A stretch of DNA of 64,000 bases, taken from Sulfurimonas crateris (GTDB lineage: Bacteria; Campylobacterota; Campylobacteria; Campylobacterales; Sulfurimonadaceae). A model generated the notes under the pieces. It saw only the letters and a list, made by a program, of their open reading frames with translations. It made no database searches and was not told where the DNA came from. Positions 1-64,000 of the stretch are shown here, one piece after another. Every line of letters begins with the position of its first letter. The first letter of the stretch is position 1. The DNA lies in NCBI GenBank assembly GCA_945883795.1, contig CAMCYC010000004.1, positions 1 to 64,000 of the forward strand, given 5' to 3'. Position numbers and translations under genes: made by a program.

Positions 1-166
1 CAGCAATTCTAACTGATTTTCACTACAGTAAGGCTTAAAATCCCTATAATCAGGGGTTTTAAGGCACTGTATAAGAACTTAAATTATTCTAATATAAATT
101 TTCACAAAAAATAAAGCCCTAAATTTAGGGCTTTGATAGACCTAAAAATTTCAGTTAGAATTGCTG
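1..166. mobile_element. Small inverted-repeat (MITE-like) element, possibly IS630/Tc1-type
   Basis: Perfect 16-bp inverted repeat: cagcaattctaactga (1-16) and tcagttagaattgctg (151-166). Followed by TA at 167-168. No transposase inside. The left end may extend upstream of the window. Confidence 0.6.
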
Positions 167-547
167 TATGGACACACTCTTTTATCTAAAGCATTTGCAA
201 ATGATTTTAAAGTTGGTAAAATTGCTATGGATATTGCATTATATCATCATGAAAAATGGGATGGTAATGGATATCCGCAAGGATTGATTAAAGAGAATAT
301 ACCAATTGCTGCCAGAATAGTAGCAATTGTAGATGTGTTTGATGCTCTAATGAATTCAAGAGTTTACAAAAATGCTTGGACGCTAGAAGATACTTTGAAA
401 GTGATAGCGGAAGGTTCTGATGTGCATTTTGAGCCTAGACTTGTTAAATTATTTTTATTAAACATAGAATGTTTTATGAATGTTCTTTCAAAATATAGAA
501 GCGATTCAGACGAAAGAACAGATTGTAAAATAATATTACAAAAATAA
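167..547 (+). pseudogene. 5'-truncated HD-GYP domain protein (C-terminal fragment)
   Basis: Translation retains ALYHHEKWDGNGYPQGL...ARIVAIVDVFDALMNSRVYK (GYP half of HD-GYP). The N-terminal HD motif is missing and the frame begins at the inverted-repeat edge. Confidence 0.75.
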
Positions 548-645
548 CATACTTTTTACAAAATTTCGCATAATTTATTCAGTCACTACTTAAGGTGTTT
601 TTTGTATAATAATTTCAATTTTTATTTAAAATAAAGGGTAAATGT

Positions 646-984
646 ATGGATTGGGGTAAGGTAATATATGTATTTTTTTCGTTGATGAGTGTTACATCAA
701 TTGCAGGTTTTTTGTATGAGCATAGTGCGGTTGCACTGTTTGTGGCTGGTAGTTTAAATCTTGTTTCTACATTCTTGAAAATAGGTGTACGAAATTTGCT
801 CTCGGCTGAACTTTTAGCATCTTCATTGGTAGCAGATTTGCATCTTATCCCTGCATTTATTTATTTAGAAGTTGTTGGAAATGTTGAATGGGCAATTGCT
901 CTTGCGATTGGTGCTTTAATAGCAAATATATTTTCTATGGGTCTTGTTTACATAGAAAGTTCAAAAATACATGATGAATATTAG
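646..984 (+). CDS. Small membrane protein, DUF6394-like
   Basis: 112 aa with several hydrophobic helices, directly upstream of leuS. Family name from recall only. Confidence 0.5.
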   Translation: MDWGKVIYVFFSLMSVTSIAGFLYEHSAVALFVAGSLNLVSTFLKIGVRNLLSAELLASSLVADLHLIPAFIYLEVVGNVEWAIALAIGALIANIFSMGLVYIESSKIHDEY

Positions 985-993
985 GATATTTTT

Positions 994-3444
994 TTGGAAT
1001 ATAGCGCACAAATAATAGAAAAAAAATGGCAAGAGTATTGGAAGCAAAATAAAAGTTTTGAGCCAAGTGAAGATTTTACTAAAGAGAAAAAATATATTTT
1101 AAGTATGTTTCCATTCCCAAGTGGAAGGCTTCATATGGGGCATGTGAGAAACTATTCTATCAGTGATGCTTTTGCAAGGTATCATCGCCAACAAGGTAAA
1201 AATGTTCTGCATCCAATCGGTTTTGATAGTTTTGGAATGCCAGCTGAAAATGCAGCTATAAAAAATGGTTCTCATCCTAAGGGTTGGACTTACGATAATA
1301 TAGATTACATGAAAAAAGAGTTTTATGCGCTTGGTTTTTCGTTTTCTCGTGATAGAGAATTGGCAACAAGTGATGAGCTTTATACAAAATTTGAACAAGC
1401 TTTTATTATTGATATGTTTGAAAAAGGGTTGCTTTACCGTAAAAAAGGGCTACTAAATTGGTGTCCGCATGACCAAACAGTTTTGGCAAATGAGCAAGTG
1501 GTTGAGGGGTGTTGTTGGAGATGTGATACGCCAATTGTTAAAAAAGATATGAATCAATATTATTTTAAAATTACTCAGTATAGCGATGAACTTTTGAATG
1601 ATTTAAAAAAGCTTGAAGGTGGTTGGCCCAAACAAGTGCTTACCATGCAAGAAAATTGGATAGGTAAATCAAATGGTTTGGCGTTTGATTTATTTTTTGA
1701 TGAGTTTTCTTTAGTAAAATTAAATAATACTTTTAATAGTTTTGATGTTTTTACGACTCGTCCCGATACAATTTATGGCGTAAGTTATACAGCTCTTGCT
1801 CCAGAACATGCAATTGTTGCTTACATGATAGAAAACAATTTGTTACCAACAGATACTATTGAACTTATCAAAAAAATGAAAACAACATCATCAATTGATA
1901 GACAAAAAGAAAAAAGTGGTGTTCCTTTAAATATAGAGGTAATTCATCCACTCACTGGTAAAAAAATTCCAGTTTGGGTTGCAAATTTTGTTTTGATGGA
2001 TTATGGAAGTGGTGCTGTTATGGCAGTTCCTGCACATGATGAGAGAGATTTTGACTTTGCCAAAAAATATGATTTACCTATACTTGGTGTTATTAAACCA
2101 TTTGATAAAGAATTAAGTTTAGAAACTGCTTTTACAGAAGTGGGTGAGCTTTTTAATTCTGAGTCTTTTAATGGCATGAACTCTAAAAATGCACAAGCAG
2201 AGATTATAAAGTATTTTGAAGAGAACAAAATAGGCAAAAAAACAACAAACTATAAACTCAAAGATTGGGGTGTAAGCCGTCAGAGATATTGGGGTGCGCC
2301 CTTACCTTTTGTGCATTGTGATGATTGTGGTTTAGTAATGGAAAAAAAAGAGAATCTTCCAATTGCTTTACCTGATGATGTTGTGATAAATGGAGAGGGA
2401 AATCCACTTGATAATCATCCAACATGGAAACATTGTAAATGCCCTACATGTGGTAAAGATGCTCTGAGAGAAACTGATACGATGGATACTTTTGTTGAGT
2501 CTTCATGGTACTTTTTACGATTTTGTGCTTCACCTGAAAATTGGCAAAAAGAGGCTTTCTCAGAGAAACAGATAAAGTATTGGATGGGAGTTGACCATTA
2601 TATTGGTGGCATTGAACATGCAATATTACATCTTTTATATGCACGATTTTTTACTAAAGTATTTCGTGATTTGGGTTATATAAGTTTTGATGAGCCTTTT
2701 GATAAGCTTTTAACGCAAGGTATGGTTTTAAAAGATGGTTCTAAAATGAGTAAATCAAAAGGTAATACCGTTGACCCAGATGCAATTATAGAAAAATTTG
2801 GTGCAGATACAGCCCGAATGTTTATACTTTTTGCTGCCCCGCCTACTCAAGAGTTGGAGTGGAACGATAGTGGAGTTGAGGGAGCGCATAGATTTATAAA
2901 AAGATTTTTTACTCATGCAAGAAATATTGTAAAGACAAATAAAATTCCTAAGATTGCACATAATAGATTAAACAAAGATGAAAAATTTGCAAGAAAAAAA
3001 GTGTACGAAGCATTGGTTCGTGCAGATGATGTTTATAACGAAAGATACACTTTTAATACTATGATTGCAGGTGTCATGGAAGCTATGAATGCACTTAATG
3101 GGCAAAATGATTCTGCTGTTTGGAGTGAAGGGTATTGGATTTTAAGCTCTATCATGGAACCTGTTATCCCTCATACTTGTTGGGAAATTAGTAGTCAATA
3201 TTTTGGTTTGCATAATTTTTCTTCTCAAGTAGTACTTGATGAAGTTTTTGTTGAAGATAGTATTACTCTTGGCGTTTCTATTAATGGAAAAGTACGAGGA
3301 CAAATTGAAGTAGCAATTGATGAAACACAGGACAAAATTATTAGTTTAGCAAAACAAAATGTAGAAAAATGGTTGGAAGATAAAACAATTATAAAAGAGA
3401 TTGTTGTACCTAAAAAATTAGTTAATTTTGTAATAAAAGGTTAA
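994..3444 (+). CDS. leuS: Leucyl-tRNA synthetase
   Basis: 816 aa; class I synthetase HIGH-like [15 protein letters not shown] and KMSKSKGN motifs; TTG start. Confidence 0.97.
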
Positions 3445-3452
3445 TTTTTTAT

Positions 3453-3983
3453 ATGTTTTCACAGTATCTAAAATGGTTATTTTTTATATTTATAATATTC
3501 TCTTTCACTGGATGTGGATACAAACCGAGTTCAAAATTTTCACGCAATGTTCTTGGTGAAAAAATCAGTACAAGTGTGACAATTTCTTTAGAAGACCCTG
3601 AAAATACTGTACTTATAAAAGATTCAGTTGACAGAGCTATTCTTGAAACTTTCCATGCTAGCATTGTAGATAGAGGAAGTGCTAATACCCATTTAAATGT
3701 TGAGATTCAAAAGACTTGGTACACTCCTATTCAATATAATAATGATGGTTATGTTGTGAGTTATAAAATGAATGTTCTTTTAAATATAACAAGAGAACAT
3801 AATCATAAAAGTAAAAATTATTTAGTATCAGGTTTTTATGATTTTTCTGTGCAACCAAATTCAGTTGTAAGTGATTTAGATAGATTTGATGCAATTAGGC
3901 GTGGTGCTACAAAAGCGATTGAAGCATTTATTGCTCAAGTATCAATTGAGGATGCAAGAAAACAAAGGGTAGGGGAAGAGTAA
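3453..3983 (+). CDS. lptE: LPS assembly lipoprotein LptE-like
   Basis: Lipoprotein signal FSFTGCGYKP, 176 aa, located between leuS and folC as in H. pylori. Confidence 0.75.
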   Translation: MFSQYLKWLFFIFIIFSFTGCGYKPSSKFSRNVLGEKISTSVTISLEDPENTVLIKDSVDRAILETFHASIVDRGSANTHLNVEIQKTWYTPIQYNNDGYVVSYKMNVLLNITREHNHKSKNYLVSGFYDFSVQPNSVVSDLDRFDAIRRGATKAIEAFIAQVSIEDARKQRVGEE

Positions 3984-3985
3984 TT

Positions 3986-5536
3986 ATGACAGTAAAAAAT
4001 ATAATATACAATGCTACAAGACGCTTAGAATTGGAAGGCAAACTGTTGATGCCAGATTCTTATGCAGAAGCTTTTTGTAAAGAAGCACAAAGAGCAGGTA
4101 TCTTAGTTGAAGATTGCTCTCATATGGAGAAATTTATTAAAACTCTTAATAAAGATTTTCAATTAGAATTAATGGATTATAGAATTAAAACAATGGATGA
4201 ATTGACCCGTTTTTTAATTGCTAAACTTAACCGAACAGACCCATCTCAATGTATAAAAAAATTGGAAACTCAAATAATTTTCACAAAAAAAGTTTTGCAA
4301 GTTGTCGAACTTTTGCATAACAAAGATGCCTCTATGCTGGCTAAAAGAAGTTTTGAATTGTTAAATACTGGTGGTAATTCCGCTCAGATGGAACAGTTTA
4401 AACAGTTATGGATTAATTTTGCTAGTACTTATGATGATTCATTTTTAGATAAATTAAAGTCTGTGGGAAGTGTAGATGATTGTGACTTAAAAAAAACGAT
4501 AGATAATCTTAACCTTTCTTTGGAGCCTTCAGGTAGACTGGATAAAAATATTGACCTTTCTGGTATTGCTTCTTTGATTATTTCATCTTTAACACCTTCT
4601 ATTGCTGCTAGTGTAAGTGATGAAATTATATCTATTAGTGACAGAATACAAAAAGACCCATCTTCTTTAGGTATTTTGAGTGTTGAAGAGGAGATTAGAA
4701 ATGCAATTTCTCTAAGAATTGCTCTTGATAAGCAAAGCGTTAAAAATATGATTACATCTTTGGATGGTGTGCTTGATAAACTCTCCTCAAAACTTATCAC
4801 GATGATTGAGCGTTCTGATACTTCCAATCATGATATTCAAACAATTAAGCATGATTTAGAAGTTTCTAGCGATGAGGCAAGTACAAATTTTAAAATTGCA
4901 CATAAAAAATTATTTATGATAGCAGTAGCGCTTGAAAAAAATACAGAAGATTTTAGTTCAGAGTTAAAAAAACACAATAATGAAGTTGCAATTCTGACAC
5001 AACATGTACATGATTTAAAAGAGGAATTAGCAGCTATTAAGAAAGAGTCTAAAGAAGATTTTTTGACAAAAATTTATAATAGACGGGCTTTGAATGAATT
5101 TTTACTGAACAGAGAAGCAGAATTTAAAAGAAATGGGCGTAATTTTTCGATAGTAATGTTTGATTTAGATAAATTTAAATCGGTCAATGATACTTACGGT
5201 CATGAAGCAGGAGATGCAATTTTATCTGCATTTTCAAAAATATTAAGTCAAGAAGCAAGAAATGTTGATATTGTTGGAAGATATGGTGGTGAAGAGTTTA
5301 TGGTTATTTTGAGTGAAACTGATACAAAAGGGGCAGTTGTATTTGCTGAAAAAGTAAGAGTTCATGTTCAAAATGCCCATTTTTTGTATAAAGACCAAAG
5401 AATTGATATAACTATTAGTGCTGGAGTGTGTGAGAGAAAAGTTCAAGATACGATTGAGCGAGTCATTAATTCTGCTGATGAATATTTGTATCAAGCAAAA
5501 AATAACGGTAGAAATCAAGTAGCGTATAAGCAGTGA
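3986..5536 (+). CDS. GGDEF diguanylate cyclase
   Basis: C-terminal GGEEF active site with RNVD (RxxD I-site) five residues upstream; long helical N-terminal region. Confidence 0.93.
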   Translation: MTVKNIIYNATRRLELEGKLLMPDSYAEAFCKEAQRAGILVEDCSHMEKFIKTLNKDFQLELMDYRIKTMDELTRFLIAKLNRTDPSQCIKKLETQIIFTKKVLQVVELLHNKDASMLAKRSFELLNTGGNSAQMEQFKQLWINFASTYDDSFLDKLKSVGSVDDCDLKKTIDNLNLSLEPSGRLDKNIDLSGIASLIISSLTPSIAASVSDEIISISDRIQKDPSSLGILSVEEEIRNAISLRIALDKQSVKNMITSLDGVLDKLSSKLITMIERSDTSNHDIQTIKHDLEVSSDEASTNFKIAHKKLFMIAVALEKNTEDFSSELKKHNNEVAILTQHVHDLKEELAAIKKESKEDFLTKIYNRRALNEFLLNREAEFKRNGRNFSIVMFDLDKFKSVNDTYGHEAGDAILSAFSKILSQEARNVDIVGRYGGEEFMVILSETDTKGAVVFAEKVRVHVQNAHFLYKDQRIDITISAGVCERKVQDTIERVINSADEYLYQAKNNGRNQVAYKQ

Positions 5537-6678
5537 TACTAGAAAGTTTTTTAGACGCAAAACCCCTTTATTATGATGAAATCGATTATACTCGCATGCC
5601 ACGGGTGTATGAAAAGATTAAACAACATTTTAAAGATGTAAAAATTGTTCATATTATTGGAACAAATGGTAAAGGTACAACAGGGCGTTTTCTTGCAAGT
5701 GCATTGCATGCCAATGGATACAAAACGGGACATTTTACATCTCCGCATATTTTAGTATTTAATGAAAGAATTTGGCTTGATGGCAATAATATTAGTCATG
5801 AAAATTTACAAAAGTCGCATGAAAAGTTACTGACACTTTTATCTTTTGAGGATGCTAGCTCTTTAAGTTATTTTGAATATACAACTTTTTTAGCCATGAT
5901 AGCTTTTGATGGATGTGATTATATTGTTTTAGAAGCGGGTCTTGGTGGTGAGCATGATGCTACTGCTGTTTTTGATAAAATTTTGACTCTAGTTACTCCT
6001 ATAGATATGGACCATGAAGCATTTTTAGGCAATACAATCACTAAAATAGCTACTACAAAACTCTCTGCAATTCAAAATAATGCTATTTTAGGTTTTCAAA
6101 AAAATGAAGATGTGTATCATGTTGCTCAAAAACTTGCTCTAAAAAATACTCTTACTATTTATCATGTAGAAGATTTTATACAAGAGCTAGATACTCTTAA
6201 AATTCAAAATATTTCAGGACAACTTTTTCTTCCACCATATTTAAGAGATAATTTATCCTTGGCAATAAGTGCTTTAAAATTCTTAGATATACAATATGCT
6301 GAACACAATTTTAAAAACTCGAAATTATTTGGCAGATTAAGTAAAATTAGTGAAAATGTTTTGATTGATGTGGGACATAATGCTTTGGCCGCTTCATCAA
6401 TTTTTACTGCTTTAATTGGAAAAAAATATATTCTGATTTATAACAGTTATAAAGATAAAAATTATAAAAAGATTTTACAAATATTAAAACCAATTATAGA
6501 GCATGTTGAGATTATCGCAATTGATGAGAAAAGAATTGTCTCAAGAGAGTTACTTGAAGCTGTCTTGGATGAATTAGATATAAAATATATCCCTTTTGAA
6601 ATACTTGATACACAAAAAAAATATCTAGTTTTTGGTTCTTTTAGTGTTGTTGAAAAATTTATGAAACAATACTCATGA
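5533..6678 (+). CDS. folC: Folylpolyglutamate/dihydrofolate synthase (Mur ligase family)
   Basis: IIGTNGKGTTGRFLA P-loop, HFTSPHILVFNERI, LEAGLGGEHDATAVF. Confidence 0.92.
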   Translation: MILESFLDAKPLYYDEIDYTRMPRVYEKIKQHFKDVKIVHIIGTNGKGTTGRFLASALHANGYKTGHFTSPHILVFNERIWLDGNNISHENLQKSHEKLLTLLSFEDASSLSYFEYTTFLAMIAFDGCDYIVLEAGLGGEHDATAVFDKILTLVTPIDMDHEAFLGNTITKIATTKLSAIQNNAILGFQKNEDVYHVAQKLALKNTLTIYHVEDFIQELDTLKIQNISGQLFLPPYLRDNLSLAISALKFLDIQYAEHNFKNSKLFGRLSKISENVLIDVGHNALAASSIFTALIGKKYILIYNSYKDKNYKKILQILKPIIEHVEIIAIDEKRIVSRELLEAVLDELDIKYIPFEILDTQKKYLVFGSFSVVEKFMKQYS

Positions 6679-7631
6679 ATAAACATTTTACTATAACTAT
6701 TAATGATGATGATGGCGTTTATCAAGTAAATCTTCATAAATTTGTAAAAAAAATTGTTTTATATTTTTTACTATTTTTATTATTTGTTGCATTATTTGGT
6801 CTTGGAACTATTGTATATCTTGATTCTAAAGTGGAATGGATTGAACATAAACGGATTGAAATGCAACAGGCTTATATGCAATTAAAAATTAAAAATTCTG
6901 ATTTAGATTCAAATATAAAAGAATCTCAAACTCTTCTTGATGTGAAAAAGAGGGAATTAGATGAAATATCAGACTCTTTATCTGAAATTGAAGAGATGAT
7001 AGGGTTATCAAATACTGATAAAATTCCATTAAAAGAACGAATTTCTGAAACGAAAATTACATCAGAGCAGATAATGACTTTATTTCAATTTATTCCAAAC
7101 GGTTCCCCTATAGAATATAATGGTATTACGAGCAAATTTGGGTTTAGAATTCATCCAACATTGGGTACAAAAGAGTTTCATCGTGGTGATGACATGAAAG
7201 CAGACATGAATACGCCTGTCTATGCTACAGCAGATGGGATAGTTGAACTTGCTGGCATGCATGAAAAAAGTGGGTATGGAAATCTCATCGTCATACAACA
7301 TAATTTTGGTTTTAAAACATATTTCGGTCATTTAAATAAAATTGTGATAAAATCAGGGGAATTTATAAAAAAAGGGGAACTTATTGCATATTCAGGTACT
7401 ACTGGTATGAGTAATGGTCCCCATTTACATTATGAGATTCGATTCTTAGGGCGTTTTATAAATCCATTTTCGTTTATAAAATGGAATTTAAAAAATTATA
7501 ATGATATTTTTGAAAAGGAACAAACTATACCATGGCAATCTTTACTAACAGCAACAGCGAACATCAAAATACAAAAACCGACACAAATACCACCATCATC
7601 ACAGCAGGTTCTTCTATCAAAGGGGAAATGA
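6675..7631 (+). CDS. M23-family (LytM) peptidoglycan endopeptidase, Csd1/Csd2-like
   Basis: N-terminal TM and coiled coil; HRGDD (HxxxD) and HLHYE (HxH) metal motifs intact. Confidence 0.92.
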   Translation: MNKHFTITINDDDGVYQVNLHKFVKKIVLYFLLFLLFVALFGLGTIVYLDSKVEWIEHKRIEMQQAYMQLKIKNSDLDSNIKESQTLLDVKKRELDEISDSLSEIEEMIGLSNTDKIPLKERISETKITSEQIMTLFQFIPNGSPIEYNGITSKFGFRIHPTLGTKEFHRGDDMKADMNTPVYATADGIVELAGMHEKSGYGNLIVIQHNFGFKTYFGHLNKIVIKSGEFIKKGELIAYSGTTGMSNGPHLHYEIRFLGRFINPFSFIKWNLKNYNDIFEKEQTIPWQSLLTATANIKIQKPTQIPPSSQQVLLSKGK

Positions 7632-7942
7632 AACTTACTTGTAATCTTTATGTTGATGGAGACTTTGAGGGAAAAATTCACTCTGATAAACAAATAAATA
7701 TTGGTAAACAAGGGCATATCAAGGGTGATATAATTACTCAAAGATTAGTCGTTCAAGGTTTAATTGAAGGTACTATTAATGCACAAAGGATAGAGATAAA
7801 AGCTGGTGGTAAAGTGAGTGGAAATATAGAATCTGCAGAGCTTATCATAGAAGCTAAAGGTATTTTTGAAGGCATGAGTGTTGTGAAAAGTTTAGACCCA
7901 CTTTCACATAAAATGTCTGAAAAATTTCAAGAAATCGAATAA
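7532..7942 (+). CDS. ccmA: Bactofilin (CcmA-like)
   Basis: 136 aa; GSSIKGEMKLTCNLYVDGDFEGKI...KGDIITQRLVVQGLIEGTINA beta-helix repeats. Confidence 0.9.
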   Translation: MAIFTNSNSEHQNTKTDTNTTIITAGSSIKGEMKLTCNLYVDGDFEGKIHSDKQINIGKQGHIKGDIITQRLVVQGLIEGTINAQRIEIKAGGKVSGNIESAELIIEAKGIFEGMSVVKSLDPLSHKMSEKFQEIE

Positions 7943-7957
7943 CTTATCAGGAAAAAT

Positions 7958-10948
7958 ATGTCACAAACTGCTTTATTTCAATACTTTAAAACTGAAAAAA
8001 AACAAAATCTTGAATTACTTATTTGCGAAGATGCAAAAGAGGCTCATGAACTTCAAAGTGTAGCTCAATTTTTAAAAAAAGATGTAGTTATATTTCCTGA
8101 TTTTCGTCCTACTTTTGGGGATGATTTGCGTTCATATAAAGAGGAATTGCATCATCTTTTTTCAGCTTTAAGAATTTATTATAGTGCAAAGAAAAAACCT
8201 CTTCTTATATCGCCTTTAAAAACTTTACTTTTTCCTATGCCAAAAGAGAAACTTCTACAATCAATTTTTCTTGAATTTGGGCAAAAACTAGATTTACACA
8301 TTTTTAAAGAGCAGATGCTTTTTTGGGGTTATACTTTTGTTGACATGGTGCAAGTAGAGGGTGAAATCTCTTTTCGTGGCGATATTATAGATATTTTTAC
8401 ACCATCAAGCGAAAATCCTATCAGAATTTCACTTTTTGATACAGAGATAGAGCAAATGAAGTTTTTTGAATTGGAATCTCAAAGAACACTCAAAGAGGAA
8501 CTAGAGCGTTTTGAAATTACAAGTGCATTTTACTCTTTGGATGAGGTAGCATTTAATCTCTTAAATGAACGGGTTCAAAACTCTGAATTTGATTGTTTAT
8601 CAAAAGATATTGCTTCTCTTGGCTATTGGCATTTAGAAGATTTTGGTGCAAATTTTTTAGAGGGTAAAAATGTAAAACTCTCACGAGGATTGGACAATCT
8701 TTTAAAAGATGCGTATGGTATCAATAATCCAACTATCTCTAGGGAGTGTTTTAATCTTGAAGTTTTACCTGAAAGTGAACATTATCAAGAGTTGGTTGTA
8801 ACAGACATTAGCACTCTTTTCAAAGTGCATAAAGATAAAAAAATTACTATTATCGCTACCAATAAAGCTTCCATAAAACAAGTTGGCATTTATGAGTATC
8901 AAAATATCACAGAAGTGTATGCTCCTTATATTTTAAATATTATCTCAAAAGATGAGCTTATTATTTCGCTTAATAAGCCCGAAAAAAAGCGACGAAGAAG
9001 AAAAAGTGCGATACTTCTTGATGATTTAAAAGTTGGTGATTATGTTGTACATGAAGATTATGGAGTGGGTATTTTTGAGGGGATTGAACAAGCTCAAATT
9101 CTCGGTGGTGTAAAAGATTTTATTGTTATCAAATATGTAGGCGATGATAAAATTTTACTCCCCGTTGAAAATCTTGATTTCATAGACCGTTACATTGCTT
9201 CTGGTGGTTCAACTCCAATTTTGGATAGGCTTGGCAAAGGAAGTTTTGGTAAGCTTAAAGAAAAAGTAAAACAACGCCTCTTTGAAATAGCAGGAACGAT
9301 TGTAAACACAGCAGCAGCAAGAGCCTTGATAAAAGCTCCTGTTATTCATGTAGATAAAAAAGAGTTAGAAGCATTTCAAAAAGAAGCAGGATTTATCTAT
9401 ACGCAAGACCAAATTCAATCAATTGACGAGATTATTTCACAAATAGAATCTGGATATATTATGGATAGACTTCTCAGTGGTGATGTTGGTTTTGGTAAAA
9501 CTGAAGTTGCCATGAATGCTATTTTTGCAGCGTATAAATCAGGGTTTCAGTCTGCTTTAATTGTACCAACAACGCTTCTTTCCGCACAACATTTTCGCTC
9601 ATTAAAAGAAAGGTTTGAAAATTTAGGGATAAAAATTGCAAAACTAGATAGATTTGTGAGTGCAAAAGAGAGAACGAATATTATTAAATCTTTAGCTCAT
9701 GGTAGTGTCGATGCTGTTGTTGGAACTCACTCTTTATTTGGACTTGAGTTTAAAAAATTAGGACTTGTAATTATTGATGAAGAGCATAAATTTGGTGTAA
9801 AACAAAAAGAGCAAATAAAAGAGATTTATCATAATGTACATCTTTTATCTATGAGTGCCACACCAATACCCCGTTCACTCAATCAGGCCATGAGTTCTAT
9901 AAAGACTATGAGTCAGCTTTTAACACCTCCGAGCGAGCGACAAGGGGTGAGAACTTTTGTCAAAGAATATGATGAAAAATTAATAAAAGAGGTTGTTCTG
10001 CGAGAGCTTCGTCGTGGCGGACAGGTGTTTTATGTGCATAATTCTATAGACCACATGCCAATAAAATTGGGAGAGATTAAAGCACTTTTACCAAATCTTA
10101 GAGTTGTAATGCTTCATTCTCAAATTTCATCCGCTCAGACAGAACAGGAACTTTTAAAGTTTGAGGCTGGGGAATATGACATGATGTTAGCTACTTCTAT
10201 TATTGAATCAGGAATTCACATGCCACGAGTGAATACTATTATAGTTGATGGTGCTGATAGATTTGGAATAGCAGACCTACATCAGCTTCGTGGACGAGTT
10301 GGGCGAGGACATTATGAGGGGTTTGCTTATTTAATTGTTAAAGAAAAAGAGCTTCTTACAGATGAAGCAAAAAAACGACTTTTAGCACTTGAATCAAACT
10401 CATTTTTGGGAAGTGGTTCAGTTTTGGCATACCATGATTTAGAGATAAGAGGTGGTGGCAATTTAGTTGGTGATGCACAAAGTGGACATATTAAAAATAT
10501 TGGTTATTCCCTTTATCTTAGAATGTTAGAAGATGCGATAAAACAGTTGAGTAATACAGTTGAGACACCACGAGCAAAAGTGGATATAAAACTAAGTATT
10601 TCAGCGTATATATCTGATGAGGTGGTCAAAGAAGATAGGCTTCGTTTGGATATTTATAGAAGACTTTCTGCATGTGAGAATGCAGTTGAGGTTTATGAGA
10701 TTGAAGAAGAAGTTATTGATAGATTTGGAGAGCTTGATAATCCCACAAAACAGTTTTTTGAACTGATGGTAATTAAGCTTTTAAGTTTAGAAAAAAATAT
10801 AAAATCTGTTTCTAATTACGGGCAAAATATCTCATTTACCTACATGAATGAATCAAAAGAGAGTGTGAAATCAAAAAGTAAAGATGACGATGATATTATC
10901 AAAGAAACGCTTTACTATCTTAGAAATAACAAACCAAAGGTACTTTAG
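7958..10948 (+). CDS. mfd: Transcription-repair coupling factor
   Basis: CarD-like RID (VGDYVVHEDYGVGIFEGI), helicase motifs GDVGFGKTEVA and DEEHKFGV, RVGRG. Confidence 0.96.
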   Translation: MSQTALFQYFKTEKKQNLELLICEDAKEAHELQSVAQFLKKDVVIFPDFRPTFGDDLRSYKEELHHLFSALRIYYSAKKKPLLISPLKTLLFPMPKEKLLQSIFLEFGQKLDLHIFKEQMLFWGYTFVDMVQVEGEISFRGDIIDIFTPSSENPIRISLFDTEIEQMKFFELESQRTLKEELERFEITSAFYSLDEVAFNLLNERVQNSEFDCLSKDIASLGYWHLEDFGANFLEGKNVKLSRGLDNLLKDAYGINNPTISRECFNLEVLPESEHYQELVVTDISTLFKVHKDKKITIIATNKASIKQVGIYEYQNITEVYAPYILNIISKDELIISLNKPEKKRRRRKSAILLDDLKVGDYVVHEDYGVGIFEGIEQAQILGGVKDFIVIKYVGDDKILLPVENLDFIDRYIASGGSTPILDRLGKGSFGKLKEKVKQRLFEIAGTIVNTAAARALIKAPVIHVDKKELEAFQKEAGFIYTQDQIQSIDEIISQIESGYIMDRLLSGDVGFGKTEVAMNAIFAAYKSGFQSALIVPTTLLSAQHFRSLKERFENLGIKIAKLDRFVSAKERTNIIKSLAHGSVDAVVGTHSLFGLEFKKLGLVIIDEEHKFGVKQKEQIKEIYHNVHLLSMSATPIPRSLNQAMSSIKTMSQLLTPPSERQGVRTFVKEYDEKLIKEVVLRELRRGGQVFYVHNSIDHMPIKLGEIKALLPNLRVVMLHSQISSAQTEQELLKFEAGEYDMMLATSIIESGIHMPRVNTIIVDGADRFGIADLHQLRGRVGRGHYEGFAYLIVKEKELLTDEAKKRLLALESNSFLGSGSVLAYHDLEIRGGGNLVGDAQSGHIKNIGYSLYLRMLEDAIKQLSNTVETPRAKVDIKLSISAYISDEVVKEDRLRLDIYRRLSACENAVEVYEIEEEVIDRFGELDNPTKQFFELMVIKLLSLEKNIKSVSNYGQNISFTYMNESKESVKSKSKDDDDIIKETLYYLRNNKPKVL

Positions 10949-11757
10949 TGAGAATTGCATTTATAGGTGATATAGTTGGTCGTCCTGGTCGTGAAATGGT
11001 AAAAAAATATTTATTAAAAATAAAAAAAGAGCATGGAATTGATTTTGTAATTGCAAATTATGAAAATGCTTCTCATGGATTTGGTCTGACTGCTCAAAAT
11101 GCAAATGAACTTTTTAGTTATGGAATCAACTGCATGACAGGTGGAAATCATAGTTGGGATAAAAAAGAGGTAATCCCTTTATTTAAAACACATGAGATAT
11201 TGCGTCCTCATAACTATCCAGAAGAAGTGAACGGAACTGGTTGTAAGGTATATGAAATTAGCGGTGAAAAATTAGCGGTTTTAAATCTTATGGGACATTA
11301 CGGTATGCCTTATACAGATAACGCTTTTAAATGTGCAAAAACAAGTGTTACATCTTTGCAAAATGATGGGATAAAAAATATATTTATAGATTTTCATGCA
11401 GAGGCTACAAGTGAAAAAAGAGGCATGATGATGTTACTTCAAGGTCATGTAAGTGCTATTATTGGCACACATACACATGTCAGCACTGATGATTTTCAAA
11501 TAGCCAATGGTACAGCGTATTTAACAGACATAGGTTTGAGCGGATGTAGAGATAATGTGATAGGGGTTGATTCAAAAGTACCATTACGAAACTTTTTGAC
11601 TGGCTTAAAAGAGCATTTCGATATTCCAAAATCTTGTAAAAAAATACTTCAAATTGCGATTATGGATTTTACAGATGGGATTTGTTCTCAGGCTTTTAAG
11701 TTGAAATATTTTGATAATGAGAAAGTTGTTAGAAATGAAGCTTGGCTAGAAGAGTAA
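10948..11757 (+). CDS. YmdB/TIGR00282-family metallophosphoesterase
   Basis: MRIAFIGDIVGRPGREMVKKYL, GGNHSWDKKEV, DFHAEATSEK, GTHTHV. Confidence 0.93.
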   Translation: MRIAFIGDIVGRPGREMVKKYLLKIKKEHGIDFVIANYENASHGFGLTAQNANELFSYGINCMTGGNHSWDKKEVIPLFKTHEILRPHNYPEEVNGTGCKVYEISGEKLAVLNLMGHYGMPYTDNAFKCAKTSVTSLQNDGIKNIFIDFHAEATSEKRGMMMLLQGHVSAIIGTHTHVSTDDFQIANGTAYLTDIGLSGCRDNVIGVDSKVPLRNFLTGLKEHFDIPKSCKKILQIAIMDFTDGICSQAFKLKYFDNEKVVRNEAWLEE

Positions 11758-11761
11758 AAAT

Positions 11762-12256
11762 TTAAGCTGTTATTTTATAGTAATTATCATTTGAAATGTA
11801 AGTATTAACCATGCCTCTACGCATATTTTGCTCTTGGAGTTCTTGTACATTTTGAGGTAATTTTGTATCAATTCTTGGTGTTTGGTCCATTGTGAATTGT
11901 GGTTTTCTTACAAGAGAAAATTTTTGTCCATTCTCTTGATACGCTACTTTTGCCGTTTCTAGTGTTTGTTTCGAACTTAGTTCTTTTGTTAATTGTTCTT
12001 GTTTATTGAGTGTAGTATTTTGAGAATCTTGAAATTTTTGAGATTTTCTCTCCAATTCAAATCTATTTCTTAAAGATTTATTACTCCAAACATAATCAAG
12101 TGGTAAAATAGAAAGAAGAGATGATTCCACTGCTGGTTGTTGTTCAAGAACTTTGGAATTAAAAGATGAATCACTCGGCACATCTTGAATTCTTCTGCGT
12201 TCATTTTTATTTGAAGTATCGGCTTGAATATATGTATTATAGGATGAGACAAACAT
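11762..12256 (-). CDS. Hypothetical protein
   Basis: 164-aa ORF between convergent/divergent neighbours, with a good promoter-like sequence upstream on the minus strand; no family recognised. Confidence 0.6.
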   Translation of the reverse strand: MFVSSYNTYIQADTSNKNERRRIQDVPSDSSFNSKVLEQQPAVESSLLSILPLDYVWSNKSLRNRFELERKSQKFQDSQNTTLNKQEQLTKELSSKQTLETAKVAYQENGQKFSLVRKPQFTMDQTPRIDTKLPQNVQELQEQNMRRGMVNTYISNDNYYKITA

Positions 12257-12409
12257 AATTCTTCCTTATTTCTGTGATAACCATCATTATAAACAATTTT
12301 AACTTTAAAAGTAATAAAAAAAATGATTTCTTTATGTAATAAAAATATGAAAACATTTTGCTACAATAACTATAAATAGATAAAAAATAAATTTATAAGG
12401 ATAAATATT

Positions 12410-13084
12410 ATGAGTGCTAAAATAGTTATAGTAGAGGATGAAGAAGATTTATTAGAGTTACTTGAGTATAATCTTGCAAAAGAGGGGTTTGATATCATAG
12501 GTTTTTTAAATACTAAAACAGTGGTTCAAATACTTGAAGAGGAAGATATAGATATGCTTATCATGGATAGGAATCTCCCTGGAGTGGAAGGGAGTGAGTT
12601 TGTAGCGGGTCTTCGTGACAAAGGAATTCTCATTCCAGTGATTTTTTTAAGTGCAAAAAATAGTGATGCTGAAATTGAAGAGGGTTTTTTAAGAGGTGCT
12701 GACGATTATATGACGAAACCTTTTAATATGAAAGAGTTGATTTTAAGAATAAATGCACTTCTTCGCAGGACAACAAAAAAATACAATGAAGGTCAGATTG
12801 CTTATAGAGATTTACTTCTTAATAGCAATACAAGAACACTAAGTATTGAGGGTGAAAAGATTGAAATTACAAAATTAGAATTTGATTTATTATACGAGCT
12901 TATAGTTAATAAAAATAGTGTTTTAGATAGAGATTATTTATTGGATACAGTTTGGGGTGATGCACAAATGTATCAGTACAGAACAGTCAATGTTGCTATT
13001 AATCGTTTAAAAGAGAAAATTGACCCCCTAAAAATAAAAGATTATATACAAACAGTTCGTGGAATAGGATATAAATTGTGTTAA
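12410..13084 (+). CDS. OmpR-family response regulator
   Basis: REC domain (VEDEEDLLELL, MDRNLPG, TKPF) plus winged helix C-terminus (YQYRTVNVAINRLKEKI). Confidence 0.94.
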   Translation: MSAKIVIVEDEEDLLELLEYNLAKEGFDIIGFLNTKTVVQILEEEDIDMLIMDRNLPGVEGSEFVAGLRDKGILIPVIFLSAKNSDAEIEEGFLRGADDYMTKPFNMKELILRINALLRRTTKKYNEGQIAYRDLLLNSNTRTLSIEGEKIEITKLEFDLLYELIVNKNSVLDRDYLLDTVWGDAQMYQYRTVNVAINRLKEKIDPLKIKDYIQTVRGIGYKLC

Positions 13085-14472
13085 AAATTCATCAAATATT
13101 TATGATTAAATTTTTAACGCTCTTTATTGGAGCACTTCTTGTCTCATCCTTAATTAGTTATCTCTCCTTAAAAGAGATAGTTTTGAATCATACAAAAATA
13201 GAGTTACAAAATTCTATTCTTTTGATTGCATTAGATTTAGAAAAGATAGATAATTTAGAAAATTATGCTACAAAAGTTTATAATCAAATAGGCGTTCGAG
13301 TGACTATAATTGATAAGGATGGTTTAGTTATTGCTGAGACAAATGCTGATAAAAGAGCTATGGAAAATCACTCTAATCGGTATGAAATCATGCAGGCAAA
13401 TCAAGAAAAATTTGCTCATATTACGAGATATTCAAAAACAATAGGTGCAGATTTTTTGTATGTTGCAACAAAGATAGAGTATAAAGATAGTTTTCTTTAT
13501 ATCAGGCTTGCTACAAGTTTATCCAAAGTTATGAGTGATTTTTATTCGCTTTGGTTTAAATTAGCAGTCACTTTTGTTGTCATAATTTTATTGGCTTTTT
13601 ATGTTTCAAAAATAATTGGTAAGAGAATATTTTATGATATAGAACAAATTACCCATTATCTCAATGAGATAGCAAATAAAAATTATGGTGCTTTTATTAA
13701 AACAAAATATTGTTATGAGTCTTTGCAAATTTCCTTACTTTTGAAAAATCTTGTAAAAAAATTAAGTAACCGTGAAAAACAAAAACGAAAATATACAGCA
13801 AAATTAAGACTTATGAATAAACAAAGAAATGATATTCTTTCAGCTATTTCACATGAGCTTAAAAATCCTATAGCTTCAATTATGGGTTATGCACAAACGC
13901 TTCAAGAAGATGCACAAATTCACCCTCAGATTCGTGAGAAATTTTTGGAAAAAATCGTTTCCAATGGTAGAAAAATTTCACTCATGTTGGACCGATTATC
14001 TTTATCTGTTAAACTTGAAAATAATGATTTAGAGCTAAATTTAACTACATTTGATTTAAAAATATTAGCCGAAGAGGTTGTTGCCAATTTATTGTCAAAA
14101 TACAAAGATAGACAGATTAAAATAAGTATAGACTCTTGCATTCTTCATGCAGATAAAACAATGATAGAGTTAGTGCTTATAAATTTACTCGATAATGCCT
14201 TGAAATATTCAGAAAGAGAAGTAGAACTTATATGCCATGAAAATGTTATCTCTGTTAAAGATAGAGGAATAGGGATTCAAGAGGAACATATTGAGCAAGT
14301 AAGCAGTAAATTTTATAGAGTACAAAAAAATTCTTGGGATAACTCTATGGGATTAGGTTTATCTTTAGTGAATCATATTTTAAAGGCTCATGGAGCATCA
14401 CTTAAAATCGAATCAACTTTTGGTGTGGGTTCTACTTTTAGTTTTAGTATAAAAAGTGTTCTTAAAAATTAA
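13078..14472 (+). CDS. Membrane sensor histidine kinase
   Basis: Two TM segments; SHELKNPIASIMGYAQ H-box, N/G boxes (NLLDNALKYS, DRGIGI, GLGLSLV). Confidence 0.94.
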   Translation: MLKIHQIFMIKFLTLFIGALLVSSLISYLSLKEIVLNHTKIELQNSILLIALDLEKIDNLENYATKVYNQIGVRVTIIDKDGLVIAETNADKRAMENHSNRYEIMQANQEKFAHITRYSKTIGADFLYVATKIEYKDSFLYIRLATSLSKVMSDFYSLWFKLAVTFVVIILLAFYVSKIIGKRIFYDIEQITHYLNEIANKNYGAFIKTKYCYESLQISLLLKNLVKKLSNREKQKRKYTAKLRLMNKQRNDILSAISHELKNPIASIMGYAQTLQEDAQIHPQIREKFLEKIVSNGRKISLMLDRLSLSVKLENNDLELNLTTFDLKILAEEVVANLLSKYKDRQIKISIDSCILHADKTMIELVLINLLDNALKYSEREVELICHENVISVKDRGIGIQEEHIEQVSSKFYRVQKNSWDNSMGLGLSLVNHILKAHGASLKIESTFGVGSTFSFSIKSVLKN

Positions 14473-14509
14473 AATTAAATAATTAGTAATTTGTATCTTC
14501 TCTTTTTAT

Positions 14510-14544
14510 TTCCGTTCAAAAGATTCAAATCCTTTTGGATGGAA
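14510..14544 (+). terminator. Stem-loop downstream of the histidine kinase, possible terminator
   Basis: ttccgttcaaaag (14510-14522) can pair with cttttggatggaa (14532-14544), 9-nt loop, near-perfect stem. Confidence 0.35.
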
Positions 14545-14596
14545 TATTTATTGCTTATTAAAAAGTAGTTATCCTGAAAAAATGATAGGTTCTTAA

Positions 14597-14926
14597 ATGC
14601 ACATAATTGAAAAAAATATAATCCCTCTTTTAGAATTTATAAAAATAGATAAATCTCATGTTAGTTGTCATTTTAGATGTACGACTAAAAATAAAATAGT
14701 TATTTCAACCGTTCCATTTGAACCTTATCATGGAGCAATTATTATAACTTGGCACGAGCTATTTTTGCATCCACTTGAATCGTATAATAGATATTATCAT
14801 ACACCTATTACGATTTATGGTAACGATTCTGATGAAACGATACTTATAAAAGCTTTTCAAAATGTAGCCAATAAATTTATATGGAACTATAGAGAAAAAA
14901 AATATATATACTCATCTGAATCTTAA
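14597..14926 (+). CDS. Hypothetical protein
   Basis: 109-aa ORF, no recognised domain. Confidence 0.6.
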   Translation: MHIIEKNIIPLLEFIKIDKSHVSCHFRCTTKNKIVISTVPFEPYHGAIIITWHELFLHPLESYNRYYHTPITIYGNDSDETILIKAFQNVANKFIWNYREKKYIYSSES

Positions 14927-14930
14927 ATTG

Positions 14931-15320
14931 CTATTTAAGCTTCTCAAGCTCAAACCACTTTGAATTAACATTATCACTTTTTATTGCTATTTCTGGCTTT
15001 TTATTGCTTTGCCAAAGTGCTTCATCTGGTTTTGGACAAGCTCTGACACACTCTGAACAGTATATGCAAAGATAGGGATTGTAGTTATAAACTAGACCTT
15101 TCTTATTCTTTTCATTTTGAGATGGATTGTCAGATTTTACAAATAAAATTGCCCCTGGCGGACACGCTTTTTCACATTTTAAACAGTATATACATGATTC
15201 TTCTCGATACTCTATTAATCCTCTGTAATCTTTATCTTTTGGTATAGGTGTGAGAGGATAATCTATTGTTTGAGGTTTTCTAAAAAGATTTGTAAATGCT
15301 TTAAAAAATGAGGTAAACAT
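14931..15320 (-). CDS. Two-cluster 4Fe-4S ferredoxin subunit of group 4 hydrogenase (EchF/HyfH/NuoI-like)
   Basis: CIYCLKCEKACPPGAI and CIYCSECVRACPKPD motifs; last gene of the operon. Confidence 0.88.
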   Translation of the reverse strand: MFTSFFKAFTNLFRKPQTIDYPLTPIPKDKDYRGLIEYREESCIYCLKCEKACPPGAILFVKSDNPSQNEKNKKGLVYNYNPYLCIYCSECVRACPKPDEALWQSNKKPEIAIKSDNVNSKWFELEKLK

Positions 15321-15329
15321 CTCTAAAAC

Positions 15330-16424
15330 CTATTTTGCAGTGCATGAAAGGCAAGGGTCAAAAGATGCTAAAATTGCGGGAGCATCTGCATAATTTTCAC
15401 CCATAAATATATGTGAAAAAGCTGGAATAGAAGCAAAAGTGGGTGTTTTAATCCTTACACGCTCAAGCATAGCAGTTCCATTGGCTTTAACATAATACAT
15501 CAGTTCTCCTCTTGGAGCTTCAAACCTTACAACACTTTCCCCATTTGGTTTACCTTTATATTTTGTCTGTATTTCACCCTCTGGAATACCAGCTAAAATA
15601 TTATCACACATCTCAATAGAGTTTAAAATCTCGTTTAGTCTTACAATATTTCTAGCATTAATATCTCCATCGATATGCGTTTGCATCTTAAATCCAATCT
15701 CATGATATGGAAGATATTTTATCTCATTTCTTACATCAATATTAAGCCCAGAAGCACGAGCCAATGGTCCAATAGCATTAAATTTATATGCATCATCAAG
15801 AGACAAAGCTCCTATCCGTTTAAATTTTAAAGAGAGACTCCAGTTATTTGTAAATTCATCTACATAACCCATCACTTTTTCTTTTACTCTATCAAGATTA
15901 TTGACAATTTTTGTTGCAACTTCAAGATTAATATCTCTATTAACTCCGCCAATATTTATATAATCAAATTGGATTCTATTACCAGTCAAAAGTTCTTGTA
16001 TCTCCATAATAAGTTCTCTATCACCCATGATTCTCATAAACATGGCTTCAAATCCTGCATTTTCGCAAGTATGAGAAAGGCAAAGCATATGAGAGTGAAT
16101 GCGGTCTAATTCCAAAAGTAAAATTCTTAAATATTTGGCTTTTGAAGTTACTTCAATATTTAATAGCTCTTCAATAGCTACAGTGTACGAAAGGGAGTGA
16201 GTGATAGCACAAAGTCCACAAACTCTTGCAACAACATAACCGATACCATCGTATTTAAATTTTGTTGTACAAGCTTTTTCTATGCCACGATGCACAAAAC
16301 CAACATCAGAATCAACACCTACAATTTTTTCATTTTCACACTCAAACTTAAATCGTACAGGCTCTAAGAGTGAGATATGTTGTGAACCCAAAGGGATATT
16401 TATTGTCTTTTTCATAGTAAACAC
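15330..16424 (-). CDS. Group 4 [NiFe] hydrogenase large subunit (EchE/NuoD-like)
   Basis: Both Ni-ligand motifs present: RVCGLCAITHS and C-terminal DPCLSCTAK. Confidence 0.93.
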   Translation of the reverse strand: MFTMKKTINIPLGSQHISLLEPVRFKFECENEKIVGVDSDVGFVHRGIEKACTTKFKYDGIGYVVARVCGLCAITHSLSYTVAIEELLNIEVTSKAKYLRILLLELDRIHSHMLCLSHTCENAGFEAMFMRIMGDRELIMEIQELLTGNRIQFDYINIGGVNRDINLEVATKIVNNLDRVKEKVMGYVDEFTNNWSLSLKFKRIGALSLDDAYKFNAIGPLARASGLNIDVRNEIKYLPYHEIGFKMQTHIDGDINARNIVRLNEILNSIEMCDNILAGIPEGEIQTKYKGKPNGESVVRFEAPRGELMYYVKANGTAMLERVRIKTPTFASIPAFSHIFMGENYADAPAILASFDPCLSCTAK

Positions 16425-16759
16425 CCTCTTAGTGGCATCTGAATCGAATCTTTATCGAGGTACAACCCTTTTGCACTTCCCTCAACCTCTACGCCAAACA
16501 TATCTACGAGTTCTCTTTGAGAAATTATTGCTGATGGTATTATATTTACAATCGATGGAATAATATCTTCATATTGAATCTCTACATAAAATATAACTAT
16601 CTCTTCAAGCGTTTCATATTTGGAAAATATCCACTGAACTTCTAGCATATTATCTTGAAGTGCTACACCGTTTATGGTGAGAAAATGCCACTTTTTATAA
16701 TCATAAAAACTTTTAATTTCTTCTACTATATCCAAAAGCGTGACTTTAATTTTCTTCAT
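16412..16759 (-). CDS. NuoC-like hydrogenase subunit (EchD-like)
   Basis: 115 aa; IPSAIISQRELVDMFGVEVEGSAKGLYLDKD resembles the NuoC/30 kDa C-terminal motif; operon position. Confidence 0.82.
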   Translation of the reverse strand: MKKIKVTLLDIVEEIKSFYDYKKWHFLTINGVALQDNMLEVQWIFSKYETLEEIVIFYVEIQYEDIIPSIVNIIPSAIISQRELVDMFGVEVEGSAKGLYLDKDSIQMPLRGCLL

Positions 16760-17279
16760 CTTTTTCCCCTACTTTGAGTGCACAGTCTCTTTTATTGATT
16801 ATGCCATCTTTTGTTGAAGCATCTTGAAAAAGCTTCAATGGTTTTTCCATCTTTTTTGTTTTTTGCTCCAAAATATCAAGAGCTTTTACGATTCCATCTA
16901 TAATAAGTTCAGGAGATGCGGCACATCCTGGAATATAAACATCCACTGGAATATATCTATCAATTCCATCTTCAACATTATACATGTCCCGAAAAACTCC
17001 TCCTGTACATGTACAACTTCCAAGCGCTATTACCACTTTTGGCTCTGGCATTTGGGTATAAAGTTCAACCAAACGCTCTCTTGACCTAAATGTAACTGGA
17101 CCTGTTACTAAAAATATATCTGATTGTTTCGGGTTTCCTGTATTTATCACTCCAAACCTTTCTAGGTCATACTTTGGAGAAAGAGCGGCAAGAATTTCTA
17201 TATCGCAACCATTACAACTTCCTGCATTATAATGTAAAATCCATGGCGATTTTTTTCTATACTTTTTGAAATTAAACAT
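16746..17279 (-). CDS. [NiFe] hydrogenase small subunit (EchC/NuoB-like)
   Basis: GSCNGCDIE, GSCTCTGG, PGCAASPE cluster-ligand motifs. Confidence 0.93.
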   Translation of the reverse strand: MFNFKKYRKKSPWILHYNAGSCNGCDIEILAALSPKYDLERFGVINTGNPKQSDIFLVTGPVTFRSRERLVELYTQMPEPKVVIALGSCTCTGGVFRDMYNVEDGIDRYIPVDVYIPGCAASPELIIDGIVKALDILEQKTKKMEKPLKLFQDASTKDGIINKRDCALKVGEKDEEN

Positions 17280-18096
17280 AAGAGAGTCCTATAATATTAA
17301 GTGTAGCTAATGTCAATCCGATAACTAACACGATTTTTATAAGATGGTCTATCCTGATTCTGGCAGTAGAGTTGTCCAGCAAATTTACCAAAAAAAATAC
17401 CGCTAAAAATAAAGTAAGAGCAAGTATAAAACTATCTCCTGCAAAAAGCATTACTAATGCATAAATAAACACATATTCAAGCAATTTTGCCATATATAAA
17501 AATTCAAAAAAGATTCCGCTAAATTCAACCTCAACACCACCAATTATCTCTTGATGTGCTTGAATTGCATCAAATGGAGATTTTTTTAACTTTATAGGTA
17601 CTATAAGTAAAAAAGCCAAAAAGAGTAAAGGGATTGAAAATAATGCAGAACTATTTTCTCGTATAGCAGATATTTCAAAACTCCCATTGAGCATAAAAAA
17701 AGCAACTGCTAACATGATAAGAATTGGCTCATAAGCTATCATGGCGATAAGCTCTCTGTTTGCGCCTATGTGAGAATATATAGATTTTACACTAAATCCC
17801 GCAAGGATTAAAAAGATAGATGAGAGCAGATGTAAAAATATAATATAAAGTAAATTTTGCCCAACTATAACAAACGCTACAACTACCCACAAAGTTACAA
17901 AGTGCATAATTCCCAAAATAGTATGGTAAGAGTTGATTATAAAAGCCTGTTTATCCATCAGTTTATACATATCATAAAATGGTTGCAAAAGTGGCGGACC
18001 TAAACGGTTTTGCATTCTAGCACGAACAATTCTCTCCGCTCCATAGATAAAACCACCGATAATTGGAGCTAAAATAATAAGTAGAATTTCTATCAT
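17272..18096 (-). CDS. NuoH-like membrane subunit (EchB/HyfC-like)
   Basis: RMQNRLGPPLLQPFYDMYKLMDK and EVEFSGIFFEFLYMAKLLEYVF; multi-TM. Confidence 0.92.
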   Translation of the reverse strand: MIEILLIILAPIIGGFIYGAERIVRARMQNRLGPPLLQPFYDMYKLMDKQAFIINSYHTILGIMHFVTLWVVVAFVIVGQNLLYIIFLHLLSSIFLILAGFSVKSIYSHIGANRELIAMIAYEPILIMLAVAFFMLNGSFEISAIRENSSALFSIPLLFLAFLLIVPIKLKKSPFDAIQAHQEIIGGVEVEFSGIFFEFLYMAKLLEYVFIYALVMLFAGDSFILALTLFLAVFFLVNLLDNSTARIRIDHLIKIVLVIGLTLATLNIIGLSYV

Positions 18097-19850
18097 AACA
18101 TCACTCCTACTATAAGAACTAACATGCCAAAAATTGCTACAATAGAGATAGCTTTTTTGTAATTTGGCGAAACATTAAAATAGTACATACCAAGTTTTAT
18201 CTCCTCTTTTTCACCGCAGTTATACTCTTTTACTCTGTGTGCTTTTTTAAAAAGAAGTGTAGCAAAAAGAAAAGGTACAACTGCAATTAAAATGACTGGG
18301 GTTATAATCTGTATACTACTTAAGAGTTCCATTTTAAAAGTGACATATATCCCTATAATCAGCAAAAATAAGAGTAAAAAAGAGGGTATTACATAGTAAT
18401 TTGAAAGCTTCGTATGTTCTTGTTGGAAATCTACATTTTTTGCAAAAAGTTTTGTGACTACTTTGAAATAAAGTAGTGTTAAAAAGACGCTTCCAAGTGT
18501 TATAAAAATAAGTGCAAAAATATAAAGAGGATTTTTTAGAATCTCTTGTGCAATAGATTCTATAGCCATAAATTTTGCTATAAACGCTCCAAAAGGGGGA
18601 AGCGTAAGCGAAGCAAAACCGATAATTATAAAAAATACAGTAAGTGGTGAGTGGTTAATCAATCCATCTATATCATCAACATATTTGAGATGAAAGTTTT
18701 TTTCTAAGATACCAGCTTGTAAAAATAGTAACGCTTTTGAGATTGCATGAAATACGATAAGAACTACTGTTGCGTTTATAGCTTGCTCACTTCCAACTGC
18801 CGCCAACGCCATCATAAGAGCCAAAAGAGCAATAGTTGAGAGACCCAAAATTTCTTTAAAACAATCTTTATTAAGAGCTAAAAGTGAAGCTGTAAAGAAG
18901 ACAAATGTACCAATAAGTGTCACGCTTATAGATACAAATCCACTCATAGCGGGTGCTAGTTTTAACATTAAAAATGGAGCAATCTTAACCATTGTTGCAC
19001 TATGTAAAATTGCACTCACAGGCGTTGGTGCAACCATGGCACCTATTAGCCATTTATTAAAAGGGATACTTGCTGCTTTTACAAAAGCTGCAAGTATCAA
19101 GAATACAATAGGAAGTAAAAATAGGTTATCTCTATTATGAATTAATATATCAAAATAGAGTGTGTCGTAGTGAGATATTGAGAGTATAAGAGCCAGTAAA
19201 ATAGCTACACCTCCTATCTGGTTCATCCATAATGCTCTGAGTGAATTTTCTACTGAAATTGCATTACCACGGTACGCTATCAGAACATAAGAAAAAAGTG
19301 TTGTAAGCTCAAAAAGCATAAAAAATATTTCAATATTATTGCTAGAAACTATAAAGTTCATAACGCCAAGAAAAAGAAAAAGAATGGCAATAAATCCATT
19401 TTTTTTGATTTGGCTAAAGTTCTCGCTCTCAACATATTTGAGAGCATAAATAATAATTATGCCTCCCACTATGTTTATAATAAGATACATAATCGAGGCT
19501 ATGTTATCAACCAAAATATCACTCGATTCTAGCGTAGGAACTAAAAATAGAACTTCACAATAAAGGATAATTTGCACAAGAGCAAGAGCAATTACAAGAG
19601 CATGTTTTTTTACAATCCCCTGCCAAAGAAAAAAGATAAGAACAACACTATCGAGAAAAACAAAGATATTGTGAAAATAGTGAGGCAGTGCAATCTCTAC
19701 AACTGAACTTAAAGATATGAGATTAAAAACACTTATTACACTCAAAAAAATAACGAAGAGTATTACCAAAATATTTCTTGTTACCAGATGCGTCATGAAA
19801 ACTACAAAGGAAAAAAGTATAGGAGCTAAAATTAATAAACCTAATATCAC
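18093..19850 (-). CDS. NuoL/Mrp-like proton-translocating subunit (EchA/HyfB-like)
   Basis: 585 aa, ~15 TM; WLIGAMVAPTPVSAILHSATMVK, FKEILGLSTIALLALM; GTG start with AGGA Shine-Dalgarno. Confidence 0.92.
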   Translation of the reverse strand: MILGLLILAPILFSFVVFMTHLVTRNILVILFVIFLSVISVFNLISLSSVVEIALPHYFHNIFVFLDSVVLIFFLWQGIVKKHALVIALALVQIILYCEVLFLVPTLESSDILVDNIASIMYLIINIVGGIIIIYALKYVESENFSQIKKNGFIAILFLFLGVMNFIVSSNNIEIFFMLFELTTLFSYVLIAYRGNAISVENSLRALWMNQIGGVAILLALILSISHYDTLYFDILIHNRDNLFLLPIVFLILAAFVKAASIPFNKWLIGAMVAPTPVSAILHSATMVKIAPFLMLKLAPAMSGFVSISVTLIGTFVFFTASLLALNKDCFKEILGLSTIALLALMMALAAVGSEQAINATVVLIVFHAISKALLFLQAGILEKNFHLKYVDDIDGLINHSPLTVFFIIIGFASLTLPPFGAFIAKFMAIESIAQEILKNPLYIFALIFITLGSVFLTLLYFKVVTKLFAKNVDFQQEHTKLSNYYVIPSFLLLFLLIIGIYVTFKMELLSSIQIITPVILIAVVPFLFATLLFKKAHRVKEYNCGEKEEIKLGMYYFNVSPNYKKAISIVAIFGMLVLIVGVML

Positions 19851-19925
19851 TACTTATCCTTTTTTCATCAAATACTACTCTTTTAATTTTGATTCCTAAT
19901 TATAATCAAAAACTGTGGAGGGAGT

Positions 19926-19988
19926 ATGAAAATTGTTGAAATAAAAATTTATTTATATATAAGCTACATGTTAAGTCGTTTTAATTAA
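19926..19988 (+). CDS. Candidate small ORF (MKIVEIKIYLYISYMLSRFN)
   Basis: 20 codons, strong SD (ggagggagtATG), TATAAT at 19901-19906. Confidence 0.3.
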   Translation: MKIVEIKIYLYISYMLSRFN

Positions 19989-20048
19989 CTTCATATTAAA
20001 ATATTGAATATGGTACAATAAAAATATTATAATGTAATGGAATAAAAT

Positions 20049-21143
20049 ATGATGAATGAACAAATTTTTAAGCAATTATCTCAATTACTCTCTTCTATAG
20101 ATGATGAGGTATACTCGTATTATAAAAATTCTCTCCCAATTTTTATAAATTATGTAAATAGTGCTATTCAAGCAAGAGAAGATGTATCTATTCTTGTTGG
20201 TTTAAATTCTTTTGAATTAGTGAAGCAGAATCATGAAAACCATGCAAACTTTATGTATACTATTTTTTTAACTAGAGATGTGAAAAGTATACATGACACC
20301 TATATATGGGCTTATAAAACATATCATGCGAAAGGTTTTGATTTTAGGTATTTTTATCTCGAACTTATTGCATGGAAGGAATCATTTGAATTGAATAATA
20401 AGAAACTTTTAATGCCTATTATTGAACTTTATAATTATCTTATATCACTGCATGATTATTTTGTACAACATGCTATGTCTACAGCACTTGAAATTCCGAA
20501 AAATATTAATGAAAACATATATAGCAATTTTCTAGATGCTATCTTAAAACCAGATTTAACTGAAGCAATATCTATTTCAAAGACTTTTATTAAAACAGAT
20601 GAAGATATAAAAAAATTTTGGCAATACATTATTCTTCCTGCACTTTATAGTATCGGGAACAAATGGGCTAATGCAGAAATATCTGTAGGTGAAGAACACA
20701 TGGCTACATCAATATGTCAAAGAGTGATGGCAGAACATTATCCAAAAATTATAAGTTATATAGATGATAAAAAAAATATTTTAATTACAACAAGTCCAAA
20801 TGAATTACATGAAGTAGGTGCAAGGATATTAGCTGATATACTTGAACTCAACGGTTATAATGTAACTTTTATGAGTGCCAATAGTACACTGCAAGAGAAG
20901 TTTGATATTATAGAACTTGAAGAGATAGAGTTTGTCCTTATTTCAACTACTATCGTATCTAATATTGTTAAAACAAAAGAATTAGTTACTCAAATAAGGG
21001 ATAAATTCAAACATAATACGCCTATTATCATTATCGGTGGTCAAGCATTTAATGAAAATAGTGATGCAAATACATTTGTTAAAGCAGATTATTTAATACG
21101 AAATATAAATGAATTATTAAATCTTTTAAAGAAGACTCTATAA
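20049..21143 (+). CDS. Cobalamin-binding sensor with CarH-like light-sensing motif and helical N-terminal domain
   Basis: LPALYSIGNKWANAEISVGEEHMATSICQRVM contains W-x9-EH; SPNELHEVGARILADILELNGY gives ExHxxG; IIIIGGQAF at the C-terminus. No MerR DNA-binding domain. Confidence 0.85.
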   Translation: MMNEQIFKQLSQLLSSIDDEVYSYYKNSLPIFINYVNSAIQAREDVSILVGLNSFELVKQNHENHANFMYTIFLTRDVKSIHDTYIWAYKTYHAKGFDFRYFYLELIAWKESFELNNKKLLMPIIELYNYLISLHDYFVQHAMSTALEIPKNINENIYSNFLDAILKPDLTEAISISKTFIKTDEDIKKFWQYIILPALYSIGNKWANAEISVGEEHMATSICQRVMAEHYPKIISYIDDKKNILITTSPNELHEVGARILADILELNGYNVTFMSANSTLQEKFDIIELEEIEFVLISTTIVSNIVKTKELVTQIRDKFKHNTPIIIIGGQAFNENSDANTFVKADYLIRNINELLNLLKKTL

Positions 21144-22346
21144 ATGCTTAATTTAGATAACTTAAATAAAGAATTATTGAGTAAATTCGCAGAGACAAGT
21201 GACACAATGTTATTTGTAATCAAAAACGATATGAGTATCATTGATTTTAGTCCTAATTTTCAAATACATTCTAAAAAATTTAAAAATATTTATGAGCTAA
21301 TTACCTATACTCACCGAAGTGAGTTTTTTGTTAAACTCAATCAGTGTATTAAAGAACAATCTATTGTATCCTTTAAAACAAACTTTAGTTATGACAACAC
21401 AGATGTAGAAGATATTCCAAATACTTTTAATATAACGATGCAGTTTCTTCAAAATGATAAAATTATTCTAGTGGCTGAAACAGTTTGTATGTTTTCACAT
21501 GATAATGCAAAAGGATACTTTTCTATGATGAATGACTATTCTGCTATTTCTAGAAGACTGCAAAAATCAGAATACAATTTAGACAAAAAGAACTTAAAAC
21601 TTAAAGAGACAATTAAAGAGCTTCTACTCAAAGAAGAGATGATGCTTTCCCAATCAAAACAAGCAGCTATGGGAGAAATGATTGCTATGATTGCTCATCA
21701 ATGGAGGCAACCTCTCTCTGCTATGAACATGGATGTTAATAGCCTTACGGCATCTATTGCATTTGAAGAGGAAATTACAACAGATAATCTTCTAAGCCTT
21801 GCAAGTAATCTCTCTACTCAGATACAGCAACTCAGTAAGACTATTGATGATTTTAGAAACTTTTTTAAACCAAAGCCACAAAACGAATATATAACAATAG
21901 AAGATGCTTTAAATAGTACGCTTAATATTATTGGCATGAGTTTAGTGAACAACAACATAAGCTTAAATATTCAAAATAACAGCAAAAGTTCTTTATTTAT
22001 TAATAAAAGTTCATTGATACAAATTTTACTCAATATTATTGGAAATGCAAAAGAGATGTTATTAGAAAAAAAAGTACCAGAAGCTACTGTCAATATAAAT
22101 ATCAATGAAACAAAAGAAACGATAATTATCTCCATCTGTGACAACGGAGGAGGCATACCAGAATCTATTATAAATAAAATAGGTCAGCCTTACTTTACAA
22201 CGAAAAAAAAACTCAACGGTACAGGACTTGGTTTGCATATCTCTAAAACAATTGTAGAAAAACACTTTTTTGGAACTCTTCTTTGGCATAATGAAAAAGA
22301 AGGTGCTTGTTTTGTGATTACTTTTAATATAGAACAAAAGACATAA
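21144..22346 (+). CDS. Soluble sensor histidine kinase (PAS-like N-terminus)
   Basis: AMIAHQWRQPLSAMNMD H-box, NIIGNAKEML, CDNGGGIP, GTGLGLHISK; no obvious TM segments. Confidence 0.92.
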   Translation: MLNLDNLNKELLSKFAETSDTMLFVIKNDMSIIDFSPNFQIHSKKFKNIYELITYTHRSEFFVKLNQCIKEQSIVSFKTNFSYDNTDVEDIPNTFNITMQFLQNDKIILVAETVCMFSHDNAKGYFSMMNDYSAISRRLQKSEYNLDKKNLKLKETIKELLLKEEMMLSQSKQAAMGEMIAMIAHQWRQPLSAMNMDVNSLTASIAFEEEITTDNLLSLASNLSTQIQQLSKTIDDFRNFFKPKPQNEYITIEDALNSTLNIIGMSLVNNNISLNIQNNSKSSLFINKSSLIQILLNIIGNAKEMLLEKKVPEATVNININETKETIIISICDNGGGIPESIINKIGQPYFTTKKKLNGTGLGLHISKTIVEKHFFGTLLWHNEKEGACFVITFNIEQKT

Positions 22347-22439
22347 AAAAGTATCATTGCCATTTATTAGCAGTAAATCCAATTACACTAATGATTCTCA
22401 AATATAGTTTATATCTAATTTTAATGAGATAAAAAAATA

Positions 22440-23384
22440 ATGAAAAAATCAACTTATGTTTCAATAGATAAAGAATATTTAGACGAGGGTAGTAAACCTG
22501 ATTTTGATATTTTTAGTGCAAATCATGAAAAAACATATATGAGCATCTATTTACAAAGTGGAGCAGTTATAGATGAAAAGATTAAAAAAGATTTAAAGAA
22601 TTTAGAAAAGCTATATATCATGAAAGAATTTGTGCCTACTTATGATGAGTATGTTAAAAAGCATATAACAAAAATCAATAATGAAGCTGTGAGTAATCTT
22701 GAAATGAAAGCTATTACTATATATGAAGACGCAACAAAAGCCGTTGATAATATATTTCATAATCCTTACGCAAAAGAAAATGTAAAAGCCATCTATCATG
22801 TAGTTGAAGAATTAGTTGATGTGATTGTCCATGATGAATTGGTTATAGAGTCCTTATTACGACTTATTGCACATGATTATTATACACATACACACTCTAT
22901 AAATGTCAGTATTTACGCACTTTGTTTAGGTTCATTTTTAAAAATGGATAAAACAAACTTAAAATCTCTTGGTGTCGCTGCACTTATGCATGATATTGGC
23001 AAAAGCAAAGTTGATGCAGCTATCATAAATAAAAATGGAATACTAACCGATGCAGAGTATAATCAAATAAAAAAACATCCTATAGAAAGTTATCTAATAG
23101 TCAAAAATCTTGGAATAACAGATGAAAAGATATTAAGTGGCATAAAATACCATCATGAAAAACTAGACGGGACAGGATATCCTGATGGTTTAGTAAAGAT
23201 ACCGCTTTTCGCAAAAATCATAGCTATTTGTGATGTTTATGATGCATTAAATACAAAACGCTCATACAAAGAGGGCATGAGTATTTTTGAGACACTCTAT
23301 TTTATGAAAAAAAATATGCAACACCATCTTGACATAAAATTATTAAATGAATTTATAAAGATGTTTAAACACAATAAAAAATAA
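22440..23384 (+). CDS. HD-GYP cyclic-di-GMP phosphodiesterase
   Basis: LMHDIGKSKV (HD) and YHHEKLDGTGYPDGL (GYP) both intact; DUF3391-like N-terminus. Confidence 0.94.
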   Translation: MKKSTYVSIDKEYLDEGSKPDFDIFSANHEKTYMSIYLQSGAVIDEKIKKDLKNLEKLYIMKEFVPTYDEYVKKHITKINNEAVSNLEMKAITIYEDATKAVDNIFHNPYAKENVKAIYHVVEELVDVIVHDELVIESLLRLIAHDYYTHTHSINVSIYALCLGSFLKMDKTNLKSLGVAALMHDIGKSKVDAAIINKNGILTDAEYNQIKKHPIESYLIVKNLGITDEKILSGIKYHHEKLDGTGYPDGLVKIPLFAKIIAICDVYDALNTKRSYKEGMSIFETLYFMKKNMQHHLDIKLLNEFIKMFKHNKK

Positions 23385-23468
23385 AACATACTAAAAAATA
23401 AATAAAATTTTCAATTTGATTGAATATAACACCAATCTAAAATCCCCTGAAGTCGGGTCATATTGCAT

Positions 23469-23555
23469 AAAATAGTGCCTTAAAATAGAAAATAGGAAAA
23501 TAGTGCCTGACACCTATTTTTCAAAGCAATTTTTATTCCTATTTTTTTAGAGGGG
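23469..23555. repeat. Intergenic repeat cluster, possible RAYT/IS200-associated remnant
   Basis: Direct repeat aaaatagtgcct at 23469-23480 and 23497-23508; aaaatagg (23489-23496) pairs with cctatttt (23513-23520); further attcctatttt downstream. Confidence 0.4.
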
Positions 23556-23596
23556 TGCTGAATGGTTACGTAATTTTTTACATGAATGTTGGTCAT

Positions 23597-23619
23597 AAAT
23601 ATCTCAAAAAGAGATATTT
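23597..23619 (-). terminator. Stem-loop 3' of flgG
   Basis: aaatatctc-aaaaa-gagatattt, perfect 9-bp stem just past the flgG stop. Confidence 0.5.
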
Positions 23620-23621
23620 AA

Positions 23622-24410
23622 TTATCGTTTAAGACTATTGACCGTTTGAAGCATCTCATCACTTGTAGTAATTACTTTTGAATTAGAATCATAAGCTCTT
23701 TGACCTGTAATAAGGTCGGTGAGTTCTACAACTAACTCAACATTACTAAGTTCAACAAAACCTTGTCTTAAAGTACCAAGTCCATTAAGACCTGGCGTTC
23801 CCTCTATTGGTTGACCAGAACTATCTGTTTCTAAATAAAGATTGTCTCCCATAGAATGAAGACCTGCTGGATTGATAAAACTTGTTGTAGTAATTTGACC
23901 AATCTGCGTTGCTTGAGTTTGTCCTGCTTGTACAACCGATACAGTTCCATCTGTTCCGATAGTAATGTTAGTAGCATCGGGAGGAATAACAACTGCTGGG
24001 CTAAGTGTATAACCATCACTATTTACAACTGTTCCATTAGCATCTATTTTAAATGCACCATTTTTAGAATAGACTTCAGTGCCATCAGGAAGTTCAAGCT
24101 TGAAAAAACCTCCGCCAGTAATTGCTATATCTAATTGATTATCAGTTTGTTTCAAACTTCCCTCTGAAAAAATCTTATTAATTGCTGTTGGTCTTACACC
24201 AAGACCCACTTCTATTCCTGTCGGACTTTTTGTCGCATCACTAGTAGATGTTCCTGCATATTCCATAACATGGTACATAAGGTCAGCAAATTCTGCACGA
24301 GATTTTTTAAATCCAATAGTGTTCACATTGGCAATATTATTAGCTGTTGTATCAATTTGCGTTTGCATCCCCAACATTCCTGTTGAAGCCGTATAGAGTG
24401 ATTGCATCAT
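23622..24410 (-). CDS. flgG: Flagellar basal-body rod protein FlgG
   Basis: MMQSLYTASTGMLGMQTQIDTTANNIANVNTIGFKKSRAEFADL; LRQGFVELSNVELVVELTDLITGQRAYDSNSKVI. Confidence 0.97.
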   Translation of the reverse strand: MMQSLYTASTGMLGMQTQIDTTANNIANVNTIGFKKSRAEFADLMYHVMEYAGTSTSDATKSPTGIEVGLGVRPTAINKIFSEGSLKQTDNQLDIAITGGGFFKLELPDGTEVYSKNGAFKIDANGTVVNSDGYTLSPAVVIPPDATNITIGTDGTVSVVQAGQTQATQIGQITTTSFINPAGLHSMGDNLYLETDSSGQPIEGTPGLNGLGTLRQGFVELSNVELVVELTDLITGQRAYDSNSKVITTSDEMLQTVNSLKR

Positions 24411-24444
24411 AGTCGTATGTCCTTTTTTATATAAAAATTATTTT

Positions 24445-25254
24445 TTATGCTCTTTTAGCAATTTTTTGAATTGCTTCGTTATTCATGTCATCCATTTGAG
24501 TTGTCATTGCTTTTTCGTACATTCCAACCAAACGATTTGTTTCAATCATTTGCGTCATCATTCTTACAGCATTGACATTACTTTTTTCTACAAAACCTTG
24601 TAAAACTGCACCACTATTATCAATACTTTGCGTATTTTCAAGACCATCATATTTAAAAAGGTTGTTCCCTTCTTTTTTTAAAAGTGCTAAATTATCTGGA
24701 TTTACTATATAAAATTTTGAGTTAGCTGTAAAATTTACAGAGTTTGGTAAGTTCGTAAAAATTTGCCCATTTTTATCTACTGTCATAAGGTTGTCTTTTG
24801 TATTGAGAGTGATACCTTCATCTGGCTCAGACAAAACTTCATATCCCTGTTTTGTTCGTAATTTCCCTTCATCATCCAAAGTAAAAGAACCATCTCTTGT
24901 TAATCTTATACCTTCTGGTGTTTTTACTGCAAAAAATAATCCCTCTTTGGAAAGTGCAAAATCGAGACTATTATCACTCTTTTGCATACTACCAACAGAA
25001 AAATCAGTAAATGAGTCAACAACTTGAGGCACTCTTACCATAGTTCTATTGAGAAATTGAGCAGCATCTTTTGTTTGATTTTCAAGTGGCAATTCATCTC
25101 TAGCTTCTTTATAAAGCCTCATAAAATCACCAATGACTAAATTATCCTGCTTAAAACCCGCAGTATTCGCATTGGCAAGATTATTTGAGATAGTATCAAG
25201 ACGATTGAATTGTACAACCATACCTGCAGCGGAACTATAATAACCTGTTTGCAT
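24445..25254 (-). CDS. flgF: Flagellar basal-body protein FlgF-like (FlgG2)
   Basis: NNLANANTAGFKQDNLV, VLQGFVEKSNVNAVRMMTQMIETNRLVGMYEKAM; upstream of flgG. Confidence 0.85.
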   Translation of the reverse strand: MQTGYYSSAAGMVVQFNRLDTISNNLANANTAGFKQDNLVIGDFMRLYKEARDELPLENQTKDAAQFLNRTMVRVPQVVDSFTDFSVGSMQKSDNSLDFALSKEGLFFAVKTPEGIRLTRDGSFTLDDEGKLRTKQGYEVLSEPDEGITLNTKDNLMTVDKNGQIFTNLPNSVNFTANSKFYIVNPDNLALLKKEGNNLFKYDGLENTQSIDNSGAVLQGFVEKSNVNAVRMMTQMIETNRLVGMYEKAMTTQMDDMNNEAIQKIAKRA

Positions 25255-25287
25255 AAAATCCCTTTATTTGAAATCTTTATGATAAAA

Positions 25288-25302
25288 GCAAAGAGTGTTC
25301 CA
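25288..25302 (-). promoter_or_regulatory. Sigma-54 (-24/-12) promoter for flgF-flgG
   Basis: Minus strand TGGAACACTCTTTGC matches TGGCAC-N5-TTGC with one mismatch and exact spacing; 34 nt upstream of the flgF start. Confidence 0.75.
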
Positions 25303-25397
25303 AAAAATATTTTTTTTACCAATCAGCACAGCTTAATATATTTTCGGTATAATCCACTCTTTAAAAAAACTTAAACCTACACGGAGCATACTTCAAT

Positions 25398-27266
25398 ATG
25401 ACAGCCAAAGACCTCAATAAAGCGATAGAATCGTTCTTTGCTAATACAAAGTCAAAAGAGTGTCTAACTTATGAAGCATTAGTAAAACTTTTTCCAAAAC
25501 AACCTACAAATGCACAAGTTAAAAATATCTTTAAATTAGTTACGAAAAATAAATCTTGTATCTATACATCCTATGAAAATGCAAAGCTCTTAAACGACAA
25601 AGAAGCTGAGGCAAGAAAAACTGCTCAAAGAAAAATGCTTCAAAGTAATGAACTCGATAGTTTTGATATATTAAAAGAACATGAACTCTTGGAATGGTCT
25701 CGTTCAGATTCACCCGTTCGTATGTACCTTCGTGAAATGGGACAAATTCCTCTTTTAACAAAAGAAGAAGAGATAGAAATAAGCAAAAAAATTGAAAATG
25801 GTGAAAGCATTATTATAGATGCAATTTGTTCTGTTCCTTATTTAATAGATTTTATTTTAGATTATAGAGAACCACTTATAAACAGAGAAAGAAGAGTAAA
25901 AGAACTTTTCAAAAGCTTTGAAGATGAGAAAGAGGACGAAGATAAAGACTCAGATGATGATAAAGACTCAGACGATGAGGAAGAAGAAACAGAAGAAAAA
26001 ACTTTTTCTGCAAAAGATAAAAATAGAGTTGAAAAAGTTACAATAAGCTTTAAAGCACTTGAAAAAGCAAAAAAAGAGTGGATTAAACTAGAAGAAAAAA
26101 TGCCTGAAAATATTGAAGGTGAATTAACAGAAGAAATTCTTGAGTATTTCATCGGAGTAACATTTAAAAAAGGTGTTTTAAAAGAAAGACTTTTGGATTT
26201 AGGGCCTACTTCAAAGCTTATTAATGAGCTTGTAAAAGCGATGGAAAATGCACTTAAAAGTGATGAAGGTTACGATAAAGAGTTAAAACGCTTAGAGTAT
26301 AAATTGCCACTTTTTAATTCTACCCTCAAAGCAAATCATAAATTTTTAGTCTCTAAAATATGTGAATTAACTAAAGAAGATATCGCAAGTATGGTTCCAG
26401 AGGCTACTATGGTAAGCACATACATGGAGATTAAAAAATTGGTTCAAACAAAAGAGGCTTCAAAAAATAGCTTTGACATGGAACCTGAAAAACTTGCTGC
26501 CATTTTAGAACAAATAAAACGGGGTAAAAATATCTCTGAAATTTCTAAAACAAAGATGGCAAAATCAAATCTTAGACTTGTTGTATCAATTGCAAAAAGA
26601 TATACAAATCGTGGATTACCTTTTCTTGATTTAATCCAAGAGGGAAATATTGGGCTTATGAAAGCTGTTGATAAATTTGAATACCAAAAAGGTTATAAAT
26701 TTTCAACTTATGCAACATGGTGGATTCGTCAAGCAATCTCTCGAGCCATTGCAGACCAAGCAAGAACTATTCGTATCCCAATTCACATGATTGAAACTAT
26801 TAACCGTATTAATAAAATTATGCGTAAACATCTCCAAGAAAATGGGAAAGAGCCAGATGTTGAGACCATTGCATTAGAAGTTGGGCTTTCTGTAGAAAAA
26901 GTAAAAAATGTTATCAAAATAACAAAAGAACCTATCTCTCTTGAAGCACCAATTGGAAGTGAAGATGATGGTCGTTTTGGTGACTTTATTGAAGATAAGT
27001 CATCTCTTTCACCATCAGATGCTGTACTCAAAGACGATTTAAGAGTTCAAATAGAAAATGTATTGGAACAATTAAATGAGCGAGAAAAAGCTGTTATTAA
27101 GTTGCGTTTTGGAATTATGGATGATGAGAGTGATAGAACTTTAGAAGAGATTGGACGAGAACTTAATGTAACAAGAGAGAGAGTTCGTCAAATCGAATCG
27201 AGTGCAATCAAAAAACTCAAGCATCCGAAAGTTGGAAGAAAACTTAAAAATTATATAGAAGAGTAA
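25398..27266 (+). CDS. rpoD: RNA polymerase primary sigma factor
   Basis: [57 protein letters not shown]; region 4 [27 protein letters not shown]. Confidence 0.98.
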
Positions 27267-27272
27267 AATAAA

Positions 27273-27965
27273 GTGAAAATGTCGTTTGAACAACAGTGGC
27301 TAGAGTTTGATTATAATCCATTTATCCTTTTTAGCTCTAATGGAAAAATTATTTCACTCAACACTGAAGCACAATTTTTACTTGGCTCAACAAGTAAGGG
27401 TGAAATATTTGAACTAGCTACCACTTATGCCAGTATAACATTTGGCTTTAAGACAAGTTTTATAGAACTGAACTTTGGTAGATACAAATTTTTTGGACTT
27501 ACAGTTGGTTATGAGAATGAGGAACAAATTGGTATAAAGCTCTATCAAGCACCTTCATTTAAACTCAAAAAACCTAGTCCTGTAGGAGAACTTACTAATA
27601 TTTTTACACTTATTGATTTGTGTATATCCACAAACTCAATAAGTTCAAAAACTATCTATACAAAAGAATTTGACCCAACTATTCCAGAAATTATTATAAA
27701 TGCAAACAACACTATAAAAGTGTTAAATAAGGCATACGCTTGTTTCATTAGCGATAATGGAACAATACATACACGAGTCTATTTTAGAATCGGAGAACAT
27801 ATTAACTTTGAGGATAAAAAATATAGTATCTTTTCTATAGAAATTAGTGCTAAGAATATTGATAATAAAAAAGTAAATGAACTGAAACTTCTTGTTGAAA
27901 ATACAAGTTTTTATATTGATGTACAAAAGAATATCACAATAAATATCCCTATGATATTAGCTTGA
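27273..27965 (+). CDS. Hypothetical protein with PAS-like N-terminus
   Basis: 230 aa; FNPFILFSSNGKIISLNTEAQFLLG-like PAS start; 7 nt after rpoD; no catalytic kinase motifs seen. Confidence 0.65.
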   Translation: MKMSFEQQWLEFDYNPFILFSSNGKIISLNTEAQFLLGSTSKGEIFELATTYASITFGFKTSFIELNFGRYKFFGLTVGYENEEQIGIKLYQAPSFKLKKPSPVGELTNIFTLIDLCISTNSISSKTIYTKEFDPTIPEIIINANNTIKVLNKAYACFISDNGTIHTRVYFRIGEHINFEDKKYSIFSIEISAKNIDNKKVNELKLLVENTSFYIDVQKNITINIPMILA

Positions 27966-27969
27966 ACTT

Positions 27970-27993
27970 CTCAAGCACTTTAAAGTGCTTGAG
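27970..27993. terminator. Bidirectional palindromic terminator-like sequence
   Basis: Perfect 24-bp palindrome ctcaagcactttaaagtgcttgag between convergent genes. Confidence 0.7.
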
Positions 27994-28531
27994 ATAATTT
28001 ATCCTCAAAAAGCTCTTTTCCAATCAAAGAGGCTACAATAATTCCAACTAACAATGATGGCAAATAGACACTTATCTCCAAAAGCTGATTGTTTTTTAAA
28101 GCGATAAATCCTAGAACTAAAAAAAGATAAGGGATAAGTCTAAAAAGTGAAAAACCTGCTTTTGAGCCTTTTTTCATATCTGTAAAATTCACTGTTTTTA
28201 TCTTTTGTTTTTCCTCTTTAATGATAGCTTTCAAATCTAACTCTTCTGCTGGTGCATTATTAATTTCTAGTTCATCATAAAGCTCATGAGGGTCTTCTAT
28301 GGTATCAAGTAAATCTCTTTGCTCTTCATATTCCTTTGCTTGAACCTGTTTTTCAACCATTTTTTTATAAGCATACATGGAACCAATTATAATAAAAAAA
28401 CTACTTAAAAATGCAATTTGAAGATTGATATAAAAAGAAAATGATATAAAAAAACTAGCTAAAATCAATATCTCTGTAATAGCAATAATTTTAATAGTTT
28501 TTTTCACCATAATCCTCATCATCTTCATCAA
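27980..28531 (-). CDS. Hypothetical membrane protein
   Basis: 183 aa with TM pairs at both ends; overlaps the upstream AtpZ-like gene. Confidence 0.7.
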   Translation of the reverse strand: MMKMMRIMVKKTIKIIAITEILILASFFISFSFYINLQIAFLSSFFIIIGSMYAYKKMVEKQVQAKEYEEQRDLLDTIEDPHELYDELEINNAPAEELDLKAIIKEEKQKIKTVNFTDMKKGSKAGFSLFRLIPYLFLVLGFIALKNNQLLEISVYLPSLLVGIIVASLIGKELFEDKLSQAL

Positions 28532-28805
28532 GTTGTTTTTTTACTGCATATCGTGGTTGTTTTGCTAACTCTTCAAATACTTTATATTGTTTAGAATACG
28601 CCTTATAAACATTCAAAATCGCAGCTGTAATTCCAATAGCAACACCAACCCAAAACAACCACCCGATATCTGTCCATTTGCGAAGTAGATACCCTATCCC
28701 AACACCCATAAGCACTGCAACAACCATCGAGATGCCAAGAGAAAGAGAATCGGCTGCTTCTATAATTGGCTTAATTCTAGGTGCTTTTTCCTCTTCTTCA
28801 ACCAT
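28491..28805 (-). CDS. AtpZ/AtpI-family membrane protein
   Basis: [48 protein letters not shown], two-TM pattern. Confidence 0.8.
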
Positions 28806-30090
28806 TCGTTATTGCCTTAAATACTCGTTTTGTAGCTTCTATGGTACTTTCAATCATCTCATCTGTAATAGCCGTGGAGATAAAACCTGTTTCATATAAT
28901 GAACAAGCAAAATAATATCCCTCATCTAACATGCCTGAATGAAATTTTGCAAAAAGTTGTGCATCAGAGGCAGCCGCATCTGCAAAGTTTTTGACAGGCT
29001 TTTCATTAAAGAAAAAACCAAACATACTCCCTCTTACATCTGTTTGCATGATAATTCCATACTCTTTTGCAGCTTCACGCATCCCCTCTACCAATCTTTT
29101 GGCTCTTGCTTCTAACACTGCCATAACGGGTGCATTTTGTTTTAATTTTGTAAGTGATGCAAGTCCTGCTGCCATGGCAACTGGATTTCCACTGAGCGTT
29201 CCTGCTTGATACACGGGACCATCAGGTGAAAGCATTGCCATAATCTCTGCTCTTGCACCAAAAGCACCAACAGGCATACCGCCACCTATCACTTTTCCAA
29301 GCGTCAAAATATCAGGTTTGACACCTGTGATAGATTCTGCTCCATAAAGTGAAGCACGAAAACCACTCATGACCTCATCAAAAATAAGCAAACTACCGTT
29401 TGCATCACACAATTCTCTCAGCTGTGCCAAAAACTCTTTATCAGCTGGAACTAATCCCATATTGCCTGCTATTGGTTCAATAATAACACATGCAATATCT
29501 TTTGAATCTGCAAAACATTTTTTGACACTCTCAATATCATTATAAGTTGCTAAAAGTGTATGTTTTGTAAAATCAGCTGGAACTCCAGGAGAGCTTGGAT
29601 TACCAAAAGTAGCAGCTCCACTTCCTGCTTGAACGAGTAATGAATCACTATGTCCATGGTAGCAACCTGTAAATTTCACAATATCATCACGACCTGTAAA
29701 ACCTCTAGCTAATCGAATCGCACTCATGACAGCTTCTGTACCACTACTTACAAATCTCACTTTGTCGATGGAATCAAAAAATGAAACTACAAGTTTTGCC
29801 AAATCTGTTTCAGCTTGAGTTGGTGCGCCAAAACTAAGACCATGTTTTACTGCTTCGATTACCGCTTTTTCTATAGTTTCATCTCTGTGACCAAAAATAA
29901 GTGGTCCCCAACTTTGAACGAAATCAACATATCTATTTCCATCAACATCACTTAAGTAAGCGCCTTCACCTTCTGTGATAAAAATAGGAGTTCCCCCAAC
30001 GCTTTTAAATGCTCTCACTGGAGAGTTTACTCCGCCTGGAATTAATCGTTGTGCTTCTTCGAAAGCTTTTATCGATGCATCTCTATTCAT
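28798..30090 (-). CDS. hemL: Glutamate-1-semialdehyde 2,1-aminomutase
   Basis: [38 protein letters not shown] (PLP lysine). True start is the internal ATG at 30090; the longer tracked ORF has a spurious N-terminal extension. Confidence 0.97.
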
Positions 30091-30149
30091 TTCATGACCT
30101 TCTATTTTAGATGCAAAATTATAGCAAAGTACTATTAATGTAGATTTGG

Positions 30150-30155
30150 TATAAT
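30150..30155 (+). promoter_or_regulatory. -10 element upstream of the TonB-like gene
   Basis: tataat preceded by ttgg, about 28 nt before the TTG start. Confidence 0.5.
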
Positions 30156-30182
30156 CCCGTATTTTAAGACTGATGGAAAAAC

Positions 30183-31088
30183 TTGAATAGAACGCAATTC
30201 GCTCTTTTTGTAGCACTTTTAATTCACTTTTTATTTTTATTACTTTTTTGGATACTAGGAACTATTACTCCTGAATTGAAAAAAAAAGAGGAATCTAAAG
30301 AGAAAAAAATCAAAATTTCTCTTAAAGAGATACCGAAACCAAAAAAAGAATCAGGAGTTATAAAAGAGAAGATAAAACCAATCGCTCCAATACAAACGCC
30401 ATCTATGCCTCAAGGCTCACAACTCAAAGAAGTGATAAAAGAAAAACCTATCAAATATGAACCTCAAAAAAAAGTAGTAAAACCTCAAAAACTTAATCCA
30501 CCTAAACAATCAAAACCAACACCTCATGCAAAACCTAAACAGCAACCATTACCACCAGAAAAAACATATATTCCATTACCAGAGATAAAGCCTCAAGAAA
30601 GTAAACCAATCATACCAATACAAAAGAAAGAACCTCTCAAACCAGAACCAAAAGACCCAATGGCATGGCTTTATGAAGATAAATCAGAGGAAGAAATAAA
30701 AGAAAAAGTGGTCAAAAATTCCAATGCAAGCAGTATCAACCAAAATATCAAAGAACTCTATGGTGAAGAATTTGGCAAGCTTTCAACTGCACAACAAGAA
30801 TATATTTTAGACAATCAAGAGATTATGAGAAGAATTACACAACAAGTTTTAAATCGTGTTGCAAGTGTCAATTTACCACGAGATTTAAATGTAAATAAAA
30901 GTAATGTTATTGAGTTTTATCTTCATCCAAATGGGGATATGAGCGATTTTAAATTTTTAAATAAAAGTGGTTTATATGTACTTGATGATACTACAAAAGA
31001 AACTATAGAGTATGCTTATAGTAAATATCCACGCCCAAAAGAAAAAACATTGATACGATACAATGTTTTTTACAATTTAGCTTATTAG
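30183..31088 (+). CDS. TonB-like energy transducer / TonB C-terminal protein
   Basis: N-terminal TM, long K/P-rich linker, TonB-like C-terminus ([22 protein letters not shown]...YPRP). TTG start. Confidence 0.75.
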
Positions 31089-32452
31089 TTATCTATCGCC
31101 TTAATTGCCATAACAGCTGCCATAACTATTGGATAATTCGTAGGTGCTGCAGTTAACATTGGTTGTGTTGCAATTTGCATTGACATGGCGGTATAAACAC
31201 TTACACCCATCTCTATCATAAGACCAATAATATTTATCATCTCTCCTGTTTCATTGCCACCTACAATTTGACCACCAATAATTTGCCCACCATTTTTCAT
31301 AGCGATAAGTTTTACAAGCTGTTTTTGCGCTCCAGGGATAGATGCTGGATGACGGTTTAAACCTGTAAAAGAGCCAGTTACAATATCAATTCCTGCTGTT
31401 GCAGCTTGTTCTTCTGTGACACCCGCAGAAGAAAATGCTGTTTTACCCACCATGGTTGAGAAAATTGCAATTGTTCCACTAAAACCTTTTAAATATTTAA
31501 TGCTATATAAAGAACTTCCAGCCATCCGTCCTTCAGCTGCAGAGGTTGAAGCGAGCATAACTTTGGATGAATCTTTTGTGATAAAATGTCGTCTTGCACT
31601 ACAATCTCCCACCGCAAAAATATCATGATTTGCAGTTCTCATGTATTCATCCACCCAAATACCACCATAATGACCAAGTGAAACACCCACTTTTTTGGCT
31701 AATTCTGTATTTGGTTGGTATCCCGTTGCCATGATAACAATTTCAGCATCAACAGTTTGTCCACTTAAAAGTCTCACTGCATTAACATGGTTGTCTCCAT
31801 TTTTATCAATAATCTCAACAACTCTGTCCTTTCCTACATATTTTACGCCAGCTTTAAGCATAATATCAATTGCCAGATTTGCAAACTCTCTATCAAAAGC
31901 ATTTTTGAGAATATGTTTACTTGCACTAATGACTGTAACACTTTTACCAGATTCTGCGAGTTCTACAGCCATTTCTATACCAATAAATCCACTGCCTACA
32001 ATCACTATCTCATTTTTTACATCTATATAAGATTTCAACTCATCAATAAGAACTTTATTTTTTGGCACAGTAAATACACCCTTTAAACTCAAAGAGTGTC
32101 GAAGTGATTCATGCACAAATGGAGTCGAACCCGTAGCAAAAATAATTTTATCAAAGGATATTTCATACGCATCACAATAGGCAATTTTCTTAGCAATATT
32201 AATATCATTTACTTTACCAATCAAAGTAGAAATTCCCATGTCAGCAGCCATAGCACAAGATGCAACATCTTTATCACTACACCCCAAAGTTTCACCAAAA
32301 ACATAAGGGATTGCACACGGAACAAGCTGAATCTCATTTTCTCTAATTACAAGTATATCTTTGTTTGGATAGTTTGTTTTAGCTGTTACCGCAGTCACTC
32401 CACCAGCAGGACCACCACCTATTATTAGTACATCACAAGTCACTTTTTGCAT
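31085..32452 (-). CDS. FAD-dependent pyridine nucleotide-disulfide oxidoreductase (NADH oxidase/CoA-disulfide reductase-like)
   Basis: GGGPAGGVTAV Rossmann, VPCAIPYVFGE active-site Cys region, GSGFIGIEMAVELAESG, NHDIFAVGDCSA. Confidence 0.88.
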   Translation of the reverse strand: MQKVTCDVLIIGGGPAGGVTAVTAKTNYPNKDILVIRENEIQLVPCAIPYVFGETLGCSDKDVASCAMAADMGISTLIGKVNDINIAKKIAYCDAYEISFDKIIFATGSTPFVHESLRHSLSLKGVFTVPKNKVLIDELKSYIDVKNEIVIVGSGFIGIEMAVELAESGKSVTVISASKHILKNAFDREFANLAIDIMLKAGVKYVGKDRVVEIIDKNGDNHVNAVRLLSGQTVDAEIVIMATGYQPNTELAKKVGVSLGHYGGIWVDEYMRTANHDIFAVGDCSARRHFITKDSSKVMLASTSAAEGRMAGSSLYSIKYLKGFSGTIAIFSTMVGKTAFSSAGVTEEQAATAGIDIVTGSFTGLNRHPASIPGAQKQLVKLIAMKNGGQIIGGQIVGGNETGEMINIIGLMIEMGVSVYTAMSMQIATQPMLTAAPTNYPIVMAAVMAIKAIDN

Positions 32453-32715
32453 TTAATTTCCTTAAAAATATATTTATAAATTTTACTCACATAATATCCT
32501 AAAATGATTACAACACTATCTCTTAGGTATACACCAAGTCATGAGTAATCAAGTTAAGAAAGATGTGACAAAAATGAAACAGAATGATATAAAAGCAAGT
32601 AATGAAAGAGTTAAACGCTATGACGATTGAACAGTTAAAGCAACTTATGAAAAAAAAGAAATAACTCATCTTTTAGTATTTAATATTTGAAAGTTCTTAA
32701 AATGGCTTTTTTGAA

Positions 32716-32792
32716 TGGTGGGCTTTGTAGGACTTGAACCTACGACAACCCCGTTATGAGCGGGGGACTCTAACCAACTGAGTTAAAAGCCC
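32716..32792 (-). tRNA. tRNA with CAU anticodon (tRNA-Met elongator or tRNA-Ile2)
   Basis: Minus strand GGGCTTTTAACTCAGTTGGTTAGAGTCCCCCGCTCATAACGGGGTTGTCGTAGGTTCAAGTCCTACAAAGCCCACCA folds as a cloverleaf with encoded CCA. Confidence 0.95.
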
Positions 32793-32903
32793 ATCTGACC
32801 TAAGACGAAGAATAGTCTTCATCGTTTGTAGGGCAGAATTGTACTTGTAAGTACCTTATATTATCCTGATTTTTTTATTTTTTTTAAAAGAAATTCTAGA
32901 AAC

Positions 32904-33482
32904 TTAATTAAATTTTGGTGAATAATCAGAAGTTGCATAAAAATAACGGATAGAAGCAAAGCCATAAGCACCTGTTTCTTCTATTATTTTAACTTGAGAA
33001 GCTTCAACTATTCCACCTAATGCAAAAACTTTTATATCACATTTTTTTAAAAGTGCTTTTAAATCTTCTACCCCTTTTGGCGTACCTTTGTTTGGTGAAA
33101 AAAAGATAGGGCTATAGGTTACCGCATCAGCTCCTAGAGCTTGTGCATCTAAAACTTCTCCATAGGTATGCGTACTGATAATCACTTCTAGTCCCATATT
33201 TTTGGCATCTCCTATTTTATTTGCTTGTGTTGAACTCAAATGAACACCTGTCACATTTAATTCTCTGGCTAGTTCAATATCTTGATGGATGAAACTTTTT
33301 ACATGAAACTCTTGACAAACTTTTAAAAAATGAGGAGCTTGAAATTTATAATTTGGATTTGTTTTATCCCGAAAGAGTACATAATCTGGTTTGTGTATTT
33401 GTAGCTGTTTAGAAAGAGTTTGAGTAAATACAGATGGATTGTCTGTATAAAACTCTTTTGAAGTGATAAGATATTTATGCAT
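32904..33482 (-). CDS. Thiamine phosphate synthase family (ThiE/TenI-like)
   Basis: VTGVHLSSTQANKIGDAKNMG, ADAVTYSPIFFSPNKGTPKGVE, VFALGGI. Confidence 0.85.
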   Translation of the reverse strand: MHKYLITSKEFYTDNPSVFTQTLSKQLQIHKPDYVLFRDKTNPNYKFQAPHFLKVCQEFHVKSFIHQDIELARELNVTGVHLSSTQANKIGDAKNMGLEVIISTHTYGEVLDAQALGADAVTYSPIFFSPNKGTPKGVEDLKALLKKCDIKVFALGGIVEASQVKIIEETGAYGFASIRYFYATSDYSPKFN

Positions 33483-33488
33483 GGAGAG

Positions 33489-33926
33489 TTATCTATAAAG
33501 TGGATTTTGAAAATCAACCCTTTGGGCATCTATTCCAAGTGTATATCTTTGTGCCATAGCATTGACATGGTATTGGAGTCTATTGATGAGATAGAGTTCA
33601 TTTTTTGTATATTTTAATTTTATTTCACTCATATAGCTTTGCAAAAAGTTTAATTTTTCTTGTTCATCGTTAAACTCTATACTTTTAATAATGGCTTGAA
33701 TTTCATCATATTCATCTCCACATGCAGACAAAAAATCATAGGATAAGTCAATAGTTTTAAGATTTTCAAGTGCTTTAGAAAATGCGAAATGATTATATAA
33801 CATACAGCCAACAAAATATTCTATATCAGAGTGTTCAAACTCTGAGTATTGCTTTGCTTTATCTGTGAAATGTTTATGCCATATTTCTAAAATTTGTTCT
33901 ATTTTTACATTCATAAGTTTATCCAT
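33489..33926 (-). CDS. Hypothetical protein
   Basis: 145-aa helical ORF, stop/start coupled with polA. Confidence 0.65.
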   Translation of the reverse strand: MDKLMNVKIEQILEIWHKHFTDKAKQYSEFEHSDIEYFVGCMLYNHFAFSKALENLKTIDLSYDFLSACGDEYDEIQAIIKSIEFNDEQEKLNFLQSYMSEIKLKYTKNELYLINRLQYHVNAMAQRYTLGIDAQRVDFQNPLYR

Positions 33927-36652
33927 TATTTAAGTTCGCCCCAATTGTTACCAATATTTAAACTTGCTTTGAGTGGGATGTTAAGTTGTATAATATTTTC
34001 CATAATATTTCTAAACTTTTCACCCAAAAATTCAGCTTTATCTGCATCAACTTCAAAGATAAGTTCATCATGGATTTGAAGAAGCATTGTTGCCTCTAAT
34101 TTTTCCTCTTCTATCACTCTATCAATTTTATTCATAGAAAGTTTAATCAAATCAGAAGCACTTCCTTGAAAAACAGTATTGACCGATTCCCTCTCATATG
34201 CAGATTGAAACATGGGAGTTGCATGTTCATAATCAAAATAGCGACGACGCTTTAAGAGCGTTTCAATATAACCACACTCTTTTGAAGTATCAACTATGGA
34301 GCGAAAATATTTTCTTACTGTGGGAAAACTTTGAAAATATTTTTCTATAATCTCTTTTGCCTCTTGCACACTTATACCCAAAGTGTCAGAGAGTTTTTTT
34401 TGTCCCATCCCATAGAGTAATCCAAAATTGACTGTTTTTGCAACACCTCTTTTTTCACTTGCTTTTTCTTCCCCAAAAAGTGCGATAGCGGTTTGCATGT
34501 GGATATCTTTATCATGGACAAAAGCATCTACCAAAACTGCATCTTGTGAAAAATGTGCAAGTAAACGAAGTTCAATTTGAGAATAATCAATTCCTATAAG
34601 CTTTTTCCCCTCAGATGCCACAAAAGCATCTCTAATTTTAGCTCCAAGAGGTGTTCTTGTTGGGATGTTTTGCAAGTTTGGATTTTTTGAACTTAGTCTT
34701 CCTGTTGCTGTTCCTGTTTGGACAAAAGAGGTATGAATTCTGCTTTCTTTATTTTCATGACTTAATTTTAAAAGTGGTTCTATATAGGTTGAAAACAGTT
34801 TATAAACTTCACGATATTCCAAAAGCAGTGGTATTATCTCATGCTCATTTTTAAGAGAATTCAAAACTTTCTCATCAGTTGAATACCCTGTTTTTGTTTT
34901 TTTGCCTGATTGAAGTTTCAGATGTTCAAAAATAATAACTCCAAGTTGCTGTGGAGAATTAATATTAAACTCTCGTCCTGCTTTTTCATAGATGCTTTGA
35001 GTCAAAGTTACTAAACTCTCTTTTACCTCAATTAAGAACTTCTCTAAATAATTTGCATCCACTTTGATACCAGCTTTTTCCATCTTTAAAAGCGTTATAA
35101 TAAATGGTATTTCAACATCAAAAGCCTCTTGTATAAGATGAGTTGCACTTTGAAGTAAAAGTTTGTGATTAAAAAGATGAAAAAGTTTAAGAGTCATGAA
35201 GGCATCTTCTGCTGCATATTTACATGCATCTTCAAGGTCTACACTTGCAAAAGTATCCCCTTTTTTTACTGTATCTTTAAAAGCCACCATGGTGTGATGG
35301 AGTAATTTATCTGCCAATATATCAAGACTTAAAGCACTCTCAGGATTAATAAGCCATGCTAAAATCATGCTATCTGCATAAATTTTCAAGCTATCATCTT
35401 CTAAAAATCTCGTTACAAAATGCAAATCAAACTTAATATTATGTCCCACAACTTTTGAGCTAAAAATCTTTTGTATTGCTTTTTTGATTTCAATCTCTTC
35501 TATCTGCTCTAAAACACCCAAATAGAAGTGTGCAAAAGGGACATAATATGCCTCTGAATCATTCACACAAAAACTAAAACCTACTAATTTATCTTTTTCA
35601 TAATCAAGTCCAGTTGTTTCTGTGTCAAAAGCTACAATCGTATTTGCATCAAAAGTATTTAAAATTGCATGTAACTCTTTGGCATCTGTCAAAAGAGTTG
35701 CTTTAAATGCTATTTTTCTTGTTTCTTGAAAAATCTCTTCTTGTTTTAAAAGTGCTTTTTGTTGAGTCGCTTCACTCACCATTTTTTTGGCATGGAGAAC
35801 TCTTACAATAGCATTTTGTTCGTATTTTACAAGCTCGTCATAGATATTTAAAAAGGGATGTTCTATATCCATTTTATACTCTTCAAAATTAAACTCTTCA
35901 AAAACATCATCTCGAAGCATTACAAGTTTTTTAGACATATAAGCATTCTCTTTAGATTCTAGCAATTTTTTTTGTATTCCAGCGGGTTTTATTGCATCAA
36001 TATTTACATAAATATTCTCTAAACTTCCATGTTCTTCTAAAAGCTTTTGCGCACCAACTTTGCCTATACCTTTTACCCCTGGAACATTATCAGCACTATC
36101 GCCTAAAATTGATTGATAATCTATAAACTGCTTCGGCGTAACACCATATTTTTCAAAACATGCTTTTTCATCTACACTTTTTTTCTTGATAGCATCCACA
36201 AGGATTATTTTGCCATCATCTATTAATTGACAAAGGTCTTTGTCATGAGAGACAACTCGCACATTATAATCTTTCTCTTTTGCAAATTTTGTCACCGTTG
36301 CAATAATATCATCCGCTTCAAAACCCACATGCCCCAAAGTTTTATAACCCATTTTATCTATCCACTCTATTGCAATCGGCAATTGAAGCGTCAGTTCTTC
36401 TGGCGGTGTTTTACGATGTGCTTTATAATTCGGGTCAATCTCATTTCTAAAAGTTGGACCTTTACTATCAATTGCAAAAACAATATAATCGCTGTCATGT
36501 TGCTTTTGAAGTGTTGCGATAAAGTTTATAAAACCTGTTAAAAGTCCCGTAGGAAAACCCTCTTTAGTTTTGAGATGTTGAGGAAGTGCATAAAAACTAC
36601 GAAAGAAAAAACCAAATGTATCTATAATAGTAACTGTTTTATTTAGAGACAT
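33926..36652 (-). CDS. polA: DNA polymerase I
   Basis: 5'-3' exonuclease (IIDTFGFFFRSFYALP, FEADDIIATV), 3'-5' exo (FDTETTGLDYEKDKLVGF), polymerase (GIDYSQIELRLLAHFS, MLLQIHDELIFEV). Confidence 0.97.
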   Translation of the reverse strand: MSLNKTVTIIDTFGFFFRSFYALPQHLKTKEGFPTGLLTGFINFIATLQKQHDSDYIVFAIDSKGPTFRNEIDPNYKAHRKTPPEELTLQLPIAIEWIDKMGYKTLGHVGFEADDIIATVTKFAKEKDYNVRVVSHDKDLCQLIDDGKIILVDAIKKKSVDEKACFEKYGVTPKQFIDYQSILGDSADNVPGVKGIGKVGAQKLLEEHGSLENIYVNIDAIKPAGIQKKLLESKENAYMSKKLVMLRDDVFEEFNFEEYKMDIEHPFLNIYDELVKYEQNAIVRVLHAKKMVSEATQQKALLKQEEIFQETRKIAFKATLLTDAKELHAILNTFDANTIVAFDTETTGLDYEKDKLVGFSFCVNDSEAYYVPFAHFYLGVLEQIEEIEIKKAIQKIFSSKVVGHNIKFDLHFVTRFLEDDSLKIYADSMILAWLINPESALSLDILADKLLHHTMVAFKDTVKKGDTFASVDLEDACKYAAEDAFMTLKLFHLFNHKLLLQSATHLIQEAFDVEIPFIITLLKMEKAGIKVDANYLEKFLIEVKESLVTLTQSIYEKAGREFNINSPQQLGVIIFEHLKLQSGKKTKTGYSTDEKVLNSLKNEHEIIPLLLEYREVYKLFSTYIEPLLKLSHENKESRIHTSFVQTGTATGRLSSKNPNLQNIPTRTPLGAKIRDAFVASEGKKLIGIDYSQIELRLLAHFSQDAVLVDAFVHDKDIHMQTAIALFGEEKASEKRGVAKTVNFGLLYGMGQKKLSDTLGISVQEAKEIIEKYFQSFPTVRKYFRSIVDTSKECGYIETLLKRRRYFDYEHATPMFQSAYERESVNTVFQGSASDLIKLSMNKIDRVIEEEKLEATMLLQIHDELIFEVDADKAEFLGEKFRNIMENIIQLNIPLKASLNIGNNWGELK

Positions 36653-36656
36653 TTTT

Positions 36657-37472
36657 TTATACACGAGTTATAACAGAATTAATAGCATTTTCTAAAATTT
36701 GTGTATCATAACCAGCTTGTGCAGCTTGTGTCATACCCATATTGATAGCGATTTTAGAAAAAGGTTGATTCACTGGAATAATAGTTTTAACAATACGAAG
36801 TGCCATGCTATATTCTTTTAACTTTTGGGGTGCGGCAGACGGATTATCTGCATATTTTATCATATCTATAAAATCAGACTCAAACCCCCAATGCTCAAAC
36901 ACTGCGGCAGTTACTTCTGATGTTGTAATATCAACATAAGACTTTTCAACCATTGCAACATTATTACTTGTTTTAATTTCTGATAAGAAACTGGTTGTCT
37001 CACCATCTTGAATTATGTCGCTTGATATTAAAATTTTGCCCATCTCTTGCAAAAATGCAGCAAGATATAATTCTTCAGCTTTTTCCTCATTTATCTGTTT
37101 ATACCAGTTGAAAATTAAGTTTGCTTGAAGATTAGAAATTTTGGCAAATTTATCAGGAGTGATACCATAAGGTTGCATATCTACATTCAATAACTTTTTT
37201 ACAGAGTTACAAAGAACAATAGAACGAGTCATTCCCATGCCAAAGAGACTTACAGCATGGGAAACATTTTTGATTTTTTTACCAAAAGAATAGAGTGGAG
37301 AATTGGCAACTTTTAGAAGATTGGCTACTAGCATAGGGTCATTCTCAAGCACTTTTACTAAATCAGCTATAGAAGATTCTTCATTTGCATATATTTTATC
37401 AACTTCCTCGATAGTCCTTGGAAGTGGTGGTAAAGATTTTATACTATTTATAATTGAGCTTTTCAAACTCAC
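36657..37472 (-). CDS. HDOD domain protein
   Basis: LPPLPRTIEEVDKIYANEESSIADLVKVLENDPMLVANLLKVANSPLYSF. Confidence 0.9.
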   Translation of the reverse strand: MSLKSSIINSIKSLPPLPRTIEEVDKIYANEESSIADLVKVLENDPMLVANLLKVANSPLYSFGKKIKNVSHAVSLFGMGMTRSIVLCNSVKKLLNVDMQPYGITPDKFAKISNLQANLIFNWYKQINEEKAEELYLAAFLQEMGKILISSDIIQDGETTSFLSEIKTSNNVAMVEKSYVDITTSEVTAAVFEHWGFESDFIDMIKYADNPSAAPQKLKEYSMALRIVKTIIPVNQPFSKIAINMGMTQAAQAGYDTQILENAINSVITRV

Positions 37473-37484
37473 CCCTTTGTTATT

Positions 37485-38201
37485 TTATTGATGACAATTT
37501 GTCAAACTTGTTTTTGGATTTACTATATAAGAATATCCAGAATAAATAGTATAGACTCCGTAGACTATCACAGCAATGGCAGATAAACTCATCATCATAT
37601 TTCTAAAACTTGTCGCCGAAGCTAAAGAGGTCAAAAAACCAAGCCCAAACATAGCAGGAATTGTACTAAGCCCAAAAATAGCCATAACTAAAGCTCCATA
37701 CAAAGGGTCAGCCGTACTTGCAGCAGTGATAGCAAAGAAATAAACAAAACCGCATGGCAAAAGACCATTCAGCATTCCAAGAATAAAAAAGCTTGTATTT
37801 GATTTTGAATGGAGCACTTTTTTAAACGCTTCTTTATAAACAGATGAAGATGCAAAAGAGTGTTCTATCAAAGTCAAAAACTTTATTTTTCCCATCAAAG
37901 ATAATCCAGCCAAAACCATAGCAACACCTGCAAAGATAAGTAAAGCACCATTGGAATTATTGCTAAAAGTCACAACACCACCCAATCCACCAAATATCGC
38001 ACCCAAAAGAGTATAAGTAAAAACTCGCCCAAAAGAGTAAAGCAGATGCGCTATACTTTGAGAAACTTTAGAACTTGCTGGATTAATTTTGATTGTTGAA
38101 TACGCTAGAACTATTCCACCACACATCCCAATACAGTGACCAAAAGAGCCTAAAAAAGCGATAGTGATAATAGTTATTATGTTGACTGTTTCCAAAATCA
38201 A
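37485..38201 (-). CDS. SafE/UreH-domain membrane protein (possible CcoS/cytochrome oxidase copper-assembly type)
   Basis: GSFGHCIGMCGGIVLAYS, NGLLPCGFVYFFAITAAST; six-TM pattern. Confidence 0.8.
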   Translation of the reverse strand: MILETVNIITIITIAFLGSFGHCIGMCGGIVLAYSTIKINPASSKVSQSIAHLLYSFGRVFTYTLLGAIFGGLGGVVTFSNNSNGALLIFAGVAMVLAGLSLMGKIKFLTLIEHSFASSSVYKEAFKKVLHSKSNTSFFILGMLNGLLPCGFVYFFAITAASTADPLYGALVMAIFGLSTIPAMFGLGFLTSLASATSFRNMMMSLSAIAVIVYGVYTIYSGYSYIVNPKTSLTNCHQ

Positions 38202-38701
38202 TTTCCTAAGAGTTGTTTTTTTATCAATGGATTTCGCATAGTTTCACCATGTAGCACTCTGAGTTGCATCGTTTGAAAATCTATAAAAGCAGTTTGATTA
38301 TTTTCATACGCACCAAAACCAAATCCCATCGGTGTAATTTCAGTGCTGGAGTAAAAAGCCTTTTTACCGTCTATCCATTTTTTTGTATCTCTTGCCATAA
38401 CCCAAATTGTAACCTCATCTTTAAACTGTTTATCTTTAAGCCAATGAACAAAACCACCATGGTCATGAAAAAACCAAGTTTTTCCATCAACTGCCACAAC
38501 TTGTGAAGCATATTCCAAATCAGTAATTATCATGCCACAATCACTATCTTGGTATGTATTGATTTGCATAACCAAAGGTAATCTTTTTAAATTTCCCTCT
38601 TGTACAACAATCATGTGCTTTGTATCAGCCAAAGATAAAAAAAGAGTGACAATCAGAAATACTAGAATCAAAACTATTATAAAAGGGGTTGTATTTTTCA
38701 T
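38198..38701 (-). CDS. NosL-like membrane-anchored protein
   Basis: DSDCGMIITDLEYASQVVAVDGKTWFFHDHGGFVHWLKDK, single N-terminal TM. Confidence 0.6.
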   Translation of the reverse strand: MKNTTPFIIVLILVFLIVTLFLSLADTKHMIVVQEGNLKRLPLVMQINTYQDSDCGMIITDLEYASQVVAVDGKTWFFHDHGGFVHWLKDKQFKDEVTIWVMARDTKKWIDGKKAFYSSTEITPMGFGFGAYENNQTAFIDFQTMQLRVLHGETMRNPLIKKQLLGN

Positions 38702-38702
38702 C

Positions 38703-39182
38703 TTATCTTCTTTTTTTTCCTTTACCTAAATCATCATAATGCAAAAAAACTGCTAAATCCTGTTGTGTTTTAAAATCAAGGGTATCCCAAATTTTTTTCT
38801 TTATCTCATATCTAGCTTTATCTTCAATCTGACTTTTCTTGATATCTCGAATAAGATAGTGATAACGCACAATTTTTTTTGTAAAATCACTAATAAAAAA
38901 CCAATTTTTAATTATCTGGTAGCTTCTTTCTTCATGGTCTGTAAAACTATATTCTCCAAACTCTCTATCTTCATCATCTTTGACATGTGCGGTTGAAGGT
39001 TTGCCTATATCATGAAGCAGTGCTGCTGCAAAAAATTTAAAATCACCTGCTTTGAGCGTGTAATACAAAACTCGTAAAGTATGCATTAAAACACCATGTT
39101 GATGCCATTTGTTTTGAACAAAAAAAAGTGACATCAGATTTGGTTTTGAAAAAAAAGAGTTATTTATTGTATCCATTTTCAC
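38703..39182 (-). CDS. HD domain phosphohydrolase
   Basis: HGVLMHTLRVLYY...AALLHDIGKPSTA...DHEERSYQII. Confidence 0.85.
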   Translation of the reverse strand: MKMDTINNSFFSKPNLMSLFFVQNKWHQHGVLMHTLRVLYYTLKAGDFKFFAAALLHDIGKPSTAHVKDDEDREFGEYSFTDHEERSYQIIKNWFFISDFTKKIVRYHYLIRDIKKSQIEDKARYEIKKKIWDTLDFKTQQDLAVFLHYDDLGKGKKRR

Positions 39183-39212
39183 ACTCTTAGTAGTATGGCA
39201 AAAAGCTCCAAC

Positions 39213-40229
39213 TTACGGCTCAATAGAAATATATTCATCATCTACAAAAAACTTTTTATCCGTACTAAAAACATAACTATCTTCTACATCTACGCTAAAC
39301 ACATTATATTCCGATAATTTTTTATTTATCTCAATTATGTAACCCTCTTTTTCTAAAAGATAAAGTTTTTTACCTTTGATAATAATTCCTAAAAAGTGAG
39401 CAAAAGGAAACTTGATTTTTGCATTCACTTGTAAATCAGGTGTCAAAGAGACCACTTCTCCCTGCTTTGTTGTAATAAAAAGATTTGTACCATCATACAC
39501 TGCATTACGAACCTCATAGTTCGCTCTAATCTCTTGTTTTGACATTGACAAAATTTTATTGCCTGTTGCGGCGATAAGCTTATTATCCATCACACCAAAA
39601 TAGATAATATTATTAAAATTCTCTTCAGAAGAGACAATCACACTTCTGAGTTTCTTTTTAAGTTTTGCATTTATAATGACTATTTTTCCATCAAGTGTTA
39701 AAAATACAACCAAGTCATTCATAAAATATGGATTTACAATTCTAGAATCCACAACAATAGGAGCATTTCCTTGCTCTTTTAAAAGAAGTGTTTTTGTACT
39801 TAAAGAGTAAAGTGCCATCTCATTATCTGCAAATAAAACAGCCAAAACATCACCTTTGACACTTGCAGCTGCTATTGTTTTTTCCAATGAAAAAGCGGTA
39901 CTTTTAAGAGGATTTTCTTTATTTGTTATCGTCATGTTGCCATCAAAATTTGCACTTAGCACCCATGCATCACTTACGCCGATAAGTCTATAGCCATCTT
40001 TGATTACAACATCAACTACACCATCTTTTGTACGAACTTTTCTATCTTCTAAAAGTGCAACTTCAGAGGTGATATCAATTATCCCCTCATCAACACTTCC
40101 ATGATACTTCCAACTCTCTTTTATATCTTTTGGCTCATACACTTTTTTAGTGCTACATGCACTCAAAAAAAGGGCTAAAAGAGCTAAAAAAAGTATAAAT
40201 ATATGTTTCAAAATTTTACTTAACGCCAT
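39213..40229 (-). CDS. BamB-like beta-propeller lipoprotein
   Basis: Lipobox ALLALFLSACSTKK, WKYHGSVDEG, repeated beta-propeller-like strands; ATG at 40229 chosen over the longer ORF. Confidence 0.7.
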   Translation of the reverse strand: MALSKILKHIFILFLALLALFLSACSTKKVYEPKDIKESWKYHGSVDEGIIDITSEVALLEDRKVRTKDGVVDVVIKDGYRLIGVSDAWVLSANFDGNMTITNKENPLKSTAFSLEKTIAAASVKGDVLAVLFADNEMALYSLSTKTLLLKEQGNAPIVVDSRIVNPYFMNDLVVFLTLDGKIVIINAKLKKKLRSVIVSSEENFNNIIYFGVMDNKLIAATGNKILSMSKQEIRANYEVRNAVYDGTNLFITTKQGEVVSLTPDLQVNAKIKFPFAHFLGIIIKGKKLYLLEKEGYIIEINKKLSEYNVFSVDVEDSYVFSTDKKFFVDDEYISIEP

Positions 40230-40803
40230 AATGTAAAAGTGCTCGACCAACAGCATAAAGAGAAGAATTTTCAGATATTGATGCGAGTTTTATATGCGCT
40301 TCTTCTATTTTTGATTCTTTGATTAGAAGGATTGCACTTTGTACAGATGCCAAATCTCTATAAAGAGCGTTTTGTTTATGAGCATATTCATCCAACGATT
40401 TAGCATCATTTGCTAACTCATAAGTTGCTAAATCAGCAACTAACAAAGCCTTTGAATTTTCTAATTCTTTGAATTTTACAACATCTTTTGTTGCAACTGC
40501 TTGTGAGAAACACCACACATCATATAAAACAGAACTATGTTCTTTTAATTCAGACAACGCTTGTGTATTTGTAGCGTCTATTTGTAATTTTTGAAGTGCT
40601 TCATTTGCAGAAACAACTTTACTATGTTTATTTGTCTCATACAAGAGATTTGATGCAACAACTACAACAATAGCAATTACTCCGCCTATCATAACATTTT
40701 TATATTTTTTGATAAATCGTTCAGTTATAACAGCTTTTTCAAAAAACTTCTCTTCAGAGCTTAGCTCTTCTCTTACCATCTCAATATCATTTTTTAAGCT
40801 CAA
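40216..40803 (-). CDS. YfgM-like TPR membrane protein
   Basis: Single TM after a charged N-terminus, helical repeats; overlaps the BamB-like gene as in E. coli yfgM-bamB. Confidence 0.65.
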   Translation of the reverse strand: MSLKNDIEMVREELSSEEKFFEKAVITERFIKKYKNVMIGGVIAIVVVVASNLLYETNKHSKVVSANEALQKLQIDATNTQALSELKEHSSVLYDVWCFSQAVATKDVVKFKELENSKALLVADLATYELANDAKSLDEYAHKQNALYRDLASVQSAILLIKESKIEEAHIKLASISENSSLYAVGRALLHYGVK

Positions 40804-40918
40804 AAATATTCCTTATTCAAAAAGTTCAAAATAGTATCGCATAGTTTGTTAAAGTTTCATCAAATCCTATAGTTTTTTTCGTTACAATCCCCGTAAATTA
40901 AAATTTTTAGGACTATAC

Positions 40919-41209
40919 ATGCAAGTAGATGACGCACTCTTAACAAAATTGGAAAAATTATCTTTTTTAAAGGTGTCTGAGGATAAACGCCAAGAGATAC
41001 TTACACAACTCTCAGAAATCGTGAGTTTTGTAGATAATTTAAGTGAACTAAATACTGATGGCGTAGATGATAAATTTGCCATGAATAACAATGCAACAAC
41101 CCTTAGAGAAGACATTCCTCATTGCAATATAGAAGTCAATCAAAGTATTTTAAAACATGCTCCACTCAGCGGAGACAACTTCTTTATAGTTCCAAAAATA
41201 ATAGAATAA
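40919..41209 (+). CDS. gatC: Asp/Glu-tRNA amidotransferase subunit C
   Basis: LTKLEKLSFLKVSEDKRQEILTQLSEIVSFVDNLSELNTDGV...LREDIPH. Confidence 0.93.
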   Translation: MQVDDALLTKLEKLSFLKVSEDKRQEILTQLSEIVSFVDNLSELNTDGVDDKFAMNNNATTLREDIPHCNIEVNQSILKHAPLSGDNFFIVPKIIE

Positions 41210-41211
41210 TC

Positions 41212-41556
41212 ATGATTAAGATTTATGGAATAAAAAACTGTGGCAGTGTAAAAAAAGCACTTTCATTTTTTAAAGAACATAACATAGATTATCAACTTCA
41301 AGACTTTAAAACAGATAAAGTTAGCTGTGATAAAGTTTCATCATGGTTGCAACAAATAGATATGAAAACTCTTTTTAATGCTAAAAGTACAACCTATAAA
41401 ACACTTGAATTAAAAAAATTAAATCTTAATGAAGATGCTCAAAAAGAGTGGCTTTGCAAAGAAAATTTATTGATAAAAAGACCAGTTGTTGAATATAATA
41501 ATAAACTTATTGTTGGTTTCAATGAAGATGTTTATAAAGGATTTTTTCATGAGTGA
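41212..41556 (+). CDS. ArsC/Spx (YffB)-like protein
   Basis: MIKIYGIKNCGSVKKALSFFKEHNIDYQLQDFK...KRPVVEYNNKLIVGFNEDVY. Internal ATG chosen. Confidence 0.85.
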   Translation: MIKIYGIKNCGSVKKALSFFKEHNIDYQLQDFKTDKVSCDKVSSWLQQIDMKTLFNAKSTTYKTLELKKLNLNEDAQKEWLCKENLLIKRPVVEYNNKLIVGFNEDVYKGFFHE

Positions 41557-42628
41557 AGAAAAAAAACCTATAGAGATAAGAAAACTGCTCAAAAGTGTTT
41601 TGGCGTATGGTTCATCGGACTTGCACCTTGTTGTAGGAAGTGAACCACAAATCCGTATTGATAAAGAGTTACGACCGCTCAATCTCCCTATTTTGGATGC
41701 TAAAGATGTTGAAGAGATGGCGTATTCACTCATAGAAGATAAACAAAAAAAAGTGTTTGAAGAACATAATGAGCTTGATTTTTCTTTTGAACTAGAATCT
41801 GTTGGTCGTTTTAGGGCAAATTATTACCGCACTATTCATGGAATTGCTTGTGCATTTCGTATGATTCCTATTGATATACCAACACTTGATGCTTATGGGA
41901 ATCCACCTGTTTTTAAAGAGCTTATCAAAAGGGAAAAAGGGCTAATCCTCGTCACAGGACCCACAGGAAGTGGGAAGTCAACAACACTTGCTTCAATGCT
42001 CCATGAGATAAACTTAACAGAGCGAAGACATATTATTACAGTCGAAGACCCTGTTGAATTTGTTCACAAAAATATAAAATCTCTTTTTTCTCAAAGAGAT
42101 GTAGGAAGTAATACCGCTTCATTTGCAGCAGCACTCAAATATGCACTTCGACAAGACCCTGATATTATACTCATCGGGGAGATGCGAGATGCTGAAACAA
42201 TTGGAGCAGCAATTACAGCAGCAGAAACTGGTCACTTAGTTTTTGGAACACTTCACACAAACTCTGCACCTGGAACTATTAACCGTATTATCGATGTATT
42301 CTCAGGCGAAGAACAAGGGCAAGTTCGTGCTCAACTCTCCTCTTCACTTATTGCAGTCGTATCACAATCGCTTATTCCTAAACTTGGAGGGGGAAAAGTA
42401 GCAGTGCAAGAGATACTTATCTCAAATCCAGCAGTTGCGAACTTAATAAGAGAGGATAAAGTACACCAAATATATTCTCAAATGCAGTTAAACCAAAAAG
42501 AAACTAAAATGACAACTCAAACACAAGAGATTATCACTCTTTTACAAAAGAAAAAAATCTCAAAAGAAAATGCTATTAAAAACTCGAATCGACCAGAAGA
42601 ACTTATTAAAATGATAGAAGGGTTATAA
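41549..42628 (+). CDS. pilT: PilT-family type IV pilus retraction ATPase
   Basis: GLILVTGPTGSGKSTTLASMLHEIN Walker A, ALRQDPDIILIGEMRD, GHLVFGTLHTNSA. Internal ATG chosen. Confidence 0.9.
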   Translation: MSEEKKPIEIRKLLKSVLAYGSSDLHLVVGSEPQIRIDKELRPLNLPILDAKDVEEMAYSLIEDKQKKVFEEHNELDFSFELESVGRFRANYYRTIHGIACAFRMIPIDIPTLDAYGNPPVFKELIKREKGLILVTGPTGSGKSTTLASMLHEINLTERRHIITVEDPVEFVHKNIKSLFSQRDVGSNTASFAAALKYALRQDPDIILIGEMRDAETIGAAITAAETGHLVFGTLHTNSAPGTINRIIDVFSGEEQGQVRAQLSSSLIAVVSQSLIPKLGGGKVAVQEILISNPAVANLIREDKVHQIYSQMQLNQKETKMTTQTQEIITLLQKKKISKENAIKNSNRPEELIKMIEGL

Positions 42629-42674
42629 AGCATCCTTTTCATTCCCAAAGCGTAGTTGGTTTATTGTGAAGAGA

Positions 42675-43913
42675 TTATTGTTTGAGTTGACCAGCCAAAA
42701 ATCCACTGCTAAATGACCATTGTAAATTGTATCCGCCACATGGACCATCAAGGTTCATCACTTCACCGCAAAAATATAAGCCGTTGATAATTTTACTTTG
42801 CATGCTTTTAGGATTTATCTCTTTAAGATTTATTCCACCTCGAGTTATCATCGCCATTTTAAAGCCATCATGTCCTGTGACACTCAGAGGTGTCCAAGCG
42901 AGGAGTTGTATCAGCTTTACTTTATATGTACCGCTAATTTTGCTATAAAGCTCATCAGGATTTATTTCAGCCAATAAACAGATTTCTTGTGCAAGAGCCA
43001 AAGGGAGTAGGGTTGTTACGATTTCTACTGTTTTAGCAAATGGATTTTTTGAAAATTGTTCTTTGATATGTTGGATAATTTGCTCCTCATTCATCCCTTT
43101 TGTAAGATTTAAAAGAAGAGGTACTTCTTTATATTTTTCTAAAAGTGGCGTGACTTCTCTAGCAAAATCTAAAACGACAGGACCTCTGATACCGTTATTT
43201 GTAAATATCAAATCTCCAGTAGCTCGGAGTTTTTTGTGTTTGCTAAGATTAACTCGAAGTTCAACTTTGGATATGGTATCAGCACGGCAGTTTTTTACCC
43301 AATCTTCTTTGACTTTTAGAGGCATCATGGCGGGGTGAAGCTCTGTTACTTTATGACCAAGCTTGCTTGCAAGTGTATATCCATCTCCCTCAGCACCAAG
43401 TACTGGATACCCAAGACCACCCGTAGCAACAATCACATGAGGAGCATGAAAAGTTTGATTTTGTGTTTGAACACCACTGATTTGATTCTCATGATACAAG
43501 AGTTGATTTACTTTTTGGGAGCAAAGAAGTGTGACATCTACTTTGTGAAGTTCCTCTTCAAGTGCGCTAATAATAGTGGCTGAACTATGTGAAGTAGGAA
43601 ATATTCTGTAGCCATCTGGAGCATGTGTTTCTACTCCAATTTGAGTGAAGAAATCTATAAGTGTTTTATGGTTAAATTCATTAAGTGCATCTTGCATAAA
43701 TCTACCATCACGACCAAAACGGCTCATAAAATCTTCGTTTGAGAGCGTATTGGTGAGATTGCAACGACCACCACCAGTTGCTTTTAGTTTTGAAGCAATT
43801 TTGGAAAGTTTTTCTAAAAGAAGCACTTTCCTTCCCATGCGTGCAGAAATAATTGCAGCCATCAAACCAGCAGCACCAGAACCAATAACTATTAAGTCGT
43901 ATTTATTTTTCAT
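42675..43913 (-). CDS. HI0933/BaiN-family flavoprotein
   Basis: IVIGSGAAGLMAAIISARMGRKVLLLEK, KLKATGGGRCNLTN, NLDGPCGGYNLQWSFSSG. Confidence 0.93.
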   Translation of the reverse strand: MKNKYDLIVIGSGAAGLMAAIISARMGRKVLLLEKLSKIASKLKATGGGRCNLTNTLSNEDFMSRFGRDGRFMQDALNEFNHKTLIDFFTQIGVETHAPDGYRIFPTSHSSATIISALEEELHKVDVTLLCSQKVNQLLYHENQISGVQTQNQTFHAPHVIVATGGLGYPVLGAEGDGYTLASKLGHKVTELHPAMMPLKVKEDWVKNCRADTISKVELRVNLSKHKKLRATGDLIFTNNGIRGPVVLDFAREVTPLLEKYKEVPLLLNLTKGMNEEQIIQHIKEQFSKNPFAKTVEIVTTLLPLALAQEICLLAEINPDELYSKISGTYKVKLIQLLAWTPLSVTGHDGFKMAMITRGGINLKEINPKSMQSKIINGLYFCGEVMNLDGPCGGYNLQWSFSSGFLAGQLKQ

Positions 43914-44031
43914 ATTGGAATTGTATTATAGCTATTCTAAAACCAATGGTTTGTAATAAACTTATCTATGAAATATTTCAATTTATAGTAATTTAGTCTA
44001 TAATTTAAAACTTACTAAAAAAAGGGGATTT

Positions 44032-44781
44032 ATGAAATTATCTAAAATTGTTATAGGGACTTTATTTATTGCTTCTAGTATATTTGCGAGTGAGCAAGTG
44101 ACTCGTTGGGGTTATACGGGTCATGGTTCACCAGAACATTGGGGGGAGTTAGATACACAAAATGTAATGTGCAAACTTGGTCATAATCAATCACCAATTA
44201 ATATTACAAGAGATGTAGAGGTTGATACGAAGAATTTGGAGCCAATCAATTTTCATTATGTTTCAGAGTCATTAAATGTTGTTGATAATGGACATACAAT
44301 TCAAGTGAATATTAAAGAGGGAAGCACTATTGAAGTGGATAAAAAAGTTTTTGAACTCAAACAGTTCCACTTTCATGCACCAAGTGAAAATGAGATAGAT
44401 TCTAAACAATTTCCATTGGAAGCACATTTGGTTCATATGGCAAAAGATGGTTCATTAGCCGTAGTTGCGATTTTATTTGAAGAGGGGAAAGAAAATCCAC
44501 TTCTGAATAAAGTTTGGGAAAAAATGCCTCATGATGCTGGAGCAGAAGCACCAGTGTCTGTTACAACTCAAGAGATAAATGAATTTTTACCAAAAGATAA
44601 GTCTTATTATAGATTTGATGGTTCGCTCACAACGCCACCATGTAGTGAAGGTGTGCGATGGTTTGTGTTCAAACATTATGATACAGTTTCAAAAGAGCAA
44701 GTAGAACAGTTTTTGCATGTCATGCACCATCCAAATAATAGACCTATTCAAGATATAGGTGCTAGAAAAGTTTTAGATTAG
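44032..44781 (+). CDS. Periplasmic alpha-type carbonic anhydrase
   Basis: Signal peptide; WGYTGHGSPEHWGEL, NQSPINIT, QFHFHAPSEN, GSLTTPPCSEGVRWFV. Confidence 0.96.
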   Translation: MKLSKIVIGTLFIASSIFASEQVTRWGYTGHGSPEHWGELDTQNVMCKLGHNQSPINITRDVEVDTKNLEPINFHYVSESLNVVDNGHTIQVNIKEGSTIEVDKKVFELKQFHFHAPSENEIDSKQFPLEAHLVHMAKDGSLAVVAILFEEGKENPLLNKVWEKMPHDAGAEAPVSVTTQEINEFLPKDKSYYRFDGSLTTPPCSEGVRWFVFKHYDTVSKEQVEQFLHVMHHPNNRPIQDIGARKVLD

Positions 44782-44863
44782 TAGTGAGAAAAGAATCAAT
44801 TTGAATAGAAAAAATTTATAAGCCATCACAATTTAAACATTTTGGAATTTTAAAGTTAAAAAT

Positions 44864-46819
44864 ATGAATGAAATAATTAAATACACAAGTAAAATGAAAC
44901 TGCTTTATGTCGAAGACAATGAAAGTGTAAGAGAATCGCTTCTTAGTATACTTGAAGAATTCTTTGACCAGATAGTTGTAGCAGTAGATGGTCAAGATGG
45001 TTATGAAAAATTCTTAGAGAATAAAATAGATTTAATCCTGACAGATATTAATATGCCTAAACTTAATGGTTTAAAGATGCTAAAAAAGATAAGAGAGATA
45101 GATGAAAATGTTTCTACTTTAATTTTATCAGCTTATGATGAATCTCAATATCTCTTGGAAAGTATTCAACTCAATGTAGAAGCATATTTATTCAAACCAA
45201 TTACTATAGAAGAATTTGCAAGAGCATTAGAGAAAGTCACTCAAAAGATAAAATTACAGCAAGAATTGGCAAATAATTTATCTCTTTTACATCAATATCA
45301 AGAGATAGCTGAGTGTAGTGGAATTGTATCAAAAACAGATTTAGCTGGAAAAATAATCTATGTTAATGATGAATTTTGCAAAATATCAGAATATACACGA
45401 GAAGAGTTGATTGGTAAAAATCATAGCATTGTTAGGCATCCAGATAACCCTTATTATATCTATCAAAATATTTGGAATACAATAAAAACGAAAAAAGAAA
45501 CTTGGAAAGGAACTATTAGAAATTTATCCAAAAATGGAAAAATCTATTATGTTGATTCAACTATAAAACCTATTTTGGACCTTCATGGAAATATTATGGA
45601 ATACATGGCATTTAGACATGATATAACCAATATAATGAGTCCACATAAACAATTAGAAGACTTTTTATATTATACGCCGGAGCCTTTGTTAGTACTTCTT
45701 CAGATAGTTGATTATGATAATTTTGAAAAATTTTATGGTTATTCTCAAATGAGTTATATCGAAAAAAAAATCTCAAAAAAAATATTTGATTTTCTTCCGC
45801 AAGATTGTATATTTAAAAATCTGTATATTCTGGGCAATGGAAAATTTGCTTTTGCAAAAGATATAACAAATTTAAATCTAGAGCATATTATTACAAATGT
45901 AGAAATGGCAATACGCAAGATAAATATTACAAAATTTAAAATAGATGATACTTTTTATGATTTATCCATGAGAGCTAGTCTTGCTCATGGAATGAATGTT
46001 TTTGAAAACTGTATAGTTGGACTACAAAAACTTTGTAAATCTAAAGAAGATTTTATTATAGCAAACCATTTAGCACATAACCAATATAAAGAAGCACAAC
46101 ATAATCTCAATATTTTGGACATGGTAAATACAGCGATAGAGAATTTAAATATCGTTTCTTACTTTCAGCCAATTGTTAATAACAAAACTCAAAAGATTGT
46201 AAAATATGAATCATTAGTAAGACTCATAGATAAAGAAGGGAATGTTTTGGCTCCTTGTTTATTTTTAGATATTTCAAAACAAAGTAAGCTTTATTTTCAG
46301 ATAACAAAAATAGTTTTAAAAAACTCTTTTGAAGCTTTGTATAAAACAGATAAAAGTATCTCTATCAATTTATCTGCTTTGGATATTGAACAAGAAAAGA
46401 TAACTAATACTATTTTTGAGATGTTAGAGGAGTATAGAGCGCATAGTCATAGAATAGTTTTTGAATTACTTGAAGATGAACATGTATCAGATATGAAAAT
46501 GGTAGATAATTTTATTTTTAAAGCAAAACAGTATGATGTAAAAATAGCGATTGATGATTTTGGTGTAGGATATTCAAACTTTGAAAGATTACTTTCATAT
46601 CAACCAGATATACTTAAAATTGATGGTTCGCTTATAAAAAATATTTTGGTAGATAACTACTCTTTTTCAGTTGTAAAAACAATTGTTGCCTTTGCAAAAG
46701 CACAAAATATAGAAATAATTGCTGAATTTGTAGAAAATGAAGATATATATAATATTTTAACTTCTTTAGGTGTCGAGTATTCACAAGGGTATTATTTTGG
46801 TAGACCTGCCGTTTTATAA
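44864..46819 (+). CDS. Response regulator-PAS-EAL phosphodiesterase
   Basis: REC (YVEDNESVRESLL, LTDINMPKLNG), Aer-like PAS (IIYVNDEFCKISEYTREELIGKNHSIVRHPD), EAL-type motifs ESL, DDFGVGYSN, IAEFVEN. Confidence 0.92.
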   Translation: MNEIIKYTSKMKLLYVEDNESVRESLLSILEEFFDQIVVAVDGQDGYEKFLENKIDLILTDINMPKLNGLKMLKKIREIDENVSTLILSAYDESQYLLESIQLNVEAYLFKPITIEEFARALEKVTQKIKLQQELANNLSLLHQYQEIAECSGIVSKTDLAGKIIYVNDEFCKISEYTREELIGKNHSIVRHPDNPYYIYQNIWNTIKTKKETWKGTIRNLSKNGKIYYVDSTIKPILDLHGNIMEYMAFRHDITNIMSPHKQLEDFLYYTPEPLLVLLQIVDYDNFEKFYGYSQMSYIEKKISKKIFDFLPQDCIFKNLYILGNGKFAFAKDITNLNLEHIITNVEMAIRKINITKFKIDDTFYDLSMRASLAHGMNVFENCIVGLQKLCKSKEDFIIANHLAHNQYKEAQHNLNILDMVNTAIENLNIVSYFQPIVNNKTQKIVKYESLVRLIDKEGNVLAPCLFLDISKQSKLYFQITKIVLKNSFEALYKTDKSISINLSALDIEQEKITNTIFEMLEEYRAHSHRIVFELLEDEHVSDMKMVDNFIFKAKQYDVKIAIDDFGVGYSNFERLLSYQPDILKIDGSLIKNILVDNYSFSVVKTIVAFAKAQNIEIIAEFVENEDIYNILTSLGVEYSQGYYFGRPAVL

Positions 46820-46905
46820 AATTAAAAACTCCTTACCCATACAGTATCTTTTAACCAAAAAATAGATAAAATCGCCATCACTAAAATCCAAAAAGAGTCC
46901 AAACT

Positions 46906-48924
46906 ATGTTTAAACCATTACTAATTGAAATAGGCGTTGAAGAGCTTCCTGCGGTTCCTCTTTTAAAAGAGTTGCAAAATATTGAAAAAAAATACGGGGA
47001 TATTTTAGAAAAATATTCACTTCAAGGGGAGTTTGAATTTTATTACACTCCTCGCCGTTTGGTTATTTGGCACAGAGAATTTAAAACTTCTCAAGATGAT
47101 AGTGTAGAAGAATTTTTTGGTGCTCCTATTGGTGTTGCTTATAAAAATGGTGTGCCAACTCCTGCTGCACTCGGATTTGCCAAAAAATGTGGTGTTACAC
47201 TTGAAGAGATTTCTCAATCGCAAAAAGATGGCAAAGAGGTTCTTTATTATAAAAAAGATGTAAAAGGAAGAGCATCAACTGAGCTTTTGAATGAGATAAT
47301 TGGAGTGTGGATTAAGTCACTTGATTTTGGTAAATCTATGAGATGGGGTTCACTTGAAGAGAGTTTTATCAGACCGATTCGTTGGGTCAATGTGATGCTT
47401 GATGATGTGCTTGTAGATATTGAACTCTTTGGTGTCAAATCGGCTAAAAAAACATTTGTTCACCGTATTAGCAATTTTGACGCTGTCGCAGTGAGTGGTG
47501 CAAAAGATTATTTTGAGACTTTAGAAAAAGGTGGAGTGACACTTTTCCCTGAGCTTCGAGAAAAAAATATTTTATCCCAATTTAGTGTTCTTGAGAGAAC
47601 TCATGCAATTAAAATAGAGATAGATGAAGATTTACTGAGTGAAGTTGTTGCAATTACAGAAAATCCGACAGCACTTTTAGGCACATTTGATGAAAAATTT
47701 TTAAAATTACCACCTGAAGTTATTATCACTTCCATGAAAGAGCATCAAAGATATTTTCCTGTTTTTAAAGATGCAAAACTTGTCAATAAATTTGTAGTTG
47801 TCTCAAATGCACTGACTTTAGATTACTCAAAAGTGATAGAAGGAAATGAGCGAGTGCTTCGTCCCCGTTTGGCAGATGCACTTTTCTTTTGGGAAAATGA
47901 CCTTAAAAAAGGTTTGAGTACAAAAGGGCTTGAAAAAGTTGCATTTTTTAAAGGTCTGGGAACTGTTGGAGATAAAATAGAGCGAGAAAAAAAAGTGGCT
48001 TTTACTCTTTTTGAGATGTATAAAATAGATGCAAACAAAGAAGATTTAGACAGAGCAATCTCTCTTGCAAAAGCTGATTTAATGAGTGAAATGGTTTATG
48101 AATTTACAGAGCTTCAAGGACTTATGGGATATTACTATGCAAAAGAAGCAGGTGAAAGGCTTGAGGTTGCAACAGCGATAAAAGAGCAGTATTTACCTTC
48201 TGGAGAAGATAGTCCGTTACCATCTACACCAATGAGTGCAATAGTTGCCATGAGTATAAAAATTGATACGCTTTTAGCACTTTTTAGTGTAAATCAAATC
48301 CCAACAGGTTCTCGTGACCCATTTGCTCTTCGCCGTGCGGTAAATGGTTTGATTCGTATCACTGAGGAACATCATTTTGCATTTGATATTGTGCAAACTT
48401 TAAAAGAGTTATCTATTGGATATGAAACGATAGATATGCAAAAATTAGAGAGTTTCTTTTTAGAGAGAGTCAAGCAGTATTTCAAAGTAAATCCATCTAT
48501 TGTTGAAGCAGTTTTGGCTTCAGGAGAGCGAGAACTTTTAAATCTTTCAAAGAAGATAAAAGCGTTAAGTACATTGGTAGATTCTGCTGAATTTTCTGAA
48601 ATCTCTTCAACTTTTAAACGGGTTGCAAATATCACAAAAGATATAGATTTACAAGGTGATTTATCAATAGATGAAAATTTATTTGAAGAAAATGCTGAAA
48701 AAATATTATATGTTCAATATACACAGGTAGAAGAAACAGTATATCTTTCTTATGAAGAGGAGCTTGATGCTCTTTTGGGATTAAAACCAGAACTTGATAA
48801 TTTCTTTGCAGATGTAATGGTGAATGCTGAAAATGAAGCTGTCAGAAATAATAGAAAAGCTTTAGTTGCTTCTATTTATAAAAGTATCTTAAAAATTGCA
48901 GATATTAAAGAAGTTACAATATAA
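46906..48924 (+). CDS. glyS: Glycyl-tRNA synthetase beta subunit
   Basis: LLIEIGVEELPAVPLLKEL, GSRDPFALRRAVNGLIRI. Confidence 0.97.
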   Translation: MFKPLLIEIGVEELPAVPLLKELQNIEKKYGDILEKYSLQGEFEFYYTPRRLVIWHREFKTSQDDSVEEFFGAPIGVAYKNGVPTPAALGFAKKCGVTLEEISQSQKDGKEVLYYKKDVKGRASTELLNEIIGVWIKSLDFGKSMRWGSLEESFIRPIRWVNVMLDDVLVDIELFGVKSAKKTFVHRISNFDAVAVSGAKDYFETLEKGGVTLFPELREKNILSQFSVLERTHAIKIEIDEDLLSEVVAITENPTALLGTFDEKFLKLPPEVIITSMKEHQRYFPVFKDAKLVNKFVVVSNALTLDYSKVIEGNERVLRPRLADALFFWENDLKKGLSTKGLEKVAFFKGLGTVGDKIEREKKVAFTLFEMYKIDANKEDLDRAISLAKADLMSEMVYEFTELQGLMGYYYAKEAGERLEVATAIKEQYLPSGEDSPLPSTPMSAIVAMSIKIDTLLALFSVNQIPTGSRDPFALRRAVNGLIRITEEHHFAFDIVQTLKELSIGYETIDMQKLESFFLERVKQYFKVNPSIVEAVLASGERELLNLSKKIKALSTLVDSAEFSEISSTFKRVANITKDIDLQGDLSIDENLFEENAEKILYVQYTQVEETVYLSYEEELDALLGLKPELDNFFADVMVNAENEAVRNNRKALVASIYKSILKIADIKEVTI

Positions 48925-49028
48925 CGCATAAAGTTAAAAAATTTTAGAAAAAAAAGAAAAAACAATTGATTTTTTGATAATTCTGATAAGATGGCTTTAT
49001 CAAAAACTAAAAAGTTAAGAAGTGATAC

Positions 49029-52000
49029 ATGCAAACTTATAATATTTATTATGATAGTAAAGAACAATTTTATAATTATTTAGAAAAAAATTCTATACAA
49101 GATAATAATAAACTACTTATTCAAATTTTTACTTCTTTATCTGCGAGAGATGCCATAGCGACTCTTTTAGATACGATTACCTCTTTTCTCCCTCAAGCTA
49201 CTATTATTGGTGCAACTACCGATGGTGAGATATGTGAGGGAGAAGTAACTACAGATACAACTGTTATCTCTCTTACCCAATTCCAAGATACACAACTAAA
49301 AGTAGCCATTGTACAAAATTGCTTGAGCAGTGAAGAATATGGAGAAGAAATTGCAAAACAATTATCTGTAGATGATGCCAAAATAATAATTACATTTTCA
49401 GATGGCTTATCCATGGATGGAGAAGAGTATTTAAATGGAATCTATTCTATCAATCACAATATTCTCACAGCAGGTGGGATGGCAGGAGATGGTGGAAACT
49501 TTCTACAAACTTATATTTTCACAAAAGATACTATTATTTCTCAAGGTGCAGTTGGGGTTGCTTTGATAAATCCACAATTGCAAATCCAAACAGATTATAG
49601 TTTCGATTGGTTGTCGATTGGTAAAAGTATGACTATCACTGAAGTAAAAAAGAATCGAGTCTATACGATTGATAATATATCTGCGCATGATATTTATAAA
49701 AAATATTTAGGTGAAGATATTGCAAAAGGGCTTCCCGCTATTGGTATTGAGTATCCTATGATTATTCAAAGAGCTAACGACAATTTAGCAAGAGCTGTTC
49801 TTGCTACACATGAAGATGGTTCGCTCTCTTTTGCAGGTGATTTTAAAGTTGGAGATATTGTAAAAATTGGGTACGGTAATGCTCAAATGATATTGAATCA
49901 TTCAAAAGAGTTAAAATCAAAAATAGAAAAGAAACCGATAGAATCTATTTTTATCTATTCTTGTATGGCAAGAAGAAGATTTATGCCTGATAGAATAGGG
50001 TTGGAAATTATTCCCTTAACTCAAATAGCAAATGTAGCTGGTTTTTTTACTTATGGTGAATTTTTTTCTTTAGAGAGGAAAAATGAACTTTTAAACCAAA
50101 CTATGACCATTTTAGCTTTGAGTGAATCAAAAGAGATACAAAATAGAGAGATAGAACTCGTTCCAAATGTAGCTCTTAATGATTATCAAAAATCGATTAA
50201 AGCGTTATCTCACATTTTGGATGTTACAACGCAAGAGTTAGCACATGAAAATGCTAATCTTCTAAAAATTGCAAAAGAGATACAAGCAAGAGAAGATTCC
50301 CTTAATCTTGCTCAAGAAGTTGGACATTTTGGAAGTTGGGAAATAGATTTAAGAACAAAAAAAACAATTTGGTCGAAACAAAATTATCGAATATATAAAG
50401 AAACCAGCGATGCAGTGTTAACTCTTGAGACTTTTATGCAAAGACTTTTACCAGAAGATAGAGTAAAAGCCATGCAGACTTTAGACAATCTTCGTGATGG
50501 TTGTGTGCATACTGTTGAGCTACGAGCTAAAAGAATGGATGGTGTTATTATTAATATTCTTTTAAATGGAAAACTTCTTTTTGATGTAAATAATAATCCA
50601 TTGAAGATGATAGGAACAACGCTAGATGTTACTCAAGAGGTTCAAACAAAGCTCAAAGAAAGAGAACAATCGCAAATACTTGAACAAATCCATGACTCTG
50701 TTGTTTCCACTGATTTAAATGAAATTATTACTCATTGGAATAATGGGGCTACTTTGATGCATGGTTACACTGCTTTGGAGATGATAGGTCAATCTATTTG
50801 GATACTTTATAGACCAGAAGATACAAGTAAAGTTCAAAGCGTTAAAGAAATTGTATTGAGAAATGGTTTTTATAACCATGAGATAAAAAAAATAAGGAAA
50901 GATGGAACTATTATAGATACAGATGTTTCTCTTTCTCTTTTAAGAGATGAAAATGGTCAAGTGTTTGGTATTACAAGATATTCTCAAGATATTACTCAAA
51001 AGAAAATAGCAGAACAAGAGATATCGGCACAAAATGAGCTGATTTATTTTCAAGATAATTACGATTATTTAACAAAACTACCAAATCGTAATTTATTTAA
51101 TACAACATTAGTGCAGACAATAAAAAATACAGAGAAAAAAAATGGTAGTTTCGTTCTGTTTCTTTTAGACCTTGATAATTTTAAAAATATTAATGATACT
51201 TTTGGGCATGAATATGGGGATGAAGTTTTAAAAATCGTAACAAAGAGATTGCTTTCATGTATACAAGAGCATGGTATTTTTGCGAGATTAGGCGGAGATG
51301 AATTTGCCCTTATTGTAGAAGATATCCTTGATGTAGAAAGAATTTTAAAAATTGCACAAACCATGATTGATAATATGCGAGAAAAAATCACAATACAAGA
51401 ACAAGATTTGTATGTCTCAGTCAGTATTGGTATAAGTTTGTATCCAGAGGATGCAACAACCAAAGATGAGTTATTAAAATTTGCAGATAGTGCCATGTAT
51501 AAAGCTAAAGATGAGGGACGAAATAACTATCAATTTTATGCATCGAGTTTAACAGCAAAAGCATTTGAGAGAGTTGTCTTAGAGAGTAGCATGCGTATTG
51601 CTCTAGTAGAAAATCAGTTCATTGTATATTATCAGCCTCAAACAGATGCAAGAACTGATACTCTTATTGGCATGGAAGCACTTGTAAGATGGAAGCATCC
51701 AACTATTGGTTTAATCTCTCCAGATAAATTTATTCCTCTAGCAGAAGAAACAGGCATGATTATACCTCTTGATAGATATGTGATGAAACAGGCTATGAGT
51801 GATTTTAAAAATTGGTATGATTTGGGTTTAAATCCAGGGATTTTAGCACTTAATTTATCTCTAAAGCAGTTAAAATCTCCAGATTTTTTCAGTTTTTTAG
51901 AAAATATAATTTCAGAAATAGGGTTTAATGTTAAATGGTTAGAACTTGAAATAACAGAAAGCCAAATGATGCAAGACCCTATGAAAACAATTTCTATATT

Positions 52001-52328
52001 AAAAAATATCAGTGCATTAGGAATTGAGATAGCTATTGATGATTTTGGCACAGGCTATTCTTCACTTGCATATTTAAAAAGACTTCCAGTAGATAAACTA
52101 AAAATAGACCAATCTTTTGTGCGAGATTTACCAACTGATGAAGAGGATTGTGCTATCTCTAAAGCGGTAATTGCTTTAGCCAATAGTTTAAATTTACGAA
52201 TTATTGCTGAGGGTGTCGAAACAAAAGAACAAAAAGAATTTTTGGTAGAAAATGGATGCTTTAATATTCAAGGATATTTGTATTCTCGCCCAATTCCTTA
52301 TAACGAGATGACACAATATCTACAATAA
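49029..52328 (+). CDS. FIST-PAS-PAS-GGDEF-EAL protein
   Basis: FIST-type N-terminus (IIGATTDGEICEGEV, GGMAGDGGNF), two PAS segments, GGDEF intact, EALVRWKHP EAL domain. Confidence 0.92.
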   Translation: MQTYNIYYDSKEQFYNYLEKNSIQDNNKLLIQIFTSLSARDAIATLLDTITSFLPQATIIGATTDGEICEGEVTTDTTVISLTQFQDTQLKVAIVQNCLSSEEYGEEIAKQLSVDDAKIIITFSDGLSMDGEEYLNGIYSINHNILTAGGMAGDGGNFLQTYIFTKDTIISQGAVGVALINPQLQIQTDYSFDWLSIGKSMTITEVKKNRVYTIDNISAHDIYKKYLGEDIAKGLPAIGIEYPMIIQRANDNLARAVLATHEDGSLSFAGDFKVGDIVKIGYGNAQMILNHSKELKSKIEKKPIESIFIYSCMARRRFMPDRIGLEIIPLTQIANVAGFFTYGEFFSLERKNELLNQTMTILALSESKEIQNREIELVPNVALNDYQKSIKALSHILDVTTQELAHENANLLKIAKEIQAREDSLNLAQEVGHFGSWEIDLRTKKTIWSKQNYRIYKETSDAVLTLETFMQRLLPEDRVKAMQTLDNLRDGCVHTVELRAKRMDGVIINILLNGKLLFDVNNNPLKMIGTTLDVTQEVQTKLKEREQSQILEQIHDSVVSTDLNEIITHWNNGATLMHGYTALEMIGQSIWILYRPEDTSKVQSVKEIVLRNGFYNHEIKKIRKDGTIIDTDVSLSLLRDENGQVFGITRYSQDITQKKIAEQEISAQNELIYFQDNYDYLTKLPNRNLFNTTLVQTIKNTEKKNGSFVLFLLDLDNFKNINDTFGHEYGDEVLKIVTKRLLSCIQEHGIFARLGGDEFALIVEDILDVERILKIAQTMIDNMREKITIQEQDLYVSVSIGISLYPEDATTKDELLKFADSAMYKAKDEGRNNYQFYASSLTAKAFERVVLESSMRIALVENQFIVYYQPQTDARTDTLIGMEALVRWKHPTIGLISPDKFIPLAEETGMIIPLDRYVMKQAMSDFKNWYDLGLNPGILALNLSLKQLKSPDFFSFLENIISEIGFNVKWLELEITESQMMQDPMKTISILKNISALGIEIAIDDFGTGYSSLAYLKRLPVDKLKIDQSFVRDLPTDEEDCAISKAVIALANSLNLRIIAEGVETKEQKEFLVENGCFNIQGYLYSRPIPYNEMTQYLQ

Positions 52329-52496
52329 TAGGAAAAATATTTTGATACATAAGATACAAAAATATACAACTACAAACAGTTTAGTTTTAGTTGAGATTAT
52401 TTCTAGAACTTGCATTAGAGCAAAAAATAATTGGTTCTATTTTAGTTGTCATGAAGATAGCAGATTTGTATAAAAAGGGTAAAATTTAAGTAATTC

Positions 52497-53006
52497 ATGA
52501 GTAACATGCAACTTATGAAAAAACTTTACATAATAAGACACGCCAAATCTAGTTGGAATAAATTAAATTTAGAAGATTTTGATAGACCTTTGAATAAAAG
52601 GGGTAAAAAAGATGCCCCTTTTATGGGTAAAATACTTCTAGAAAAAGGTGTTATTCCTGATGTTATTATCTCGAGTCCTGCAAAAAGAGCAAAACAAACC
52701 TCTATAAGAATTGCAAAAGAATTACGCTTTAAAAAAGTAATTATTTTTGATAAAAAAATATATGAAGCTGGTCCTAGTGTTTTAGAGCAAATTTTGTTCT
52801 CTTTTGATAATATAAATAATACTATTTTATTAGTTGGTCATAATCCAGGATTAAATATTTTAGTGGGAAATCTTGTCCATTTTCACGGAAATATTCCAAC
52901 ATCGGGGATTATTGAACTCTCTTTTGATTGTGAACGCTGGAGTGAGATTAGTCCTAAAAATGCCACTTTAGTTTCATTTGATTACCCCAAACGACATAAT
53001 CTTTAA
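52497..53006 (+). CDS. SixA-like histidine phosphatase
   Basis: LYIIRHAKSSWNK RHA motif, FDRPLNKRGKKDAPFMG, LLVGHNPG. True start may be the internal ATG at 52515. Confidence 0.9.
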   Translation: MSNMQLMKKLYIIRHAKSSWNKLNLEDFDRPLNKRGKKDAPFMGKILLEKGVIPDVIISSPAKRAKQTSIRIAKELRFKKVIIFDKKIYEAGPSVLEQILFSFDNINNTILLVGHNPGLNILVGNLVHFHGNIPTSGIIELSFDCERWSEISPKNATLVSFDYPKRHNL

Positions 53007-54124
53007 TGTATGATATAGCTATCATTGGTGCTGGTATCAATGGTTGCAGTGTTGCTTATGAGTTTGCAAATTCTGGTAAAAAAGTGATTCTTTTTGATGA
53101 GCAAGGTGTTGCGGGTGGTGGCAGTGGTGCAGCAGGTGCTTTTATCTCCCCAAAATTCTCAAAAGCTGGGGATTTAAAAGAGTTACTCCATGACGCTTTC
53201 GTTTATAGCTTAGATTTTTACGAAAAAAACTTTCCCTCCTATCTCACTAAAGCACCTCTTTTACATATTGCTCAAGATGAAGAAGACTCTGCTATTTTGA
53301 AATATTACAAACTCAATACCTCTTTTGCACTCAAAACTCCCTCAAATACAGTTTTAAATTCTCTTCGTGCAGAAGTGAAGATGCAAGAAAATCTTTGCAT
53401 GGATGGTGGCGTTGTAGATGCTTCTGGTGTTTGTTATGCCATGAGTAAATCGCTCAAATTTGTGCAAGAAAAAGTGAAAACTTTGGTAGAAAAAGATGCA
53501 ATGTGGGTACTCAATGAAAAATATTTAGCAACCCATGTAGTTTTTGCAACAGGTGCTTATGAGAGTATACTCAAAGAGCCATATATAAAACTTCGAGGTG
53601 TTTGGGGACACCGTATTGATATAAAAACTACAACACAAAATACAAGTTCAATCCACCAATTTGTATCAATTTCACCCTCTAAAAATGGAGTTTTAGCGAT
53701 TGGTGCGACACACAATGTCCATTACCATCCCCAACTAGCAACTATGCCTTATGAGGTTGAAGAGGGAAGACTTGAGTTGCTTGAAAAAGCCTCAAGAACA
53801 TTGAAATTAGATAATATAGAGATTCTCAAAGATTATACAGGGCTTCGGTCTGGTTCGTTTGATTATCTCCCTTTAGTTGGAAAACTGGTAAACTCAGAAC
53901 AAACACTTGCACAAAAAAATGGTAATTTTAAAACCAAAAATCCAAACTACGAGAGTTACGCTTATTATCCAAATCTTTACATGATAAACGGAAGTGGCGG
54001 ATACGGTTTTGTGCTTGCTCCTTATTTGGCAAAAATGTTAAGAGAGTTTGTTTTAGAAGATAAAAAAATTGATGCAAGAGTGAATCCTGCGAGGTTCTTT
54101 GCCCGTTGGGCAAAGAAAATTTAA
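53006..54124 (+). CDS. FAD-dependent oxidoreductase, MnmC C-terminal domain/DadA-like
   Basis: IAIIGAGINGCSVAYEFANSGKKVILFDE, GGGSGAAGAFISPKFS, GLRSGSFDYLPLVG. Confidence 0.82.
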   Translation: MYDIAIIGAGINGCSVAYEFANSGKKVILFDEQGVAGGGSGAAGAFISPKFSKAGDLKELLHDAFVYSLDFYEKNFPSYLTKAPLLHIAQDEEDSAILKYYKLNTSFALKTPSNTVLNSLRAEVKMQENLCMDGGVVDASGVCYAMSKSLKFVQEKVKTLVEKDAMWVLNEKYLATHVVFATGAYESILKEPYIKLRGVWGHRIDIKTTTQNTSSIHQFVSISPSKNGVLAIGATHNVHYHPQLATMPYEVEEGRLELLEKASRTLKLDNIEILKDYTGLRSGSFDYLPLVGKLVNSEQTLAQKNGNFKTKNPNYESYAYYPNLYMINGSGGYGFVLAPYLAKMLREFVLEDKKIDARVNPARFFARWAKKI

Positions 54125-54870
54125 CTAATTTTTTGGATAGTTGGAGGGTTTGTTCTAAACGCATTTTTAAAAGCGTTTGCACGAATATCTCTCATTTTTC
54201 CAGTTGCCATGGGTGCTAAAAAATAAGCATTTTCTACACACTCATTTTCATGCTGATTGTTATCATAAGTAAACGCAATCACTTTTCCAAGTTTTGCAAT
54301 ATGGGTAGATAAATTTTTAGCATAACTGATAATATCTTTATGGTGTCTATCATGTTTATGACCACTTCCAAAATAGACAAATTTACCATTTAACCTAATA
54401 TTTAAATAGTCTTGATAGTTAAGGTTTTTGTCATAACGGGTGAGCTGATTTGAACTATATTTACCCAAATCTGCATCAAACTCTTCAAGAATTGGAGTGG
54501 GTTCAATATCTGGTCTATTGATATTAAAGAGGTATTTTATCTCTATAAGCTGACCTCTATAGCCATCTTTTATGGATTTTGCAAAAATGTGCATAAGCTC
54601 ATTTAATGCCAATTCATGAAACTCATCATCAAACTCAAACCCTTGGTCTGCAAGTTTTTTATTTGTATGAAAGCCAATTGGGCTTATGGTTGGATTATAT
54701 AAAAATATAGTTCCTGCGACTGTTTTGCGTTTTTTTCCAAGTAACTCTTCAAATTCATCTTTCGTTATCTTTATATCTTCTCGCTCTTCATCTTTTTCAT
54801 TGATATAAATATAGTGTTGTGTTAAATATTCTATATCAAAATTTGTTGAAAATTTTCCAAATGTTTGCAT
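54121..54870 (-). CDS. Hypothetical protein
   Basis: 249-aa ORF convergent with and overlapping the preceding gene by 4 nt; no domain recognised. Confidence 0.65.
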   Translation of the reverse strand: MQTFGKFSTNFDIEYLTQHYIYINEKDEEREDIKITKDEFEELLGKKRKTVAGTIFLYNPTISPIGFHTNKKLADQGFEFDDEFHELALNELMHIFAKSIKDGYRGQLIEIKYLFNINRPDIEPTPILEEFDADLGKYSSNQLTRYDKNLNYQDYLNIRLNGKFVYFGSGHKHDRHHKDIISYAKNLSTHIAKLGKVIAFTYDNNQHENECVENAYFLAPMATGKMRDIRANAFKNAFRTNPPTIQKIS

Positions 54871-54991
54871 CTAAATCCTTCGTTATAATTAGGCGAATTA
54901 TACTCTAATCAAAGAGAAAAATATTCTTAAGAACAATGTTATTGTTTATAAGATAAAATAATACTATTTAATTTTTGGAAGATAACACACT

Positions 54992-56713
54992 ATGAAAATA
55001 CCTAAAATCCTTATTGTAGATGATAAATATGCAAGCATTCTTTCCTTGAAAACTATACTTAAAAAAGTAAATGCTGAATTTATTAGTGCAAGTTCTGGAA
55101 ATGAGGCACTTGCCTCTGTTTTAGAACATGAAATCATGCTGATTTTACTAGATGTAAACATGCCTGATATGGATGGTTTTGAAGTTGCGTCTTTATTAAG
55201 AGAGGAGGAATTAACTAAATATATTCCTATTATTTTTCTTACAGCTATGGATAGAAATAATTATAATATTCGCCAAGGGTATAGTGTTGGCGGTGTTGAT
55301 TTTCTTTATAAGCCGATTGACCCATTTGTTTTAGTCTCAAAAATTAAAATTTTTTTAGATTTATGGAGTTTAAAAGAGACTCTGCAAGAAGAAATTATAC
55401 TCCGTAAAAATAAAGAGCAAGAGATAGAATTTATCTCAGGGCATGACACTCTTACAGGATTATATAATAGAAGAAAATTTCATGCTAAATTATCTGACGA
55501 AATCAAACGGGCACAACGGGAAAATACGACATTTGCACTCCTATTTTTAGACCTTGATGGATTTAAAAAAGTAAATGATACACTCGGACATAATGCAGGT
55601 GATTATTTGCTCAAAGTGATTGCAGATGCCTTTAAACGAGAAGTGCGTGATTATGATATTATTGCTCGATATGGTGGCGATGAGTTTGTTATTTTGTTGC
55701 TTAATATTGATACAAACTATGATATTTTTGAGAGACTTAATCGACTTATTGCAACTGCTTCAAAAATCTATTTTTACGGTACTCATGAAATACAAGTTGG
55801 TGTGAGCATTGGGGTGTCCATGTATCCAGAACATGGAGCAAAAGATACAGAATTATTGACGCATGCAGATACGGCTATGTATCTAGCAAAAGAGCAAGGT
55901 AAAAATTGTTTTAGATTTTATAATCAAGAGCTAAATAGCCAACTCAAACGCCGTTTACTTTTAGATAAACATATTAAAAAAGCGTTACAAAACAATGAGT
56001 TTGAATTATTTTTCCAGCCTGTTATGAATCTTCAGACCAAAGAGATAGTAGGTGGCGAATCGTTATTAAGATGGAAAAATGAAACTCTTGGGCAAGTTCC
56101 TCCTGATGAGTTTATCTCTATAGCTGAGATGAATGGGATGATACATCAGATAGGAATATGGGTTTTGGAAGAAACTTTGAAAATCATGCAAGAGTATCCA
56201 GATTTACACATGGCGATAAATGCATCAAGTTTACAATTTATGAATAATCAACTTTATGATGCACTTGCTTTGAATATTGCACAAGGTAAACTCAATCCAC
56301 AAAAGCTTGAAGTGGAGATTACAGAGGGGTTACTTTTAGATGCAGAAAAAATTGGAGCAAGTAGATTATTTGCAATCAGTGGACTTGGTATCTCTTTATC
56401 TATAGATGATTTTGGTACTGGTTACTCTTCTTTGAGTTATCTCAAACGATGTCCTGTCAATACTGTTAAAATAGATAAAAGTTTTGTGATAAATATTCCA
56501 AATACTGAGGATGAAGCGTTGTGTAAAGCCATTATTGCGATGGCGGAAGCGTTGGGTCTTAAAGTAATAGCAGAGGGTGTGGAGACATTAGAACAAGAAC
56601 TTTTTTTGACAAAAAACGGGTGTGAATTTTCACAAGGATATTATCTTTCTAAACCACTCCCAAAATCTGAATTTATAAAGTTTTTAAAGCAGAGGAGATA
56701 CAAAGATGAATAA
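54992..56713 (+). CDS. Response regulator-GGDEF-EAL protein
   Basis: REC (LLDVNMPDMDGFE), GGDEF with RDYD I-site, ESLLRWKNE, LSIDDFGTGYSS, IAEGVET. Confidence 0.94.
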   Translation: MKIPKILIVDDKYASILSLKTILKKVNAEFISASSGNEALASVLEHEIMLILLDVNMPDMDGFEVASLLREEELTKYIPIIFLTAMDRNNYNIRQGYSVGGVDFLYKPIDPFVLVSKIKIFLDLWSLKETLQEEIILRKNKEQEIEFISGHDTLTGLYNRRKFHAKLSDEIKRAQRENTTFALLFLDLDGFKKVNDTLGHNAGDYLLKVIADAFKREVRDYDIIARYGGDEFVILLLNIDTNYDIFERLNRLIATASKIYFYGTHEIQVGVSIGVSMYPEHGAKDTELLTHADTAMYLAKEQGKNCFRFYNQELNSQLKRRLLLDKHIKKALQNNEFELFFQPVMNLQTKEIVGGESLLRWKNETLGQVPPDEFISIAEMNGMIHQIGIWVLEETLKIMQEYPDLHMAINASSLQFMNNQLYDALALNIAQGKLNPQKLEVEITEGLLLDAEKIGASRLFAISGLGISLSIDDFGTGYSSLSYLKRCPVNTVKIDKSFVINIPNTEDEALCKAIIAMAEALGLKVIAEGVETLEQELFLTKNGCEFSQGYYLSKPLPKSEFIKFLKQRRYKDE

Positions 56714-59700
56714 GTGGTCTATAAAAGCAAAGTTAAATATAGTTTTTTCAATTATCTTATTTTTTGTTCTTTTTTTATCTGGATATAGTATTTACAATAC
56801 TCATAAATTATCAGATGGTTTTATCCGATACAAAGATATGAGTAAAAATATTTTATTGGCAAGTGATATTCAATTTAACATGTTAAAAGGATTAACATAT
56901 TTTAAAGACTATATTAAAACTATGAGTACAAATGATATAAATGATTTTCATAATTCCTACATAAAAACAACAGGTTTGATAGAAAAATTACTAGAAAAAA
57001 CTCAAAATCATACGCAATTACTTAAATTTATAGAGATGTTGAATGAATTGAAAAAATATGATTTGAGTTTTTCTAAAGTTGTAAATTATATGAATGAAAG
57101 AAACGAGATTACTCATAATAATTTTGATATTCATGGAGCTGAGATGATTGAACTTTTGAGTGAAGTTGCCTACACTTCAACTGAAGATAAAGTAAGTCAT
57201 GTAGCTTTGAATGCTGATAATGGAATTCACACAGTATTATTGGTAAGACTTTATACTGTGAAATATTTGACATCAAGCTTTTTTCCCGATGCAAAAAGAG
57301 CAAAGGTAGAGTTACAAAATTTACGAAATAATTTGCTAGAACTTCAAAAAGAGATGGAAAATTTAGGAAGAATTGCAGATATAAAAAGGGTCATAGAACT
57401 TATTGATATCTATGAAAAAGGTCTTGATAGAGTTGTTGTGATTATTAGAGAGAGTGATAAAATTATTCAAGATGAACTCAATTTCATTGGTTTAGAGATT
57501 GGAATGTTGGTAGAAAATGTCCAAACATCAATTCAAGCAGAGCAGGAAAAAATTGGTAAAGAGGTGCTAAAACTTGATAAAAGCATTATAAGCACTTCTG
57601 TTTTAGTCTCTTCTTTAGTGCTTTTATTTGTGCTTTTACTGAGCTATTTAATTTCACGAAATATTGGACATTCCCTTTCTTTACTTCATATAGCGATTAA
57701 AAATTTATTGAGTAAGAGAAATAGAAGTGCTCGTATAAATATAAGTACAACCGATGAAATAAGTGCCATCTCTCAAGATTTTAATCTCTATCTCAAAACA
57801 ATAGAAAACGATTATATAGAGGATGAGAAGCTGATAGAAAAAGCAAAACTTATTGCACAAGGCAATTATGAAACTATCATTTATCCACGAAATGATGAAG
57901 ATACTTTAGGTCTATTATTGCAAAATATCACACAAACATTAAAAGATTTTGCGAAAATTACTAATTCTGTGGCAAATGGAGATTTACAAACAAGCGTAGA
58001 GGTCAAAAGTGAGAATGATATACTTGCTATTTCTTTGAATAAAATGGTAGATATTCTCAAAGATGTTGCACAAAAAGCTGATGAAATTTCTCGTGGCAAC
58101 TACGATTTGGAGATAATTCCAAAAAATAATAAAGATATTTTGAGTATAGCTTTACAAAAAATGACACTTAAATTACGAAGCTTATTTAATGAAAGAGAGA
58201 TAACGGAGTGGACACAAACTGCTCAAGTGAATGTAGCAAATATTTTACGACTTGATACCACTGTTGAGCTGTTAAGTCAAAATCTTCTTGAAAAAATTAG
58301 TCAATATACAAATGCTTTTGTTGGCTCTTTGTATATGAAAGATGATGAATACTCTTTAGAACTAAGTGCTGTTTATGCACATGCAAACAAGAAATCACTT
58401 CAAAGAAAAATTGAACTGGGTGAGGGGATAGTAGGTCAAGCTGCAAAAGAGGATAGGATTATCATCATGAAGCATGTTCCAAAAGATTATATTTCCATTC
58501 AATCAAGCTTAGGACAAAGTGTTTCTCTTCATTTGATAGTGATACCGTTTTCTTATAAAGGGGATTTGCGTGGCGTTTTAGAACTTGGATATTTTGAAGA
58601 GATTGATACTAAAATAGTTTCGTTATTGGAACTTTTAAGAGAAAGTTTTGGTATCGCATTTGAAAATATTCTGGCAAAAGATAGACTTCATAAAGCACTT
58701 TTTAAAGAGCAATCTATCTCAGAAGAGTTACAAGTGCAAGAGGAAGAGTTGCGTGTAAGCAATGAAAGTTTGGTTATTCAAAGTAAAAAATTACAAGCTC
58801 AAAAAGATGCTCTTGAACAATCTGCTATTGAAATAAAAACAAAAGCAAGAGAGATAGAGTTAGCAAGTAAATATAAATCAGAATTTTTAGCCAATATGAG
58901 TCATGAACTACGAACTCCGCTTAATAGTTTATTGATATTAGCATACTCTTTGAGTCTGAATGAAGAGAATCATCTTTCCAAAGATGAGGTGGAATCTGCT
59001 GAAGTTATTTATGAAAGTGGGCAACATTTACTTTCGTTAATCAATGATGTTTTGGATATTGCCAAAGTTGAAGCGGGTAAAATGGTCATAAATCAAGAGC
59101 GTATAAATAGCGGTGAACTTTTGCATGATATAAACAAACGATTTGCACATATGGCAAAAGATAAAAATATCACTTTTGAAACTATCAAATCCGAAAATAT
59201 GGTGCATGAATTTATAAGCGATAAAGTAAAAGTAACGCAGATATTGACAAATCTTATCTCTAACGCACTGAAATTCACAAAAGAAGGTGGGGTTTTTGTA
59301 AATTTATTGCGTCATGAAAATCAACTTTATTTTAGTGTTCGTGATGATGGTATTGGAATAGAAATAGATAAACAAGCAACTATTTTTGAGGCTTTTAAAC
59401 AAGCTGATAATTCAACTACGAGAACTTATGGCGGTACGGGTTTGGGACTCTCTATTGCTCTAAATTTTGCAAAACTTTTAGGTGGTAATATTACTCTCAA
59501 AAGTGAATTAGGAGTAGGGAGTGAGTTTACTTTGATACTTCCATGTATTGTAGGTATTTATGAGGCAACAAAACCAATAGAACAAGAGTATATTGTCATG
59601 CAAGAAAAAATGGTTTTTCTATTTTTGGACGATAGAGAGAGTTTAGATAAAACAAAACCACTTTTCCTTATTATAGAAGATGACATGAAGTTTGCAAAAA

Positions 59701-60791
59701 TATTGTATAACAGTTGCAAGGAAAAAGGGTATCAAGCTATTGTTGCAGTAGATGGTGAGAGCGGACTTAATTTAGCATCGCAGTACGATTTTAGTGGAAT
59801 TATCCTCGATTATATGCTTCCTGGATATAACGGTGCAGACATTCTTACATTACTCAAGCAAAATCCAAAGACGCAATATACTCCAGTACATATCATGAGT
59901 GCTGTAGATAATCTTATGAACATGAAAGAGCTAGGAGCTATAGGTCAGCTCACAAAACCAGTATCAAAAGAACAAATTCATACAGTTTTAGAAGAGCTTA
60001 AAAAATATAATAATGATTTGGATTTATTGCTACTAAATATCGAAGATGCCTCATTGCAAGAACTTCTTACAAAAGAAAAAGTCTCTTTTTCAGTCGCTTT
60101 GGATACTACTCAAGGGCTAAAACTTTTACAAGAAAATACCTATTCAGCGATAATTTTAGGTATTAATTTGTCAAATATGCAAGATTATCACCTTCTCGAA
60201 AATATAGAGGAAAACAAAAATATTATCAATAAACCTCCAATTATTATCTGTACAGACAGAGAATTAAATGATGCTGAATATGACAAACTTCAAAGTTATT
60301 CTCAGCGTATAATTGTTGATTCACTCGCCTCTCAAGAGAGATTATTAGATGAAATCTCTTTATTTACAAATCATGCAAAAAAGAATAATCTTTCCCAAAC
60401 AAGTCAAGAGACAAATATGCATTTAAGTGGAAAAGTTGTTTTACTTGTAGATGATGATATGAGAAATACCTACGCATTAGCCAAAATTCTTCGTCAAAGA
60501 AGTCTTACCGTACATATCGCTTCTGGTGGAAAAAGAGCTTTAAATCTCTTAGAAGAGATACCAAAAATTGATATTATATTAATGGATATTATGATGCCTG
60601 AAATGGATGGTTATGAAACTATCCAAGAGATTAAAAAAAATAACTTTTATGATAATATTCCTATTGTGGCATTGACTGCAAATGCAATGTCTGAGGATAA
60701 ACAAAAATGTCTAAATGCAGGTGCAAATGATTATATTACGAAGCCTGTTAATATAGATAAATTGATTGTGATGATACAAATGTGGCTATAA
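56706..60791 (+). CDS. Membrane hybrid histidine kinase: HAMP-GAF-HisKA-HATPase-REC-(degenerate REC)-REC
   Basis: 1361 aa; NMSHELRTPLNSLLILAY, NLISNALKFTKEGG, GGTGLGLSIA; receivers with GIILDYMLPGYNG and IILMDIMMPEMDGYE, and a central copy lacking the Asp. Confidence 0.92.
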   Translation: MNKWSIKAKLNIVFSIILFFVLFLSGYSIYNTHKLSDGFIRYKDMSKNILLASDIQFNMLKGLTYFKDYIKTMSTNDINDFHNSYIKTTGLIEKLLEKTQNHTQLLKFIEMLNELKKYDLSFSKVVNYMNERNEITHNNFDIHGAEMIELLSEVAYTSTEDKVSHVALNADNGIHTVLLVRLYTVKYLTSSFFPDAKRAKVELQNLRNNLLELQKEMENLGRIADIKRVIELIDIYEKGLDRVVVIIRESDKIIQDELNFIGLEIGMLVENVQTSIQAEQEKIGKEVLKLDKSIISTSVLVSSLVLLFVLLLSYLISRNIGHSLSLLHIAIKNLLSKRNRSARINISTTDEISAISQDFNLYLKTIENDYIEDEKLIEKAKLIAQGNYETIIYPRNDEDTLGLLLQNITQTLKDFAKITNSVANGDLQTSVEVKSENDILAISLNKMVDILKDVAQKADEISRGNYDLEIIPKNNKDILSIALQKMTLKLRSLFNEREITEWTQTAQVNVANILRLDTTVELLSQNLLEKISQYTNAFVGSLYMKDDEYSLELSAVYAHANKKSLQRKIELGEGIVGQAAKEDRIIIMKHVPKDYISIQSSLGQSVSLHLIVIPFSYKGDLRGVLELGYFEEIDTKIVSLLELLRESFGIAFENILAKDRLHKALFKEQSISEELQVQEEELRVSNESLVIQSKKLQAQKDALEQSAIEIKTKAREIELASKYKSEFLANMSHELRTPLNSLLILAYSLSLNEENHLSKDEVESAEVIYESGQHLLSLINDVLDIAKVEAGKMVINQERINSGELLHDINKRFAHMAKDKNITFETIKSENMVHEFISDKVKVTQILTNLISNALKFTKEGGVFVNLLRHENQLYFSVRDDGIGIEIDKQATIFEAFKQADNSTTRTYGGTGLGLSIALNFAKLLGGNITLKSELGVGSEFTLILPCIVGIYEATKPIEQEYIVMQEKMVFLFLDDRESLDKTKPLFLIIEDDMKFAKILYNSCKEKGYQAIVAVDGESGLNLASQYDFSGIILDYMLPGYNGADILTLLKQNPKTQYTPVHIMSAVDNLMNMKELGAIGQLTKPVSKEQIHTVLEELKKYNNDLDLLLLNIEDASLQELLTKEKVSFSVALDTTQGLKLLQENTYSAIILGINLSNMQDYHLLENIEENKNIINKPPIIICTDRELNDAEYDKLQSYSQRIIVDSLASQERLLDEISLFTNHAKKNNLSQTSQETNMHLSGKVVLLVDDDMRNTYALAKILRQRSLTVHIASGGKRALNLLEEIPKIDIILMDIMMPEMDGYETIQEIKKNNFYDNIPIVALTANAMSEDKQKCLNAGANDYITKPVNIDKLIVMIQMWL

Positions 60792-61621
60792 AAAATTTAA
60801 CACAAAATGAGATAGAACTCATTGAACTTGAACTTTTTTTAGAAGCACTACATAAACTTTATAGATACGATTTTAAGAATTATCTCAAATCGTATCTTCT
60901 TCGTCGTGTCAAAAATTTTGCTTTTGAAAATCAAGTAGACTCTATCTCTTCATTGATTCCGCTTATGATACAAGATAGTTTATTTGCGATAAAATTTGTC
61001 AATTACATGACAATTCAGTATTCGAGTTTATTTCGAGATGCTCTATTTTTCAAACAACTTTCAACAAATGTTTTTCCTTATTTAAGCACTTTTGCCCGTA
61101 TTAAAATTTGGATTGCAGGGTGTGCGAATGGTGAAGAGATATACTCTATGGTTATTTTGTTAAAAGAGGCAGGTTTACTTGAAAAAACAACGATATATGC
61201 TACCGATATTAGTCATGAAGCAATCTATCAAGCAAAATTAGGAATACTCAATGCGATTCATGCCAGAGATATCCAAGCGTATAATGATTCTGGTGGTATT
61301 GGAAGTTTAAGTGAGTATTTTGTACATGGCTATGGCGAATATAAAATAAAAGATTATCTTTTATCCAATGTGATTTTTGAAAAACATAATCTTATTGAAG
61401 ATAACCCTTTTGTTTTAGCACATCTTGTTTTATGTAGGAATGTCATGATTTATTTTAATCAAAAATTGCAAAATGATGTCTTTAAATTGCTCAATAACTC
61501 TCTTATGCTCAATGGATATTTAGGGATAGGGATGGATGAAAAACTTGAGTATTTAGATGATTCTTCTAATTTTAAAAGATTAAAAAATAGCATTAGTGTG
61601 TATAAAAAGTTGCCTCTATGA
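60782..61621 (+). CDS. CheR-type methyltransferase
   Basis: IWIAGCANGEEIYSMVILL, IYATDISHEAIYQAK, LVLCRNVMIYFNQ. Confidence 0.93.
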   Translation: MAIKNLTQNEIELIELELFLEALHKLYRYDFKNYLKSYLLRRVKNFAFENQVDSISSLIPLMIQDSLFAIKFVNYMTIQYSSLFRDALFFKQLSTNVFPYLSTFARIKIWIAGCANGEEIYSMVILLKEAGLLEKTTIYATDISHEAIYQAKLGILNAIHARDIQAYNDSGGIGSLSEYFVHGYGEYKIKDYLLSNVIFEKHNLIEDNPFVLAHLVLCRNVMIYFNQKLQNDVFKLLNNSLMLNGYLGIGMDEKLEYLDDSSNFKRLKNSISVYKKLPL

Positions 61622-62379
61622 TATATGCAATATTTATGATTTTTACACTTATCGTAGTTATAATTGCATTTTATCAATGGCAATATTTTATGATTTTTAC
61701 ACCAACTTATTACCGTGAAGATATTTTGGATGGGCATTTTGAGATGGTGAGTATTGTCATGTCAGACGGAGTTGCACTTGAAGGGGTTGTTTTTACTCCT
61801 GAGCATTTTGCATCAACACTTCTTTTTTTTGCAGGGAGAAGTGAAGATAGTATTGGATTGATAAAGAAATTATCTTTAACATTTACAAATACAAGAATTA
61901 TTACTTTTAATTACCGCTCTTATGGTAAAAATAAAGGGAGTATAAATGAAAAAAATATGTTAGAAGATAGTCTTAAAATAGCACAAATAGTGCAAAAAAA
62001 TTATGGAGATTTTTACCTTTTAGGATTTTCAATAGGTTCAAGTGTTGCTTCTTTTGTAGCAAGTCAGCAGAGTGTGATTGCACTTTTTTTGATTGGTGCT
62101 TTTGATAGCATGGTAGGTTTGGTAAAACAAAAATATGGGGTAAATCTTTCTTGGATTTTGAGATATAAGTTTGATACTGCCACATTTCTTAGTAAAGTGG
62201 AAGCACCAACATATATTTTTGTGAGTAAAAGTGACGGCATCACCTATATACAAAATGCAAGAGCGTTACAAAAACATGGAAAAAGTATTGTGTTGTTTGA
62301 AGAATTAAACAATTTACATCACAAAGAGATACTTTGGGATGCAAGAGTTACAAATAAAATAAATGAGGTTTTATATTGA
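61618..62379 (+). CDS. Membrane-anchored alpha/beta hydrolase
   Basis: N-terminal TM; FLLGFSIGSSVASFVA (GxSxG), NYRSYGKNKGS. Confidence 0.85.
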   Translation: MIYAIFMIFTLIVVIIAFYQWQYFMIFTPTYYREDILDGHFEMVSIVMSDGVALEGVVFTPEHFASTLLFFAGRSEDSIGLIKKLSLTFTNTRIITFNYRSYGKNKGSINEKNMLEDSLKIAQIVQKNYGDFYLLGFSIGSSVASFVASQQSVIALFLIGAFDSMVGLVKQKYGVNLSWILRYKFDTATFLSKVEAPTYIFVSKSDGITYIQNARALQKHGKSIVLFEELNNLHHKEILWDARVTNKINEVLY

Positions 62380-62744
62380 GTAAAGGTTTTATAGTAATGT
62401 TTTTTATCACTTTGGGAGTGATTGAATTTTTGGCAACAACAACTTTAGAGATACAAGTTGTTGCAAATATGTGGGATAAAACAAACCATTTAAGTGCTTT
62501 TTTTGTACTTTATATTTTACTTTCATTCGCATTTAAAAGCTTATCTAAAGTTCAAAAAATTATTTTTCTTTTGAGTTTTGGAGTGCAAATAGAGATAATA
62601 CAAATTTTTATAGATGGAAGAGATTTTTCATTATACGATATTTTTGCAGACAGTGTTGGAATTGCACTTGCTGTCCTTTTCTCTTATTTACCAATTTTAA
62701 AAAGAATCAGTGAATCTTTCAAAAAGCCTATAAGCGGTCTTTAA
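62376..62744 (+). CDS. VanZ-like membrane protein
   Basis: 122 aa, DKTNHLSAFFVLYILLSFAF...EIIQIFIDGRDFSLYDIFADSVGIALAV. Confidence 0.85.
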   Translation: MSKGFIVMFFITLGVIEFLATTTLEIQVVANMWDKTNHLSAFFVLYILLSFAFKSLSKVQKIIFLLSFGVQIEIIQIFIDGRDFSLYDIFADSVGIALAVLFSYLPILKRISESFKKPISGL

Positions 62745-62769
62745 ATAATAAAAATATATAATCCCTATT

Positions 62770-62790
62770 AATGACCGACTATCAGTCATT
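62770..62790. promoter_or_regulatory. Putative TetR operator
   Basis: Near-palindrome aatgaccgactatcagtcatt immediately upstream of the TetR gene. Confidence 0.65.
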
Positions 62791-62812
62791 TTAAAATAAA
62801 GTAGGGATTGAT

Positions 62813-63412
62813 ATGGCAATCATAGTAGACAAAGTGCAAAAACGAAAAGATATTGCACTCGCATGTAAAGAACTTTTTTTTCAAAACGGTATCAGCAACT
62901 TAACTATTTCCAAAATTGCAACAACTGCTGGAGTAGGTAAAGGAACTATTTATGATTATTTCAAAAACAAAGAGGATATTGTTTTTGAGATAGTCAATGT
63001 ATTAATACAAGAACGCAACAGTATAAAAGAACAAAAACTCTTACAAATCCTCAATACAAAAGATAAAATCAAACTCTTTTCCGAATTTTTTTACAATGAA
63101 GAAGATACAGAACTCAGACAGTTATACAAAGAATTTATCTCTATCTCTTTAGTAAAACAAGACAAAGATATGATTGATTTTCAAACGCAATGCTCAAATG
63201 GTTATTTTGCATGGTTTAGTGAAATTATCCAAAATGGGATAGAAAAAGGAGAATTAATTCCACAAGCAAATAAATTTGCAAGAGGTCTTTTTGTCATGGC
63301 TGAGGGGATGTTTATCACAAGTGAAGTAACCAAAAGTATTAGCGATTTAAAAAAAGAGATACATGATAATATAGACGCATTATTTGATTTAATTGAAATA
63401 AAAAAGGTTTAA
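62813..63412 (+). CDS. TetR/AcrR-family transcriptional regulator
   Basis: ALACKELFFQNGISNLTISKIATTAGVGKGTIYDYFKNKEDIVFEI. Confidence 0.95.
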   Translation: MAIIVDKVQKRKDIALACKELFFQNGISNLTISKIATTAGVGKGTIYDYFKNKEDIVFEIVNVLIQERNSIKEQKLLQILNTKDKIKLFSEFFYNEEDTELRQLYKEFISISLVKQDKDMIDFQTQCSNGYFAWFSEIIQNGIEKGELIPQANKFARGLFVMAEGMFITSEVTKSISDLKKEIHDNIDALFDLIEIKKV

Positions 63413-63413
63413 C

Positions 63414-64000
63414 ATGATTACAAAAGAGAATTTTAAAAAAGTATTAGAGTTGTTAGGTTTTGAAGAGGCAAACAATATTTTTTCTAAAAAGTTTGACGAA
63501 TTCGATTGTGAGCTTAAAGCTGATTTTCAAAATGAAATATTAATTTACCCTGAGAATAAAGGCTTTAGCGTCAATGAAAGACAAACTTGTAATTTCAGAG
63601 CAAATGAAAACTTTGTCGTTTTTGAGAGTGTTTATAAACTTTTAAATCAAGGTTATAATCCAGCTCATATAGAACTAGAACCAAAATGGCAAGTTGGACA
63701 CGGTGCAAGCGGTGGAAGAGCTGATATTTTAGTCAAAGACAATGACGATAAATCACTTCTGATTATTGAGTGCAAAACAGCAGGAAGTGAATTTAATAAA
63801 GCTTGGAACACTACACAAACAAAACCAACTCAACTTTTTAGCTATGTGCAACAAACACGAACAACAAAATTTATAGCCCTATATGCTAGTGATTTTGTTG
63901 ATAACAAGATAGTATCAAACTATTATCTTATCAATGTAAGTGATAATGATGAACTACTTAAAAATAATCCAAAACTTCAAAGCTACAAAAATGCTTCAAC
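63414..64000 (+). CDS. N-terminal part of a restriction-modification-type protein with nuclease-like domain (truncated by window end)
   Basis: Open reading frame from ATG at 63414 (MITKENFKKVLELLGF...) to the window end; GASGGRADILVKDNDDKSLLIIECKT resembles a PD-(D/E)xK nuclease motif. Not in the ORF track because it is open at the edge. Confidence 0.7.
   Translation, partial: MITKENFKKVLELLGFEEANNIFSKKFDEFDCELKADFQNEILIYPENKGFSVNERQTCNFRANENFVVFESVYKLLNQGYNPAHIELEPKWQVGHGASGGRADILVKDNDDKSLLIIECKTAGSEFNKAWNTTQTKPTQLFSYVQQTRTTKFIALYASDFVDNKIVSNYYLINVSDNDELLKNNPKLQSYKNAS

Follow-up and report, generated by a model that had tools for sequence, protein, structure and literature searches.

A predicted globin-cobalamin sensor gene directly upstream of a histidine kinase gene in a Campylobacterota-type genome

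Photocobilins, or photoglobin-B12 proteins, combine a CarH-type B12-binding domain with a phycobiliprotein-like globin and are represented by SasPcob (8j2w/8j2x) and AbDPcob (8j2y) (PMC10979010); photoglobin-B12 proteins were treated by Schneider et al. 2022, as cited in PMC10979010. Groups with the B12-binding domain at the N- or the C-terminus are both listed. A standalone photocobilin that regulates a separate enzyme by contact provides a precedent for sensors acting on separate signalling proteins (PMC10979010). In SasPcob, where the globin is last, biliverdin is held through Asp270, which contacts rings A-C, and no Cys is needed (PMC10979010). In CarH of Thermus (5c8d) and in CtMerR (8jbs), a W-x9-EH motif, an axial His and a helical cap with Rossmann domain are joined to a MerR DNA-binding domain. 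For light-responsive B12-binding domains, the signature GxxW / EH / GxxH / GxxxP was published (PMC11796333). AerR (7te2) is a standalone B12-binding regulator without a DNA-binding domain of its own; it acts on the repressor CrtJ and is not reported there to have a globin domain (PMC9144470). Pairs of a cobalamin-dependent protein and a GGDEF protein are encoded on Ilyobacter plasmid pILYOP01 (WP_013388897/WP_013388898) and in a Halanaerobium MAG (JAGYNO010000008).

Here, an open reading frame and its neighbours were analysed in a stretch of 64,000 nucleotides (the window). The following features were assigned, all on the forward (+) strand.

20004-20033 (+): promoter-like pair TTGAAT-N18-TATAAT, 15 bases 5' of the start codon (consensus scan, 10 of 12 matches; weak)
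20049-21143 (+): predicted globin-B12 sensor protein, 364 aa (open frame with ATG start; Pfam B12-binding_2 and B12-binding)
20049-20483 (+): N-terminal domain (residues 1-145) predicted to fold as a globin, divergent and photoglobin/phycobiliprotein-like (AlphaFold, Foldseek, family profile)
20229-20243 (+): N61-H-E-N-H65 motif, with Asn61 at the position of SasPcob Asp270 (sequence alignments)
20511-20738 (+): cap helices of the B12-binding domain (residues 155-230; Pfam and modelled helices)
20664-20699 (+): W206-x9-E216-H217 (W206-ANAEISVGE-E216-H217), CarH-type upper-ligand site (sequence; signature in PMC11796333)
20769-21140 (+): Rossmann-type B12-binding subdomain, residues 241-364 (Pfam; modelled strands and helices alternate)
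20802-20819 (+): E252-L-H254-E-V-G257 with predicted lower axial His254 (aligned with the CarH axial-His motif)
21144-22346 (+): soluble histidine kinase, 400 aa (Pfam HATPase_c 8.8e-18, HisKA 6.2e-6; sequence)
22440-23384 (+): protein of HD-GYP type, with an HD domain and the motifs HD and HHExLDGTGYP (Pfam HD_5 2.4e-26; motifs read from the ORF)

For comparison, relatives were divided into two groups. Group A comprised six rows, namely the window sensor, L007 (Halanaerobium MAG), L010 (Ilyobacter plasmid), L016, L017 and L018; group B comprised seven rows, including an Azospirillum relative.

The predicted cobalamin-binding half

Sensor residues 161-228 matched Pfam B12-binding_2 (7.7e-11) and residues 244-340 matched Pfam B12-binding (2.5e-12), both above the curated cut-offs. 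The nearest solved relatives were CtMerR (8jbs, 2.4e-13) and Thermus CarH (1.8e-9). The initial annotation had read W-x9-EH followed by ExHxxG, in that order, from the sequence. Both motifs are present (W206/E216/H217 and E252/H254/G257); when the protein was shuffled 200,000 times, the same arrangement arose at a rate of 7e-5, or 7 per 100,000. It had also proposed a CarH-type B12 domain lacking a DNA-binding domain, and the Pfam domains, the CarH and CtMerR matches and the fold matches of the model given below bear this out. As it had stated for the MerR domain, no MerR or other DNA-binding domain was found in the sensor, and residues 1-150 gave no helix-turn-helix match in Pfam or NCBIfam. 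In this the sensor resembles AerR and departs from CarH and CtMerR.

Structure prediction was performed with two sequences only, the window sensor and L007. The full-length AlphaFold model of the sensor had a mean pLDDT of 78 and a pTM of 0.48. Using Foldseek, its top structural matches were CarH, CtMerR and AerR at similar strength (E about 3e-9 to 3e-8); the overall rmsd was poor (about 10 A), and the placement of the subdomains in the full model is therefore not reliable. Residues 155-230, assigned as the helical cap, were helical in the model and span the B12-binding_2 match. In the tree, the sensor CBD fell among the group-A sensors and separate from MetH, with weak support and on a long branch.

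Of the signature for light-responsive domains (PMC11796333), two of four elements are present, GxxW as GNKW (203-206) and EH at 216-217. The other two failed: GxxH reads NELH (251-254) and GxxxP reads SANST, in which the sensor differs from photocobilins as well as from CarH and CtMerR. L007, L010, L016 and L017 of group A likewise have Asn in GxxH and have kept GxxxP. The equivalent of CarH His132 is Ala, which says little alone because this position varies in proven photoreceptors. All B12-contact residues (Trp206, Glu216, His217 and axial His254; 4/4) are retained. Against the NCBIfam CarH equivalog, the sensor scored 62.9 bits (cut-off 400).

Three proteins carry an XRE/Cro-type helix-turn-helix fused to a CarH-type B12 domain (L026 1489-2364, L028 1282-2196 and L029 1264-2145). 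In these CarH-like regulators the DNA-binding domain is thus of another type; two of them are in one genome (G431).

The N-terminal globin-like domain

Residues 1-150 matched no Pfam family in the HMM search that had been proposed for them. The AlphaFold model of the N-terminal domain had a pLDDT of 84 and a pTM of 0.82. In a Foldseek search of the PDB, its best match was smURFP (probability 1.00, TM 0.63/0.69, but E 0.035), a fluorescent protein that binds biliverdin; phycobiliproteins and also heme globins came next, which makes the predicted fold a globin closest to phycobiliproteins. A PDB profile search with the group-A N-termini alone gave no credible match and found no phycobiliprotein. 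A profile of 14 N-termini from all relatives matched allophycocyanin (8e-8) and the SasPcob globin domain (3e-5); the seven group-B N-termini alone matched the SasPcob globin domain at 2.4e-8, and the Azospirillum relative was above the Pfam Phycobilisome cut-off (3.7e-9). Compared directly, group-A and group-B N-termini were linked at only E 5e-4 and probability 31%. The group-B HMM matched L007 at 1.2e-5 (best shuffle 0.25), and the Ilyobacter (group A) and Azospirillum (group B) proteins were aligned in one piece over residues 3-347.

The assignment of the window N-terminus is thus made in sequence through bridging relatives, together with the predicted fold, and from these the domain is likely a divergent phycobiliprotein-like globin ("photoglobin"). 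The initial annotation had described a helical N-terminal region of no recognisable kind; the helical part stands, and the second part gives way to this assignment. Given the globin-like N-terminus, the sensor is most likely of the photoglobin/photocobilin type, with the globin ahead of the B12 domain, and is not a lone CarH domain. As in photocobilins, a CarH-type B12 domain would be combined with a phycobiliprotein-like globin, which is placed first here and last in SasPcob; AerR, by comparison, stands apart from the sensor by the globin domain predicted for the latter.

The adjacent kinase gene and the relatives

The sensor stop codon TAA (21141-21143) is followed at the very next base by the kinase ATG (21144), a gene that the initial annotation had not mentioned. 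The HisKA match of the kinase was just under the cut-off (26.6 vs 26.9 bits), and no membrane segment was evident by eye in the sequence. The gap of 93 bases between the kinase and the HD-GYP-type gene contains no terminator-like site, and this gene is possibly in the same transcription unit as sensor and kinase. The promoter-like pair is weak evidence because the region has about as many such sites as its shuffles. Upstream and divergent from the sensor gene lies a Group-4 [NiFe]-hydrogenase/complex-I-like operon (window 14931-19850, reverse strand; 198 bases between start codons), with a hydrogenase-like large subunit at 15330-16424 (RVCGLCAITH and C-terminal DPCLSC).

Like the domains and motifs, the gene order and the recurrence of the pair were read from sequence. 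In seven relatives (L007, L010, L016, L017, L019, L021 and L022), a GGDEF gene is directly downstream of the sensor gene and often overlaps it. The Ilyobacter and Halanaerobium pairs match the window in full-length sensor architecture (sensors about 32-34% identical) and in the order of the coupled genes, but their output gene encodes a diguanylate cyclase and that of the window a histidine kinase. In the Azospirillum relative, the downstream gene encodes a histidine kinase as in the window; photocobilins differ from the window sensor in its pairing with a histidine kinase and in its Campylobacterota-type genome. No GGDEF or kinase partner was present in the flanking stretches examined beside L012, L018, L020 and L023. 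The kinase here and the diguanylate cyclase in seven relatives together indicate a sensor-plus-output pair with exchangeable outputs, and we consider with good confidence that sensor and kinase form a B12-dependent sensor-kinase pair. The N-terminal regions of the kinase and of the GGDEF partners showed no significant homology (hhalign E 0.19; shuffled controls as high).

The closest relatives of the sensor, group A, were from Halanaerobium, Ilyobacter and others. The kinase core was, among plasmids, closest to a Sulfurimonas kinase (48%), whereas the nearest kin found for the sensor were from Fusobacteriota and Bacillota; these sequence relationships suggest that an acquired sensor was joined to a home-grown kinase. 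The Sulfurimonas match agrees with the Campylobacterota-type genome proposed in the initial annotation. Occurrence in a Campylobacterota-type genome had been called notable, and the distribution supports this: no further copy beyond MetH-sized matches was found among 298 genomes of the phylum, and the same genus yielded one divergent relative only (L002). Viral contigs searched with the three closest sequences contained no relative, and the phage search gave no match. In L002 (188-2541, reverse strand), a radical-SAM gene resembling spore photoproduct lyase follows 35 bases on (3.9e-21, below the family cut-off). L018 (1477-2649) has lost the B12 site (EH to EQ, axial-His motif to DSSQ) and kept the whole architecture.

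Proposed ligand, signal and coupling

The reading that we favour, by a modest measure, is a soluble cobalamin-ligand sensor without a bilin, whose more probable signal is light and which controls the coupled kinase by contact. In this sensor, an N-terminal non-heme globin would precede the CarH-type B12-binding domain. His254 would bind a cobalamin, most probably AdoCbl, whose upper ligand would lie against Trp206, Glu216 and His217. When this ligand is lost, for which light is the most likely cause and cobalamin supply a possible one, the sensor would rearrange in conformation or assembly and convey the change through protein contact to the kinase of the next gene, in whose place most relatives have a diguanylate cyclase. 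Ligand, signal and coupling are what we infer here; the same arrangement of a standalone sensor with a separate signalling protein is proposed as for photocobilins. That light is the signal is plausible, and we give it even weight. Against the favoured reading count the weak sequence link of the group-A N-termini to phycobiliproteins, the Foldseek E-value and heme globins among the matches of the N-terminus, the absence of GxxH and GxxxP, the long branch, the lack of significant similarity between kinase and GGDEF N-terminal regions, and the cobalamin genes and riboswitch not found in the host (below).

The main rival to light as stimulus is cobalamin availability, or the upper-ligand or redox state of Co; imported B12 would switch the kinase and photolysis would be incidental. 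The host genome (99.85% complete) was searched for cobalamin genes, and the searches for CobA, PduO/EutT and the cobalamin riboswitch were each positive in control genomes. In favour of this rival, neither CobA nor PduO/EutT adenosyltransferases were recognisable in the host genome, nor were a CobQ/CbiP/CbiA-type protein (cobyric-acid synthase) or a cobalamin riboswitch, and B12 would therefore come from outside. GATase_3 matches were rejected as B12 synthesis genes, being HisH and PurQ by sequence and neighbours. An Rfam scan of the window returned only a tRNA and no riboswitch, and no second B12-binding protein was found in the host genome with the sensor as query. Cobalamin availability is also favoured by the two failed elements of the light signature and by the group-A relatives in Halanaerobium and Ilyobacter, which are strict anaerobes. 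It is nonetheless rather unlikely, since Trp206, Glu216 and His217, which correspond to adenosyl contacts in CarH-type photoreceptors, are kept, AdoCbl held there would be inherently photolabile, and the host probably senses light by other means. On contig C16 of the same genome, a heme oxygenase gene overlaps a gene for a PAS_2-GAF-PHY hybrid histidine kinase (bacteriophytochrome; L034 5206-8440, reverse strand), with which the host can probably make biliverdin and sense red light. Bacteriophytochrome and heme oxygenase were unexpected in a Campylobacterota-type genome.

A full two-chromophore photocobilin, binding AdoCbl and biliverdin, has the same two domains as SasPcob, could be supplied with biliverdin by the host heme oxygenase and needs no Cys (PMC10979010), of which the window N-terminus has none. 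The SasPcob bilin site argues against it. Trp61 and Glu71/His72 of SasPcob (numbering of PMC10979010) correspond to 8j2x chain positions 56 and 66/67; because of this offset of 5, Asp270 is chain position 265. At this position Asp is invariant in group B (7/7 rows) and Asn in group A (6/6 rows, including window Asn61). With the bilin-anchoring Asp replaced by Asn in this divergent branch, the window sensor has likely lost the usual bilin contact, and it probably works with B12 alone. As the overlapping phytochrome gene already explains the heme oxygenase, and as the N-terminal domain is far in sequence from known bilin binders, we regard two chromophores as improbable. It is more doubtful still that the B12 site is vestigial, with the globin pocket and its conserved NHxxH serving a different ligand and the protein signalling without B12: the long branch of the sensor, the loss of EH and axial His in L018, and the NHENHANFM motif and aromatic set conserved within group A speak for it, but all four B12-contact residues are kept in the window protein. 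A corrinoid methyl carrier of a methyltransferase system (MtaC/MtbC/MtgC) was rejected and is the least probable of these readings, as the NCBIfam matches to MtgC-type corrinoid proteins were weak (all scores far below cut-off), the CarH-type W-x9-EH and ExHxxG are present, and no methyltransferase gene adjoins, signalling genes lying downstream as in the relatives.

The favoured soluble B12 sensor is of a known kind, because published photocobilins carry the B12 domain at the N- or the C-terminus and regulation by contact has been described for them (PMC10979010); what is new is the Asn in the globin site, the interchangeable partner gene and the host. Group A may, tentatively, be a distinct clade of globin-B12 sensors from anaerobes and one Campylobacterota-type lineage. 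In such a clade the bilin site would have been given up (Asp to Asn, with a new NHxxH motif), the globin would have turned to coupling or to a new ligand, and only the B12 site would inform an exchangeable partner (a diguanylate cyclase or a kinase) about light or the cobalamin state. A B12 sensor of this kind would be separable from its output and could be paired with different signalling enzymes, for c-di-GMP synthesis or a phosphorelay. The window sensor would be a natural test case for the role of the globin half without the bilin contact and for the report of light versus B12 supply. A working pair would constitute a two-gene, B12-controlled histidine kinase.
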